From positions 12,724,001 through 12,788,000 of the forward strand of contig NC_092562.1 of the NCBI RefSeq assembly GCF_037975245.1: a DNA stretch of 64,000 bases, written 5' to 3'. This document shows positions 1-64,000 of the stretch, piece by piece. This DNA is from Apostichopus japonicus (taxonomy: Eukaryota > Echinodermata > Holothuroidea > Aspidochirotida > Stichopodidae). Under the pieces are notes generated by a model. The model saw nothing but the letters and a program-made list of their open reading frames with translations. It was not told the origin of the DNA and searched no databases. Numbering within the stretch: the stretch's first letter is position 1; every line of letters starts with the position of its first letter. A program made the position numbers and the translations under genes.

Positions 1-2913
1 ACAATCACACTTTTGCAACGTTTGTAATATTCCTCGGCAACTTCTGGTAGAGTCTGAAAACGGCTGTAGTTACACTAAGGATTCAACGCAAGTCACAACC
101 TTGATATGTCTAGAATTGCCTTTGCGGTTTTTGATCGCGATAACTTTCGTGGAAATTTCGTTGAAACTTCGTTGACAACCGTGCCCGCAGTAGTCTAAAT
201 CTTGTCAACGAAATTAACCGAATTTCAACTTTTTTTATCGATTTTTAACTTTTGTTATCGATCGTTGATTTTTTTTCAACGGGAGTTAAGCGAAATCAGT
301 ACTGTATACCCATCAGGTCATTAAAAGTGACTTTAAGCATAATGGAATAGATGGGTTTGTACACCAGTTGTCCTATTGTACATTCCCTTCAACCTACCAA
401 AATGTTTTCCGATATGACGATATTGGAAACACCAGATGGAGTAACGAGAAAAGCAGTAGCGAGCTTGGATAAGCACCCATCAAAACATAGTTTTCAAACT
501 CACTAGTTCCATTATGGCCACTGTAAAATGTCTCTTTTGTGATCTCTTGGCTAACCTCCTCCATCTTTGCTTTGCATACGGCAGCTTGACCTTTTTATCG
601 AGCTAACTGTGTATAGAAAGGAATTTGAAAGTCATTTATTTGTAAAACTTTAAGGTCACTTTAAAGGCAGTTTATACAACATGGGAGTATCAATGAGAAC
701 CTGGTTAGGACTAGGTTTGAAACAGGAATATCGACTGACATTATTCTGTTTCACTGTCACTTCAGGGGAAAGAAGGTACATTGATGACACTACAACCACA
801 CTCTGTGCATCTTAAAGCCACTCAGACACAAAAATAAAATGTCATTACAAGTTACAGGGTAAAAACCCAAGAAAGAAGATAAAAATGGCTGTTGTCCAGT
901 ATCATTCTATAACTCTTACACTAGGCTGATGTTTGTTCTTAACTGGACAAGCTATTACTGGTCTAGGGAAGGTTAAGTAAAACTAAGCATGTAGTATGTA
1001 CAGTACATGGGAGAAAATAAATTTTTAAGTGGAAAGCCGCAGTTAGGCTGAAGAATTGACACATTACTAGCTGTCACCTGATAAGTTGAAATTCTTGGGA
1101 GCACCATACAGGTTGGTGCCTATTCACACAGAAGCAAGTGGAATATTATCACAATTAGACTAGTAAGATTGGACGCAGCTGACTTCGCCATGATGGAACC
1201 CATTCTGCTACTGTAGCCGTAGGCACCAATAATGCACTAACCTGCGAACCCAACTAGCTTACAGAAATAGAATGTCACATGCGTACACATTTGACATAAC
1301 ATCTTCATGATCCCATAGCCTAGTCAGACCAGATGGAAGAGAACGAGTTGAGAGTGGCTCAATTAATGCTGTTTGATTTTTCGTACCAAGGCTTTATCTT
1401 GGGTGACTTTCTTAGAAGGCCTACTGTGTTAACATATGCCTACTGAGCACTGCATGGACACGTTCTCGTTGTCTTCGTTCACGTTCTCGTGGCCTCACTT
1501 AGGCCTAGCCTAACTTAGGACTAGCGGTAGTAGTAGTAGTAATTCTACTACAAAAGTACATGATTGTTATGGCTAACCTTTACGTTGCAGGTCCGCAGGC
1601 ACGAGCGCAACTTGAGACAACTAAAATGTGTAATTTATTGGGAATTAAACTACTACTACGAGCTCGTTTTCTCGGGCACAATTTTCAGTGCAGCTTGTAG
1701 CCTCAGCGTGGGACAAAAATTCAATGTGAAGAGTATTCCAAAACGAAACCGAAAGTACCAGGACAGTATCACAGAAGTTGAACTTGGCGGCAAACAATAG
1801 GTATAGAAATGGTATAAACAGTTTTACTTCCTGGTGTCAGGAAATGTATGGGTGGCCGTTTGGGCAAAAATACAACGATGGAACTAATGAACATGAATGA
1901 AAAATGAAAAAGAAGAAATGTGCAAAATGAAAAGAAAATACTAATGTTAAAAATGTGAAAGGCACACTTTAAACGAGAAATAAATATAATAAAGGGATTG
2001 TGTTGCCGTACATGCGACACAAAAGAAGAGTCAAACCTTGTGGCTTGTTCTGCTCCAATTTATTATAGGCATGAAAGGCATTACTGGGTATGAAAGCCAT
2101 ATATTAAGTAAAGTTAATAAAAGCACATAAGAGAGGACGTAAAAAAGGACGTAAAAGAGGACGGTGGTACAACCCATCGGACGGATTCGTTAGCCCCGGT
2201 AACTTTACAGCTCTCAGATCTCTAAGTCGATTGTTACTTCAAAAATGCATAAAAATAATAGTCATTGAGAAGTTCATGATACGAGTTATTCTTACAGTGG
2301 TTCAGACGGCGTGTGTGCGGAATCAACGCTTACTATAGCTTAAACTGAAGGGATGCTCCACATCAAAACAATAGGGACCACTGCTTTAGTGTGTGATATT
2401 ACAGATCAACAATATTTTTCTGTGCAAAGCGCGTAGATAGAGGCAAATTGTCGGGTCACAGGTCAGAAAAGTTGTTCCGGGGAGCGTTTATGAATATGGA
2501 TTACGCCACCTTCCCTCACAGGATCAATTGCAACAAATTGAATAGAAGGAATCTGAAAACTTAACAGTGTATACGTACCAAGGAATCACAAGGAAAACAG
2601 TCATCTACTATACGAAACGGTCGGTCGCAAAATATTGGTAACATAGAAACTGATTAAAAAAGACAATCTTGTAGCGAAACATATCAAACACATTCAGCAG
2701 AAGGATAAACAAGGATCACCGGGAAGTCAAATTGATCCACTTGTCAGGGGGAAAAACAGATCAAGCGCCACAATAAAAACGAAGATGTATTGTAACTGAA
2801 GCAAAAGAACATTCACACTACATCAAAACGAACGCTCACGCCAAACGAACGAGCGCTTATGAACTAAAAGAGCGGATGGCGCTATTTTGGTTTTCCTTGA
2901 CCGTGTTGCATTA
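1..2913. other. Gene-free stretch, no element recognised
   Basis: AT-rich unique-looking DNA. Short open frames exist (for example 1564-1800 plus) but have no family resemblance, no convincing splice context and no Kozak support. I see no tRNA, rRNA or transposon termini in it. A T-rich imperfect repeat with ATCGAT motifs lies near 225-290. Confidence 0.5.
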
Positions 2914-3456
2914 TGCTGGCGTCACACTGTCCCGAAGTTGACATCAGATGGACACACGATAAAGAAAATGTTCAAATTCGGCTCTGATCGTAAAAACATC
3001 GGGCCATTCGTGAGGGCATCTTAAGCCATCGTATGACCGCCGGTGGAGTTTTTCAGGCTCCGGCAGCAACTTCGTGAGTGGTGGCAAAATCTTTGGCATG
3101 CCAAAAAATTGCCCGAAGACCTTGCGAAGGTTCATTTTCGTGTTGAATTCGTGTGTCCATTTTGCCCTTCGTAAGGCCATCGTGAGGGCATCTTATCAAA
3201 TCGTGTCATCTTCCTTTTTTACTTCGTGTGATCATCGGTGCCATCGGGCATTTTCGCCTCACGAAGACAATACGAAGGAAACAAGAAGCTGCCCGATTGT
3301 CTTATGAAGGTAACACGAATACGAGAAGCCCTCGCAATGCCGTCGAGTAACCATCGTATTATAATACGATGACATCGAGATGGGACCACGGTGTCGGCGA
3401 AGACAGCCGAATTTGTGAACCTCAAGCGTTTCCCAGGTGTCATGGTAACGTGGACA

Positions 3457-3464
3457 TATAAAGG
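3457..3464 (+). promoter_or_regulatory. TATA-like box inside the 2914-4028 transposon
   Basis: TATAAAGG lies about 120 bp upstream of the ATG at 3580. The spacing suits a promoter plus a short leader for the element's own former gene. No transcript evidence. Confidence 0.35.
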
Positions 3465-3579
3465 CCAGCCTCAAAGAATCTTCCACAGACAGTCCTAAGC
3501 AACTCTACAGAGTAGAGGCGTGTGTAACTCCCAAAGCTACAATCACAATCACAACTAACCACAATTCAGTTGCTGCAGA

Positions 3580-3696
3580 ATGGCATACTTTGGTGATGAG
3601 ACAACCAGGAAAAAGAAAGCAGCATTGCTTCTTTTGATGTACCTCAGAGAACATGATGAGCACTTCTTACAGGCCCAGCACCTCCTCTTACAATAA
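3580..3696 (+). pseudogene. Relic 38-aa reading frame of the transposon
   Basis: ATG at 3580 in a reasonable start context (GCAGAATGG) opens a frame of 38 codons ending in TAA at 3694-3696. The peptide starts MAYFGDETTRKKKAALLLL and continues with an acidic and His/Gln-rich stretch. A basic run followed by a leucine run near the N-terminus is what first exons of Harbinger-type transposases often look like, so this is probably the 5' remnant of the transposase gene with the rest deleted. It could also be a chance frame. It has no catalytic residues and cannot encode an active enzyme. Confidence 0.4.
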
Positions 3697-4394
3697 CAAA
3701 GCATTATTTGATTTCACTTTGTCATTTCTTGTTATTTGCCTTTCTAGCATTCGACAATGTACTTATCAATACGTCGTCGTGTAGCCATCGTGTGGCCTTC
3801 GTGTGGCATTCGTGTGTCCTGCGGGTAAACTACTTAAATAGAAATGCACATCTTCGTGTTGCCTTCGTGTGTGGTTCGGGTGCCATCGTGTGACCTTCTG
3901 TAGGCATCGTACTTGCTTCGGCTGTTGATTGGCTGTTGACCAAGTTCGGGGCCATCTTCGTGCGAAATTCAAAATTCCATATTCGTATGGCCATCTGGTG
4001 TCAACTTCGCGACAGTGTGACGCCTGCATTACGAAATGTATAGTTATGTCATATTATGTTCAACAATGGAGGTAAAAACATCCATGGTTCAAAGGCCAGG
4101 GAGTTAATTGTTACAGGGAGTTCCCTGGTCCAACCACGTGCATGGCACAGTGCTTTATACACGGTCAGTGAACTGGGTGTGCCAGGCTTCAGCTTTATTC
4201 AGTACTGCATTAACCACCCTATAGGGCAGACTGCTGAGGGTGATACTCTTACAAGGCCCCACGTTTCTAGTAATACTACCCGAGACGGTACAATGCCAAA
4301 TCCACGTCGGATGAATCATTCCTTCTGTGCCTTAATTCACCCTCTAATATCGATATTACTATCGATAGGCCCTATATCCTTTCCTTTAAGTTTT

Positions 4395-4428
4395 ACCATG
4401 GAGGTAAAAACAGTTTTACCTCCATGGT
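4395..4428. repeat. Perfect 15-bp hairpin with a 4-nt loop
   Basis: ACCATGGAGGTAAAA (4395-4409) is followed after ACAG by its exact reverse complement (4414-4428). A related ATGGAGGTAAAAAC occurs at about 4064, so the motif may belong to a degraded inverted-repeat element. Confidence 0.6.
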
Positions 4429-6400
4429 TTTACAAACTGATTCTGCGAGTCTTATTACTGATAGTTTGAAATTCGGAACGCGATGACATTGCCATACTGA
4501 TTCTCATTTACAGGCCTAGTCACCGTGATTAACTACATATGGTCCTGATGATATGACGGTAGGACACAAAATTCATATGCAGCAAGATCCGGTTCGAGCT
4601 GTACCGTTGCCGTGTGCTGAAGGCATTCCTAATATTATCTAAGAGACGGGCTTAGCATATCGCCCTCTGTTTTGGTTATGCCCGTTGTTCGTTTCAATTC
4701 TGTCGTTTTGATTCTGTCACAATGTTCGTTTTGATTTACCAGGAAAACCTTCAATGTGGGAGTGATCTTTCATTTAGTTCGCGCAGTCATGTCGTTTATC
4801 GATGGCTTGGTGTAGTTTAATTTGATTTTTTAGTCAGTTTCCTTTAAGCACATTCTTTTTCTTAATATGGGAATATCGAGCTTTATATTCGGTCTTTCAC
4901 TGTGTGGAGATTGTGTTAGCAAATCGCTGTTCTCTTTAGATTCTTATCTATTGTTTTTTCCAACTTGAACGTGAACCCCGATCTTCAACGTTCCCTATTC
5001 GCACCTTACTTAAGTTGTAATGGGAAATATTCATGTTACAAGTTAGACCTTTTACAGGACTAGATATATGAGTACTTTAGAATATTGTTACATAAAATAT
5101 TTGCATTGGTGTAAAAATTTTGTTCTTAGGTGAAGATACACTTGGAAATGTTGCCATCTTGTGTGAAATATTAATTGCACCGTATACGTCTTACTAGGCT
5201 CAGAAATATATATATAAATGTTCATTGACTTATTGACTTTTTGTATTTTTATTTTGAGCTAATGTCTCAACCGCGACAATATCCGTAGTAAAATTATATT
5301 AAGGAAATTCAGCCATGTGGGCGGATGAGGTCCGTGTCCTCCCCGATTTGCCCGACATACCTCTGCTATATTGTGACTATTGTAAATTATGTCTCCAAAT
5401 TAGTGTCTTTTCACTCTATTGACATTCCAAATGTATGTAACTAGAACCAGTGGCGTAACTAGGCCCATGCGAACTATGCGAACTTGTACTATTTACTATA
5501 CACTATGTACTATTTACTATATATATATATATAGTTTGTACTATGTACCATATAATATATGTACTATACAGTTTGTGCAAACAGGACCATCAACGCGAAG
5601 TAAATAAACATGGGCAGCACAACTTTAATTGTCACTTTTGGAAAATCATCGTGGGGATGGGTGGGTCTGGGGAAGAGAGGGGTTCTAGGTTGGGTGGACA
5701 CAATGGCCTACACAGGGAGACGGCAACCCGTGTCACAGCTTGGATACTGGCCAAGGTGAGATGAGACAACTCACATGATGGGTTGTAAATCTTGAGAAAT
5801 TACGGAGACATAATTGATGTTCATTATGAATAACGGAAAAGAACTGCAACAAATATCATCACACGAATCAAACTGCCAGTTGTATTAAACAGTTTTTAGC
5901 TTTTAGCGAGACATAACTTTTTTTCCATCACCTGTCCTGTGATCAATTTCCATTAATAATTTTAATGCTACTTTAAGCGACCTACCCCCTCCCCTTCCCC
6001 CTCTCTACCCTCTTTGGTCCTGCAATTTTAAAAATGCATTTCACGTCCCTTCCTGTATGAGTAAAATCAGGATCATGACCTCACGAAGCTTTGAACGTGT
6101 GTTTGATCGTCGTTGTTACAATTTTCCTGTTAAAGAAAAAGAGAGAGAGAGAAAAAAACATATACAGACACTTTGTATCATTTAGTTCAAACATTCGAAT
6201 TGTTTTGTTATACTTAATTCCTCTCATGTATATTACCTTAGGTATCATGCAAACCTATACATAACTGGCAGTCATGACGTTAATCCATATTTTCGATATG
6301 CCCATTTATCTAAAACCAACAATTGATGATTTTGTGTTACATACACCTCAGGACCTCCCCTAACACCTCCTCGCACCCCACTGGATTAGCTCTAATGCCA
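4429..6400. other. Gene-free stretch downstream of the EGF gene
   Basis: No coding exon recognised. It contains a CAGTGGCGTAACTAGG element end near 5450 followed by a TACTAT/TATA-rich imperfect palindrome (about 5488-5570), and C-rich tracts at 5985-6010 and 6485-6550. The 3' untranslated part of the minus-strand EGF gene probably lies in the right part; TTTAAT at 5961-5966 would read ATTAAA on the minus strand, a possible weak poly(A) signal. Confidence 0.4.
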
Positions 6401-8353
6401 TTACGATGGCAGGCCTATACCTGAGGAGACAAACGTCAGCTATATATCAAAGACTTCTTCAATTGGCAATGCTGAATATGCTTATCCCTACCCCTCCCCT
6501 CCCCCTCTCCCTCCCCTTTCTCCCTCCACCTTCCCCCTCTCCACCCCAAAACGGAACACCATTTGTTACACAATGTTAGAAGTACTTCAAAGAAAATACT
6601 GACCAGCATGCTACAATGCTACATTAACAGACAAATATTTGAAATCAGTAATTAATGTTTCAATGTCAGTACTGGGCTATCTCGAATAGACTAGGTGACA
6701 ACTAGTGACAACTCTCAATATCAGCATGTCAATAGAAAATATCAACATTTATTTATATCAACCTGAGAAAGAAACGCTTGAATATTGGTTTTCATAGGCG
6801 GTGCCATACGTTTCACAATTTGAGAATATACTGGTATATCAATATACGAGATAATGTTTCAATGTCAGTATTAATGTTTCAATGTCCGACATTAGCATTT
6901 CGTGGTGGATATTTCTGAAATATCAGTAGGCCCCATCTATGTGAAACATACAAACATATCAAACACTATATTTTGGTTGATAACAATGAGTCTGACTTAC
7001 TGCTACATTTGGGCCCGTAGTATTTACGCTGGCATTTACAACGGAACCAACCCTTGCTCAGTTTGATACATTGTCCGTTGCCACTACAGTTATCTGTCAT
7101 GAGATTGAGTTCATCACAGCTTTTGAACGCCATTTGTGCACGTTCGTATATGTCATCGACTTGTCGTGATTGGTAAAGACGTTGTAGGAACGAATCGACA
7201 ACTTCACGACGATCTGTTGGTGTAAAAAAAGGTATTGTAATTTGCGCTGATGCGCTATTGGATGCATTGACTGATTAGCTTTGGACAAGAACAGGGGTAA
7301 ACTTTTTACAGCCTCGCCTTCAGGTTGAAGGCGATTTTCGCCGTTTATCTGGGGCTGCCTTCTTTGGACGGTGGTGTGCTGGGGAAGGGTGTTTTGTTTC
7401 GCTGCGTGCTGGTCGTCCTTTTGTAGTTTTTTTAATGTTTCAGTGGGTGGTTGGGCGTTTTGTCTCTGCAGATCGGTGGGCGTATGTACTTTTTGGCTCG
7501 CTTGACCTGAGTTTCGTTTGTAAGAATGGGATGGTTTGGTATTGCCGTTTGGCCGTGACGTTTTTGTATCGCGTATGACGGGTCGCGTAAAAAGCACTTT
7601 TTACAGCCTCAAATATGCATTCAATCTCGGCGGTTTAAACAAATCTGTTGTTGCCGCGGTACATACTGTGAACTAACTGTTCATACAATCACGATGGTGT
7701 ACTGCTTGGCCAAAAGTTTGGCCCATTCACAGAAATCGAGCGAGTGAAAAAAAAAAGAAGAGAGAACAAGCAAAATTATAGGTGTCCCGGGCGAAACCAA
7801 AACATTAATTGGCCGCATGCTCGGACAGATGGATTGACCTTTCCGTTCATAACTTCGTACATCAATCTAATTATTTTACGCAATCACCGTTCAGCCTGTC
7901 ATCATTACGTTTGACTGTGTTTCTCTACTGTCAGTTGAAGTTTCTGTAGCAGAGCGTACCGTTCGAAGAACACATTTAACAAATACACTCGAGTCATTAA
8001 TTGCTTCACCGATAGTTGAATCCATGACTGCACTGTATAGAGTCCAGCAGATGTTATACACAGTGTTGCCACTTTTTTTTTCCATATTGAGGTCAAAACA
8101 TTTGTCGCGCATGCGTTGAACAAGCACTGTTACTCTACTAGTAAACATGTTTTCTTATTACATTATAGCTGTATATGTAGGACTCTCCTTCGCTCCAAAT
8201 AAATGCCGCTTAGTTGTTTATATTGATCTTACCTTCTTGAAGCCAATCGTCGAGGGATCGAGTCATTTCCTCGTCATCCTCAAGGAAGTGTTCTTCAGAG
8301 AAGGAGGTTGCTAAGATTGATGCAAGGATCACGACAAGAATCGCTTTGTACAT
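6401..8353 (-). CDS. Small secreted protein with a single EGF-like domain (3 exons)
   Basis: Exon 1 is 8353-8233, exon 2 is 7213-7001 and exon 3 is 6420-6401 (TAA at 6403-6401). Donors read GTAAGA and GTAAGT; acceptors read CCAACAG and TCTCCTCAG; all junctions are phase 1, giving 117 aa. Exon 1 encodes a classic signal peptide (MYKAILVVILASILATSFS) and then an acidic, probably propeptide segment (EEHFLEDDEE). Exon 2 begins with a charged helix and ends with an EGF-like domain with six cysteines spaced C-x9-C-x5-C-x9-C-x1-C-x8-C, including the typical GNGQC and YYGPKC parts. Exon 3 adds only SIGLPS, so no membrane anchor follows; it is the least certain exon. Likely role: secreted ligand-like or matrix peptide. 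No named orthologue recognised. A different-frame open stretch overlaps exon 2 and is a shadow. Confidence 0.7.
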
Positions 8354-8448
8354 TTTGGTATATTGCTGACAATATGACACTGCTCAATGAAACTTGTGAC
8401 CTGATGGTGTGGCAAAAAGAGAAGTTATGTCCTACTTCTAATATTGGT

Positions 8449-8466
8449 AAATATATGTATATATGT
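8449..8466 (-). promoter_or_regulatory. Possible TATA region of the EGF-domain gene
   Basis: On the minus strand this reads CATATATACATATATTTA, about 95-115 nt upstream of the start codon at 8353. Position suits a core promoter, but simple AT repeats are common in this window. Confidence 0.25.
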
Positions 8467-8482
8467 TACACACAATAAGGGG

Positions 8483-8756
8483 GCCCGGGCGCGAATATTT
8501 TTTTCCCAAACTGAACTGACACTGAAACTATTCCCTCGATTCTGATTGGCCCTCAGCGAGCACGTGATATGCTTTAGTATTCAACAGGAATCCCTCCATA
8601 CTCTGTCGATATCAGTATGATCAACACGAAAATATTCAAGATATTCACATTAGCAACTTTCCAAAACTTTTGGTAGGTGTAGGCCTATATGAACGAAAGA
8701 AAGGAAATATTTTCAGTGTCAGTTCAGTTTGGGAAAAAAATATTCGCGGCTCGGGC
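8483..8756. mobile_element. MITE with about 45-bp terminal inverted repeats
   Basis: The left end (GCCCGGGCGCGAATATTTTT, then CCCAAACTGAACTGACACTG) is repeated in reverse complement at the right end (8705-8756), differing by only two or three bases over about 45 bp. The element is 274 bp and has no coding capacity. Target duplication is not clear. It sits immediately upstream of the EGF gene's putative promoter. Confidence 0.75.
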
Positions 8757-11700
8757 AAAATGGGATCAAATAATAATTTACTCTTATATTAGTATTATGT
8801 TTGAAGAAAAATAAAGACATCAAGAAAGCGACCCTGTGACATATCTTTCGCCGTGGCCAGACCAGGCTCTCGTCACCACTGTACATTGATTTTGATCATC
8901 ATTCTAAACTAAATTTAAACGTATAAAGATAGTTATGTTTCTTTTGCTCTGTATGTTCCCTTAACAAATTGTTCGAATGTAATAAAGCATCTAGAGAGAG
9001 TGTTACCCTCAGCGGTGACGCCGGACTGGGAGCAGAAGTCAAGTATACTAACTACCTCTTTCGTGAAAAAAGGAGCGAGAAAAGTTGGCCCTTTCATAAG
9101 TAGAAAACAAAAATTCCCTCTTTGGTAATAAAAGGTTACCCAGGTCAATAGTTAAATTGACAGACATGCCATTTTGTCAGTCTGGTAATCGTTAAAGAGT
9201 TTGTGATACGTTCAATGTAGAGAATATTAAATATTTCCGGAATTCGTGAGGTTATTTAGTGTTTTTTTGCACCAAATAAAAACAAAATCACACTATCCAC
9301 TGCCTCTGGAAGTTTTGTGCCTCAGCCTAAAGTTTCAGGCCTCTTTCTCCACCCCTGTCTGCCAGGCAAAACAATACTGACACGTGATCTGTGCGTAATT
9401 GTATGGGTGCCGTGCTGGAAATAATCCAGACCTATTGAGTTGATAAACATGAGGAAGTTTCCTGGCGGGTTTGGCCTGCTAACTTCGTGTCACTGTTATT
9501 GTCCCCTACCTTACTTGAAGGGGCTATAACGTATACACCTGAAGAAATGATCACCATGGAAATATCGGAACACAGAGACATTTTTTTAGTTCGCGCTCGT
9601 GCTATTTCATGCAAGGTGGTACATGTATAGCCTATCAGTACGCATGCGCGATTATGGTCTTTTGTATTAAAAAACATCTCGGGCTTGAAACGAAATACAG
9701 CTTATAATTCTCTCCTTCTGTAAACTAAATCATCTCTAAGAAATGATTTTAATCATTTTGACTCAAATTTTATATAACGTCAGTCCATTATCCACCAAAC
9801 CGTAGACTATATAGTGTTTGAGAACGTTATGTACTATTTATTTCTGTCAGGCTAACTACGGTACCATTACTCCTCATGCTGGTTTAATTAAACTCATCAA
9901 ATCAAAACAATCAAATCAATCCTTGCGTTATGGTTTTCGCCTTACAGAAGGAAGTGTACCAAAATTAACGAATTGTTGGGAGTGACTAATCTTGCAACTG
10001 CAGATCAACATATAAGACGTAATGCCCAACTGAACGTTTAACGAGCAGTGGCAGGTGAAAATTTAGTTTGTACTGATGACAGAGGAACATAATGCTAAGC
10101 ATTCTGGTCAACTTTGCTTACAATTCCTTTACACACGGTGTCTTTTTCAAAATACCGATGGTTGAAATTGTAATAACTAAACTTTTATTAATTACACCTA
10201 TTTACGGGATGACGTCATACCTGCATACTGACGGCAAAAACTGATATTTTTTTTGTCACGTTAATGTTTGGGTAGGGTTTCCAACTTTACCATATGAGAG
10301 TGGTGCATTTATAGTAATACCCCAATTACTCATTTTCCATTTCATAGTAAGGAAATCTGATGTAATTTTTGAAATAAATTATAAGACAAATTAATTTTGT
10401 TAGTGCGCGTCTATGACGTCACGCCTGTTTGCTGCAAGTTCACTTTTTGTTACAAAACGTATCCACTTCAAATGTTGCTATCATGAAACCAGTATGTATG
10501 GAACTCAGAGTGAAAATTTCCCCAGAATACTTAGAATGTGTTTCTCTTTCATTACTGTAAGGTTAAATTTCACCTCGACTATCCTTTAACTATTATAGTA
10601 ACTAATTAATACCTTCGATTCTACGAGACGCGATTCCTGACATTTTTGCACATAATATATAGTTAATCATATCCAAAAGTAATTTCGACATTTTAATTTT
10701 GTTTACTTTTCTGTCATAGTTGGAAGAGACGCTTGACTATTCAAGTTATGGAATATTATAATCGTTTACAGACAAATTATACAAACAAATTATACAAAAA
10801 TATATACATTAGCTGATCATTCAGTCAAGTTACATATTAATATAATCAAGTTTCAAGGCATCTGTATGCTTAGTACCGTATAGTTGACCAATCATGCATG
10901 CTCTGAATCATTAAAAAATCAAATTAATAAATTAAGTTTTACCAATAAATTCACAAGTATATGGATGCAAGATAAAATACTCACGACTAGCCGCGATGAT
11001 TTCTTCTCCAAGATTAAATGACTGTCAACTGGTGTAAAGTCATCTTGGGAGGGCTTTTCTCAAATGGATACAAAAGAAAGACAACTTTTTCACTTGAATC
11101 ACTGAACCGTATTGTGGAGGAGGAATAATTACCTACGGATGCCATCAGATACCATTAGCATATAAGTTATATCGAAAAAGTATAGTATATCTATATATGC
11201 AACTTTCACTAGGGATTAGAATATTTTCCTTTTTTCATCACTCAAAAGTGTCTTTTTCACCTGGACTCTCCTTTCAAAGTGGAAAGGATTTCTGCAATAT
11301 CTTAAAAATAACATTAAAAATTACAAGCCGGAACTAACATTATATTTATAGAACGTCCACACAATACGGTGGCTACGTCATACTATAGTATAGAATGGAT
11401 CTAAAACAAAAAGGAAACATAAACCGTTCTTTCGCAGTTCTTCAAAACTTCACCCTATCCCTTAACCTCTCCTACCTCCCTTACCCCTCCCCAGGGTCAT
11501 AGCCGAAATTATGCGGTTGTTGACAACTTTGTGTTTAGAACGCGGTCCTATAAACAGATAAATGCTTATTAGTGCTAGTAAAGTATAAGTCTGCCCACAC
11601 TAACCCACGCACTTCTTTTGACAACCAAAGAAAATAGTCGACGAGAAAAGAGTATACATAGTATACTATAGGGTGAAATTACGACTCATTTACACGCAAG

Positions 11701-12362
11701 TAAATGACCTATTGTTGTAAAACAACTCCTCTGCAACAACAACATGGACCTATCTTACAGTATTTACCTATTCTTATTCTGAATGTTTTATCAGGTATTT
11801 ACCATTTGAAAGATGGACCTTTCTTCTTTAGAAAGCCTTCGGCCCAAATCAGGAAAGAAGCAATTGTGATATAAGCAAGAGAGCAGTGTGAATAGCTGAA
11901 AGCAACGAACCATTAAAGGTGGGTGGTTGTTTTTCCCGGTGACACTTTCTTACCATCAAAACATCTCTACCAAACATATATGATTATACTGTTGGTATAT
12001 TACCAAATGTCACAATACTGAGAGAAGATTTTACAAAGGCTATAGTCTGTAAGTTTTCATATCTGTTGAGTTATGAACAATGGGTTGAAATCTACTATAT
12101 ACATAGCGACAACAAAAATTAGACCTATAATACTTTGCATATAGGCATGGAAACCATTAAGAACGTGACCATTATTTGTCATTTTATAGAATAACAGAGG
12201 CCGAATTAACACCATGCGAGACTCTAAGACAACCTATGCTTGTCCCTCCCAGTACGTCAATATTCATGTTTGCAGGCGAACCTCAAATTAGAAAGTTTGT
12301 ATGTCTAGTACCTGGAAGTGTTCACGGACTCTGTGGAGCTTGGGCTCCCTGAACATTGATTA
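8757..12362. other. Gene-free stretch
   Basis: AT-rich sequence with no exon, RNA gene or transposon terminus that I can support. The short frames at 8933-9148 and 9432-9677 (minus) have no recognisable features. Confidence 0.45.
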
Positions 12363-12617
12363 GGTATGTCTGTATGTATGTATATGTGATCTTCCCGCAA
12401 GCAGGAACTCGCGAAAGAAGCCATGGAGGCTTGTAGACTCGCAAGCTGACCGAAGCCAATCTCTCGGCACACATCCATTTAACGTCCATGTCAGGAAGTT
12501 GTTATATTGAACAACACCCTTGCCAGACGACACACATTGCTGTCGGCGGGGAATCGAACCGGGGATCTCATGACTGGGAGACGCCGGCGTTAACCACTAG
12601 GCTATACACTCCGCCTA
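12363..12617 (-). mobile_element. tRNA-derived SINE, family 1
   Basis: Read on the minus strand the head is tRNA-like: A box TAGCCTAGTGG (12604-12594) and B box GGTTCGATTCC (12560-12550). A body of about 170 bp and a (CATA)n tail near 12363-12385 follow. The last 100 bp of the body (GCTTCGGTCAGCT..., then GCTTCTTTCGCGAGTTCCTG) are homologous to 33430-33530, which defines a family. Confidence 0.75.
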
Positions 12618-13699
12618 GGTAGGAAATGAAGAAGCTATTAGTGGCGTGTCCATGCACAAATATGTACCGTGCCCCTCGTTCCCCTAATGAAATTGATAAT
12701 ATCCCCTCCTCCCAACTCGCCCCCTCCACAATAAAAAACGCATGCAGATTAACAGTTCGTTGACTTCTACTCACCATAATTATGCATTAAAACAAATTTA
12801 ATATATATTTCCGTTTATCTCCAAAGTTCTGCTGATTTGAAGATGCTTTTAGTTCTGGTAAAGTCAAAACCCAGAAAGCTTCAAAGGGCCCCTGGATCCC
12901 ACCCGAGATGACTTCGCAGTGGGGCCTGTGGATTAACCGGAACCGGCATTGTGCATCATAGGTTCCCTCCTTCCCCCACCCCAACCCTCTCCCCGACACA
13001 TTCACGCACTTCCAAACAAATGGCGACGCCACAGCTCTCCTTTAATGTTATATCAGATAATATATTTGGACCATCGACAAAATTCAGGGAATAACGTTCG
13101 CAAGGTTTTGACAACTTAGGCCAATAGGTGTATAGGTCGATGGGGGATTCATACAAGCAAGCCTGGACATCCTTAATTGGTTGATCACTTGTATATTGAA
13201 AATTTTCTTCAATATTCTAATTTAAAAATATATATATAAAGGATTTGAAGACACTCATCTTTTATGTATACAGATAAATACTGGGAAAGATATTTGTCTA
13301 TCGATGACTAGCGGCCCAAAGCAATTATCTTCAACGAGGTTAAATGTTTAACAAACACCATTATTCAATACTAGTGGTCTGTAAATTGAATGCTGCCAAC
13401 GGGTCTGCTTGGCTTAGCAAACTACTTGAGGTTCTATTCAGATGATTCAACTTTTATGGGATTCCTTTCTTAGACCAACATATAGGACTAGTGACCTTCT
13501 TGAAATATCTAGAAATGGGAAAGGAATCCATTTCTTTTCTTTTTGTTGTGTGAATTCGGCTAGAATACGATTTAGTCCAGTGCTCATCAGAATAACAAGT
13601 TTCTGCAATGAGTTGGTTACCGCGCTGCGTTCCTCCAAATACTGACAGGAGGAAAACTTTAGCGTCACAGATGTCTATGGCAAGCCAATTGCTCAATAA
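12618..13699. other. Gene-free stretch
   Basis: No supported gene. Several short antisense frames here (12787-13032, 13442-13711) lack conserved motifs. Confidence 0.4.
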
Positions 13700-14109
13700 A
13701 TCGAAAAACATGGATTATCGGTCGAAAAATCATTTATCGATCGATAAACCATGTTTTTCGATCGATAAACCATGTTTCTCGATAGATAAACATGGATTTT
13801 CGGTTGATAAACACGGTTTATCGGCGAGAATCCATGTTTATCGCTTGAGAAACATGGATTATCACTGATAAACATGGTTTATCGGCGATAAACATTGTTT
13901 ATCGGCGATAAACCATGTTTCTCGATAGATAAACATGGTTTATCTGTGACAATCTATGTTTATCTGCGATAATCCATGTTTTTCAAGCGATAAACATGGT
14001 TTTTCGAGCGATAACAAGGCTTTTCGCCGATAAACCATGTTTATCTATCGAGAAACATGGTTTATCGCCGATAAACCATGTTTATCGCCGATAAACCATG
14101 TTTATCGCG
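13700..14109. repeat. Palindromic minisatellite, about 20 units of 20-21 bp
   Basis: Monomer close to CGATAAACCATGTTTATCG, nearly its own reverse complement apart from the central CC/GG. Roughly 20 units are present, with cores written as CCATG or CATGG so that orientation alternates along the array. I see no unique inverted termini or target duplication, so this is called a repeat rather than a transposon. It lies 470 bp from the foldback cluster. Confidence 0.85.
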
Positions 14110-14574
14110 TAAAAAAAATAGCTACGGTCCCGCACAGTCCGCATATGGACAAGTGCGGAATAATAATCGGCAACGCACAGGCCTAGCAATAGTACACCGT
14201 CATCGATCTGACAAGGTCGTAAATCAACCTGCATAGCTTCATAACACCATTAGGCCCTTTGTATAAACACACATGTGTGGATTTGTTCATGCCTACAGTG
14301 TAGTTCACCATACAGCGTTCACACAAAGACCCTAATACTAAGAAAAAATATGTGGCAGGCGTTGCAAACTACAGTAATTGGTAAAAAGAGGTCATATTAC
14401 GACCAATTGCAGGTTGATTTTGTGATCTCAAGAAACTTTTCCATTAGAGCGTGATATGCAACTAACAAGGCCTGGGAAGTGCCACTTCCAGGAATGTGGG
14501 AGCAATTTTCGGCCTAAATTTTCTTATACTCTTCGCGCCAACTCATGGTGGCGCTACGCTTAGGTGGTTTACCT

Positions 14575-14582
14575 ACACGCTT
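14575..14582. repeat. Left target-site duplication of foldback 1
   Basis: ACACGCTT, identical to 15210-15217 on the other side of the element. Confidence 0.9.
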
Positions 14583-15209
14583 ATGGCGGGCCATCAGTCT
14601 CAAATCATGGGAGATCGACTTATTACGATTTAAATCGGCATATACCAGTTTCCTTCGACTTATACCAGTTTCCTTCGACTTATACCAGTTTCATTCTACA
14701 TATCATCGATTTAAATCGACATATACCAGTTTACTTCGACATATCAACGATTTAAATCGACATATACCAGTTTACTTCGACATATCATCGATTTATTTTA
14801 CTTATCATCGATTTAAATCGATGATAAGTAAAATAAATCGATGATATGTAGAATGAAACTGGTATATGTCGATTTAAATCGATGATATGTCGAAGTAAAC
14901 TGGTATATGTCGATTTAAATCGATGATATGTCGAAGTAAACTGGTATATGTCGATTTAAATCGATGATATGTAGAATGAAACTGGTATAAGTCGAGGGAA
15001 ACTGGTATATGTCGAAGGAAACTGGTATATGTCGATTTAAATCGATGATATGTCGAAATAAACTAGTATATGTCGATTTAAATCGATGATATGTAGAATG
15101 AAACTGGTATAAGTCGAAGGAAACTGGTATAAGTCGAAGGAAACTGGTATATGTCGATTTAAATCGGTATAAGTCGATCTCCCATGATTTGAGACTGATG
15201 GCCCGCCAT
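14583..15209. mobile_element. Foldback transposon 1 (TU-like), 627 bp, 8-bp TSD
   Basis: It begins ATGGCGGGCCATCAGTCTCA and ends with the reverse complement. The outer 65 bp of the two arms differ at only a few positions. ACACGCTT flanks both sides (14575-14582 and 15210-15217). Inside, both arms consist of tandem modules (ATATACCAGTTTCCTTCGAC and ATCGATTTAAATCGAC types), and the axis is the perfect palindrome around 14814/14815. The right arm (about 395 bp) is longer than the left (about 232 bp), so modules have been gained or lost in one arm. No coding region. Arms of tandem repeats plus an 8-bp duplication match the described sea-urchin TU foldback class. Confidence 0.9.
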
Positions 15210-15217
15210 ACACGCTT
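15210..15217. repeat. Right target-site duplication of foldback 1
   Basis: ACACGCTT, identical to 14575-14582. Confidence 0.9.
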
Positions 15218-15267
15218 GGCCCCTTCCTTGGCAAATTCCTCGCTACGCACCTGTCTAACCGTGTCAC

Positions 15268-15275
15268 AATTTGTT
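15268..15275. repeat. Left target-site duplication of foldback 2
   Basis: AATTTGTT, identical to 16368-16375. Confidence 0.9.
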
Positions 15276-16367
15276 ACGGAAGCGTAGAAGGGACATGGTG
15301 ATGAAAGAGTAACGAACTCGTCAAAATGACAAAATTCAGAAAAATGACGTTTTGCCGAGTTTAACAACTGGTCAAAACGACAAAATTATTAAATTTGCCG
15401 AGATACAACAAGTCGTCACAATGACAAAATTCCGAAAATTGACGTTTTGCCGAGATACAACAAGTCGTCAAAATGACAAAATTCCGAAAATTGACGTTTT
15501 GCCGAGATACAACAAGTCGTCAAAATGACAAAATTCCGAAAATTGACGTTTTGCCGAGATACAACAAGTCGTCAAAATGACAAAATTCTGAAAATTGACG
15601 TTTTGGTGAGATACGACAATTCGTCAAAATGACAAAATTCTGAAAATTGACGTTTTGTTGAGATACGACAATTCGTCAAAATGACAAAATTCTGAAAATT
15701 GACGTTTTGCCGAGATACAACAAGTTGTCAAAATGACAAAATTCTGAAAATTGACGTTTTGCCGAGATACAACAAGTTGTCAAAATGACAAAATTCCGAA
15801 AATTGACGTTTTGCCGAGATACAACAACTCAAAACGTCAATTTTCAGATTTTTGTCATTTTGACGACTTGTTATATCTCTGCAAAACGTCAATTTTTAAA
15901 ATTTTGTCATTTTGACGAGTTGTTGTATCTCGGCAAAACGTCAATTTTCAGAATTTTGTCATTTTGACGAATTGTCGTATCTCAACAAAACGTCAATTTT
16001 CAGATTTTTGTCATTTTGACGACTTGTTGTATCCCGGCAAAACGTCAATTTTCGGAACTTTGTCATTTTAACGACTTGTTGTATCTCAGCAAAACGTCAA
16101 TTTTCAGATTTTTGTTATTTTGATGAGTTATTGTATCTCGGCAAAACGTCAATTTTCAGATTTTTGTCATATTGATGAGTTATTGTTTCTCGACATAACT
16201 TCAATTTTCAGAATTTTGGCATTTTGACGATTTGTTGCATCTCGGCAAATTTAATAATTTTGTCGTTTTGACGAGTTGTAAAACTCGACAAAACGTCATT
16301 TTTCTGAATTTTGTCATTTTGACGAGTTTGTTTCTCTTTCATCACCATGTCCCTTCTACGCTTCCGT
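15276..16367. mobile_element. Foldback transposon 2 (TU-like), 1092 bp, 8-bp TSD
   Basis: It starts ACGGAAGCGTAGAAGGGACA and ends with the reverse complement at 16367. AATTTGTT flanks both ends (15268-15275 and 16368-16375). The outer ~145 bp of the arms are about 95% identical. Inside, the left arm is a tandem array of a 52-bp unit (GTCGTCAAAATGACAAAATT, CCGAAAATTGACGTTTTGCC, GAGATACAACAA), for example at 15464 and 15516. After an axis near 15830 the same unit runs in the opposite orientation to about 16260. No protein is encoded; the short frames inside are shadows of the repeat. The termini are unlike those of foldback 1, so this is a second family with the same architecture. Confidence 0.92.
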
Positions 16368-16375
16368 AATTTGTT
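16368..16375. repeat. Right target-site duplication of foldback 2
   Basis: AATTTGTT, identical to 15268-15275. Confidence 0.9.
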
Positions 16376-16863
16376 TCTAAATATCACCAAAAGTCATCAC
16401 AGACTTTCACCAAAAGTTGTTTTGACTTTTCGAAATGAATTAGCTAGACGGACCGCATCCGTAATGAAATTTGGTTTGCCGATGAAAAAGGAAAATATAG
16501 GGCTGTAGCAACCAGTATATATGTATATATACAAAATACCATGAAGCGTGCGAACAATTTTGGGGATGAAAGATGCTACCCGCCGGCACCCAAGCCAATT
16601 CCCCCCCCCCCCAATATTTGAAATAAATCGCCGCCCGTGTATACAGAAGACCGTTAAAGTCATGGGAAACAGCCATTGAGCATAATAGGAACTCGTTTTT
16701 AACTCTATGGAAATAGCCTAACTGCATAATAATATAAAGGCGTCAATAGTCGAATGGCTAAGCAAAGTCAAACCTGTTTTGGCATTGTATTTTCTAGATT
16801 GTTTGGAAAGCGCACAGATGCATCGCGCGTATAGTGCCCTATATAAGATTTTATTTACATTAC

Positions 16864-17090
16864 CAGGCGCGTATCCAAGGGGGGGGGGCGTTGGGGGCGC
16901 GCCCCCCGGGTAAGGAAAAGAGGAGAGAAGAAAGAGGAGAAAAAAGAGAAGAAAAACGGGGGGAAAAAGAAAAGGAGGAAGGAGAGCAAGGAAGGGAAAG
17001 AAAAAGAAGAAAGAGAGAAAAAGGAGAAAAGGAGAAAGTAGAAGATAAACGCCAAGACCTCGGAAAGAGAAAGAGGAACAGTCATAATTA
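16864..17090. repeat. Element end plus polypurine (GA-rich) tract
   Basis: CAGGCGCGTATCCAAGGGGG followed by a G/C-run and then about 170 bp that is almost entirely A and G on the plus strand (16914-17090). The start resembles the termini of the G/C-run MITE family; the purine tract could form H-DNA. The Glu/Lys/Arg-rich and Phe/Ser-rich frames across it are low-complexity artefacts. Confidence 0.55.
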
Positions 17091-17351
17091 AAGCGCTGAT
17101 CCTATTATATACACAGGGTAGCCAGTTACAGATCGAGGATTACGGAGGGGACGTGCGCCTCACCCTACCCCTTACAACGACAACTCCATTTTTGACGTTT
17201 CCATTTTTCCTCTCTCACTAATGTATCTATATGGTCTATCATAAGCGTGTGTGTGTATGGACACCTTAAACAATTGTACATTTGGGCTATGGAACCAACT
17301 GTGGCTGGTCTTGAACTCGACCGAGTCGTCAGGGAATATGACGCATTTTGG

Positions 17352-17602
17352 GAAGGGGGCGAGCGCCCCCCCCCCCGAGCAAATTTTCTTCATGATATTG
17401 CTAGTAATTTCAAAATAGAAAATGCTAAGATGCAACTTACAAGGCCTGGGAAGTGCCATTTCCAGCGATCTGGGAGGCATTTTCAGCCAAAATGTTCTTG
17501 TACGCTTCGCGCCAACTCGGGGCTCTACGCTTAGATAGTTTGCAATGCCGAATCTACAGTTTCGCCCCCCCCCCCCTTGGCAAATTCCTGGCTACGCGCC
17601 TG
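17352..17602. mobile_element. G/C-run MITE, uninterrupted copy
   Basis: Starts in a G-run/C-run (GAAGGGGGCGAGCGCCCCCC), contains the family core (AAGGCCTGGGAAGTGCCATT, CTTCGCGCCAACTC) and ends CTTGGCAAATTCCTGGCTAC, GCGCCTG. It gives the pre-insertion state of the copy split by foldback 1. Confidence 0.7.
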
Positions 17603-17712
17603 TAGCCTTACAGTCTTGATGTGAGGGGTTCGACTGGGGTTCAGAGTAGATCAGTAGACCAGTTCGTGGTTGACGACGTTAATCTGTCATTGACAGGAAT
17701 TCTCAGGTAATA

Positions 17713-17888
17713 CCAGCCAAAATGCCTCCCAGATCGCTGGAAATGGCACTTCCCATGCCTTGTAAGTTGCATCTTAGCATTTTTTCTTTTGAAAATACAA
17801 GCGATATCATAGAAACATTAATTTTTTTTTAAATATGCTCAGGGGGGGGGGGCTGCCCCCTTCGCCCCCCCCCTTGGCTACGCGCCTG
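17713..17888. mobile_element. G/C-run MITE, partial inverted copy
   Basis: The sequence from CCAGCCAAAATGCCTCCCAG to GGCTACGCGCCTG is the reverse-oriented left half of the copy at 17352-17602, containing GCACTTCCCATGCCTTGTAA and GATATCATAGAAACATTA. Confidence 0.65.
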
Positions 17889-20382
17889 TAAGGTTATACC
17901 GTCCATATGATCATTACGAAGCCACGTCAAGTGTATTCTAAAGTATTCGACTATATAAACAGCTGCATTAATTCCGATTTTTCATCCCATGGACTATCCT
18001 GTTGATCCCATGTATAGTTGTATACGTATGTGTAGAATCACATGTTACTCCCACACTCTGATATTGTTTGTCTTGTCAATTAACTTCTCGCTTTAAAGTG
18101 GGATATGACCATCATCTCTCACCCGCCTCCCGTTCTTCCGGGTCACTCAGTTCTGGACAGCGCCTAGTCTTGATCAAGACGTTCGTTCTAAATATTGTCG
18201 AATTATTACACTAACTGAGGGCGCCCTCCACAAAGCTGCTTGTCAGGGGAATTAACCTTAAACGAACTAGTTGTTTGTAGATGAACTATATCAAATTTAA
18301 GGAGCCTATTATTGCTTTATTGGGGGTCCAAGGTCATTTGAAGTCAACAGGTCAAATTGCGAAATCCTTATGAACATGACATTGCAAGAAGAGAAAACTT
18401 GGACAGATCTCATGTTTGGTTTGTACATGTACCATATCAAATTTCGAAATAGGATGTGGGAGAATGCGAGGGCGCACTCACATTAACTGTAACACGCAAA
18501 GTAACAGCAGAATGCCAGGGTCTTGTACAATACTATAGGCGGCGACCGGTCATGCCTCTCCCCCAAAGTTTTCAGACTTCCTTCCAACTACATGACTAAC
18601 ATATCACAAAAACATACACGCAGAATCATATACACTGGCAATAGTGTAACATGTACTATACAAAAGCACCATTTTGCTTGCATCCCCATACCAATAAAAA
18701 ATTCCTAAGGGGAGGGAAACCCCCCGTTAGACCCCTCCACTTATTTAGGACCTGCTCAGGAATGACATCAGTCAACATTTGTGACTCGCCAACCCCCCCC
18801 CCCCCTCCCCAAACTCTTCCCTTTTAACTTCTTCAACAACTTCTTCACTTTCCTTTCAACATAATTTCTGGCAGATGCAAACGTATACCATTTGGCAACC
18901 ATTTCTGTTGTTCTCGAGAAGAGTTACACGACATCGTCGTAGAAACTCGGTTGCTAACCCAGCCGACTATAACCAGCGATGCCGCTGGGCATGATGAATT
19001 CTGAGCACATGCATGAAACTTGCTTTTTTTCTGGAAAGTCCCAAAAATTTTCAACTTCGTTGTAGATTAATTTATTGGAGATCAAGTTCGCGTGGAATTC
19101 AAAATATATACTACCTTTCAATCTCGATGAAATCTGAGAATGACATAACGTTAAAGGAGGTGTCTACCCATTTTAGTTCCTATATCTTCAATTTTCAACG
19201 GAATATTAAAAAAAAAACGGAAAATGCTTTCATAGGTAAAACAATACATCGCCCTTTTCTACCTATTGTTGTAACCCTGTATGCAAGTGGCTCGTAATTA
19301 GAAAGTGTAAGTCTCATTCAAAACAAAATCAGTTTGAAATTTAAGCGTCTGATTTTAATTTGCCAGTGAGAAGGGGGAGAGGGAGGGGAGGGGCATATGG
19401 GTAGGTTAAGTCCACTGAAGTGCATGGAGTATAGATATTCCATATGGATATATGGGGAGGGACCGGGACAGTGGGAGTAAGGGAGATGGAGATAAATTTT
19501 CACTTAACTAAAACCAATCCAGTATGCTCCAACTTTTGGCAATTAGCCCCGGGACAGGTTGCAATTAAGTTGCAACATTGTAGTCAGGTGAACATTTAAC
19601 GCAAAACTTTACTGCTCCATAGCGTTGAGAATGCTATTTGATAGCTCACAAATTGATTAACTGTACCGTATATGTCGATGTGGCTAATAAAAGGGCTAAG
19701 GGAGTGAGACATTCTCATCAGGGATTACGTTGATTTGCAAGTATAATGGAGTACCAATTAACCTGGAAGTGAACGTTGTAGGATTCGAAGATTGAGCAAT
19801 ATTGTCCAACAATCCTTAAGGCAGTATCTTGCTAAACATCACAGCCTGGTGCGCTCAACAACACTATCCCTTCCGCCCACTATACCTCCCCCCCCCCCAC
19901 CCACCGGCCGCATACTCCTATAAATGGTATAATTATTCAGTTTTATTCTGTCTGTCTGAATAGCCCTTCTACATGTTTAAATGAGCGCGACTATAACTGA
20001 ATAATGGTCAGAGACGGAAAAAAATGCAAGTTTCTTACTTGTGACTACTCCTTTAACATGAAAATAAAACAAAACGACACATTGACCTTAGACTAGAAAT
20101 ATTTTCCGACACGAAGTCAAATCTACCCCCCGAGTTAAAAGATTTTATCACTCTGGAGAATTTTTATTTTGTTTTGAAAGTGTTCGACCTCTTTCGAGGA
20201 AGTGTAAGGTGACGACCAGGAACTTGTAAGATGAAGGTGTCTCAAGGGGGGGGGGGGGGGGTGCATACCCTCTTAATGCACGGATCACACACATGGTACG
20301 AACTGTTACCAAGAAATGTGGATTGCATCTTAGCTGCAACACTCTCAGTGAAGGTTCAAGTGGTGCAGCACAGATATATCAC
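17889..20382. other. Gene-free stretch upstream of the SRCR gene
   Basis: No exon recognised. Contains C- or G-runs at 18790-18810, 19886-19900 and 20247-20262. The first ~300 bp upstream of 20383 may hold SRCR-gene regulatory sequence but no specific site can be defended. Confidence 0.4.
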
Positions 20383-20392
20383 TATATAAAAG
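20383..20392 (+). promoter_or_regulatory. TATA box of the SRCR gene
   Basis: TATATAAAAG is a strong TATA match. Transcription would start near 20413-20420, leaving a leader of about 290 nt before the ATG at 20709. Confidence 0.55.
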
Positions 20393-20708
20393 ACTGCTAG
20401 ATAATTATCAACCATTATCGGAGCAACTTGTTCACTTTCAATCCTGTTCTGTTCACAAGCCTGAAAGCGTCTCAGTTAATAGTCAAGTCAAACATTATAG
20501 TGGTTCTGCGTAGTTTAATGTATTTGCACTGAGCCTATACTACTCTACGTGAATAACACACTGAGTAGCTAATTAAATACCACGTGACGTGACCAGGTGG
20601 TTTAAAGTGACGCTTATCATCACCTAAGAGAACCTCTGGAGACACCATCAATTAGAAAGAAAAGACGTTTACGCTGCACGGTCATCAGTGGTCCGAAGAA
20701 AGATCAAC

Positions 20709-20729
20709 ATGCGATATTTTTGGCAACAG
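20709..20729 (+). CDS. SRCR gene coding exon 1 (start of signal peptide)
   Basis: ATG to CAG (MRYFWQQ) followed by donor GTAAGT at 20730. Ends in phase 0, matching exon 2 at 24188. Confidence 0.7.
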
Positions 20730-23700
20730 GTAAGTAAATCATTGCTGACGCTTTCTGATGTGGTCGCAAGTTTTGACAAATTTCTACCAATTCTGCCCAG
20801 TATTGCTCAGATTAACGTGAGACTTATAAAATTGATCAACCAATGTTTCATCTATAACGTACGGTACGTTATATCAACGTTATACCTATCGGATTAATCT
20901 ATCATTCCATGAGGGTCTGTAAATATATATATTTTTTCAAAAGCAGATTAGTCTACATAAATAAATTATAATTAAAATCAGATCTCAGGTATTAGAAATT
21001 TTAGAGTTTCTTGACGAATTTGAATTAATATTTGATATTTTAAGTGAAGGTATGATGAGCTGAATTATTATGAGAATTTCCGAAATTGTCATTGCTGGAG
21101 GTAAATGTTCATGTTGAGGTTAACAGAGGTGAAAGTCTCTAAACCTGGTAAATGCAAACTCTCAATTACTCGTAATTTATACCGGTGCTGTGGCCGAGTG
21201 GATAAAGGCTGTGGCATTTGAAGCAATGATGCTTATCAATCGGGAGGTTCCGGGTTCGATACCCTGCCGGGTCATAATAAAGTGTGTTTTCCATCCAAGA
21301 GCAATCTACGGTTTTCCCCCTTCTGAAATGACTTTCTCAATTGAAAAGATTCCAAATTTGAATTAAAATGTTGAATTGGAAGCCACACAACCTGTAAATT
21401 GTAATAAATAAGCCTTTGCGGGCTCCTCCCACATTTGGGGTCGCTTAAGCCTCGTTAAAATAACTGCTGTTTATTATTATTTATGTTAAAACAAGAATGA
21501 ACTTTGTGGTTGACACATAGGTCCGCAAATTTGAAGTCAAGAATCGTCAGTATTTAAAATCTCATGTACAGTGTTACTGTTCAATGTTATCTCTTCAAGT
21601 GAGGTAATTAATATATATAAGCCAATTATCTTTCTGGTTTCAATGGATTTTTTTTGTAATAATGCCTAAAACCTCCAAATTAAAGTGACGTACGTGGTGT
21701 GAGACTTCCTGTAATTCATTCTATAGACCTTTTTAATTAAAACAAATAATTACATAATTTTAGTAAGACGAGATAATCATCATCATTACGTTTGCCTCCA
21801 TAATGTTGTGTATATATGTTTGCAATGAACATAGATCCTAAAGTTAGTGTGTGCGACACGTACTGTCATCCCACGAGAAGATATGTCTGGAGTCCTGGGA
21901 CAGACATGTAAAGTGATGTCTGATTTTTGATAGTGGTCCGCAACGATTGTTTATTCGGTTGGATCCTTTGATCGCTAGATCCTTTACTCCCTCCCTGGTT
22001 CCTCTTTATGCTCTTTAATTTTTGATTCAATTCACACCTGCATGTGCACCCCCCCCCCACCACACCCACAACTATACAGTATACGGTACCCAGCTCAGGA
22101 CGGAGTGAAGCATAGTTTGTTATACGGAGCTCAGGGTGCCTTGGAAGCAACGGTTTGGTATTTGGAGTAGGCCTAGGGTTTTTGTTTTGAGCGTATCCTT
22201 ATTGCAAAGTCAATTAGATATTTCAATTCGCGTAGTTAATACCACTGAAAACATTTGTGAAGATGTGTATGTCTTGGAATTATAGGCCTACTATAAGGGC
22301 GGATTGGCCCAACGGCTCGGATCCGGTGCGCCTCGTAGTCTGAGGCGCCGAAGGCGGAGCCAGGTTAAAAAAAAAACTACCGAAAGGGCTTGATTCGGCC
22401 CTCTTGCTTTCGAAAAGTATTAGTTTCGTCCGAAGCGCCAAATGCGCTGCTTGCTATAATGCCCCTTGTACCATGATTGGGTAACTGACCAGATAATAGT
22501 TTATGATCCATGTCATACCATGGTTTATACTATAACATGCCAGCTGTTGATCTCAATATATCAATACCAAATTGTTAGTTTCCTCTATTATATATCATGT
22601 ATAAAAACCCCACAAGTATTTTCAACGAATGCAGAGCATATATAGTCTTCAAGGGGTGTCAAAATACCCGAGAGGCATACATGACATGTAGCTGGGTACA
22701 GTATATACAAAAATGACCTTTCATGACGGCATACGAATTTAAAGCAAAACTGGGACATATTCCTATGAATATATAGCCTATATATAGCCTCCTCACCTCA
22801 CCTCACCTATCCCGGAGTCTGGTAGACCGTAGGGGCGCCACAGATGCCCTCACAACTATTTCTTTCCACTTCTTCCTGTCCTCGGCCTCTCGAAAGGCAT
22901 CAGGCAGTTTGAGGCCCGTCCACTCTGGGATGTTGTCCTCCCATCTTTTCCTCTGTCTGCCTCTCCTTCTTCCTCCCGGTACCGTGCCCTGCAGGATCGT
23001 CTTAGCCAGTCCTGTAGATCTTGTGACATGGCCATACCATCTCAATTTGCGTTTTTTTCACAATGGTGAGGAGGTCATCGTAGGGCCCGATAGTCTGGCC
23101 AATTCTTTTCCTCACTTCTTGATTGCAGACGTGGTCCCTGCAGGATATGTTGAGGAGTCTGCGGAAACATCTCATTTTTACAGCTTGTATCCTCCTTTCG
23201 ATGTCTGCTGTCAGGGTCCATGACTCACAGGCGTAGAGAAATATGGAGGTGACAAGGGAGCGCATCAGTCGGATCTTCGACCGGAGGGCGATGTTCCTGT
23301 CCTTCCAAATTAGCTTCAGTTTCGTATATAGCCTATATTGTAGTAAAATGTCGTAAACGTCTTTTAATTGTGACAATCTCATGCATGGAGCTACCTCATG
23401 CATAGAAAAGGTTTTCGTTTAAGTTTTACAACGTACTTAAAAAAGAAACGGATATTCCGATGGCTGAATTTCCTTGCTTGATAATATAAAAATAGCAATT
23501 AGAATAGCAAGTATCTTGACTTCCACAAGGTCATGTTGAAATTACGTCACCGAATATTCATCGCTGTCACTTGCTTTAGCACAATGGTACGAGGAGAGGG
23601 TGAACTCGCAGCAAGGTATTATTTACATTATCTCACTGAGCAAGCTGCTACCCATTGATTGACTCATGCCCCAACCCCCCCCCCCACCTCCTCCTCACTG

Positions 23701-26700
23701 CTCAAATTGATAAATTCAGTGCTAGTGGAATTCTTAGAATTTTTTTCGAAATTTAACGTTTCCTTCGTTATTTGAGAAGAGGCCAATCAATCTGGAATCA
23801 ACTATAGAAACTATAGGGCTATTGAATTTCTGTATTTCGGAATGTATCGCAAATTGATCAAATTTAACCCAAAACTATCCTTAGCAAGACGCTTTAAGAT
23901 TTTGGCAAACTTGCCAAATTTGTTTGGAGTCCAAGCTCGTCGTGATTCTCATTTTGAACTTTATGCGAGAAAAAGTCGTTGCTATAGCGACGTCTTCGTG
24001 ATGTATAGCAACTGATTCGATGCCGATACATTTATGGACTGGTAACCTTGTGTACTTTGAAGGGAATTTTAACAAGAATGTGACCCCTTCAAAGTAACGC
24101 TAGCCGTTATTGCCAATGTATGTGTATGTCTGCTTGTATAAATGTTTTTTTTTCATGATTGTATAACATTTCATTTTTTTTCTCCAGATAACACGGATCT
24201 TTTACGTGTTTTGTTTGGTTTGCTTTTCCGTGACCGCCGCTCAGAGTACAGGTTCGTGCTATATTTATTGCTTTTTCTTTTATCGTTTTGAGATTTGCAG
24301 GATCAATGGAATGCGTTATAGAAAAAATTGATTTTTGCTGCTGTTGTGGTTTTGAGTTATAACGCATGGTTGGTCAAAGAAATCAACAGGATTGGGTGAT
24401 TGGGAGGGTATTACTTTGGAGTGGGAAAGAGGTCGATTGAAAGTTTGAGACATAGAGTGAAGAGAAGTCGGTGGAATTGATCCAAATAAATCCTCAGCGT
24501 TAGTCAACAAGTGCATCTCCCACTGCATTTCGTCATCGACTTATTTTTGGTTACGACGCCGAATGTTCAGTAACCTTTTCAATCGTACTGTCGTGTGTTT
24601 ATACGTGTGTGTGTTTGCGATTAGTAGGTGTGCCCTATTGCTTTTGCTCGCATCTCATGAATATTAATGAGTGGCCGGAGCTCAAACTTAAATTCCTAAA
24701 AAGGTCAATATCTCTTCAACCGGTAATCCGATTTAGTTGTTCTTGGTATCGTGATGTAAATACTTAATGCAACAAATTATTAAGTTATTCATTAATATTC
24801 ATGGTGGGTGGGGCGTAACGTGAAATTGTCGAAAATAGTTTGTAAGCACGATATCTCAATAAACACAAGTTGAAGTAATGTCATAGTTGGTAGATAGATG
24901 CCCCATGATAAGTAGATGTGCCCTATTGTTCTTGGTTTTTATAAATAATAGTTAGTGGGTGGGATTTAACGTAAAAATTGTTTCATACTGGTATCGTGAT
25001 GTTGGTACATAATGAGCACATTTTCATGACGTCCCCAACTTTACGTCATTAATATTCATCAAATTGCAAGAAATGGCTTTTAAACACAAGATGAAAACCA
25101 CATGTATCTATGGTTTTCATCCTTGGCATATTGAGTATTCATACTATATTCATACAATCAACCGTGTTTTTCCTGTTTTTTGTGTGCATATCATGAATAT
25201 TTATCAGCGAACATAAAATTCTTAATCTGATATCTCTGAAATAGTATGTCTAATTAACTTTATACATGTACTTGCATAATACAAAGCAAGTATATTGATA
25301 CATGTTTATGAGATCATAAAATTTGACCTCATTAATATGCATGTATCTCTCTTTATACTATTTGTCAAAATGATAACCGATTCCAGGTACCCTTCCTTTT
25401 TATGTTGCCGCTTTAGTCAATAGATAATCCCTCTTCATCTGGGTGTGCACAAGCCCATGAATATTGACATGTATGGCTTACCACACTATAAATAGACACC
25501 GGACCCACTAATCGTTTTCGATATCTGGTCTGCAGTTCGACTCATCGGAGGTAACAGCGCCTTGGAAGGTCGTGTAGAAGTTTACGTCAACAATGAATGG
25601 GGAACAGTATGCGATGACGGGTGGGGCTTAGACGAAGCGAACGTCATATGCAATCAACTTGGATTCGGTAATGCTATCTCCGCGCCTTCGTCAGCATTTT
25701 TCGGTCAAGGGTTGGGAACAATTCATTTAGATGACGTATCTTGTTCTGGTTTGGAGTCCTCACTTCTTGATTGTGGTCATCGTGGGATCGACATGCATAA
25801 CTGTAGACACTATGAAGATGCTGGAGTAGTATGCAGCCAAGGTTAGTAATAACTGAAGCCAAACCCACTTATCCCAGGTATTACAACTCTGACAGCGTTG
25901 TCACAACTTTATTTGGCAGAACGTTGCAGAAACGTTAACGTTTATTGTTGTTACTTTTCGTAGAATCATCCGTGACATCGTGACGAAGTAAGGAAGTGTA
26001 GAATATAGAAATGTTTTACGGTTGAGCCTAAACGTTATCGTAATGTTGTTTTTGGACAGCGTTCTAAAAACGCCATGAGTTAGCTTTGGTCTACCTATAA
26101 TGCAACTATTATTATAACTACTGATGTAGCGGTACGGTTCTGACCAGAATGAGCACCGTGGGTTGTACTACACTGTCTTCACTATAACGTGAATTCAGGT
26201 ATAGTCATAGGCAATACATTATCAAATTAGACGACTCGATGAATGGCAGGGAAGGGGACGTGAGGGGGTCTGTTATATAGTGGCCCTCAAATATGCCTGG
26301 CAGAAGGTTCAGGGGTTGGTTGGTGAAACGTGTGAGTTGATTTGTACGGTAATAATGGGCGGCGACTGACCGGTCGGGAAACCAGGCGTTGCCAGGAGGC
26401 CAAGTGTATTAGTGGCCCCATGCACTAGCCACCAGAGGCTCCTCAACATGTCCGATTTTTAGTATACGCTTGCGTACTAGTATAGTTCCAGTATTGGAAC
26501 TAATCGTTTTGGGGTAAACTGTAAGAGTAAGCTGCAAAGAAACTAAAATTATATATGCAAACATAGCTATATTTTTTTTGGTAATAGTTTTCATTTTTCA
26601 TTCCTGTTCAAATATGCACCACACACTGCTGTTAAAAATATATATATTTCTGTTCGGATGCTCACTGCATATGATGGGTTTCATTAGACTATATTTTTGA

Positions 26701-29700
26701 ACTACAATGAAATTAAAGCTGACAGAATGAATCAATCATTGACTTCACCCATGTAAGCAGGGCACAAAATCTTGTGAAATTGTCAAGGGGGGAAGGGGGG
26801 TTGGCATAACCCCTTACTCTTTTATTTCTGCCCATATAACTGGTGGATGGTACGTATGGCCTTTTTCGGCCAGGTTATTATCAATCCGCCGCTAATGGTA
26901 CACAATGCGTCTAAGAGAACAGATGATGTAAGATTCAAGGTCATTTTAACGAAACAATGTAACGTTAATGTCCTCTAATGTGCTGTACTGTTATGGTTAT
27001 GAAAGGTTTATATCGCTCATGCTCTCTGCGTGCGATTGGGCCAACAGTATGAAACTTCATGTCTTGTATTTCCTCCACAAGGTTCAACGCCAGAAATTGA
27101 TGGTAACATTACCACGATCAGATTGGTTGACGGAAGTTCTCCTTACGAAGGACGTGTGGAAGTCTATCTTCATGGTTCTTGGGGGACGGTGTGCGATGAC
27201 TCATGGGACATCAATGACGCAACGGTGGCATGCCGGCAGTTGGGGTTCGGTCGTGCTAACTTGGCAGCTTCTAGCGCCCGATTCGGAAGTGGTAACGGTT
27301 CCATTCTTTTGGATAATGTAGCGTGTGACGGAACAGAAGCTTCTCTCGATCGATGCAATCACAACGGCATTGGAATTCATGACTGTGGGCACGCAGAAGA
27401 TGCAGGAGTTATCTGTTCGCAAATTACCAGTGCTGGTATGTATATGCCAGATTAGACAAGCACAGACAATAAAGCTAGGAGAGAAAAAGGGAAGGAAAAT
27501 GAAAGAAAACAAAAACAATCAAAAGGAACACATCGAATGAAACAGACTTTCAAGTGATCAGAATAGCATACATTTGCAAGTCCTTATGAACTCACTTAAA
27601 AGTGTTATAGAGTCAATCATTCGAACGTAAACCTTTTAGTTTAAATATATCATACAACATCCTTAAATTCCTTAATAAAATAGACCTTTCACCTTTGGGA
27701 GACGGATGACATTGAGGAGACGACATGTCATGCTGACTTCCAGATTGACGTCTTCAATTTACTACCTATGCAACATACTGTTATAGGGCTGTCTCATCTT
27801 TCTAATTGCAGTATATTCATTCACTGTTGTGTTTTCTCAACATGGAGAACGGGTGTATGGGGAATGTTGTGGGCTGTATTTTGTAAGCATGTCAACTTGG
27901 GTTATTGTTTAACATTAGATGGAATATGAATCCCCAGATGTGAATTTTATCCATCTATTTAAATAACATGACACATTACATCTGTGTGACCAAAACTGTA
28001 TCTCGTTACTATAGTGAATGAAACCCACCCAACCCCAATTTTAACATTAGATGGAATATGAATCCCCAGATGTGAATTGATCCCCAGATGTGAATTTTAT
28101 CCATCTATTTAAATAACGTGACATATTACATCTGTGTGACCAAAACTGTATCTCGTTACTATAGTGCATGAAACCCACCAACCCCAATTTTAATCAGAAA
28201 GGCTGCCTTTTGAAAAGAAGTTCACACAGAAGCGTTTACGAAAAAGAAAATATATACATCTCTCTACTAGCTTCCGAGGACATAAGACTTGAAGGGGGAG
28301 AATCTCCATACGAGGGTCGTGTTGAAGTTTACTTAAACAACCAGTGGGGAACCATATGTGATGACGAATGGGACATGTTTGATGCGGAAGTAATATGTCG
28401 TCAGCTTGGCTTTGGCGACGCTGTTTCGGCACCTTCGAGAGCCCGTTATGGGCAAGGTACCGGGCCAATTCATCTGGACAACCTGCAATGTATTGGAACC
28501 GAGGAAAGAATTACAGATTGCAACCACAACGGAATAGGGATAGAAAACTGCAACCATCATGAAGATGCGAGTGTTGTCTGTGGAAGTAGCCAAGGTAAGA
28601 TAGATTGCTTCGATGGAAACTGCATGTTTACTTCATCACCGTGACGTCATGATCACGCGAGATGGTCACGATGGTCAAGTCATGGTGCAGCGGTTAGAGT
28701 GACCACCCCACAACCATTAGGTTCCTAGTTCAAATCATCACCAGGAACCATGTTCTCTCGACCTGTCCAAAATTGCTGCTTTGCAGTGTTGTTGAACTGA
28801 GAAGTTTTCTAGTTCTCGAATTCCGGTTCTGTTCTTTCATTGGTATCAAAACAGCTTCCTTCACCCGTGTCTGCAAAGTAGTGATGATGCATTGGGGGAA
28901 TTCACCTCCCTCAGTATTTGAGAAAGTGGTTAGATGCTGAGGTATTAGAAGGTGGTATAAGTCAGTGTTCAACAGCGATCATCACATGGAAATGGTTTCA
29001 AATGAGCTTCCGTTGGCTTCCTAACACTTGGAAAGTAGTGAACGAAAAAATGTTCCCTTCCCCAAAAATTTGTATAGGAGACAAGGGAGTGCGAGTTTCT
29101 CAGTACAGTGCATCGCTTCGTTTACTTCTTGCTCAGACAGAACGTCTCGAACTAGGGTTGAGAGTATTACTCTGCAGATTGGTGAATTATTGGTTCGCGT
29201 TTCCTAATTTTTGAAGTTTTTCGCACACTTGATGAGAGGTCAGATTGTCACTTGTATTTGCAACCAAAGAGTATCACTTTCAAGTTTTCTTTGAGTTATT
29301 GGTAACTGCATTCGAAAACGTAAGCTTGTAAGTTTTGTAGTTAAAGTTAATTGTCACAACCGTAACTGATCGTGGTACTCATACGCAGGTAAAAATAAGC
29401 CCCGTGGTTTGCAGCGTTGTGTGCAAAATTTTCGTGTTAATGATTTGGGGATGTATTTCTGAAAAGATCAGTCCAATAGTTTTGGGTAACCAGTGACTAT
29501 CGGATCGTCACCACTTTTGCTCTAAGGTCATGACTTTTTCTTTCGTAAATAAATATTTTATAGCTACCAATGAATCTATTCCATCCATACGACTGGTCGG
29601 CGGAGCGTCGCCGACCGAGGGCAGAGTTGAATTACAGATCGGTGGTCAATGGGGAACGATTTGTGACGATCACTGGGATCTGGTGGATGCTACAGTCGCT

Positions 29701-31352
29701 TGCCGGCAACTTGGGTAAGTCCATCAATCTAGTCTCGTCAAGATTGGGGGCCTTGTACCGTCTGTCGGGATATCATGTGGATGATGCAAATTTTCTATTA
29801 GAAGCCGTTCAAGTTGGTGTTGACGATGATGATGACGGTGGTACTGTTGGGGGCTATGGTAGTGATGGTGGTGAGGTTGACGATGATGATGGTTGATAGT
29901 GGTGATGATGGTGATGATGGTGTTGTAGATGGTGGTAAAGATGGTGATAACGGTAGTGGTAATGATGATGAAGATTAAATTAGTGGTTATGGTGGCGAAG
30001 ATGGTGAAGTTGGTGGTGATAATGGTGATAACGTTGGTGGTGAAGGTACATTATGTTTTACCCGAGTCCGAAACGAGTGTTGAGTGTTACACAATTAATG
30101 TTTTTCGTACTTCAATTGTATAATTACTCATTACAACAACGAAAAAAATGAAACCAAATAGTTTGCATCGAGTAAGGACAGTTTAATACACAAAATGTTC
30201 TTTACAGACGGGTTGACATCCATAAGAAATTCCAAAAAGTATATTTCTATCTTTGTTCTCAGATTCGGGATCGCAACTGCGTACACTACACGAGCATACT
30301 TTGGTAGAGGGCAAGGCGATATTTTTCTTGACGATGTTCAATGTACTGGTAGAGAGGTTGATTTGCTATCGTGTGGTCATCGGCCAATCGGATTGCACAA
30401 CTGTGGCCATTCGGAAGATGCTGGTGTCATCTGTTCTCCTGGAAGTAAGCTAAACCAGAGAGTGAAACTTGCCTCTTTGCTTATTGTTCTGAAAATATAA
30501 CAGTTGACGTTACATAATTGTTATAGCCAAATCTCAAATATCATGTCAGCAGTATAATTATTGGTATCAAGTTCTTCTACAAGGTATACATACAACTGTG
30601 CACGAAACATAAGGAGGACATGAATCGTCTGGAACACAATTATCTTGTCGTGTGACCAGAAAGCCTAAACTTTGACTTTCTTTCATTCATATTCATATGA
30701 TTTTAGGGGTTTTCCCGGTTTCATAAAATAAATCAGTCTTGAGCGACAGATGATTCGACCCATTCGTGTGATGACGACATCATACTGCGCATGGGCGTAC
30801 ATGATTTGCTTAACATATATATGATTTGATTTTCACACACATCTACAGTTCGGTTAGTTGGCGGTAATCAAGCTCACGAAGGACGTGTAGAGCTATTTTA
30901 TAATGGTGGTTGGGGAACCATTTGTGACGATCTTTGGGATATCAACGACGCGAACGTCGTCTGCCGTCAGCTTGGTTATGGGTCCGCATCTGAGGCGGCT
31001 ACCAGCGCAAGATTCGGGGAAGGAAGTGGCGCGATCCTATTTGATGATGTTAGTTGCACCGGCAATGAAGCAATGGTCTTTCAGTGCTCACATAGAGGAA
31101 TAGGAAGCCATGACTGTGGACATAACGAAGATGCCGGTGTCATTTGCCAATTAGATAGTACGTTAAGTTATTGCTCTTTATCAAGCTACATATATTCATC
31201 CTTCATTGCCAAGCCCTTACCTCCCACTCCCCCATCCGGGGTTTTACCAATGAATTGTATCTACAGCTGTCGCTGCTATACCTCGTAACTTTCAAATAGC
31301 GATCGTATTTATCTCACCTTTCCTTTGCTGGTCGTACTCTTCTGTGGAAGTA

Positions 31353-31429
<77 letters not shown>

Positions 31430-32440
31430 GATGTATGTGTGTGTGTGTGTGTCCATATATTTAGTGTATGACTGCTTTAAATTTGCCTATTGATTCTACC
31501 TAGCTATTAACTTGGAATGACATGTCCCGATGCTTCTTGTATGTCATCATATTTTGAGTACAGTCGATATGAAGTAGTGAAGATAAGACTTGTCAGTGTT
31601 GGGAATATAATGGGGAGGGTAGGGGGGTGGCTATGGGCAGGAATCTCAGAAGACTGAGTGAACATCTTATTCTGATTGAGAAGTTGAAGTGACCATCCTA
31701 CTCTGTCTAATTGTTTAATTGCACAGTGAGACTGGTTGGCGGATCACTTATAAACGAAGGTAGAGTGGAGCTTTATTACAATGGAGCTTGGGGAACGGTT
31801 TGTGATGACAACTGGGATATCAACGACGCCCAAGTAGTTTGTTCATACTTAAATTATGGTGGCGCGGTAGAGGTAAGTATATCAACGCCACGGTATGTTG
31901 AGATACGCAACTAAATTAAGAGATTAGCATGTTAACTAGACTAACTTATCTGAACGTCGAGATCGAGATATCTGAAAGTATCGCACCTTTACAATTTCTA
32001 CCAATATTTTTTCCCATTTTTCTCCTTATTGCTTGCATGATTTTTTGTTGTTGAAATTCAGGCAACGACGAATGCCAGGTTTGGACAAGGTAGTGGAAAT
32101 ATCCTTTTGGATGACGTAGACTGTTATGGATATGAGATTAATATCCTTGCTTGCCAACACAACACAATAGGGAGCAGTAATTGTGGCCATGCTGAGGATG
32201 CCGGAGTTGTATGTGAAGGAACAGGTTCGCTACCTTTTTGTTTTTAAATTATTCTTTTCCCGGTGAAAGGTTGTTGGTTGGTCAGAAAGAGACTAATACA
32301 TTTTAAGTTTTGGAGACAATTACTATGAGGATTGAAATGATCGGAAACGTGCAAAATTATCACTAACATTTCAATCTTCTATTTATATAGCCTCGAACTT
32401 CAAATATATTTATATATCTAATATATGTATCTATATATAA

Positions 32441-32473
<33 letters not shown>

Positions 32474-35400
32474 CTAAGAACAAAATAAAACAAACAAACA
32501 AATATAACAAAATAACTCACGCTCATATGGACAGTCTTTTTCAAATTTTCACTTTCACTTAAAGTAAACAGGTTCATAACTAAAATTGAAGAGTCGCAAG
32601 TTAAATTTAAAATGATAAGGGAATACCGTATCAAATCCTTCAATTTTGACTAATAAGTTAAGTATTAGTGAAATTGTTGAAAATTACAAACATCGCCAGC
32701 ACACAAATATTATAAAACATATTGCTGTATATAGGAAGACGGGAATCAAATCTTACGTGTTGCTTCAAATTAGCAACTTTATTGGGTTTTACTTGGGCTG
32801 GGAATATAGAAATGTCGTTATGCATTGAAAAACTTCTTATCAAGTTGTTAACTATTGATTAAATAATCTAGCACGTCAAGGCTGAGAGCCTTTTTTTTGT
32901 TCTTCAGATATTGATGTTTAGGATGACATTTATACCTATCTTCATTTCACGAAGACTTTACTTTGATTACCTGTTAACATCATGTTATACGAGGTTGTCT
33001 ATTATATTATCAACCAATGTTAACAAATAACAGAAGTTAACCATGCAAGGATGATTCAAGACACAAAGTTTGATGTGTATTAGACTGTTACAAAAAATGC
33101 TACCGGCATTCCAGGTCGTATATCTGTAACCAATTTTAATTTTTGCAAAATGACACTTTAAACAACTGCGATTAATCAATTAAAGTGGCTGGACTCCGAA
33201 GTCTAACGCAAAGACCGTAATGTTGCTTCTTATTCTGTTCCAAACCAAACCTCAATATGTGAACATAATACATTTATGGCCTCACATGACATGTTGAGAA
33301 TTCATTACACATTTTGTAGAGTGTTCGGTGCCTTCAAATCATAAGGTCCCTGGTTCAAGTCACTCCAAGATTAATGTATGTCGTCCAGTTACAGAGTTGT
33401 TGACAATTCATAATGATGGACGTTAATTATGTACCTAACATACTAACTTCGGCCAGCTAGTGGCTTTGATAAGCCAATGAGGCTTCTTCTCGAGCTCCTG
33501 CTTGCAGGAGGATCTAAAATACAATACATACATAACAAATTTGTCAAGAATGAATGCTGTTGAAAGTCATCCGCAGGTAATATATTGTTTATTAGAAGTT
33601 TAAAGAAGATAGATTGATCTAGATATTTATCACTTTGTCTATTTTTACAGATACATTGCGGTTGGTGGGTGGAAGTTCCGAATCAGAAGGTCGAGTGGAG
33701 ATATTCCATGCGGGACAGTGGGGGACAATTTGTGATGACCGTTGGGATATTAATGACGCACAGGTATTTGGTCTTGCATAAGGACGTCGATGAGCTGTTG
33801 AGGTTAACGGAGGGGGGGGGGGTGGAGAGGAGGAAGGAGAGGGGATATTGTTGTAACTGACATAGAAGGTTGAGCTAGTGTTATCCTTTGGGATGGGTCT
33901 AATCGCATCTGGGCAAACCTCATCCAGAGAACAAGGCTTTCAAATCCAGGTTAATGCGTTATGAAAGCAAAAATACATAGCTCCTCTTGTAGTATGTAGA
34001 CGTATGTAAATGTTGGTATGGGGATGCTGCCTATATTTCTAAAAATATTACAATCAGGATCCAATAAGGACTCTAAGCCACGAAAAGTGTAGGGAGAGAG
34101 GCACTGAATGCATTAATGTCCTCCTACGAGAGCGGAACATATTGGCTATATTCATGCAAAACGTTACATAGAAACTGTTTCTTTCTTTATCTCATTATAG
34201 TAAGAACGCACTTTATTTTGAAATTCCCTTTTTATTACGGGGAAGGTGAGAAGTTGATAATCAATTCGCCTGCATATTTTCATTTCGACATAGGTCGTTT
34301 GCCGTCAGCTGGGATATGTTGCAGCCTCATCGGCGAGTAGTCTTGCCCATTATGGTGCTGGCAGTGGACCAATTTTTATGGATAATGTTGGATGTACAGG
34401 GTTCGAGTCTTCCTTAATGGAGTGCAGCCATTCGGGACTAGGAAATCATAACTGTGGTCACCATGAAGACGCAGGAGTGTCTTGTACAGCGTCACGTGAG
34501 TGCCACGCATGCTAACTGCCGCGTATAAAGGAATACGTTTTATGGAATCGCTAGAAAATGTTTGGTTTAGATTTAAATGTTACATGCTTCATGATAATGG
34601 ACCTTCGCAGGCGCGTAGCCAGGATATTTGCCAAGGGACGGGCGAAAATAAAGGCAAACTAAAAAAGGCAAACTATCAGAGCCGTAGATACGGCATACCA
34701 TAGTTGGCGTGAAGGGTACAAGACAATTTTGGCTTTAAATGCCCCACCAAATCGCTGGAAATGGCACTTCCCAAGCCTTGTTAGTTGCATTTTAGCATTT
34801 TCTCTTTTGAAATTATGAGCGATATCATAGAAACATTAAAAATATATAGCCGCGAAGGGGGTGGCTGCCCCCCCCCCCCCGTTGCTACGCGCCTGGACCT
34901 CCATTATGGCACATATTAGGTATCAGCATATAGGTAAGAATGTGTTGTACAAACGTAAGCTGATATCGAAGGAATAAATAACTGTTTGAGGTTTCCGAGC
35001 AAGTTTGAGGAATTAAAGACGTCCCTTTTAATGATTGTGCATTGTTCATTTAATATAACTTGACTAATTTCTGTTTGTAATTTCTATCTCTGTACGCAAC
35101 CTTATAGGTCATCTTATTTCTCCATCTTTGTAATCGTACTCTGTAAATGTATATGCGAATGCCACCGGTAAACTGATGGACAAAAAGAAAAGGAAATCAT
35201 GCCAACACTATCTTTAACATTGTGAGATTTCCAATGGGAGCTGCGTGGTTGGTGTGTGTGTGGGTAGGAGGGGGGGGGGGGGGGTTGAAGCTAAAAGTGG
35301 TTCACAGCTCGTGAGAGTATGCTCGGTGTTACGAACAATGGTCTGTGTCTGTCCATTCAGACTGAGCATGATCCAATCAGACTCAGCATGATCCATTCAG

Positions 35401-38400
35401 ACAAAGCACGATCCAGTCAGACTAAGCATGATCCAATCATCAAAAGGTGGATTACCCCCCTCCCCCCACCCCGTTTGTTCTTGATGTCTACCAAAGAAGC
35501 ATACATTTCAATGTGCATGTCCTCTGCTTATCTTACAATAGCCAACTATTGCCATTGACAAACATCGTTTGACCTGTCTGCTTTTTCGAAATATTTATTT
35601 CGACATTTGTTTATTCGAAATATATATGACTGTTGGTTTTCTCGTTTGTCTATTCCTTTTCTTTCTTTCACAGAATAAATTCATTTATCTGCACATGATA
35701 GTCCAAATTGATGAATATTGTTTTGTGTTTTTTTCTCACTCCTATAAGGTGCAATTCGGTTCGTTAATGGTAGCTCATTTAATGAAGGTCGGGTTGAACT
35801 TCTTATCAATGGTGAATGGGGGACCATATGTGACGATTACTGGGATATAAATGACGCCAACGTGCTTTGCAAAGAAAATGGATTTCCGTCTGCCATATCC
35901 GCCGTCGGATCTTCTCATTTTGGTAGGGGTAGTGGACCGATCCATTTGGATGATGTAGACTGCAGTGGGCAAGAAACGTCAATATTCAACTGTAGAGTAA
36001 ACCAACAATCCAACTGTGATCATTCCGAAGATGCCGGTGTAGTATGCGAATCACCAGGTAAGATATTTTGTGAACTTTGGAAGTTACTCGTATTGGTAGC
36101 ATATATGCAGTATTCAGAAATCGCTGGGTTTCGAAATCAAACATTTCTCTATCATGAAATATTTTTTTATGAACGTTTTTCTTTGAACTTACAGTCCATT
36201 TGGTCGGTACTGAAAATGATAACGCTGGTAGAGTTGAGGTTTTTGTAGAAGGAACATGGGGAACAATTTGTGACAATGACTGGGACATAAATGATGCAAA
36301 TGTTGTCTGCCGCCAACTTGGTTATTCTGGTGCAACAGAGGCTTTCAATGGGGTACGTTGGCATATTCTTAAATTTTACTTGAATAAAATTGTAAAATAA
36401 GTTGGCAAGTTAACGTATCATATTTAATTAAACGATATAATAACATTTCAAAGTATAGTGATGCAGTAAACAACACTTATTGTTTATATTTCAAATATTT
36501 GGTTCCATTTGTATATGACGCAATCGAGGTTAGAATGTTAAAGATATTTCAAGTTGACGTAAACTATCATATGAAAAGCCAGATATGGCAGCACATGCCT
36601 TAACTGCAACGACGATCTCTAGTTATCGTTCTCAGAGGAATAGCATATTTTCTAACTTAAAAAAAAACATAAATATGTTTGACACATTCAAACTCCAAGT
36701 CGCTCTTTTTATGTTTAAATATGTCAATAGATTTTTGCCTTCTAACTTCAAATAGTTAGTGAAATATCAATTTGTGTAAGACCGGCGCTAATTCTATAAG
36801 TTTCTTTTTGATACAGCGGCAATAGGGGAATTGTATAACATAGGTTGTAATCAATTATCAAAAAAAAAATTTTTTAACTGACAATACAAACTTTGAGTGC
36901 AGAACGTATATAGAGGCCAAAATTCGTCCCTGACTTTATCTTGAAATGTCCGTGCTTTCCTTTTATCACAAACACTTTCTTTCTATAGGCCTTCTTTGGT
37001 CAAGGTTCTGGACCTATTGTTTTAGATCAGGTCCAATGCGATGGAGACGAAAGGTACGTGCTAGAATGTAGTCATAGCACCCTTGGTGACACCAATTGCG
37101 GCCATCACCAAGACGCCGGTCTTTCTTGTGGTGTACCAGGTATGGTTAAATCATAACGTTATCGTCGTCTTAGTTGCAACATTATATGTGTACATCATAA
37201 GACGAGGAAGAGAGAAAGACGCAATGTGTTAGGCAAGATTAATTGTACATCAAAATCAGGTAGAAGTATCAAGTCTTCACTACACAAAATGTACTTGCCC
37301 CACCAGGTGCCACCTAATGAAATTTGCCTTATCGCCTACTTATTAATTTTATTTTACTTTATTTTCGAAACTCCTCGCAAACATAATTTTGCTCTAATCA
37401 AGATGCATAGTTTGGAAAGTAAGCACTCTTCCCACGCGGACTTGTGATATTTTACGGCTGTTTCCCTAATACACCGCTATTTAGGTAGTAAATTTGGCAT
37501 CTAGAGATATTTGTCTCACTGGTCCAATCTTCCGAGATCCTAAGTTTGCTGCTGAAGTACACATGCTCTTGTTGCTTCTTGAATACGTCGGCAGAAAATG
37601 TTTTTCACAGGCCTAGGTGATGGCCATAGTACCATTATTGTAACAGAGGCTGTTTTGTCTACGCTGTCTTGGACAAGACATTGTGTATAAGTGTCAGCGT
37701 GCTCCTATTTCGTACTAAACCAAGTTGCCTACCCTTCTTAACAACGTTATGTTTCATTCCGTGGCTGGGGTGGGTGCTGTATAGGCCTGCATCTAAGTGA
37801 GGGAATTCTACTCAGCTTATGGATATGTCTGGACTATCACAGTTGTACTGAAAATTAAACGGATAGTAGAGAATACCCATGAATCTCCGACGTATATCGT
37901 TGGACGATCGATATCCCCCTTATCAGCATCTACGATTTCTTGCAAGGATGATCAACTGTTGAAGGACGCTTTCCTTTTTTGGTATCTTAAAGTACGCCTT
38001 GTTGGTGCCAGTGTCCCCTACGAAGGTCGGGTCGAAATTTACTACCAAGGTGCATGGGGAACAGTTTGTGACGACAGCTGGGATATAGCTGATGCTAACG
38101 TTGTTTGTCAACAACTGGGCTTTGGCGCCGCCTCCCAATCATTCTCCAACGCCCACTTTGGCGAAGGGAATGGGTTGATTCTGTTGGACGAGGTCCGGTG
38201 CACTGGAGCAGAACCGACTTTGCTGGATTGCCCACACAACAGGATTGGTTATCACAATTGTAGACACCATGAAGACGCGGGAGTCAGCTGTCAATCACCA
38301 GGTAAGCAGAGACGTTTGCGACGATCAACCCAAGGGAAAGAGATTTAACTTGAGTAATGCTATTAGCAGGTCCGTAAAAAGGATATTTTGGTGGTTCAGT

Positions 38401-41400
38401 TGATTGCTTAGCAAAATTGTTGAAATTGTTCTGAATCTTTCAGTGGAAACCACGTCCTCATATTATTTTTTATCTGATAGATATACTAAATTACTGATAT
38501 TTTGTCATTATAAATTCATCTGGCAACAGCACAATGGATAATATCATCAGGCCAATACAGCTAAAATTGCTATTTGTTTCTGTATAATTCGTCAACTTCA
38601 TTTGTCCACTGAGGAAATGATTATTTCTTCAATAAAGATACATTTTGATGGAATTCTAATTACTGAGAACTTGAAGTGTTATGCGAACAATGCAAATGTA
38701 TCAAGGTCTTAAGGATAAATCAAAATAAGAAGATTATAATAGCATAAGTAAAGCTTTTTGAAGGCCAGTTGCCCAGATGACATCACATATCCCCTACTGT
38801 GATCCGACTTTTTGGAGTAGTTGAAGGCTAAACCATTCAAAATAGGTAACATCGAATAAATCATATTTCGAGTTAGGGACACGATATTGAGATGGCGGTT
38901 CAACCAGCAGTGTGGAATAATTTCCTCTTCAATATTAGTTCCACATTGCTTGTCACCAGAAGTTATTTGAATATAACTGTCCAATCTGCGAGATTACATT
39001 TCAACATATCTGCTCGTACGTTTTAATGACCTTCGTTTTCCGTCAAATTTTCATCTCGACTGCTTCACCATGAATTACGGATATGTTACTGAATTACGGA
39101 TATGTTATAAATGTATATAAATGTTATAATATGTTATAAATGTAACTTAACGCCAAGTCTATATAGTCATGAGCCTTCCTCCCTGTCATTTGGTGTATGC
39201 TGTAGCAGTGACCTGTGTTCTTTCAAAGAACAACGGTATCGACTCGATCTCTCTGATTTTGCTCGTGTTATAGTTGTATTGATGGTTTCATAACATTTTT
39301 CTCATAATTTGATTTCTATTTGCAAAGGAAGTTTGTGAGGATAGGTGGAACATGGCTGACGCAATTGTTGTCAATAGGGAACTTTTTAAGTGCAAAAATG
39401 GAAATAGATATTTGTTTACCCAAACGGGGCATTTACTATTTATGAAAAGGGGCACTTTTAAGGTTTTTCACACACACGTGCGTTCATTCTCAAGCCTCCG
39501 CCGTCCCTGGTCAAAACAGACAATTAACAGTCTTTCCTAAAGTTAGTCTAAATAAGTGCAAACGTTAAGTCACGTCCTAAAGTCAAAATCTCGAACGAAA
39601 AGTACAAAATTTCAAAATCTTGAGACGAAAAAGTCGAAACATTAATATGTAACCCCCCCCCTTCCAAGAATATAAAATCGAAATTCGACACGTTAAGCCT
39701 TTAACACGTCAAAGTTAGACAGTGGACTCTCTTGTTTCCGTTTCTTTATCTCTAATCTTGACGTACTCATCTCGACCTCGGACTGTTAGGTCTTTTCAGT
39801 CTCGGCTTCAGTATCGATATGTAGCGCTTTCTTTGTTTCGTTTTGTTTTGTTTTCTATTGAAAGTCTCAGCTAGTCTTGAGAAAAAAGTCAAACAATAAA
39901 ATAAACAACATATATGTCAACTCTCCTCTCGATAATTTGTTAACCGTGTTTTTGTTGCCCGTGATTAATTTAGATGCGGTACGAATTGTTGGTGGCAAAG
40001 CAGATAATGAAGGGCGCGTAGAGGTTTTTCATGATGGCCAGTGGGGCACTATATGTGATGACCAATGGGACTTGAACGATGCAAATGTGGTCTGTCGACA
40101 ACTAGGATACTCTGCCGCTCGATCTGCCAATACCGCTGGGGTATCAAATCCTGGAACAGGACCCATACATCTGGATGATCTCGAATGCACTGGTGAAGAG
40201 ACGGATATCTTCGAATGCAGCCATCCTGGTATTGCTGTCACAAACTGCAACCACGAGGAAGATGCTGGAGTCGTGTGCGCCGAGCAAGGTAAGTATAGAA
40301 AACAAACTGGCGACATGGACGAAATTTATCTTACCTGTTGATTAAGAACTGTTTCAAACTATCGAATACATTTCTTTTAGCTCGTGTGAGTATAAAGAAA
40401 TTCTTAACAATAGTTCTTAACAATAAATTTCAAATTCGTTCAAACGAAAGTTAAAAGCTTACCGCGTGACGGTGTGGAAGTGCGTAGGCACTTTCCATTA
40501 AATGAATTTGTATGCAGTCTGAGTCAATGCAGTCTGCGTAACCTACGTATGCTGACGCTGTTTCAGTTTGATTGTCGTTACTGCAAATTTGAATTTTTCG
40601 TATAAATGAATTAGCAATTTGTTATTACGAATTTGAAATTCGTTGTTTATTAGCAATTAGTAAGGACTTAATACATGAATACATCAACAGGTCCATATTG
40701 GGCCACCGCATTTTTGTGTATTCAATATCGTTCAGTTAACTATTAATTTAATGGGTTGTTGACCTTCAAATTGAGGGCGACAGACCTTGATGTTGCCACG
40801 AACTGTGAGTATAGCTTCGATTATTCTTGTTTAACGCTTTCGCTCGAATGAATGTTTTTTTTTTCCCGTTAAGCTCTGCATTTCATTTGATTGTGTGAAT
40901 TTGCTGCGAAATATTATTATCATATTTCGTAAAATATCACCATAATTCCCTAAAGAAAACACAAACTCTTTCAATCCCCATGTCACACATCTTCTCATTT
41001 TGCGACACAATAGACAATGTTAGGATTGTGGATGGTCCATCTCCGAACGAAGGTCGTGTGGAAGTCTTTATGAATGGCGAGTGGGGCACTGTGTGCGACG
41101 ACGGCTGGGATTTGTCCGATGGAAACGTAATTTGCGCACAGCTTGGTTATCCAGCTGCATTGGAGGTGTCGTCAAGGGTAAGATATTGTTTGATCATTAT
41201 TTTGGCATTATTTTAGCAAAAAATGTATTAATTGGCAACCTACTATAAACTTCGCCTGGGGAGATAAATTGTAAAGGAATCTCAATATGGTTGTCGCAGC
41301 ACTAATTATAGATAATATTTTCAAACGAGTTTATATAATATATATGCAGGCGTTATACTCAATACCCAAGGAGAATGTATGGCAAAATGAAGGGATACAA

Positions 41401-44400
41401 TTTTCCTTTTAAGTTTTCCACAGTGAATGTATCAGCAATAATTAAATACGTCATGGATGTTGGTGATTCTGTACTGAAGATTGGTACGAGAGTTTCATCT
41501 CAGACGTATTAACGAACGTGCGTGGCTGACACGACTTTATTTACGAGTCCTTTAAACTATGAAAGGGTCAAAATACATTTTAATTTCCTTTATGTTTAAA
41601 TGCATCCTTACAATGCAGACTATGCTACGATTTACAGTCTGTTTTACCTCACACGTTAGAGGTTAGTATACATTATCAGAGAATGTGGGTTTTACCAGAA
41701 AAAGGTCAGAGGGGTGGGATGGTCTCTGACCTCCCGTGATACTAACATGGCCAACTATAACGAGTCATTCACGTGATTTCCTTAACCGGAATATAACCAC
41801 CAAAAAAAAACACACATGTAAGGTCGATTGTACTAGTCCCATGATCAGTATTAAAGAGTTCTGCTACTTCCTCCGAGCTCTGATTTTGGTTTCTGATTTT
41901 GTTTTCGAACCTGTCGCTGTTTACACAAACAAGATGTTCAAAATTTGAACTTTAACGTTGCTCTATATTTCAAGCATAATCAGCAAATAAACTATAGAAA
42001 TCGAGAAGCTATTGATATATCTCGTAATTCGTGCGTGTTCTCTCCGAAGGCTCAATATGGTGAAGGACAAGGCCCGATTAATATGGACGACGTTGATTGT
42101 AATGGTCAGGAAGCTCGATTAACACAGTGTCGCTTTCAATCTGAAAATAACTGCCAACATGACGAGGATGCTGGTGTCAAGTGCGCGCTCGGAGGTAAGA
42201 TATTGTTTTTTCTCTTTCATAATTTATGATAGTTCAATAATAAAATTAAACTTAACAACTTAGCTGCAATTTGTCCTACACAAACAGAGCCCCCCCCCCA
42301 CCCCACCCCCAAAGGAAAAAGAATGCAGTTCATTGCAGCCTCAACAATGGTAATAGACTCTTTACTATATATTGAACAATTGAAGTACTGTTGCACCAAG
42401 CTACACGAATACCCAGCAGTTTACTAGTCATTTCCCGCTCTTTCTGTGTAGACTTTGGCAAACTCCTTGTGTCACCGAGAACATGTTGATACAGTGCTTT
42501 CTTTTCCATCTAATGGTGCACCGCATATTACCATAATTTGCATAAATGTATTGCTTTTTTTAAATTTTTTTATTAACACAGTGAGACTTATAGGTGGAAG
42601 ATCTGCCACAGAAGGACGAATAGAGATGTATATCGGGGGACAGTGGGGAACAGTTTGTGATGACGACTGGGGACGAGAAGACGCGGAGGTCGTCTGTCGA
42701 CAACTTGGCTTCAGTACTGTCATAGCATTCTACGGTGAAGCTCACTTTGGTGAGGGTACGGGTGACATCTTCTTCGATGATCTGAATTGTGATGGGAATG
42801 AAGACTCTTTGGTATCTTGCCCTCATGCTGGTTTGGGAGTCCACGGATGTGATCATAATGAGGATGCTGGGGTATCTTGTGGCAACGAGTGTGAGTATTC
42901 AAGGAGCATTGCGGTACCAATGTTGTCAAGTCATGTGATACAAATATGTAAACCTTGAAACTTGAACTTGAACTTTGACATTACTGTCTTTTGATTTTTT
43001 ACAAAAATGGCTTAACAAATGGCGATAATATTTTCACTCTATCGTCACGCCAAATTATGTTCTATATTAATTTCAGATCCTATCAGAATTGTTGGTGGAA
43101 AGAGCGACCGCGCAGGTCGCGTGGAAATTGAAATCGATGGAGAATGGGGTACTATCTGTGATGATGGTTTTGGCGACACAGAGGCTGACGTCATATGTCG
43201 TCAGTTAGGCTTCGCGTGGGCAGAAGTAGGTTACCAGTGGGGAGGAGCTCGATTTGGAGAAGGTACAGGCCCAATTCACTTGGATAATTTACGTTGCTCA
43301 GGGACAGAACACTTTATCACTGACTGTCCACATGGTGGTATTGGTGAGCATAACTGCCAACATCATGAAGATGTGAGTGTATCTTGCGAAGTACCGGGTA
43401 AGTTATACTGCACTTTTCTTCTTAATGTTTTGATACTGTTTTGTGGGACTGTACTTTTTTTGCTGTTCAAAAGCATTGTTCAAAAGCATGTTCAAAAGCA
43501 AAAATATATTGGGAAGTGACAAGGACTCTGAGCTCTCGATTGTAATCATTTAAGCGATTGATAACACTGGCGTGCACAATGGGACAGGAGAATCCCCTCA
43601 CCCCCCCTCCCTCTTTCCAACCTCACATAAAAAAAACGTATTATGTTGCCTTTAGAGCTACTTATATAAACCTAGCACTCGGAAAATAATATGCACCACT
43701 TCACGTGATAATAATTTATGTTTCTGGGGGAGGACCCTAAGTCATAACCCCTCCCACCCCTTTATTAAGTTTGGGATTCGCCTCTTGTCTCTACTTTAAT
43801 CAGTTGGGTAAATTTTCAAGTTTCAATTAGCACAACCATGCGTTAAGGGCTACTAATGTAGAACTAACGTATTGTGTCAATATATCTTGATGTCTTACTT
43901 GATGTCTAAATATTTACTTATATAGGTTTTCTTGTTTCATTGGCGAGGATCCCAAACCTCCCTCACCATGGGGGTCGGCTTCCATGACCCGAGATCAGAA
44001 TCCTCTCCTTTATAATAATGTTAATTCGCCTCTAGTCCTTAAATAAATCTACCTTAATCAGTCGGAAGTAATGTTTGAATTTGTACAACATTGCGCAAGC
44101 CACTAATTGGCACCCAAACACTTTACGATTATGCTGCATGGATTACAAGCTTTGTGACGTGGTGGCGTCTTATTTACTGGACACTGAATTTTTTTGTTAC
44201 GTTCAATTCACATTTCTGTTCATTTGGTGCTTAATATGTTTATTTTGGTATCGAGTCTATGGAAACTGGAAGAACATTTCATGCTATGTTTATGTCCACA
44301 GTAAGGTTAGCTGCATCTTCTAGCATCACAAGAGGTCGCGTGGAACTTCTCTATGAAGGCAGATGGGGCACTGTATGCAGTGACGAGTTTGATGATAACG

Positions 44401-44630
44401 CAGCCGTTGTCGTTTGTCGTCAACTAGGGCTCTCTTCTGGGTTTGCCATGACTATCGGGGGTTTCTTTGGCAGGAATAGACCAGTGTATGCGGATGATAG
44501 CGTACCAATTATTCTAAAGCAGATACATTGTGACGGTTCGGAGTTTTCACTAATGGATTGCCCGAGAGCAGGAGTAGGTGACCAGACGTGTGGTCATCGA
44601 CAAGACGTCTTCGTCGGTTGTCGACCGTAA
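20709..44630 (+). CDS. Secreted multi-domain SRCR (scavenger receptor cysteine-rich) protein, 15 domains
   Basis: 22 coding exons were placed: 20709-20729, 24188-24251, then fifteen SRCR domains from 25536 to 44630. The coding sum is 4845 nt, exactly 1615 codons including the TAA at 44628-44630, and all junction phases agree. Exons 1 and 2 together give a signal peptide (MRYFWQQ, then [20 protein letters not shown]). Almost every domain shows RLVGG...EGRVE, WGT[IV]CDD, [VA]xCRQLG, a C before a G[ET]E-type turn, an HxxCxHxEDAGVxC end, and six cysteines (group A). No transmembrane segment or other domain follows domain 15, so the product should be secreted. Multi-SRCR proteins of echinoderm coelomocytes are thought to act in microbial recognition; ligand and exact function here are unknown. 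The GTG and in-frame codons upstream of 20709 are not used, because only the ATG at 20709 gives a clean signal peptide. Confidence 0.88.
21184..21485 (+). mobile_element. tRNA-Ser-derived SINE in SRCR intron 1
   Basis: The head carries A box TGGCCGAGTGG (21191-21201), B box GGTTCGATACC (21253-21263) and a TGA at the anticodon position (GGCATTTGAAGC), with a long variable arm as in class II tRNAs. A body with GCCTTTGCGGGCTCCTCCCA and a TTATTATTATTT tail follow. The stems are too mismatched for a working tRNA. Confidence 0.75.
22784..23324 (-). mobile_element. 5'-truncated non-LTR retrotransposon, C-terminal RT region, 14-bp TSD
   Basis: On the minus strand it encodes the C-terminal end of a LINE reverse transcriptase: [39 protein letters not shown] and, in another frame, [20 protein letters not shown] and [16 protein letters not shown]. 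The 3' end has a GTGAG-type tail (22791-22808). TATATAGCCTATAT flanks both ends (22770-22783 and 23325-23338). A 7-base A run (23058-23052 on this strand) is where the frame breaks, consistent with one extra base. Inactive; lies antisense in SRCR intron 1. Confidence 0.85.
24188..24251 (+). CDS. SRCR gene coding exon 2 (signal peptide core)
   Basis: Acceptor TTTTTTTCTCCAG, then [20 protein letters not shown] and Thr, donor GTTCGT at 24252, ending in phase 1 as required by the SRCR exons. Hydrophobic core with a likely cleavage after VTAA or nearby. Confidence 0.75.
25536..25841 (+). CDS. SRCR domain 1 exon
   Basis: Single phase 1-1 exon (acceptor GGTCTGCAG, donor GTTAGT). Shows [31 protein letters not shown] and HYEDAGVVC with six cysteines. 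Confidence 0.9.
27082..27435 (+). CDS. SRCR domain 2 exon
   Basis: Single phase 1-1 exon with a 14-residue N-terminal spacer ([11 protein letters not shown]) that contains an N-glycosylation sequon. [20 protein letters not shown] and HAEDAGVIC are present; donor GTATGT. Confidence 0.9.
27911..28195. repeat. Recent tandem duplication just upstream of SRCR domain 3
   Basis: The unit beginning AACATTAGATGGAATATGAA at 27911 recurs at 28043 and is nearly identical for about 130 bp. The second copy has an additional internal duplication of GATCCCCAGATGTGAATT (about 28063-28096). The array ends 75 bp before the acceptor of domain 3. Confidence 0.85.
28271..28594 (+). CDS. SRCR domain 3 exon
   Basis: Phase 1-1 exon, acceptor TCTCTACTAG, donor GTAAGA. 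Shows [36 protein letters not shown] and HHEDASVVC; six cysteines. Confidence 0.9.
28683..28870 (+). mobile_element. Probable tRNA-derived SINE
   Basis: GGTGCAGCGGTTAGAGTGAC resembles a tRNA D-arm/A box, and TAGTTCAAATCA about 45 nt later resembles a B box. The body differs from the other two SINE families here, and the 3' limit is not clear. Confidence 0.4.
29564..30444 (+). CDS. SRCR domain 4, two exons split after RQLG
   Basis: Exons 29564-29714 and 30263-30444. The internal intron is phase 2, right after CRQLG (donor GTAAGT, acceptor TTGTTCTCAG). The second half reads [20 protein letters not shown] and HSEDAGVIC. Outer junctions are phase 1. Confidence 0.88.
29822..30045. repeat. GAT/GGT trinucleotide-rich array in the intron splitting domain 4
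   Basis: About 220 bp built from GATGATGGT, GGTGATGGT and GTGGT variants. Translations of it are Asp/Gly- or Val/Met-rich artefacts. Confidence 0.8.
30849..31157 (+). CDS. SRCR domain 5 exon
   Basis: 309-nt phase 1-1 exon with no internal start: acceptor CATCTACAG, donor [63 protein letters not shown]; six cysteines. Confidence 0.9.
31355..31452. repeat. (TA)n followed by (TG)n microsatellite
   Basis: About 57 bp of AT dinucleotides followed by GT dinucleotides interrupted by GGATGTAT. Confidence 0.9.
31727..32224 (+). CDS. SRCR domain 6, two exons
   Basis: Exons 31727-31872 and 32062-32224. The internal intron is phase 0, after GGAVE and five residues before RFG (donor GTAAGT, acceptor TTGAAATTCAG). 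QLG is replaced by YLN; six cysteines retained. Confidence 0.88.
33318..33537 (+). mobile_element. tRNA-derived SINE, family 1, diverged copy
   Basis: B box GGTTCAAGTCA (33352-33362); the body with GCTTCTTCTCGAGCTCCTGC and the (CATA)n tail align with the minus-strand copy at 12363-12617. The head is truncated. Confidence 0.7.
33651..34495 (+). CDS. SRCR domain 7, two exons split after NDAQ
   Basis: Exons 33651-33763 and 34294-34495. The internal phase 0 intron interrupts WDINDAQ | VVCRQLGY (donor GTATTT, weak; acceptor TTCGACATAG). The second half gives [12 protein letters not shown] and HHEDAGVSC. Confidence 0.85.
34608..34895. mobile_element. G/C-run MITE, complete copy with inverted ends
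   Basis: Starts CAGGCGCGTAGCCAGG and ends GTTGCTACGCGCCTG, so at least 12 bp of each end are inverted repeats. It shares the family core (GGAAATGGCACTTCCCAAGC) in reverse orientation relative to 17352-17602. Flanking GACCTTCG and GACCTCCA match at 6 of 8, a possible old 8-bp duplication. Confidence 0.7.
35358..35438. repeat. 20-bp tandem repeat, about 4 copies
   Basis: CAGACTGAGCATGATCCAAT repeated with small changes (CTCAGC, CAAAGC, CTAAGC variants). Confidence 0.85.
35749..36057 (+). CDS. SRCR domain 8 exon
   Basis: 309-nt phase 1-1 exon (acceptor CCTATAAG, donor GTAAGA). [38 protein letters not shown], with CKENGF in place of [15 protein letters not shown]. Confidence 0.9.
36195..37139 (+). 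CDS. SRCR domain 9, two exons
   Basis: Exons 36195-36352 and 36989-37139. The internal phase 0 intron is after FNG, one residue before FFGQG (acceptor TTTCTATAG). [20 protein letters not shown] and HHQDAGLSC; six cysteines. Confidence 0.88.
37993..38301 (+). CDS. SRCR domain 10 exon
   Basis: 309-nt phase 1-1 exon (acceptor ATCTTAAAG, donor GTAAGC). [47 protein letters not shown]. Confidence 0.9.
39974..40288 (+). CDS. SRCR domain 11 exon
   Basis: 315-nt phase 1-1 exon (acceptor TTAATTTAG, donor GTAAGT). [40 protein letters not shown]. The usual RFG-type motif is replaced by [10 protein letters not shown], with a 2-residue longer loop. Confidence 0.9.
41014..42194 (+). CDS. SRCR domain 12, two exons
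   Basis: Exons 41014-41177 and 42050-42194. The internal phase 0 intron is after VSSR, one residue before QYGEG, the same place as in domain 9 (donor GTAAGA, acceptor TCTCCGAAG). HDEDAGVKC ends the domain. Confidence 0.87.
42582..42890 (+). CDS. SRCR domain 13 exon
   Basis: 309-nt phase 1-1 exon (acceptor TTATTAACACAG, donor GTGAGT). [49 protein letters not shown]. Confidence 0.9.
43077..43397 (+). CDS. SRCR domain 14 exon
   Basis: 321-nt phase 1-1 exon (acceptor TTAATTTCAG, donor GTAAGT). [66 protein letters not shown]. Confidence 0.9.
44302..44630 (+). CDS. SRCR domain 15, terminal exon with stop
   Basis: Acceptor TATGTCCACAG, phase 1. [40 protein letters not shown], and a longer central loop ([20 protein letters not shown]) before KQIHC. 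The end reads [11 protein letters not shown], then TAA. It is the most diverged domain. A weak donor (GTAATC) overlaps the stop, but its phase would not fit the other SRCR exons. Confidence 0.85.
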
Positions 44631-44827
44631 TCTCTGTACGATTTACGTAACCAATGGAAGTGACAAACACCAAATACTCATGTCAACTTTATGTTAAAAA
44701 ACAATAATATTACAGCAGACAACATTTTTATATTAACTTGCATTTGATCTTCTCTTCTGATAACAATATTGCCGTTTTGATGTATATTTGCAAATATACC
44801 GTGACAATAATTATAAATAGCATGCGC

Positions 44828-44833
44828 AATAAA
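44828..44833 (+). terminator. Poly(A) signal of the SRCR gene
   Basis: AATAAA about 200 nt after the stop codon. Confidence 0.5.
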
Positions 44834-45568
44834 AATAAAAATCTTATTATTTTCTCTTTTGAGAAGTAACACGTGCTCAGCTTTACTAAACCGTCCATTC
44901 TTGATTTCCATTGATGATATATTTTGTCACTGTTTTCTGTTAGTACGATATTACCATCTAAATGATATATGGGCTGTGGGAAGGTGTCTTCTTTTGTACC
45001 ACAAATCATCGCCTGTATGATTTCTATGCGTATGCCAAGTTATGCTAAGTTGATGTCACCTAAGTCTGGAGAACTAAATTAATGATGGTCTAATACAATA
45101 AACCGCTTGCTTCAATGGACATAGATGTTTGACCAATATGAATATAGTATTATACTTCAAACATCAATAGTTTTTAAAATGGATCCCTATTCTTCAAAAC
45201 AGTATCATTTAAATATTAAAAACTGACATCATAAGTGTGTGAAATGCATGTATATACGGTGTTGGCTAAGTGGTGTTGGCTATGTGACATATGAGTTATA
45301 GTAGTAAACAACAGTATCGAGTCAGACTTCATTGTGTACACTGTGTATAGTATACTATATGGGCGGTGAATTGCCAATAATCATTGTCACTACTATTACG
45401 TGTTTTTTGTTCTTTTGTTCGTGGAGTCACGCAGTTATGGTCATAAAGTATAATTATCCATTGGTGCGTTCTTTGCGGCCGCAATATCAAAAGTCAATAA
45501 CCGTGAAAATAACCGACTCAGCGTCTCTGATTTGAAAGAAATATGCACTTCCTTCTTCATATGACTGG

Positions 45569-45576
45569 TATAAAAG
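45569..45576 (+). promoter_or_regulatory. TATA box of the Ig-type receptor gene
   Basis: TATAAAAG in a GC-poor context, 308 nt upstream of the ATG at 45877; initiation would be near 45600. Confidence 0.5.
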
Positions 45577-45876
45577 CTGGGAAGGTATGCAACTTGCATT
45601 ATACTCAAGTAAACAGGTATACATGTTGTGAACTTTTGAAAATTACAGATGAAAACAGGTTGAAGTATAAGGTTTATTGGAATATGCGTGGGCGGGCATG
45701 ACAGTTCATTTGTCTTGTTTTTCTTTGTGTATTCAGTGCGAGGTCAGAAGTAGGCCTATCATAATACAGTACAGCATACACTTCATTACACAGTTGTCAA
45801 ATTACTTTACATTCGTACGGTTGGACTGCAGTAGCTCGTCATCTTGATCGTTTATTCTGATTTAGCTGTTTTCACT

Positions 45877-47247
45877 ATGGCTTTCAAAACACTGGTTATT
45901 ACCCATTGTTACCTGGTTTGTCTCTATATCCAGTGTTGTTATGGATATCCACCTTTGGAGCTTTCGGTGGAGGGAGCGTACAGGACTGGAGCGAACACTT
46001 ACACAGTTTCTACTGATTTAGATAATTATTATTATTATTATAATTATTATTATGTGACGATATTATGTGCATCTAATACTGTCGATCCTGGGTCATTTGC
46101 TCTAATAAGAAATGGAAACGTCATAAATACAACAGAGGAAGATGACGAAATCAGCTTCGAAATCAATGTAGACGAGCTTGGCAACCCTGAAACATTCTCA
46201 TGTGTCCTAAAGCAATCTGTTAAAACAGCAGATGAGATAACCTTTAATTTTGAGATGACTAGTTATATGAATATCGAAACAGTTTCCTATGATGTTCCTT
46301 CTTGCACAACGTCTTTTGGAACTTCGGTTTTTAATGGCGAGGAAGTTGAAATGTATTGCTTCGGGGCAGGTGTGAGGTGGGTACCAGAATATAGTGATGT
46401 GGTGTCTGCTATAATAGGTTCTTCTAACATACAAATGTATACCTGTGAGAATAACTCTAGTTATTATTTTCCTTTCGAACTGGAATCGTGTCAATTATCG
46501 CTTGACATTTTGCCGTCACTTACCATTGCAATATCACCTACTACCTTTTCGCATACCAGTGATATGGTATTTAATTGCATTACTACACCACATCGATTGG
46601 TCTATTGGGATATTTATGGATCTAAAGGAAACTTGCTGGATGAGAACTTCGTGAATTTGTTTCTATCAGTTAGCACAAATATCACGATTGATCAAACCGA
46701 CAGAGAATCGACTCTGCGTATATCTGAGTCTGTGATGCGAGGCAACGGTATACACACAATACTGTGTTACACATACGATACAATCAGACAATCGGCTATG
46801 GCAACTGTGCAAGTAAAACCTTCCGTAACTACTGAAGTAAAGTCACCGTCTGTTGCTTCGTCTACTAGTACAATACCATCGGGGAAAAGTGCATCCACTT
46901 TACAAGGTGTCGTCGCTGTGATGTCAACTACTGAAGTAAAGTCATCGTCTGTTGCTTCGTCTACTGGTACAACACCATCGGGGAATAGCGCATTCACCTT
47001 ACAGGGTGTCGGCGCTGTGACGTCATTAGTTCTAATTGTCCTTCTAACAATCATGGTTGTAACGCTTCTGGTAATCTTCATTTTGTGTCGACGGAAAAAA
47101 GCTGCCAATAAAAACGCTATTAAGCAAGACCAGTCACAGCCGAAATTATACCTTAATCAAGCATACCAATCGCAAGGCCCTAACACTGTAGGCACCGCGG
47201 TACAGGTATCGGATGGACAGGAGTATAACTATATTGATATAATCTGA
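45877..47247 (+). CDS. Intronless type I membrane protein with Ig-like modules
   Basis: 456 aa in one uninterrupted frame. The ATG at 45877 is chosen over the upstream TTG because it opens a good signal peptide (MAFKTLVITHCYLVCLYIQC). Ectodomain: a first Ig-like pair (TILCAS ... ETFSCVLKQ), a four-cysteine module (PSC ... EMYCFG ... MYTCEN ... ESC), and a clearer Ig-like domain (VFNCITTPHRLVYWD ... ESTLRISE ... HTILCYTYD). Then a Ser/Thr-rich stalk of two 33-residue repeats, a transmembrane segment (SLVLIVLLTIMVVTLLVIF), a basic stop (CRRKK), and a tail of about 55 residues with KLYLNQAY and EYNYIDII. YLNQ fits the Grb2 SH2 consensus pYxN. A poly-tyrosine run (YYYYYNYYY, residues about 58-66) comes from a TTA/TAT microsatellite. 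No orthologue recognised; a surface receptor or adhesion protein is the likely role. Confidence 0.75.
   Translation: MAFKTLVITHCYLVCLYIQCCYGYPPLELSVEGAYRTGANTYTVSTDLDNYYYYYNYYYVTILCASNTVDPGSFALIRNGNVINTTEEDDEISFEINVDELGNPETFSCVLKQSVKTADEITFNFEMTSYMNIETVSYDVPSCTTSFGTSVFNGEEVEMYCFGAGVRWVPEYSDVVSAIIGSSNIQMYTCENNSSYYFPFELESCQLSLDILPSLTIAISPTTFSHTSDMVFNCITTPHRLVYWDIYGSKGNLLDENFVNLFLSVSTNITIDQTDRESTLRISESVMRGNGIHTILCYTYDTIRQSAMATVQVKPSVTTEVKSPSVASSTSTIPSGKSASTLQGVVAVMSTTEVKSSSVASSTGTTPSGNSAFTLQGVGAVTSLVLIVLLTIMVVTLLVIFILCRRKKAANKNAIKQDQSQPKLYLNQAYQSQGPNTVGTAVQVSDGQEYNYIDII
46828..47025 (+). repeat. Two 99-bp tandem repeats encoding the stalk
   Basis: ACTACTGAAGTAAAGTCA at 46828 and again at 46927; each unit encodes 33 residues (TEVKS..SVASST.T.PSG.SA, then TLQGV). 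In frame and about 87% identical, so duplicated fairly recently. Confidence 0.85.
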
Positions 47248-47863
47248 TTTCATTTATTGCTTTATTGGAACTAGGAATTTGGGCTAGGGAAGGGGTAATG
47301 GAAAAGTAACTAATAACACAGCGGAAACTAGAAAATATAGTCATTACAAAGTTGAGAGTTAATGTTCAGTTCACTAACTCCTGTTGCTGCAGTTACCATC
47401 TTATTTGTTACATAAGAACTTTGGGTATTTGTTATATTGATTCATATCTATAGATTCGTCTTCAATATTTATCACGGAATTTTATCACCCTAGGGAATCC
47501 AATATGGAAAACCTAGGGAAACCAAAAACTGGCTTGTAATCAACGAAAGAAAAAGAAATATAGATTTCATTGCGAACGGTCGCTTCAGAAATGATACTTC
47601 AGAGGTGAATTTATTTTTGTCTGATGAAGGAGCATTTTTTTTCAATTCGTATGTACCGTTTGCGAGATAACATCGTTTGAGTTAAATACGATAGAAACAG
47701 GCTGACTGATGTTTTTATTTACACTTAACATGAAATTTCATACGTCATAAATTGGGATATATCTCTATATGAAAATATTATGGTCGTTGGTATGTTGGTA
47801 ACTCTTCAGTTTTCAAGTATATGACATCACGCCCGTTTGCCTGGAGTTCACAATATATATATT

Positions 47864-47947
<84 letters not shown>

Positions 47948-49308
47948 GCATTTGTTACAAATTTCAATTATCAATATCTCGATAACGTTATGTGGGAATC
48001 GCAAAGTACTCCAATATGTCTAAACTCTGTTCTTCGTTAGTCGGTAAAGACTATATTTTCCATGGACTATCCTTTAAATATTCTCCAGTCATACACGATT
48101 TCTGAAGCTTACATATCGTTACCATTTCAATTAAATTTCATATTGCTGCCTTTCACTATCGCAATCATGGAAGCATGAGGTCTGCAAATAACGTATTAGA
48201 GTCGTTTGAAAGATGTCACAAACGTATTCAATACATTATAACGATATGAGCACAGGGTTGTACTTTTTGTGCAACGATCACAGCGAATGCTGTTTATTTA
48301 CTGCGAAATGTTTTAGATATGCCAAGTGGAAAGGTAAGTGGTACACCCATTGTGGCGCAGCATGGCTATAACAGGGGTGCATGGGAAGTTTAATTTTTGT
48401 GTCGAACGACCTCCTTTGACATTATTTGCACTTAAATACTTGTTGGATATATCAAAATATGATTATGTTTTTTGACAGTCTGTGATTCTTGTAAATAGTC
48501 AGCAAACCAGTTACTGTCACAGTAAAGGTTTGAATTTCACACAAAAAACGTATGTTAAGTATTAAATATATATAAAAATGAGACGGTGTGACTCCCCTGT
48601 CAAAGTTAATTGGGGGATATTTAATTACAACATTGGTCTATCAAAAGCTGCTTCATTAATTGCGGATGAAAGTTACAAATAAACTATAAAAGAAATTCAT
48701 CTCCTGGATCGAAATGAGTAACTGACTAATGAGCATTCATTGTTGATAAAGTAAAAGCATTCATTTGTTGATAAAGTAAGAGCTGAGATTTATTGTTTCA
48801 TGAATTGTTTCTTTGATTACCCATTATTTTGTAGACAGAAAATTTTCGTCTGCCTCCCTATAGGTCCTTTACATACACATTCTGTTATTATACTTTCTAC
48901 AAAGTTTCTCTTTTCGCTTTTCATGTACATTACCTATATATCTACTTATATGAATATTTTCAATGTATTATAGCGGGTCTGACAATCGGTTTATTATTTT
49001 AAGACGCTTCTCTTTACTTAGATCAAACCAATGTTTGTCTTCTCTCAGCTTTGCTACTTCAAATATAAAAAGGTTTAAATCCAAATGTCATTTTTATCTT
49101 TCTGACGTGTGGTGTATGAAATGATACGTATAACACATACGCCGATATGGAACGCCCTTACATAATTTCGTTTGCTCCCTCGGTTGCCATCGTTATTTCC
49201 GTAAGCCAGTCAATTCAATCGGTGTTTATTAACAAAGTGAGTAGATGTCAGAATCGATCTCTCTACTGTTGAATTTCTTAAAAACCTGAAGAAGAAAAAA
49301 GGCCCATG
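47248..49308. other. Gene-free stretch with a long TA microsatellite
   Basis: Contains the 3' part of the Ig gene transcript and about 92 bp of (TA)n at 47852-47943; nothing else supported. Frames across the (TA)n give Tyr-Ile repeats and are artefacts. Confidence 0.5.
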
Positions 49309-49628
49309 GCCCACACGTAATTTAATCATGTGCAAAGACACAAGGATAATTCCTGTAGTTGCATTGGACCCTTTATACATTGGAGAAACCAAAAAATACC
49401 ATCTACGACTTTTATCTGTACCGGGCCCCAAGCAACAGAAGCCCAAGGCCCACACATGATTTCATTATGTTAACACAAAGCAGGGTAATTCTTTTAGAGG
49501 TGTTTGCCCTATTGGACATTGTGGTATCCAAAAATACCAACGACTTCATTTTTAACTGTAACGGGGCCCATGCAGCAACCTCAATAGCCCACACAGGAAT
49601 TAATCATGTGAAAATAGACAAAAGGCCC
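49309..49628. repeat. Diverged 139-bp tandem repeat, about 2.3 units
   Basis: GCCCACAC marks unit starts at 49309, 49448 and 49587, exactly 139 bp apart. Shared parts are ATCATGTG, AATAATTC/GGTAATTC, CCAAAAAATACCA and CGGGGCCC. Units are only about 60-65% alike. Confidence 0.7.
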
Positions 49629-50281
49629 AAAAATTGCACTAAGGCATCAACGTGATCCCTGTGGCTTGAATATTTTATTTCCTTCTCTCAACATGCTGAC
49701 ACAAGTTTTGGACATTCTCATATAAATCTCGACACATATATATATACAGTTTTGGGCATTAATGAAACGATGGCTCGCGCCAATGTGCCAAAATTATAGC
49801 ATGACGTCAATATTGTATCTAGCAAGCAATGTTGACATGACCAATGTAGTAGTGGCATGCTGTTACAAGTTTTTCGACATTTATGGAACGTTTTGCTCTC
49901 CGTATATAAGAACATTACTTATATCGTACACAAATTTTCCTCTTTATTTTGGCTCTTCTTGGAGTATGGCATGATTTTGCTCAAAGTCATCTTTTAATGC
50001 AATTGTGAATCTTCGGCGTTTTTGCATTATAGAGCGCTATCATATCGGCTTTTACAGAGCCATAGAAACGGCCCTGGGTCCCGTGATACGCGATGAACAC
50101 CATATAGTAGTTCGACTATTTCCCACTTTGTGTGAATTAGCACATGTGCAGTTAATTCGACCACCTGGTGTCCGTGGAATTTTGCTGAACCACACCTACG
50201 ATCAGACCCTATATATAGTATAGGGTTTTGTTTTATCACAGCAATGGCACAATGATTGGATTGTTAAACCATGCCAGTGAG

Positions 50282-50463
<182 letters not shown>

Positions 50464-50891
50464 AACGTTGATATACTTCAGTGCCAGATAAGATTAGAAA
50501 AGCAAAGGAATTGAAGAAATGAGGATTACTAGTATGTCGGATAATTAAACATAATTAAACCGCAACATTATATTAATTTCATGAAGTGTCAGTTTAACGT
50601 TATATATTAAGTTTACAGTACATCCCTTACAGGATATGAGAAATGGTATTTAATGAACGACCCAGCGACTCATTCAACGTATAATTTGTTTGCTATAACT
50701 TGGGCTGCGAGAGAGTATGTTTACGGCTATATAACCCAAACGTTCTCATAATGCTTCTGAATGAAGATCATCGGGAACGGCTTGTAATTAACAAAAACTG
50801 GTTGATTGCAGTGTCGAATGCAGTTAAATCTTGAACGCAACGTAATCTATACCATTATGAATTAGAGGATGAAGGGAGGTGGGGGGGGGGG

Positions 50892-50925
50892 TGGAGGAGG
50901 AGGAGGAGGAGGAGGAGGAGGAGGA
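50892..50925. repeat. (GGA)n microsatellite next to a G-run
   Basis: About 11 GGA units following a run of about 11 G. Confidence 0.9.
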
Positions 50926-52246
50926 ACAAATAGGCTATAACTGTGTTGCTAACATTTCTATTTATCTTAGGCCTACTCAATGGACTAATATTTCAAATAG
51001 CATGTATTGATCAATAACAGTCGGTAAGAAGCCAATGGCGTTATCTGTTGCGTATCCCATAACTTAAACCAGACCAAGCAACCCCAGATCCACCTTTTGC
51101 ACAACCAATCGATATACAAGGTATGCCATTCAGAAGAATCAACACAATTAGAGAAGATTATTATTGACCTTTAACCTTGTAACAACACAACACTTTTCAT
51201 ATACTTGTTACGCAAAGAAGTATTCTTATACCATTTCTGGTGTTATCACAGCAGGCTGCGAGTAGGCTATCACGCAGAATTAATTCCCTTCAACTGTTAC
51301 CCATAGTGGTTTAACCAACTGTTTCAGTAACTGTAAAGTACTCAATGAACAGAGCTACATTATACATTAATGCAACTCCAAACCGAACCATTGACAAAAG
51401 ATGGAGACAACCTGTCATGCTTCAAATTACAATCTCGATACTGTGTTACTGCAAACGGGCTGCATGTATATAAAATACGTTCGTAAACACTGTGCTAACT
51501 ACCAAACAACTTGAGTATGCACAACACTGACTAAACGTATAGTAAACAAACGTACATCAATCGCGGCCATAGCTTGCCGCACAATACCGTTCACAGCTAA
51601 GTACGGCTACGACCAGGTGACCACTCAGAAACGTCATGTGAGTAATGGGTGACACGCAAAACCACTGAAATAAAAGCCCTCTATTTCTAAAAGTCTACGA
51701 GAGCTCCCACCTTTAAGCTACTTGGTTACAAGCAAGCATGCTTACATTAATTTCGTCTGGTAGACTTATGCAATTGGTACAAGTCACGAGGACGTGTTAT
51801 AAAGTGTAGAGTATGCTTCTTATTTACAAATCATAATGTATTTTGCATGTTAGTTACGGTCACTGCAAAATTAAGACAAAAATGTTTTCAGAATTTAACA
51901 AATGTAAATGATAAAAAGAAACATATGCAGAACGACTAAAAGTATGCGTTATTTTCTTTTACTAAAAAAGAAAGAAAAGAAATTGTAGTTTCTAAATAAA
52001 GCCTTAACAGATAATCTCATATACATCGTCGAAAGCTAAGGTAGCATATCAATATCTTTTGTCTTGTAACTGCATTAGAAGGTCACTGAAGCATATATGG
52101 GGTTTATTGTTCATATGATTACTACCGTATTACAACATTTGTGTGTGTGTACGTCACGGTGCGTGTGCACATTTTGTCGTAGGCCTATACCAACATAGAA
52201 ATTGATATATATACCCCAACCTTATACCGTGTGTGCTTGTCGTTTT
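50926..52246. other. Gene-free stretch upstream of the sulfotransferase
   Basis: No exon recognised. It may contain an untranslated first exon and promoter of the sulfotransferase gene, because the first coding exon appears to begin after an acceptor-like CGTTTTACAG at 52241-52250. Confidence 0.35.
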
Positions 52247-52329
52247 ACAGTGTGGCATGGTCTTTATCCACCGTGTATTTCAAAGGACGAGATAGAACAA
52301 CTAGGATACTCTGCCAGTTGGTGAAGAAC
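52247..52329 (+). repeat. 83-bp direct repeat, copy 1 (in sulfotransferase exon 1)
   Basis: ACAGTGTGGCATGGTC to GTTGGTGAAGAAC. Matches 52693-52775 at 79 of 83 positions. Covers the leader just upstream of the ATG at 52348. Confidence 0.9.
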
Positions 52330-52347
52330 CTAACCCGAGACGAAACC

Positions 52348-52494
52348 ATGTCACTTTGCGTTAAATTGAGAAGAAACGCGCGTGTTACCTTGATGATGCT
52401 TCTATTACTGACCGTCCTCATAGTACTGAACTACAACACGGAGCACAGCAAGAACGCCAAAGGCATGCACAAGTTAAACGGTAAGTCACAAATG

Positions 52495-52539
<45 letters not shown>

Positions 52540-55500
52540 TCATTCCATATCAAATCACCAGATTTTGGAGTATGTTGTAGTTCGACATCCTTGAAAAATT
52601 CCCAAATTTATTGTATGACTGGAATCCCATGCATTAAGCATATTCTGAAACTTTCAGTTGCATTGCTTCACAATTGTTAGGTGTAAACATATACAGTGTG
52701 GCATGGTCTTTCCCCACCGTGTATTTCAAAGGACGAGATAGAACAACTAGGATACTCTTTCAGTTGGTGAAGAACACATTGTCCTTATCCAAATGGATCC
52801 CCACCAAACATGATACTAGCCCAGCCATTTTCACTATATTCCTGCAGATATCATTTTCATATAAACAAATACTATTTGCAATGTACTGTATGCTTCTGGT
52901 TTAATTCACTTAATTTAAAAGACTTTACTATAAAATGAATGTCAATCAAAAGATACATGTACGGGGTGTTTGATTAATTCAAATGTGCAGATCATTTGTG
53001 AAACACTTCAAAGTACAGTTTACAAAAAAATACTTTTCACAAAGTTGTGTATAAACCACACATTAGACAACCCAACATTGAAAATATATATGTTCTCCAT
53101 GTTCACTTAAAGAGACAGGGTTTGATTGCTGAGAAGGATTTTATAAAGTGGGTACAGTAATCAATACAGTCAGTGCTAATGTAAAGGTATATTCACTTTA
53201 ACTAACAGTTTAAATTGTTAGGCAAAAATGATAAAGCACCAAGAAACACTGGTCAGTCAGTTTAAACCTTAAAATTGTTCTTAACCCATTCATAAATTGA
53301 AGGTGGAAAACAGTAAGGACCAGCAACACAAAAGCTCCAGATTCATCTTTAAAAAGAAACTATTGGACTCAAAATACAATGCTATTGTAGTATCGTCTCA
53401 AGCTGTCTCTATCGTGGATGCACTTTACCCTTAGAGGATACTTAACTACTATGAATAAATTTATGTGCTAATACTTTTCTGTAATAATGTGAAAATGGCT
53501 GGGCTCGTATCATGTTTGGTGGGATCCATTTGGATAAGGACAATGAGTGTCAGAAGACTGTTTACACATAACACTAATACACACTGTACATGTACACCCA
53601 ATACAATATATGTACTGTACACTTATATTATGGTGTTCCAATCATACAAAATCATACAAATCGCTTGGAGCAAAATGTGTCGATAGTGTCTGTTACTTAA
53701 ACCACTTCAACAACCAAAGGGTATGGTATCGGTTCAAGATTGTTCTTGTTCTTGTCATTTTACGGTACTAGAAGGTAGGAGCACTGGAAGATCTCTGTCA
53801 AAGCGATTTCTCTTCATTTTAGACAAGTTTGTTGTTGCTTTGCAAAGTACTGTCACTTCTGGCTGACACCCCAGTAAATGAATTGTCCAATTTCTTAACA
53901 TATCCAAACTGGTCCCACTTTACCAATAATCAGTGGGATATCAGCTAATGCAATTCCATGTGAATTAAACATTAAGCTAAACAATAAAACTTAACTGATT
54001 TACATATATGAATGATTGCAAGGAGGTTGCAATAGTGCATACAGTGTTATGGTTCCAGTGACCTCTACATGCATAACTTGTACATGAACAAATCTCAAGT
54101 ACACACCCTCACAGCTAGGCCTATGAAAAACATAACAATGTTTTGAATGAATATCTTTCTTTCTTTGAAAAAACCACAACTTGTTCTACAAAGAACCAAA
54201 ATTTCAATCATTTGCACAGATGATTGAATATGTTTGAAAACGAATAAATCATAACAATCAACGCAATTACTTTTTTAACAACAATTCCATTACAGAGATT
54301 TTTTGCTAAAAGCAGTCAATGGTGGTTTCCACAATTCTTGTGATTTGCTTGGCTAATAGCCAATATCATTGTTCGCAATGATTCTTGCATGTATAGGTCT
54401 TTCACACAAAACAAAATGGTAATGTATATATAGATCGAATAGACGCTTAATTTTCTTTCTTTCTTCTATAAATTGTACTTTTTTATATTTATTATACAGA
54501 CCAACTAGTCAACAAAAGAGCGCAAACATAAAATGCATTACAGAGTGCATGAAGAGTACGGGTTGGAATGAAGCGGGTGGGGGGGGGGGAGGAGGGGAGG
54601 GGGACGATTGCAAGTAAATGTTCAAACTTCAATAGAATTCCACTGCCATTTTAAAAGCCTTTTTCATTTCTTGAGATGCCTTTTCTCTCATTTTTGTAGC
54701 TCAAACCAGCTATGCTGGGTTGAGCTATTGTGATACCCCACCGTCACTCGATCTATCCATCCATTCATCCTTCCAGCCATCCATCCATCCATCTACCCAG
54801 TAGAAAATAACGCTACAACAGTATAAACAATTATAACACAGCTGTAACAGTTAAACTAACAATTATAAGAACAATAAGGATGATAGTAATATTAATTGAT
54901 TAATGAGCCTGCATGTATTCAGTTACTTTTCTCGAGATAACAATTATTCTCTGCTTATTTGACGAATAACATTTCTGAAGTTCTGTTTAAGTTTAACTTA
55001 ATATGTTATCTACAGATGATAAGTTTACTTTGGCATATAAAACTTGATAAACTCCGCGAAATACAGCTGTCAGCCAAAAATTCATAATCTCGTAAAAAAA
55101 AAACTCATGGGTGAATTCTGCCTCGACTGTTAACGAGAACATCACGTGGGTAACACACACAGCACAAACAAATAGTAAATTTACTAACCAAGAACAGAAG
55201 TTGGAAACCTGCTCGCAGCTTTTAAAATCCTACAAAACCATTTCTTAAGTGCCCTCTGTTCTTGTGTGTGTGTTTTTTTTTGGTGGCTTGTGTACGTCGA
55301 GTGGGGAAATGTATTCCTTCGCTTTCGCATGATATTGCTTAAAAAATATATGCGTTACAAACAGCGACGTAGCCAGGAATTTGGACGGGGGGGGGGGCAC
55401 ATTTTGTGATTGATATGGGGGAACTCGCGTCCTGAAGTTGATTTTAGTGTACCCATTCCACGAAACGAATTCTGACTTCAAGAGTACGGCTCACGAATCT

Positions 55501-58009
55501 TAGATAACGTAGACACGAACCCAATGGAACGTATGTATCATAAGTCAGTTCAACATGTGATCCAAACATTAAAAGTAAAGTTAGGGCGTTTGAAGGGAAA
55601 CCCCGTCACTAGACTTAAATAAGTGTCAGTGTGTAACTCAGTGTGTGTCTTCGAACTTCCAAGCGATGGTCATTATTGGTGCTGACGTTACCAGCATTCT
55701 GATTGGCTGAAAACTCCGTAATTGCAAACTTGCTTGGGAAGAAAATGTTCGCGCCCCGGTATGGCTATGGACCTGAGTATAGAGGGAATTTTGTAGTTTA
55801 ATAACAAAGGATTACGATAAAGAAAAAAACATGTAAATACCTTCACTGACCATACTTACGATAAAGGGATAATCTTCAAAACTTCATGAAGTAATTTGAA
55901 ATTTATTTCTTCTTCTTTCTGTAGAGGTTCTGGCAGCAAAACATCATGATATTCTCAAGACAATCAATTGGAACACTGTGAACAAATTCGACCTGGTGGA
56001 CTCGGTAAGTGTTCAATGGGGATCTTCAGCATTTATGCATCAGTACACTGTCATATCGCTCCTTACAATAGCATAGATACGGCTCTGGACCCTAATGCGC
56101 GAGATCTGTACTGTTCACATATCTCCAAGGCTTTTGCACGGCGCGTTGTAATATAGCTAAATGTTTAAAAAAATGTTTTAAAAAAGATCTCGTCTTTATT
56201 AATTACGAGAAGAATCGCAGGTTTATAAGTCCAGTTTATTGCATTTCGGAGACTTGGGAACAAGTTTGGTATCACACCACAAATAATTGCTCCCATTGAC
56301 TTACACACTAAACTCTTCACTTTCCAAGGTTTATAATAGAGCATATGTACAAGTTTTCAACTGACATTTCCTACCCAGCATATGATAGCTGATGACTTGT
56401 GCTATCATCAAAAATTCAACTTTTGCCACCATGACCATTTACATTTGAACTAGAAGAGCCCTAAGTTTGCCATAGTGCTCCCTTCCCCATCTGCTAGACG
56501 TCACTGCGGAATCTTCTTGTTTCACCTTATAACTTCCAGATTATGTGTATTTAGATGCTTCACACCTACAGGCTTCGAATATTTGTCTTCATTATCCGTT
56601 ACTGCAGAGTAAGGAAGTGTATCGCCCTTTGAAACTCATATCGCGAATCTAAAACCGGCACTTACATATTTGCCAAGACTATTCAGTGATGTGAAGCTCA
56701 AGGCAGCAAACGCTGAACATGAGCTGTGATCCCAAATGTCACACAAGACCTCAATTAATTTGCAAAAAGATGATTAACTGTAAAATAAAGAAACAAAATC
56801 AGCTGACTTGCAAGGATAAACATCAGTCACCCTTGTTATTGCCAGATGCATTCATACAATACCACCAAATTTGAAAGCTTCATGTCTTCGCGGCCACATT
56901 AAATTATACGAAGATTTTTTATTCAAACCTCCAGAAAAGTTCACACAATTTCCTCGAGGCAACCACACAATTGACAAAATGTCTCTCAACCTCAGAAACT
57001 TCCAGAGAGAACTGGTTTCTTCTAGGGTTTTGAAAAGAGTATAGTGTGGTGTGGAGGAGGGGGAGGGGGTGGGGAGTAATCGTTATTTTAAGTGTTTACA
57101 TGTATTCTATGTTGAGTTACATTGTTTTTCATTTTAATCACATTTCAGGATGACTGTGATGGTGTCTGCCAAGCTGAAATTCAAAAAAGCCGGAAGATAT
57201 TAATCCACGATGTTTGCTATAAGACGGATACTACTGCACCTGATATCTCAAATCAATCTTTTATCAACCATCTAAATCATCTTTACGTTATCGATAAGTA
57301 CAAACTCTTGTATTGTTTTGTACCTAAAGTCGCCTGCACTAACATCAAGAGAATATTACTTACAGGGTTAGACTTCCTTCAACCGAACCAAGAAATCCAA
57401 CATATTGACATTCACGTAATGGCGGATAGTGTGCTTCCGCTTTTGAGCAACTTCAAGCCAAAAGACATAATGTATCGCTTAAACGAGTATCAAAAAGTCC
57501 TGTTTGTCCGTGAACCGATATCGCGGTTAGTTTCAGCGTATCGCGATAAACTGGAGAAACCTACTAATCAAGATTCCATTAATTTTAGAAAGAAATTTAG
57601 TGCCAAAATAAAGAAACTTAAAGACTCGGTAGATGATCTTACGAATGGCATAGAGTACAATGCCACTTTTGAAGATTTCGCTTCTTACCTTGGTGATCCT
57701 TCCACAGTTTTGGACTACACCGAGGACCACTGGCGACCAATCAGCGACCTCTGTATGCCCTGTCAGATCAAGTATGATTTCATAGGTAGATTTGAAACTC
57801 TAACCCGAGACAACGATTTTGTCATCAAAAAGTTTCTCCTCCCAGATTCTGCGGACCTTCAACTCCACCCACCAACTAACCCAACCAATAGCTCACACCG
57901 TTCAACTATCGACAAGTACACGTCAAATCTTTCGAAACAGAAGATGAGGGCGTTGTATGAGAGATTTCAAATGGATTTCAAATTGTTTTGTTATAATATC
58001 GATATATGA
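52348..58009 (+). CDS. Carbohydrate sulfotransferase, HNK-1/C4ST family (Sulfotransfer_2)
   Basis: Coding exons 52348-52480, 55925-56004 and 57149-58009 (133 + 80 + 861 = 1074 nt, 357 aa plus stop), with phases 1 and 0 matching and donors GTAAGT/GTAAGT. It transfers sulfate from PAPS to a hydroxyl of a glycan, in the Golgi lumen. Seen: a short basic cytoplasmic tail and signal anchor (RRNARVTLMMLLLLTVLIVL, about residues 8-27), the 5'-phosphosulfate loop YCFVPKVACTNIKRIL (about 126-141), the 3'-phosphate motif REPISRLVSAYRDK (about 192-205), and the family block HWRPISDLCMPCQIKYDFIG followed by RFETL (about 265-289). Length is normal for CHST8-14 relatives. Which sugar it modifies cannot be read from sequence; chondroitin/dermatan 4-O-sulfation is the nearest guess. 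The ATG at 52348 has A at -3 and gives the anchor directly. Confidence 0.88.
52496..52534. repeat. (TA)n microsatellite beside a donor site
   Basis: Begins about 15 nt after the donor at 52481, inside the first sulfotransferase intron. Confidence 0.9.
52693..52775 (+). repeat. 83-bp direct repeat, copy 2 (intronic exon remnant)
   Basis: Near-copy of 52247-52329, preserving the leading ACAG that could act as a splice acceptor. After it the sequence diverges and the start codon and membrane anchor are missing. Confidence 0.9.
54560..54825. repeat. Simple-sequence and hairpin cluster in sulfotransferase intron 1
   Basis: A G-run at 54577-54602, an imperfect hairpin AGCTCAAACCAGC / GCTGGGTTGAGCT (54698-54726) and (CCAT)n near 54755-54795. 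They may be parts of one old repeat. Confidence 0.45.
55366..55400. repeat. G-run element end
   Basis: CAGCGACGTAGCCAGGAATT followed by a G-run resembles the CAGTGGCGTAGCCAGG termini seen elsewhere in the window; the other end was not found. Confidence 0.4.
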
Positions 58010-58304
58010 TCGAAACATTACTTCAAATATTATACCGCGATATTAATCGAGTGATAAATTATACCACATCCAGAAAGTGTGTTTCTATTGATATAAGTCT
58101 CTCAAGAAGAGTATGCCAGAATCATCCAGAACAAAGCTAAACTGGTATAAATGCTTGGATCTTCACTTCCAGAAGACCGTCTTGTTGCCTTTCCTGTACT
58201 CAGAAACCCTATATAGATAGCATATTTGCTCCGTTGTCATAATATATTGCTACATTGTACTTGTTCAGCATAAGCTTCATTTCTAATGCTGTATATATAT
58301 AATA

Positions 58305-58316
58305 TATATATATGTA

Positions 58317-58391
<75 letters not shown>
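58305..58391. repeat. (TA)n microsatellite in the sulfotransferase 3' region
   Basis: About 85 bp of AT dinucleotides with TATG interruptions at the start, about 300 nt after the stop codon. Confidence 0.9.
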
Positions 58392-58394
<3 letters not shown>

Positions 58395-58732
58395 CGTCTT
58401 TTTAGACTCATCGGGCGAAGGTAGGAATCGAACCCCGTTTCACAGACCACTCGACCACATTGTTTTTCTACTGGTGTGTGAATGCGTATATACTCGCTTT
58501 GTATAACATTCAATGAGGGCATATTACTAACGTGTTATGAATATACAGAGTGCATCGTCCCTGGTAATTTTGATTCTGACATTGTTCACGTAATTACAGG
58601 CAAGCCAAGCCGTATTTATGAACGGAATGTGACAGATATTTATCAAATTAATAACATGTTTATATCACACAGTCAGAAGAAATGGTCACGTGCATAAATT
58701 GAGTCCCTTGTCCATGCACCCCAAAACATGAG

Positions 58733-58738
58733 AATAAA
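58733..58738 (+). terminator. Possible poly(A) signal of the sulfotransferase gene
   Basis: AATAAA, 724 nt after the stop; the first canonical hexamer I found downstream. Confidence 0.3.
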
Positions 58739-59454
58739 ATATTGGGATTACGAAAATACATTTGCATATAACAACTATCATTAAATAATTATCCAATCGA
58801 TTATCCCATGTATTATTCATAATGATCAATCAATGATCATGAGCAGCCAGTTGGGACAATTTCCAAATGCTAACATCTCTCTATACTGTACTAAGATACC
58901 ATGCTCTCATAGCACTGGTATTGTCAGTATTAACAGTTCCTAACCTTGATCTGATAGAAACATGATATTCATACTGCTCGTACTGACAAACGAGTGCTCT
59001 GAAGCGGGACATAACACTGCAGTATAGAAAAATTTGTCCCAACTGGGTGCAACGAGTCGTCAATATTCAACCACTGATCACCAGATCTTGGATGGGAACA
59101 CATCTGAAATCACAAGAATACAACACTGCAGCCCATATAGAATCAAAGTAAAGTATAACAAGTGAAATACGTAACAATACGACTTGTATCGTCATATAAT
59201 CCACACATGGGACTATGTGGTCGGTATTTGCTCTATAAAGAACACGGCGGCTGTTCACTGAACAACAACCCTATTTATAACATGTCAAAGATTCTCCCAA
59301 CACTTCTAACATAAAATTTTAGATAGAATCTTTTCTTTCTCTCACAAAACATCTATATCTGCTACAAAACTAGATTTTATCATCGACACGGGAAGTTCTG
59401 TTCAGGTTTCACATCTTAAGCTATACCCTGCCCGGTTGTGGGACATAAACACAG
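58739..59454. other. Gene-free stretch
   Basis: No exon or element recognised. Confidence 0.4.
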
Positions 59455-59535
59455 TGGCGTCGCCAAGGGGGGGGGGCCAGGGGGCACGTGCCCCCCTGGA
59501 AAACCCAGTGCCCCCCGAGTGCCCCCCCCCCATCT
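59455..59535. repeat. CAGTGGCGTCGCC-type element end with G/C runs
   Basis: CAGTGGCGTCGCCAAGGGGG followed by alternating G-runs and C-runs up to 59530. Only one terminus is seen. Confidence 0.45.
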
Positions 59536-60371
59536 GAGATTTGGGTTGGTAAAAAAATATATATATATTTTGTTATATTCAACTCCCATCATTTGAGTTG
59601 GTTTTTCATAAGGACAAAGAAGCACAGAAATTCGTATTTTCTTCAAATGAGCTGCGAAAAAATGAAAAAGTTTATCCTTGAACGTCGGGTATCCAAGTCG
59701 TGACCTGCGCCATCACAACAGGTGTCGATATTTACATTGAATGTGTCAGTGCTCACGCCATACCAGCGGATATACACGTCCGCTTCGCGAGCTACATGAC
59801 TGTGAGAAGGGAGGGTACTGCAATATGTTGCCTTGGTCTGAGGTTGACAGGTTAGGAGCTGACGAAATGTGAGAATGTGAGGGTCCGCAGGCACCATACT
59901 TGCCTATATTTGTGGACCCATATATTAACCCTGTTGTGTAGGGGGTGCAGAGGTTATTTGAGGTTAGATGCTTGTAGGAACAAATGGCGAATGTTCACAC
60001 CTGCATACTGAGCCATACTCGATGTGTGATCAAACTTTGGATTGCATGGTGAGATCCCTGATAGGAGCCAATAACGATGCTGGAACCTGTTACATCTTAA
60101 CAGATATTGGGTGAAAACGAGAAAGACAAGAAAGGAGTCGGGGGTCATGCACACATTAATTCAACAAATGTAGGTTCTATTGATATAGGGTTGGACATAA
60201 TATCGACAGCATGTGGTTCATATCCTCTGCAAAATTCTGCCCCTTGTTAAAATCATTACCTCAAAAATAGCAATTTCTGGAGATATCTTTAGATCGAATT
60301 TAGCCTCAAATGTGGCAGCATTTTGCATCTAGCCCATCCTCCGTATGCGAAAATTTTCCAAAGGGAAGGGG
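59536..60371. other. Gene-free stretch
   Basis: No exon recognised; TA repeat at 59557-59568. Confidence 0.35.
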
Positions 60372-61182
60372 GGGCAGTGGCGGCGACACCAGGGGGGGAC
60401 TTGGGGGGCTCAGCCCCCAATGAAAAAGTTGAGGGGGCAAATGCATGATAAGCCGCCCCCCCAATATTTACCAAGGCTCCGAAACGTGCATCTGCCCATT
60501 TTTCAATGCATACTTGTCGATCTGTCCGATGCACACGTATACTATATAGGTGTAATAATTTTAATAAATGCTGGGGGACCCTCGGCCCGTCCCCTGGCTA
60601 TAGACCACATTGTCACCCCAACCGCGTCTTCACGCCCCGTGAAAAGTGGAAGCAGTGAGTGTGAGTACCGGTAAGCGCAACAAAACTTCGTCTTAGGCCA
60701 ATGACTTGCTTCATTTCAGCCAGTTCTCCAACATCCCCTTACTACACTCAAAAACGTCTTTGCGAGTACACTACGAGTAATAGCTACTTTCTTAAAACAC
60801 CATCGAATATATATACAAATTACAATGTTTTTACAGACTTTTACGTGCAATCTGAGAAATTGCAGGCTTGAGGCCCATACTTTAGGGCTAGGTATTCGCA
60901 GCATAAAACACTCGGGAAGTGCCGTTTCCGGCCATCTGGGGGTTTAAAAAACCCAAAAATTCCTTGTACGCTGCGCGCCAACCGATGGTGGCGCTCCGCT
61001 TAGATAGTCTCTACACATTAGCCCCCCCCCAATAATTTCCCGTTCTGCCGGTCTGGAGGGGCACCCCCTCCCCTTAGACCCCTCCCCCAGGACGGCGATC
61101 CGTATCCACCTAAGTGCCCCCCATCAAATGCTGGTGCCACCCCTGTGCCCCCCAGACTGAAAAGTCTGGTGACGCCACTGCA
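60372..61182. mobile_element. Cluster of G/C-run repeat fragments
   Basis: CAGTGGCGGCGACACCAGGG at 60374, a MITE core fragment at 60909-61020 (CGGGAAGTGCCGTTTCCGGC, GCGCGCCAACC, GCTCCGCTTAGATAGT), and a terminus reading GTCTGGTGACGCCACTG at 61166-61182, which is the reverse complement of a CAGTGGCGTCACCAGAC start. The 60374 and 61182 ends are inverted relative to each other, so this may be one long degraded element or a nest of several. Confidence 0.5.
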
Positions 61183-61748
61183 TAAATAGTATAGTTGCTG
61201 TACCAGTACGAGTCGTTGGACACGTACGCGAACACTCAACGCCGACACGCATCGCTATAGCTTGCCTTCCAGACGGCTCAGTAATATAACTACGCCACAA
61301 TAAGATTAACGTTACTATGTGAAACTGACGAAAACCTAATAATTTTAATAGATATATAATAACTATAATTACATGACAAGACTTCGTATGAACCAGGAGA
61401 ATATTGAATTTCAGTCAATATTTCGACTATCTTCACCACATTAACTGCGGTATACTACCAAATTGACAGGGTCAAGGGAGTCTAGCAATTGGTCAATATA
61501 GTGATACCTCCTGAGCAATGGCCACTCAGACCAAGGATTTTGAGGTCAGTGTGCAAGAGCACTTGTAATCATCAATAAATCACTTAGTACGTACATTGCA
61601 ATAACGCCATGATGCGACAGATAAGAAAAGGATTTACCTTCTCAGAAGGTACCACACATATAACCTACCTGTGGTCATGAGTACAAGCAATAAATACTGT
61701 GAAACGACCAAAATCGACGCAGGCGACGTTATAGCCATAGGCCGTGCA

Positions 61749-62249
61749 CTATATTGGTATATCGAAATTATCAAGAGAAGTGCAAGTGTTATCCAATGCA
61801 TTTTTATAAATTTGTTTATGCAGTGTGCCAGTAATAAAGTTCTCAAGGCCATCAGTCATCTGGGCTCTGACCACATCTTCACTGCTGGCGAGTAATGTCA
61901 AAGTGCTAAGATCATTACAATCCAGCCTCAGGATTTCACGGAATACATCGTATAACGCCTGCCTTTCTCCAGGGTTCATTTCCTGCAAGACATCATGAAC
62001 ATGTTTCAATCTACGAGCTTGTAACAGCCAACAGCCAAACTCCCCGCCATCGCACCTGCCAAGATAAAAACACAGATACAGGACCTTGTTCATCACCAAA
62101 TTTTTCAATTCACGAATTTTCACGAAGAAGGTGCAACAGATATTTCCACTCCCCGCCGCCTCCTCCTTCCGTCGTATATGATAAATATCAAATTCCTTGT
62201 TTTCTTGTAAGCAATGCCGTAAAATGAGAATTACCGTTAATGTCTTTTT
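61749..62249 (-). CDS. Possible terminal exon of an unknown protein
   Basis: On the minus strand a frame stays open from about 62270 to TAG at 61751-61749. A good acceptor (CTCTTTAAGTTTCCATCAG) would start the exon at 62249. The roughly 165-residue product is not low-complexity: it has KIRELKNLVMNKVLYLCFYL, CDGGEFGCWLLQARRLKHVH, DVLQEMNPGERQALYDVFRE and ILRLDCNDLSTLTLLASSED, which look helical and soluble. No family recognised. An alternative is a shorter exon starting at 62062 (acceptor TATCTTGGCAG). No upstream exon could be linked with confidence: a frame at 62237-62433 has a phase-1 donor that does not match. Confidence 0.35.
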   Translation of the reverse strand, partial: KKTLTVILILRHCLQENKEFDIYHIRRKEEAAGSGNICCTFFVKIRELKNLVMNKVLYLCFYLGRCDGGEFGCWLLQARRLKHVHDVLQEMNPGERQALYDVFREILRLDCNDLSTLTLLASSEDVVRAQMTDGLENFITGTLHKQIYKNALDNTCTSLDNFDIPI

Positions 62250-62373
62250 CTGATGGAAACTTAAAGAGCTTTGATAAACATGTTAGGGCTCTTTTTAATG
62301 GCTGGCACTTGAACTTGTAACTTAGGATATCACGCTCACAAGGTTCCAGGCTTTGACAAGTGTTGATTTTAAA

Positions 62374-62525
62374 TGACCTTTGACCTTCATGGGAAACAAA
62401 TACGACATGTAAAATGGAGGATCCACATATCAAGTATGAAGTTTATTCCAGCTTTGCTTTTGGGTTTTCATGTTAACAAAGTATTTAGATTTGGACCTCC
62501 ACTGTTGTCAAATGACCTTTGACCT
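62374..62525. repeat. Pair of DR1-like motifs within a putative repeat
   Basis: TGACCTTTGACCT occurs at 62374-62386 and again at 62513-62525, both preceded by AAA/CAA and 139 bp apart. It is the reverse complement of AGGTCAAAGGTCA, a perfect direct repeat with 1-nt spacing. The surrounding AT-rich sequence suggests a dispersed repeat. Confidence 0.5.
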
Positions 62526-64000
62526 CCACAAAAAAAAACAGTAGGGCTGTCAATATGAACATATCTGCATCATGGCAGTCAATTAGGGAGGAGCCATTAA
62601 CAAACAGACAATGGGGTTACGTCCATTTCTGAGTTGATTAAGCTTGGTGACTGGTGCCAGTACTGATGCTGGTGGCAACTGTGGAGCAATGTCTTATGAT
62701 TTCGTCATGGTACAAAGTAGCATAGTAACTGCCCAAGAACTCCACCTTACCCCTCCCTATGCACCTGCCAATAAATGCCCCCTGAACCAACAACGTCCAT
62801 GATATTTAATCAAACCTGTCAGCTTCGATTGTAGGAATTGTAGAATTTGTCACTTGGTTTTGCGCCTTCTTATATTGCTCGCGTATGAATATAACAGGAT
62901 GGTTCGCATGCTCCAAATAACATTAACACACGCTCAGTATGAACGTATTCGCACACTTGAACAGAAACAAGGCACAGTTAACTTGACTATTTCACTAAGT
63001 GGTAATTTTTTGATCGCCCTCTATTTTCCCTACTTACCTGTGCTTCAATACGCTATGATGGTTACCTTTGTGTAGCTACTACGGTTTCGTTCGAAGAATG
63101 ATGAACTGTTACGCAGTATGGGTCAACCACTCTATTAAGTGGGAATTTGTTTTCAGTAGAAATCGGTGTACTAAAGTGCACTATGGAAAAATACTTTTAG
63201 AATTATAACGATTGAACTGTTACCAAAGCCATTCTTAGTCCCTTAAAATTCCTTTAACACCTTGTAATTCATTAGTAAGTTTTTGTACTTTTTCTGGTCA
63301 GTTTTGGACAGACGAGACTATTATGCCATCATATGTTGACCTTGCAGTTTATTTAATGGAAAAGTCCCACAAACAAAATGAATAGCATCTTTCTATACTT
63401 TCAAGAATCAAGCAACATCTGATAGTCTTGTAACTATACGGTGGACACAACCGTTTAAGCACACTTGACAAGGTAGCTGCTGTTTAAATATTTCAAATCA
63501 TCAAGCATATCTGTGATGTTGGGATTAAACTACTGACTTGTTTTGATATTTGTACCATCAATATGTTGTTCTATTGGATGTAAATTCAGGTGTATTGCCA
63601 ATAGCAACATAAAATTGTTAGTTAATTACCTGTCGATACAAAATAACTTCTGAGCAGAAATAAAGACCAACAGATATTGGGCCACGGAATACTTTCTACT
63701 GTTAGGGCACCTGTTTGTGCTTGGTTGACAAGTTTTTTTTCAAACATACCATACAGATCCTTCGACGCCTCGTTACAGGTACTTTCAACGAAAAGTCACA
63801 CAGGAGAGAACTTGGGCACGAAAAACCAAACTAACAAACTCGTTATAGGTATGGCTCAAAATGCAACCTCTTAAACAACAGTTCAGGTTGTAATCAAACG
63901 TAAGAATACTTTTGTTGCCCATGCATCACAATTAACCTTGGCTGTAGACCAAAGAAAGTTAAGGTTTTATATAGGCACAGATTAAATCTATATTATTTGG
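62526..64000. other. Gene-free stretch to the window end
   Basis: No exon, RNA gene or transposon terminus recognised; the frames at 62854-63075 and 63677-63874 have no supporting features. Confidence 0.4.

Follow-up and report, generated by a model that had tools for sequence, protein, structure and literature searches.

Sea urchin TU elements are the classic foldback transposons of echinoderms, with modular inverted arms, a deletable middle segment, insertions, and 8-bp target duplications. The length of the duplication is a mark of the enzyme group, being 8 bp for hAT and P elements and about 9 bp for Mutator elements. For many foldback elements no enzyme is known, and a clear signature of ends and duplication narrows the search for one. 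According to the available text of PMC4079207, most foldbacks seem to be Mutator elements, with exceptions; Tetris, described there and assigned to Mutator by its authors, is built of ~220-bp repeats, makes 8- to 10-bp duplications, and has arm repeats that seed satellites. Galileo, of the P superfamily, has long, internally repetitive arms, and tandem repeats change arm length in one of its subfamilies and have been proposed to act as extra transposase sites (available text of PMC3573991). In the available text of PMC10045372, complete IS3EU families always have TA..TA ends and usually 6-bp duplications, and GingerRoot has 6-bp duplications and mostly TA..TA ends. A literature search for IS3EU together with foldback returned a single paper, PMC8268682.

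Here we analyze two families, A and B, represented side by side in a 64,000-nucleotide stretch of the Apostichopus japonicus genome (the window). Compared by description only, they share with TU the inverted arms of tandem modules, the deletable middle, and the insertions but differ in having 6-bp rather than 8-bp duplications. They resemble Galileo in their long repetitive arms, whereas Galileo is flanked by 7-bp sequences and has a transposase of the P type (PMC3573991, available text). Like Tetris, they are nonautonomous foldbacks with tandem-repeat arms and an autonomous partner that was not found, but the 8- to 10-bp duplications and ~220-bp repeats of Tetris (PMC4079207, available text) contrast with duplications of 6 bp and modules of 20/41 and 52 bp in A and B. 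With IS3EU and GingerRoot, compared by ends and duplication only, they share TA..TA ends and 6-bp duplications, and their host genome holds integrase-like genes, one of the two scanned being IS481/IS3-like; the differences are that the A and B copies examined lack a transposase and that arms of tandem modules go unmentioned for IS3EU/GingerRoot in the available text of PMC10045372. In the foldback literature on sea urchin, echinoderm, and Apostichopus, no description of either family appeared in the titles and the openings of abstracts among the matches listed, subscription papers lying outside the search. We consider it likely that A and B are nonautonomous foldback cut-and-paste transposons with a 6-bp target duplication, moved by an IS3EU/GingerRoot-class enzyme and lodged in an older copy of a dispersed repeat, C.

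Two foldback elements nested in a dispersed repeat

The features of the locus are as follows (positions in the window).

About 13673-16863: repeat C, whole span in the window, host of both insertions
13673..14581, strand +: first piece of C; start good to a few bases
About 13697..14110, no strand assigned: palindromic-module array (~20-bp modules) inside C; limits approximate
14576..14581, strand +: left 6-bp target duplication of A, CACGCT
14582..15210, no strand assigned: element A, 629 bp; ends TATGGCGGGCC...GGCCCGCCATA; arms of 20/41-bp modules
15211..15216, strand +: right 6-bp target duplication of A, CACGCT
15211..15274, strand +: piece of C between A and B
15269..15274, strand +: left 6-bp target duplication of B, ATTTGT
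15275..16368, no strand assigned: element B, 1094 bp; ends TACGGAAGCG...CGCTTCCGTA; arms of 52-bp modules
16369..16374, strand +: right 6-bp target duplication of B, ATTTGT
16369..16863, strand +: last piece of C, matched in sister copy L077; gap at 16631-16689, right limit approximate

A first-pass annotation had recognized here two unrelated elements with inverted tandem-module arms, and this description holds. The arms of A are 204 nt long with 97% complementarity and are made of 20/41-bp modules; those of B are 540 nt long with 92% complementarity, are made of 52-bp modules, and meet near 15822, with no separate core in the window copy. The window copy of A likewise lacks the ~581-bp core found in longer A copies. 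Such inverted module arms are far beyond chance, and the self-folding energy of the A strand is −274.8 kcal/mol, versus a mean of −62.2 (standard deviation, 4.4) for 20 shuffled sequences.

The same annotation had the two families landing 66 bp apart, which is true, but it missed that both lie inside one dispersed repeat. Repeat C starts near TCTATGGCAAGCC, with its last match near TTTACATTAC, and a query with positions 13640-14180 returned 121 matching stretches from the best 40 scored of 189 candidates. When sister copies L076 (contig C3) and L077 (contig C15) were aligned to the window, C was seen to be interrupted by A, to resume at 15211-15274, and to be interrupted again by B. In both sister copies the A site is uninterrupted, reading CCTACAAGCTTGG where the window has CCTACACGCT, then A, then CACGCTTGG, with one base differing, and the B site is uninterrupted as CACAATTTGTTTCTAAA. 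Both empty sites are therefore directly visible, and both insertions are younger than the window's copy of C. Each target 6-mer is single in these empty sites, which alone cannot separate a 6-bp from an 8-bp duplication. C was not taken for a third TA..TA element, since GTC precedes TATGGC in all three of its copies compared.

Element ends and the length of the duplication

The first-pass annotation started the elements at ATGGC and ACGGA and gave each an 8-bp duplication, a reading that predicts a varying base in front of the element. Instead, an extra outer T stands at 399/404 exact A ends and 84/87 exact B ends genome-wide, and a T precedes the end in 72/72 A and 16/16 B distinct end contexts in the subset of loci that were fetched. 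Since the preceding base is a constant T, the element ends are TATGG...CCATA for A (TATGGCGGGCC...CCATA) and TACGG...CCGTA for B (TACGGAAGCG...CCGTA). The elements lie where the annotation had put them, except that each end moves outward by one base (A, 14582-15210; B, 15275-16368); both have the TA..TA termini of IS3EU and GingerRoot.

The duplications that it reported are real but 6 bp long. Among paired copies, an exact 6-bp duplication of the IS3EU/GingerRoot kind flanks 26 of 38 A pairs and all 12 of 12 B pairs; two further A pairs (L048 and L054) have exact 7-bp duplications, and 10 of the 38 have neither. The last group consists of L003, L016, and L072, with 5/6 bases matching; L061, with 4/6; L014, L015, L032, and L094, with 3/6; L021, with 2/6; and L090/L091, with 0/6. 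Just 3 of the 50 paired copies fit the 8-bp reading perfectly, namely, L044 and the two window elements, where A and T by chance stand as the outer bases. Anyone reading one locus alone could therefore take a 6-bp duplication bounded by TA ends for one of 8 bp.

Pairs with exact ends were hand-chosen as opposite ends at short distance, in two batches (26 A and 6 B, then 7 A and 5 B). Relaxing the end search to ≤2 mismatches per 18 bases brought in five more A pairs, L014, L015, L021, L032, and L072, and B pair L062, whose duplication is exact; it also placed L051 at its true outer end, where the duplication is exact. Omitted from the duplication table were internal-end pairs (relaxed-search rows L027, L030, L053, and L061), same-place repeats (L009, L039, and L040), and single-end B loci (L010, L065, and L066). 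L050/L051 and L014/L015 have common flanks and are probably duplicated loci rather than independent insertions.

Genomic copies, variation, and age

The genome searched comprises 671,581,487 bases in 35 contigs, in which exact terminal sequences were counted. The A terminal 20-mer occurs 202 + 202 times and the B terminal 22-mer 39 + 48 times, with 0 occurrences of either reversed-pattern control; a variant with CGTGGG accounts for 99 of the 404 A ends. The first-pass annotation would have abandoned its reading had other copies with different duplications been lacking; many such copies exist, and its view of two different foldback-type transposon families is borne out. Given the inverted module arms, many copies, target duplications, and empty sites, A and B are real DNA transposons, and the mechanism is ordinary in kind: nonautonomous transposons nested in a repeat.

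The central nonmodule region is present in 21 of 25 A copies examined. For 16 of these 21, picked by hand, the cores (~581 bp) were aligned, giving a median K2P distance of 0.027 over 120 pairs (mean, 0.037; maximum, 0.132), with L047 the most divergent. The A core has no long frame, the longest stop-free frame in that of L058 being 57 aa. The six paired B copies examined consist of arms only. The median distance among A cores and the host-repeat copies free of inserts support fairly recent movement of both families, as the first-pass annotation had supposed. Four A copies (L044, L045, L053, and L061) have an additional exact end within the element, which growth and rearrangement of the arms by recombination would be expected to produce.

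Several copies are unusual in form or setting. In L084 (C17:5128810-5128900), a B copy has shrunk to a 42-bp near-perfect palindrome of both ends, with the last base changed, and still has a 6-bp duplication, TACAAC; the CATG common to both arms suggests an internal deletion. At C17:31947188-31949890, B arms are repeated in a longer satellite-like array reminiscent of the Tetris-derived satellites. A copies recur every ~173 to 227 kb on C19:31.4-32.4 Mb and C20:0.26-0.66 Mb, and ten A ends lie inside 0.77 Mb on C8 (11.56-12.32 Mb); these recurrences and the cluster are probably segmental duplications.

Transposase search and class assignment

None of the copies examined showed a transposase between its A or B ends. 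Positions available for pairing covered 232 of the 404 A ends and 87 of the 87 B ends. Among these 232, the nearest partner within 20 kb is a − end for 35 + ends; all of these pairs are ≤3.2 kb apart except C19:2017950/2024995 (L072), at 7.0 kb. The B ends form 10 opposite pairs ≤1.5 kb apart. An autonomous copy with a transposase, which the first-pass annotation had proposed to look for, was not found among these listed ends (232/404 A and 87/87 B). The 7.0-kb A pair (C19:2017850-2025120) encloses a 979-aa open frame, which we take to be a LINE-type endonuclease/reverse transcriptase, and what are presumably more LINE-like frames. In 20 long A copies, the long frames belong to arms or flanks, apart from a piece inside L050 and L051 that we take to resemble a LINE reverse transcriptase. 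Next to one A end (L033/L068) lies a 101-aa frame that is similar, in its first part, to the C-terminal portion of a 674-aa open frame on contig C11 (L069). The L069 protein had no Pfam match better than the cut-off (only HAS-barrel, at E 0.24), and L069 contains no A or B ends. Because the rest of the 101-aa frame matches a common stop-ridden repeat, this link was set aside as too weak a transposase lead.

Integrase-like genes are nevertheless plentiful. The integrase-core family rva_4 (PF24764) has at least 143 genomic matches, several without internal stops, among the best 150 of 224 candidates scored. Two rva_4 proteins were scanned. That of L073 also matches Pfam rve (3.7e-7) and NCBIfam IS481 (E 1.4e-7) and IS3 (0.025), all under the curated cut-offs of those models, and a PDB sequence search with it gave nothing useful; that of L070 matches rve weakly (0.0028) and has no NCBIfam match. 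When 109 of the 143 places were compared with the listed ends, none lay within 15 kb of a B end, and three lay near an A end: on C4 (9.7 kb), on C12 (13.7 kb), and at C16:42952095 (11.1 kb). The C4 and C12 loci are on the outer side of their A end; the C16 locus is inward of the + A end at C16:42940947, which has no partner among those listed, and no listed A end is close to the paralogue of this locus on C17. The genome therefore does contain candidate enzymes of a suitable kind, unlinked to A or B ends, and their presence is not evidence that they move A or B. Separately, the rva_4 copies L070/L071 and L073/L074 (with L078/L079) are 97 to 99% alike throughout the ~5 to 6 kb compared, on different chromosomes, and the similarity continues beyond these limits, so that their termini lie outside the compared stretches. 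The paired places are C16:42952454/C17:3919262 and C6:9736497/C12:10489044.

That the arrays are satellites or palindromic repeats born in place, and not transposons at all, has next to no probability: the arms are indeed tandem repeats, and some B arms form the longer array at C17:31947188-31949890, but hundreds of exact ends are dispersed over the chromosomes with different target duplications, and the sites without insert reject such an origin. Membership in the TU family, with its 8-bp duplications, is improbable as well. It would account for the architecture (long inverted module arms, a middle segment sometimes missing, insertions inside) and for the perfect 8-bp reading at both window elements, but that reading is perfect in just 3 of 50 paired copies, and the outer T is present at 399/404 A and 84/87 B ends. 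With 6-bp duplications and TA..TA ends, the 8-bp reading of the first-pass annotation is unsupported, and so, by that criterion, is TU membership. The same 6-bp length rejects hAT and P foldbacks (8 bp) and Mutator foldbacks (~9 bp).

A further alternative, which we regard as possible yet rather unlikely, is that A and B are nonautonomous members of another or undescribed superfamily that also makes 6- to 7-bp duplications. The two exact 7-bp A duplications fit it, no transposase was found in the copies examined, and Dada likewise makes 6- to 7-bp duplications (PMC3706591, available text). Dada itself, however, is described there as having no terminal inverted repeats and as targeting multicopy small RNA genes, whereas the ends of A and B are long and inverted and their target 6-mers vary widely, and membership in Dada was rejected on these grounds; moreover, the TA..TA ends fit IS3EU/GingerRoot. 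Because these ends and the 6-bp duplication match the published IS3EU/GingerRoot signature, a transposase class other than that of TU is indicated, and the corrected signature probably moves A and B from TU-like 8-bp elements to IS3EU/GingerRoot-type foldbacks.

Under this IS3EU/GingerRoot reading, a transposase supplied in trans, most likely integrase-like and related to IS3/IS481, would recognize the short ends TATGGCGGGCC and TACGGAAGCG and excise the element, which would insert at a 6-bp (sometimes 7-bp) staggered break whose repair would leave the duplication. A and B would each have jumped independently into the older copy of C. Unequal exchange or replication slippage most likely expanded the tandem arm modules, which may serve as additional transposase-binding sites. 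With two families that share a signature in the same genome, it becomes possible to test whether a transposase favoring repeated binding sites drives the formation of tandem-module arms. A and B are new families of a known kind, and if the assignment is true, the combination of a foldback architecture with an IS3EU-like signature is new. The chances seem to us about evenly balanced that IS3EU/GingerRoot-type transposons evolved the foldback build, doing so in at least two unrelated families within a single animal genome, and that this build is therefore convergent across at least three transposase classes, in which case the classic echinoderm TU elements may deserve rereading for a TA..TA, 6-bp signature.

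Elsewhere in the window, positions 27003-43519 hold a row of open frames that we take to resemble scavenger receptor cysteine-rich (SRCR) domains, and positions 57116-58009 hold a 297-aa open frame presumably resembling a carbohydrate sulfotransferase.
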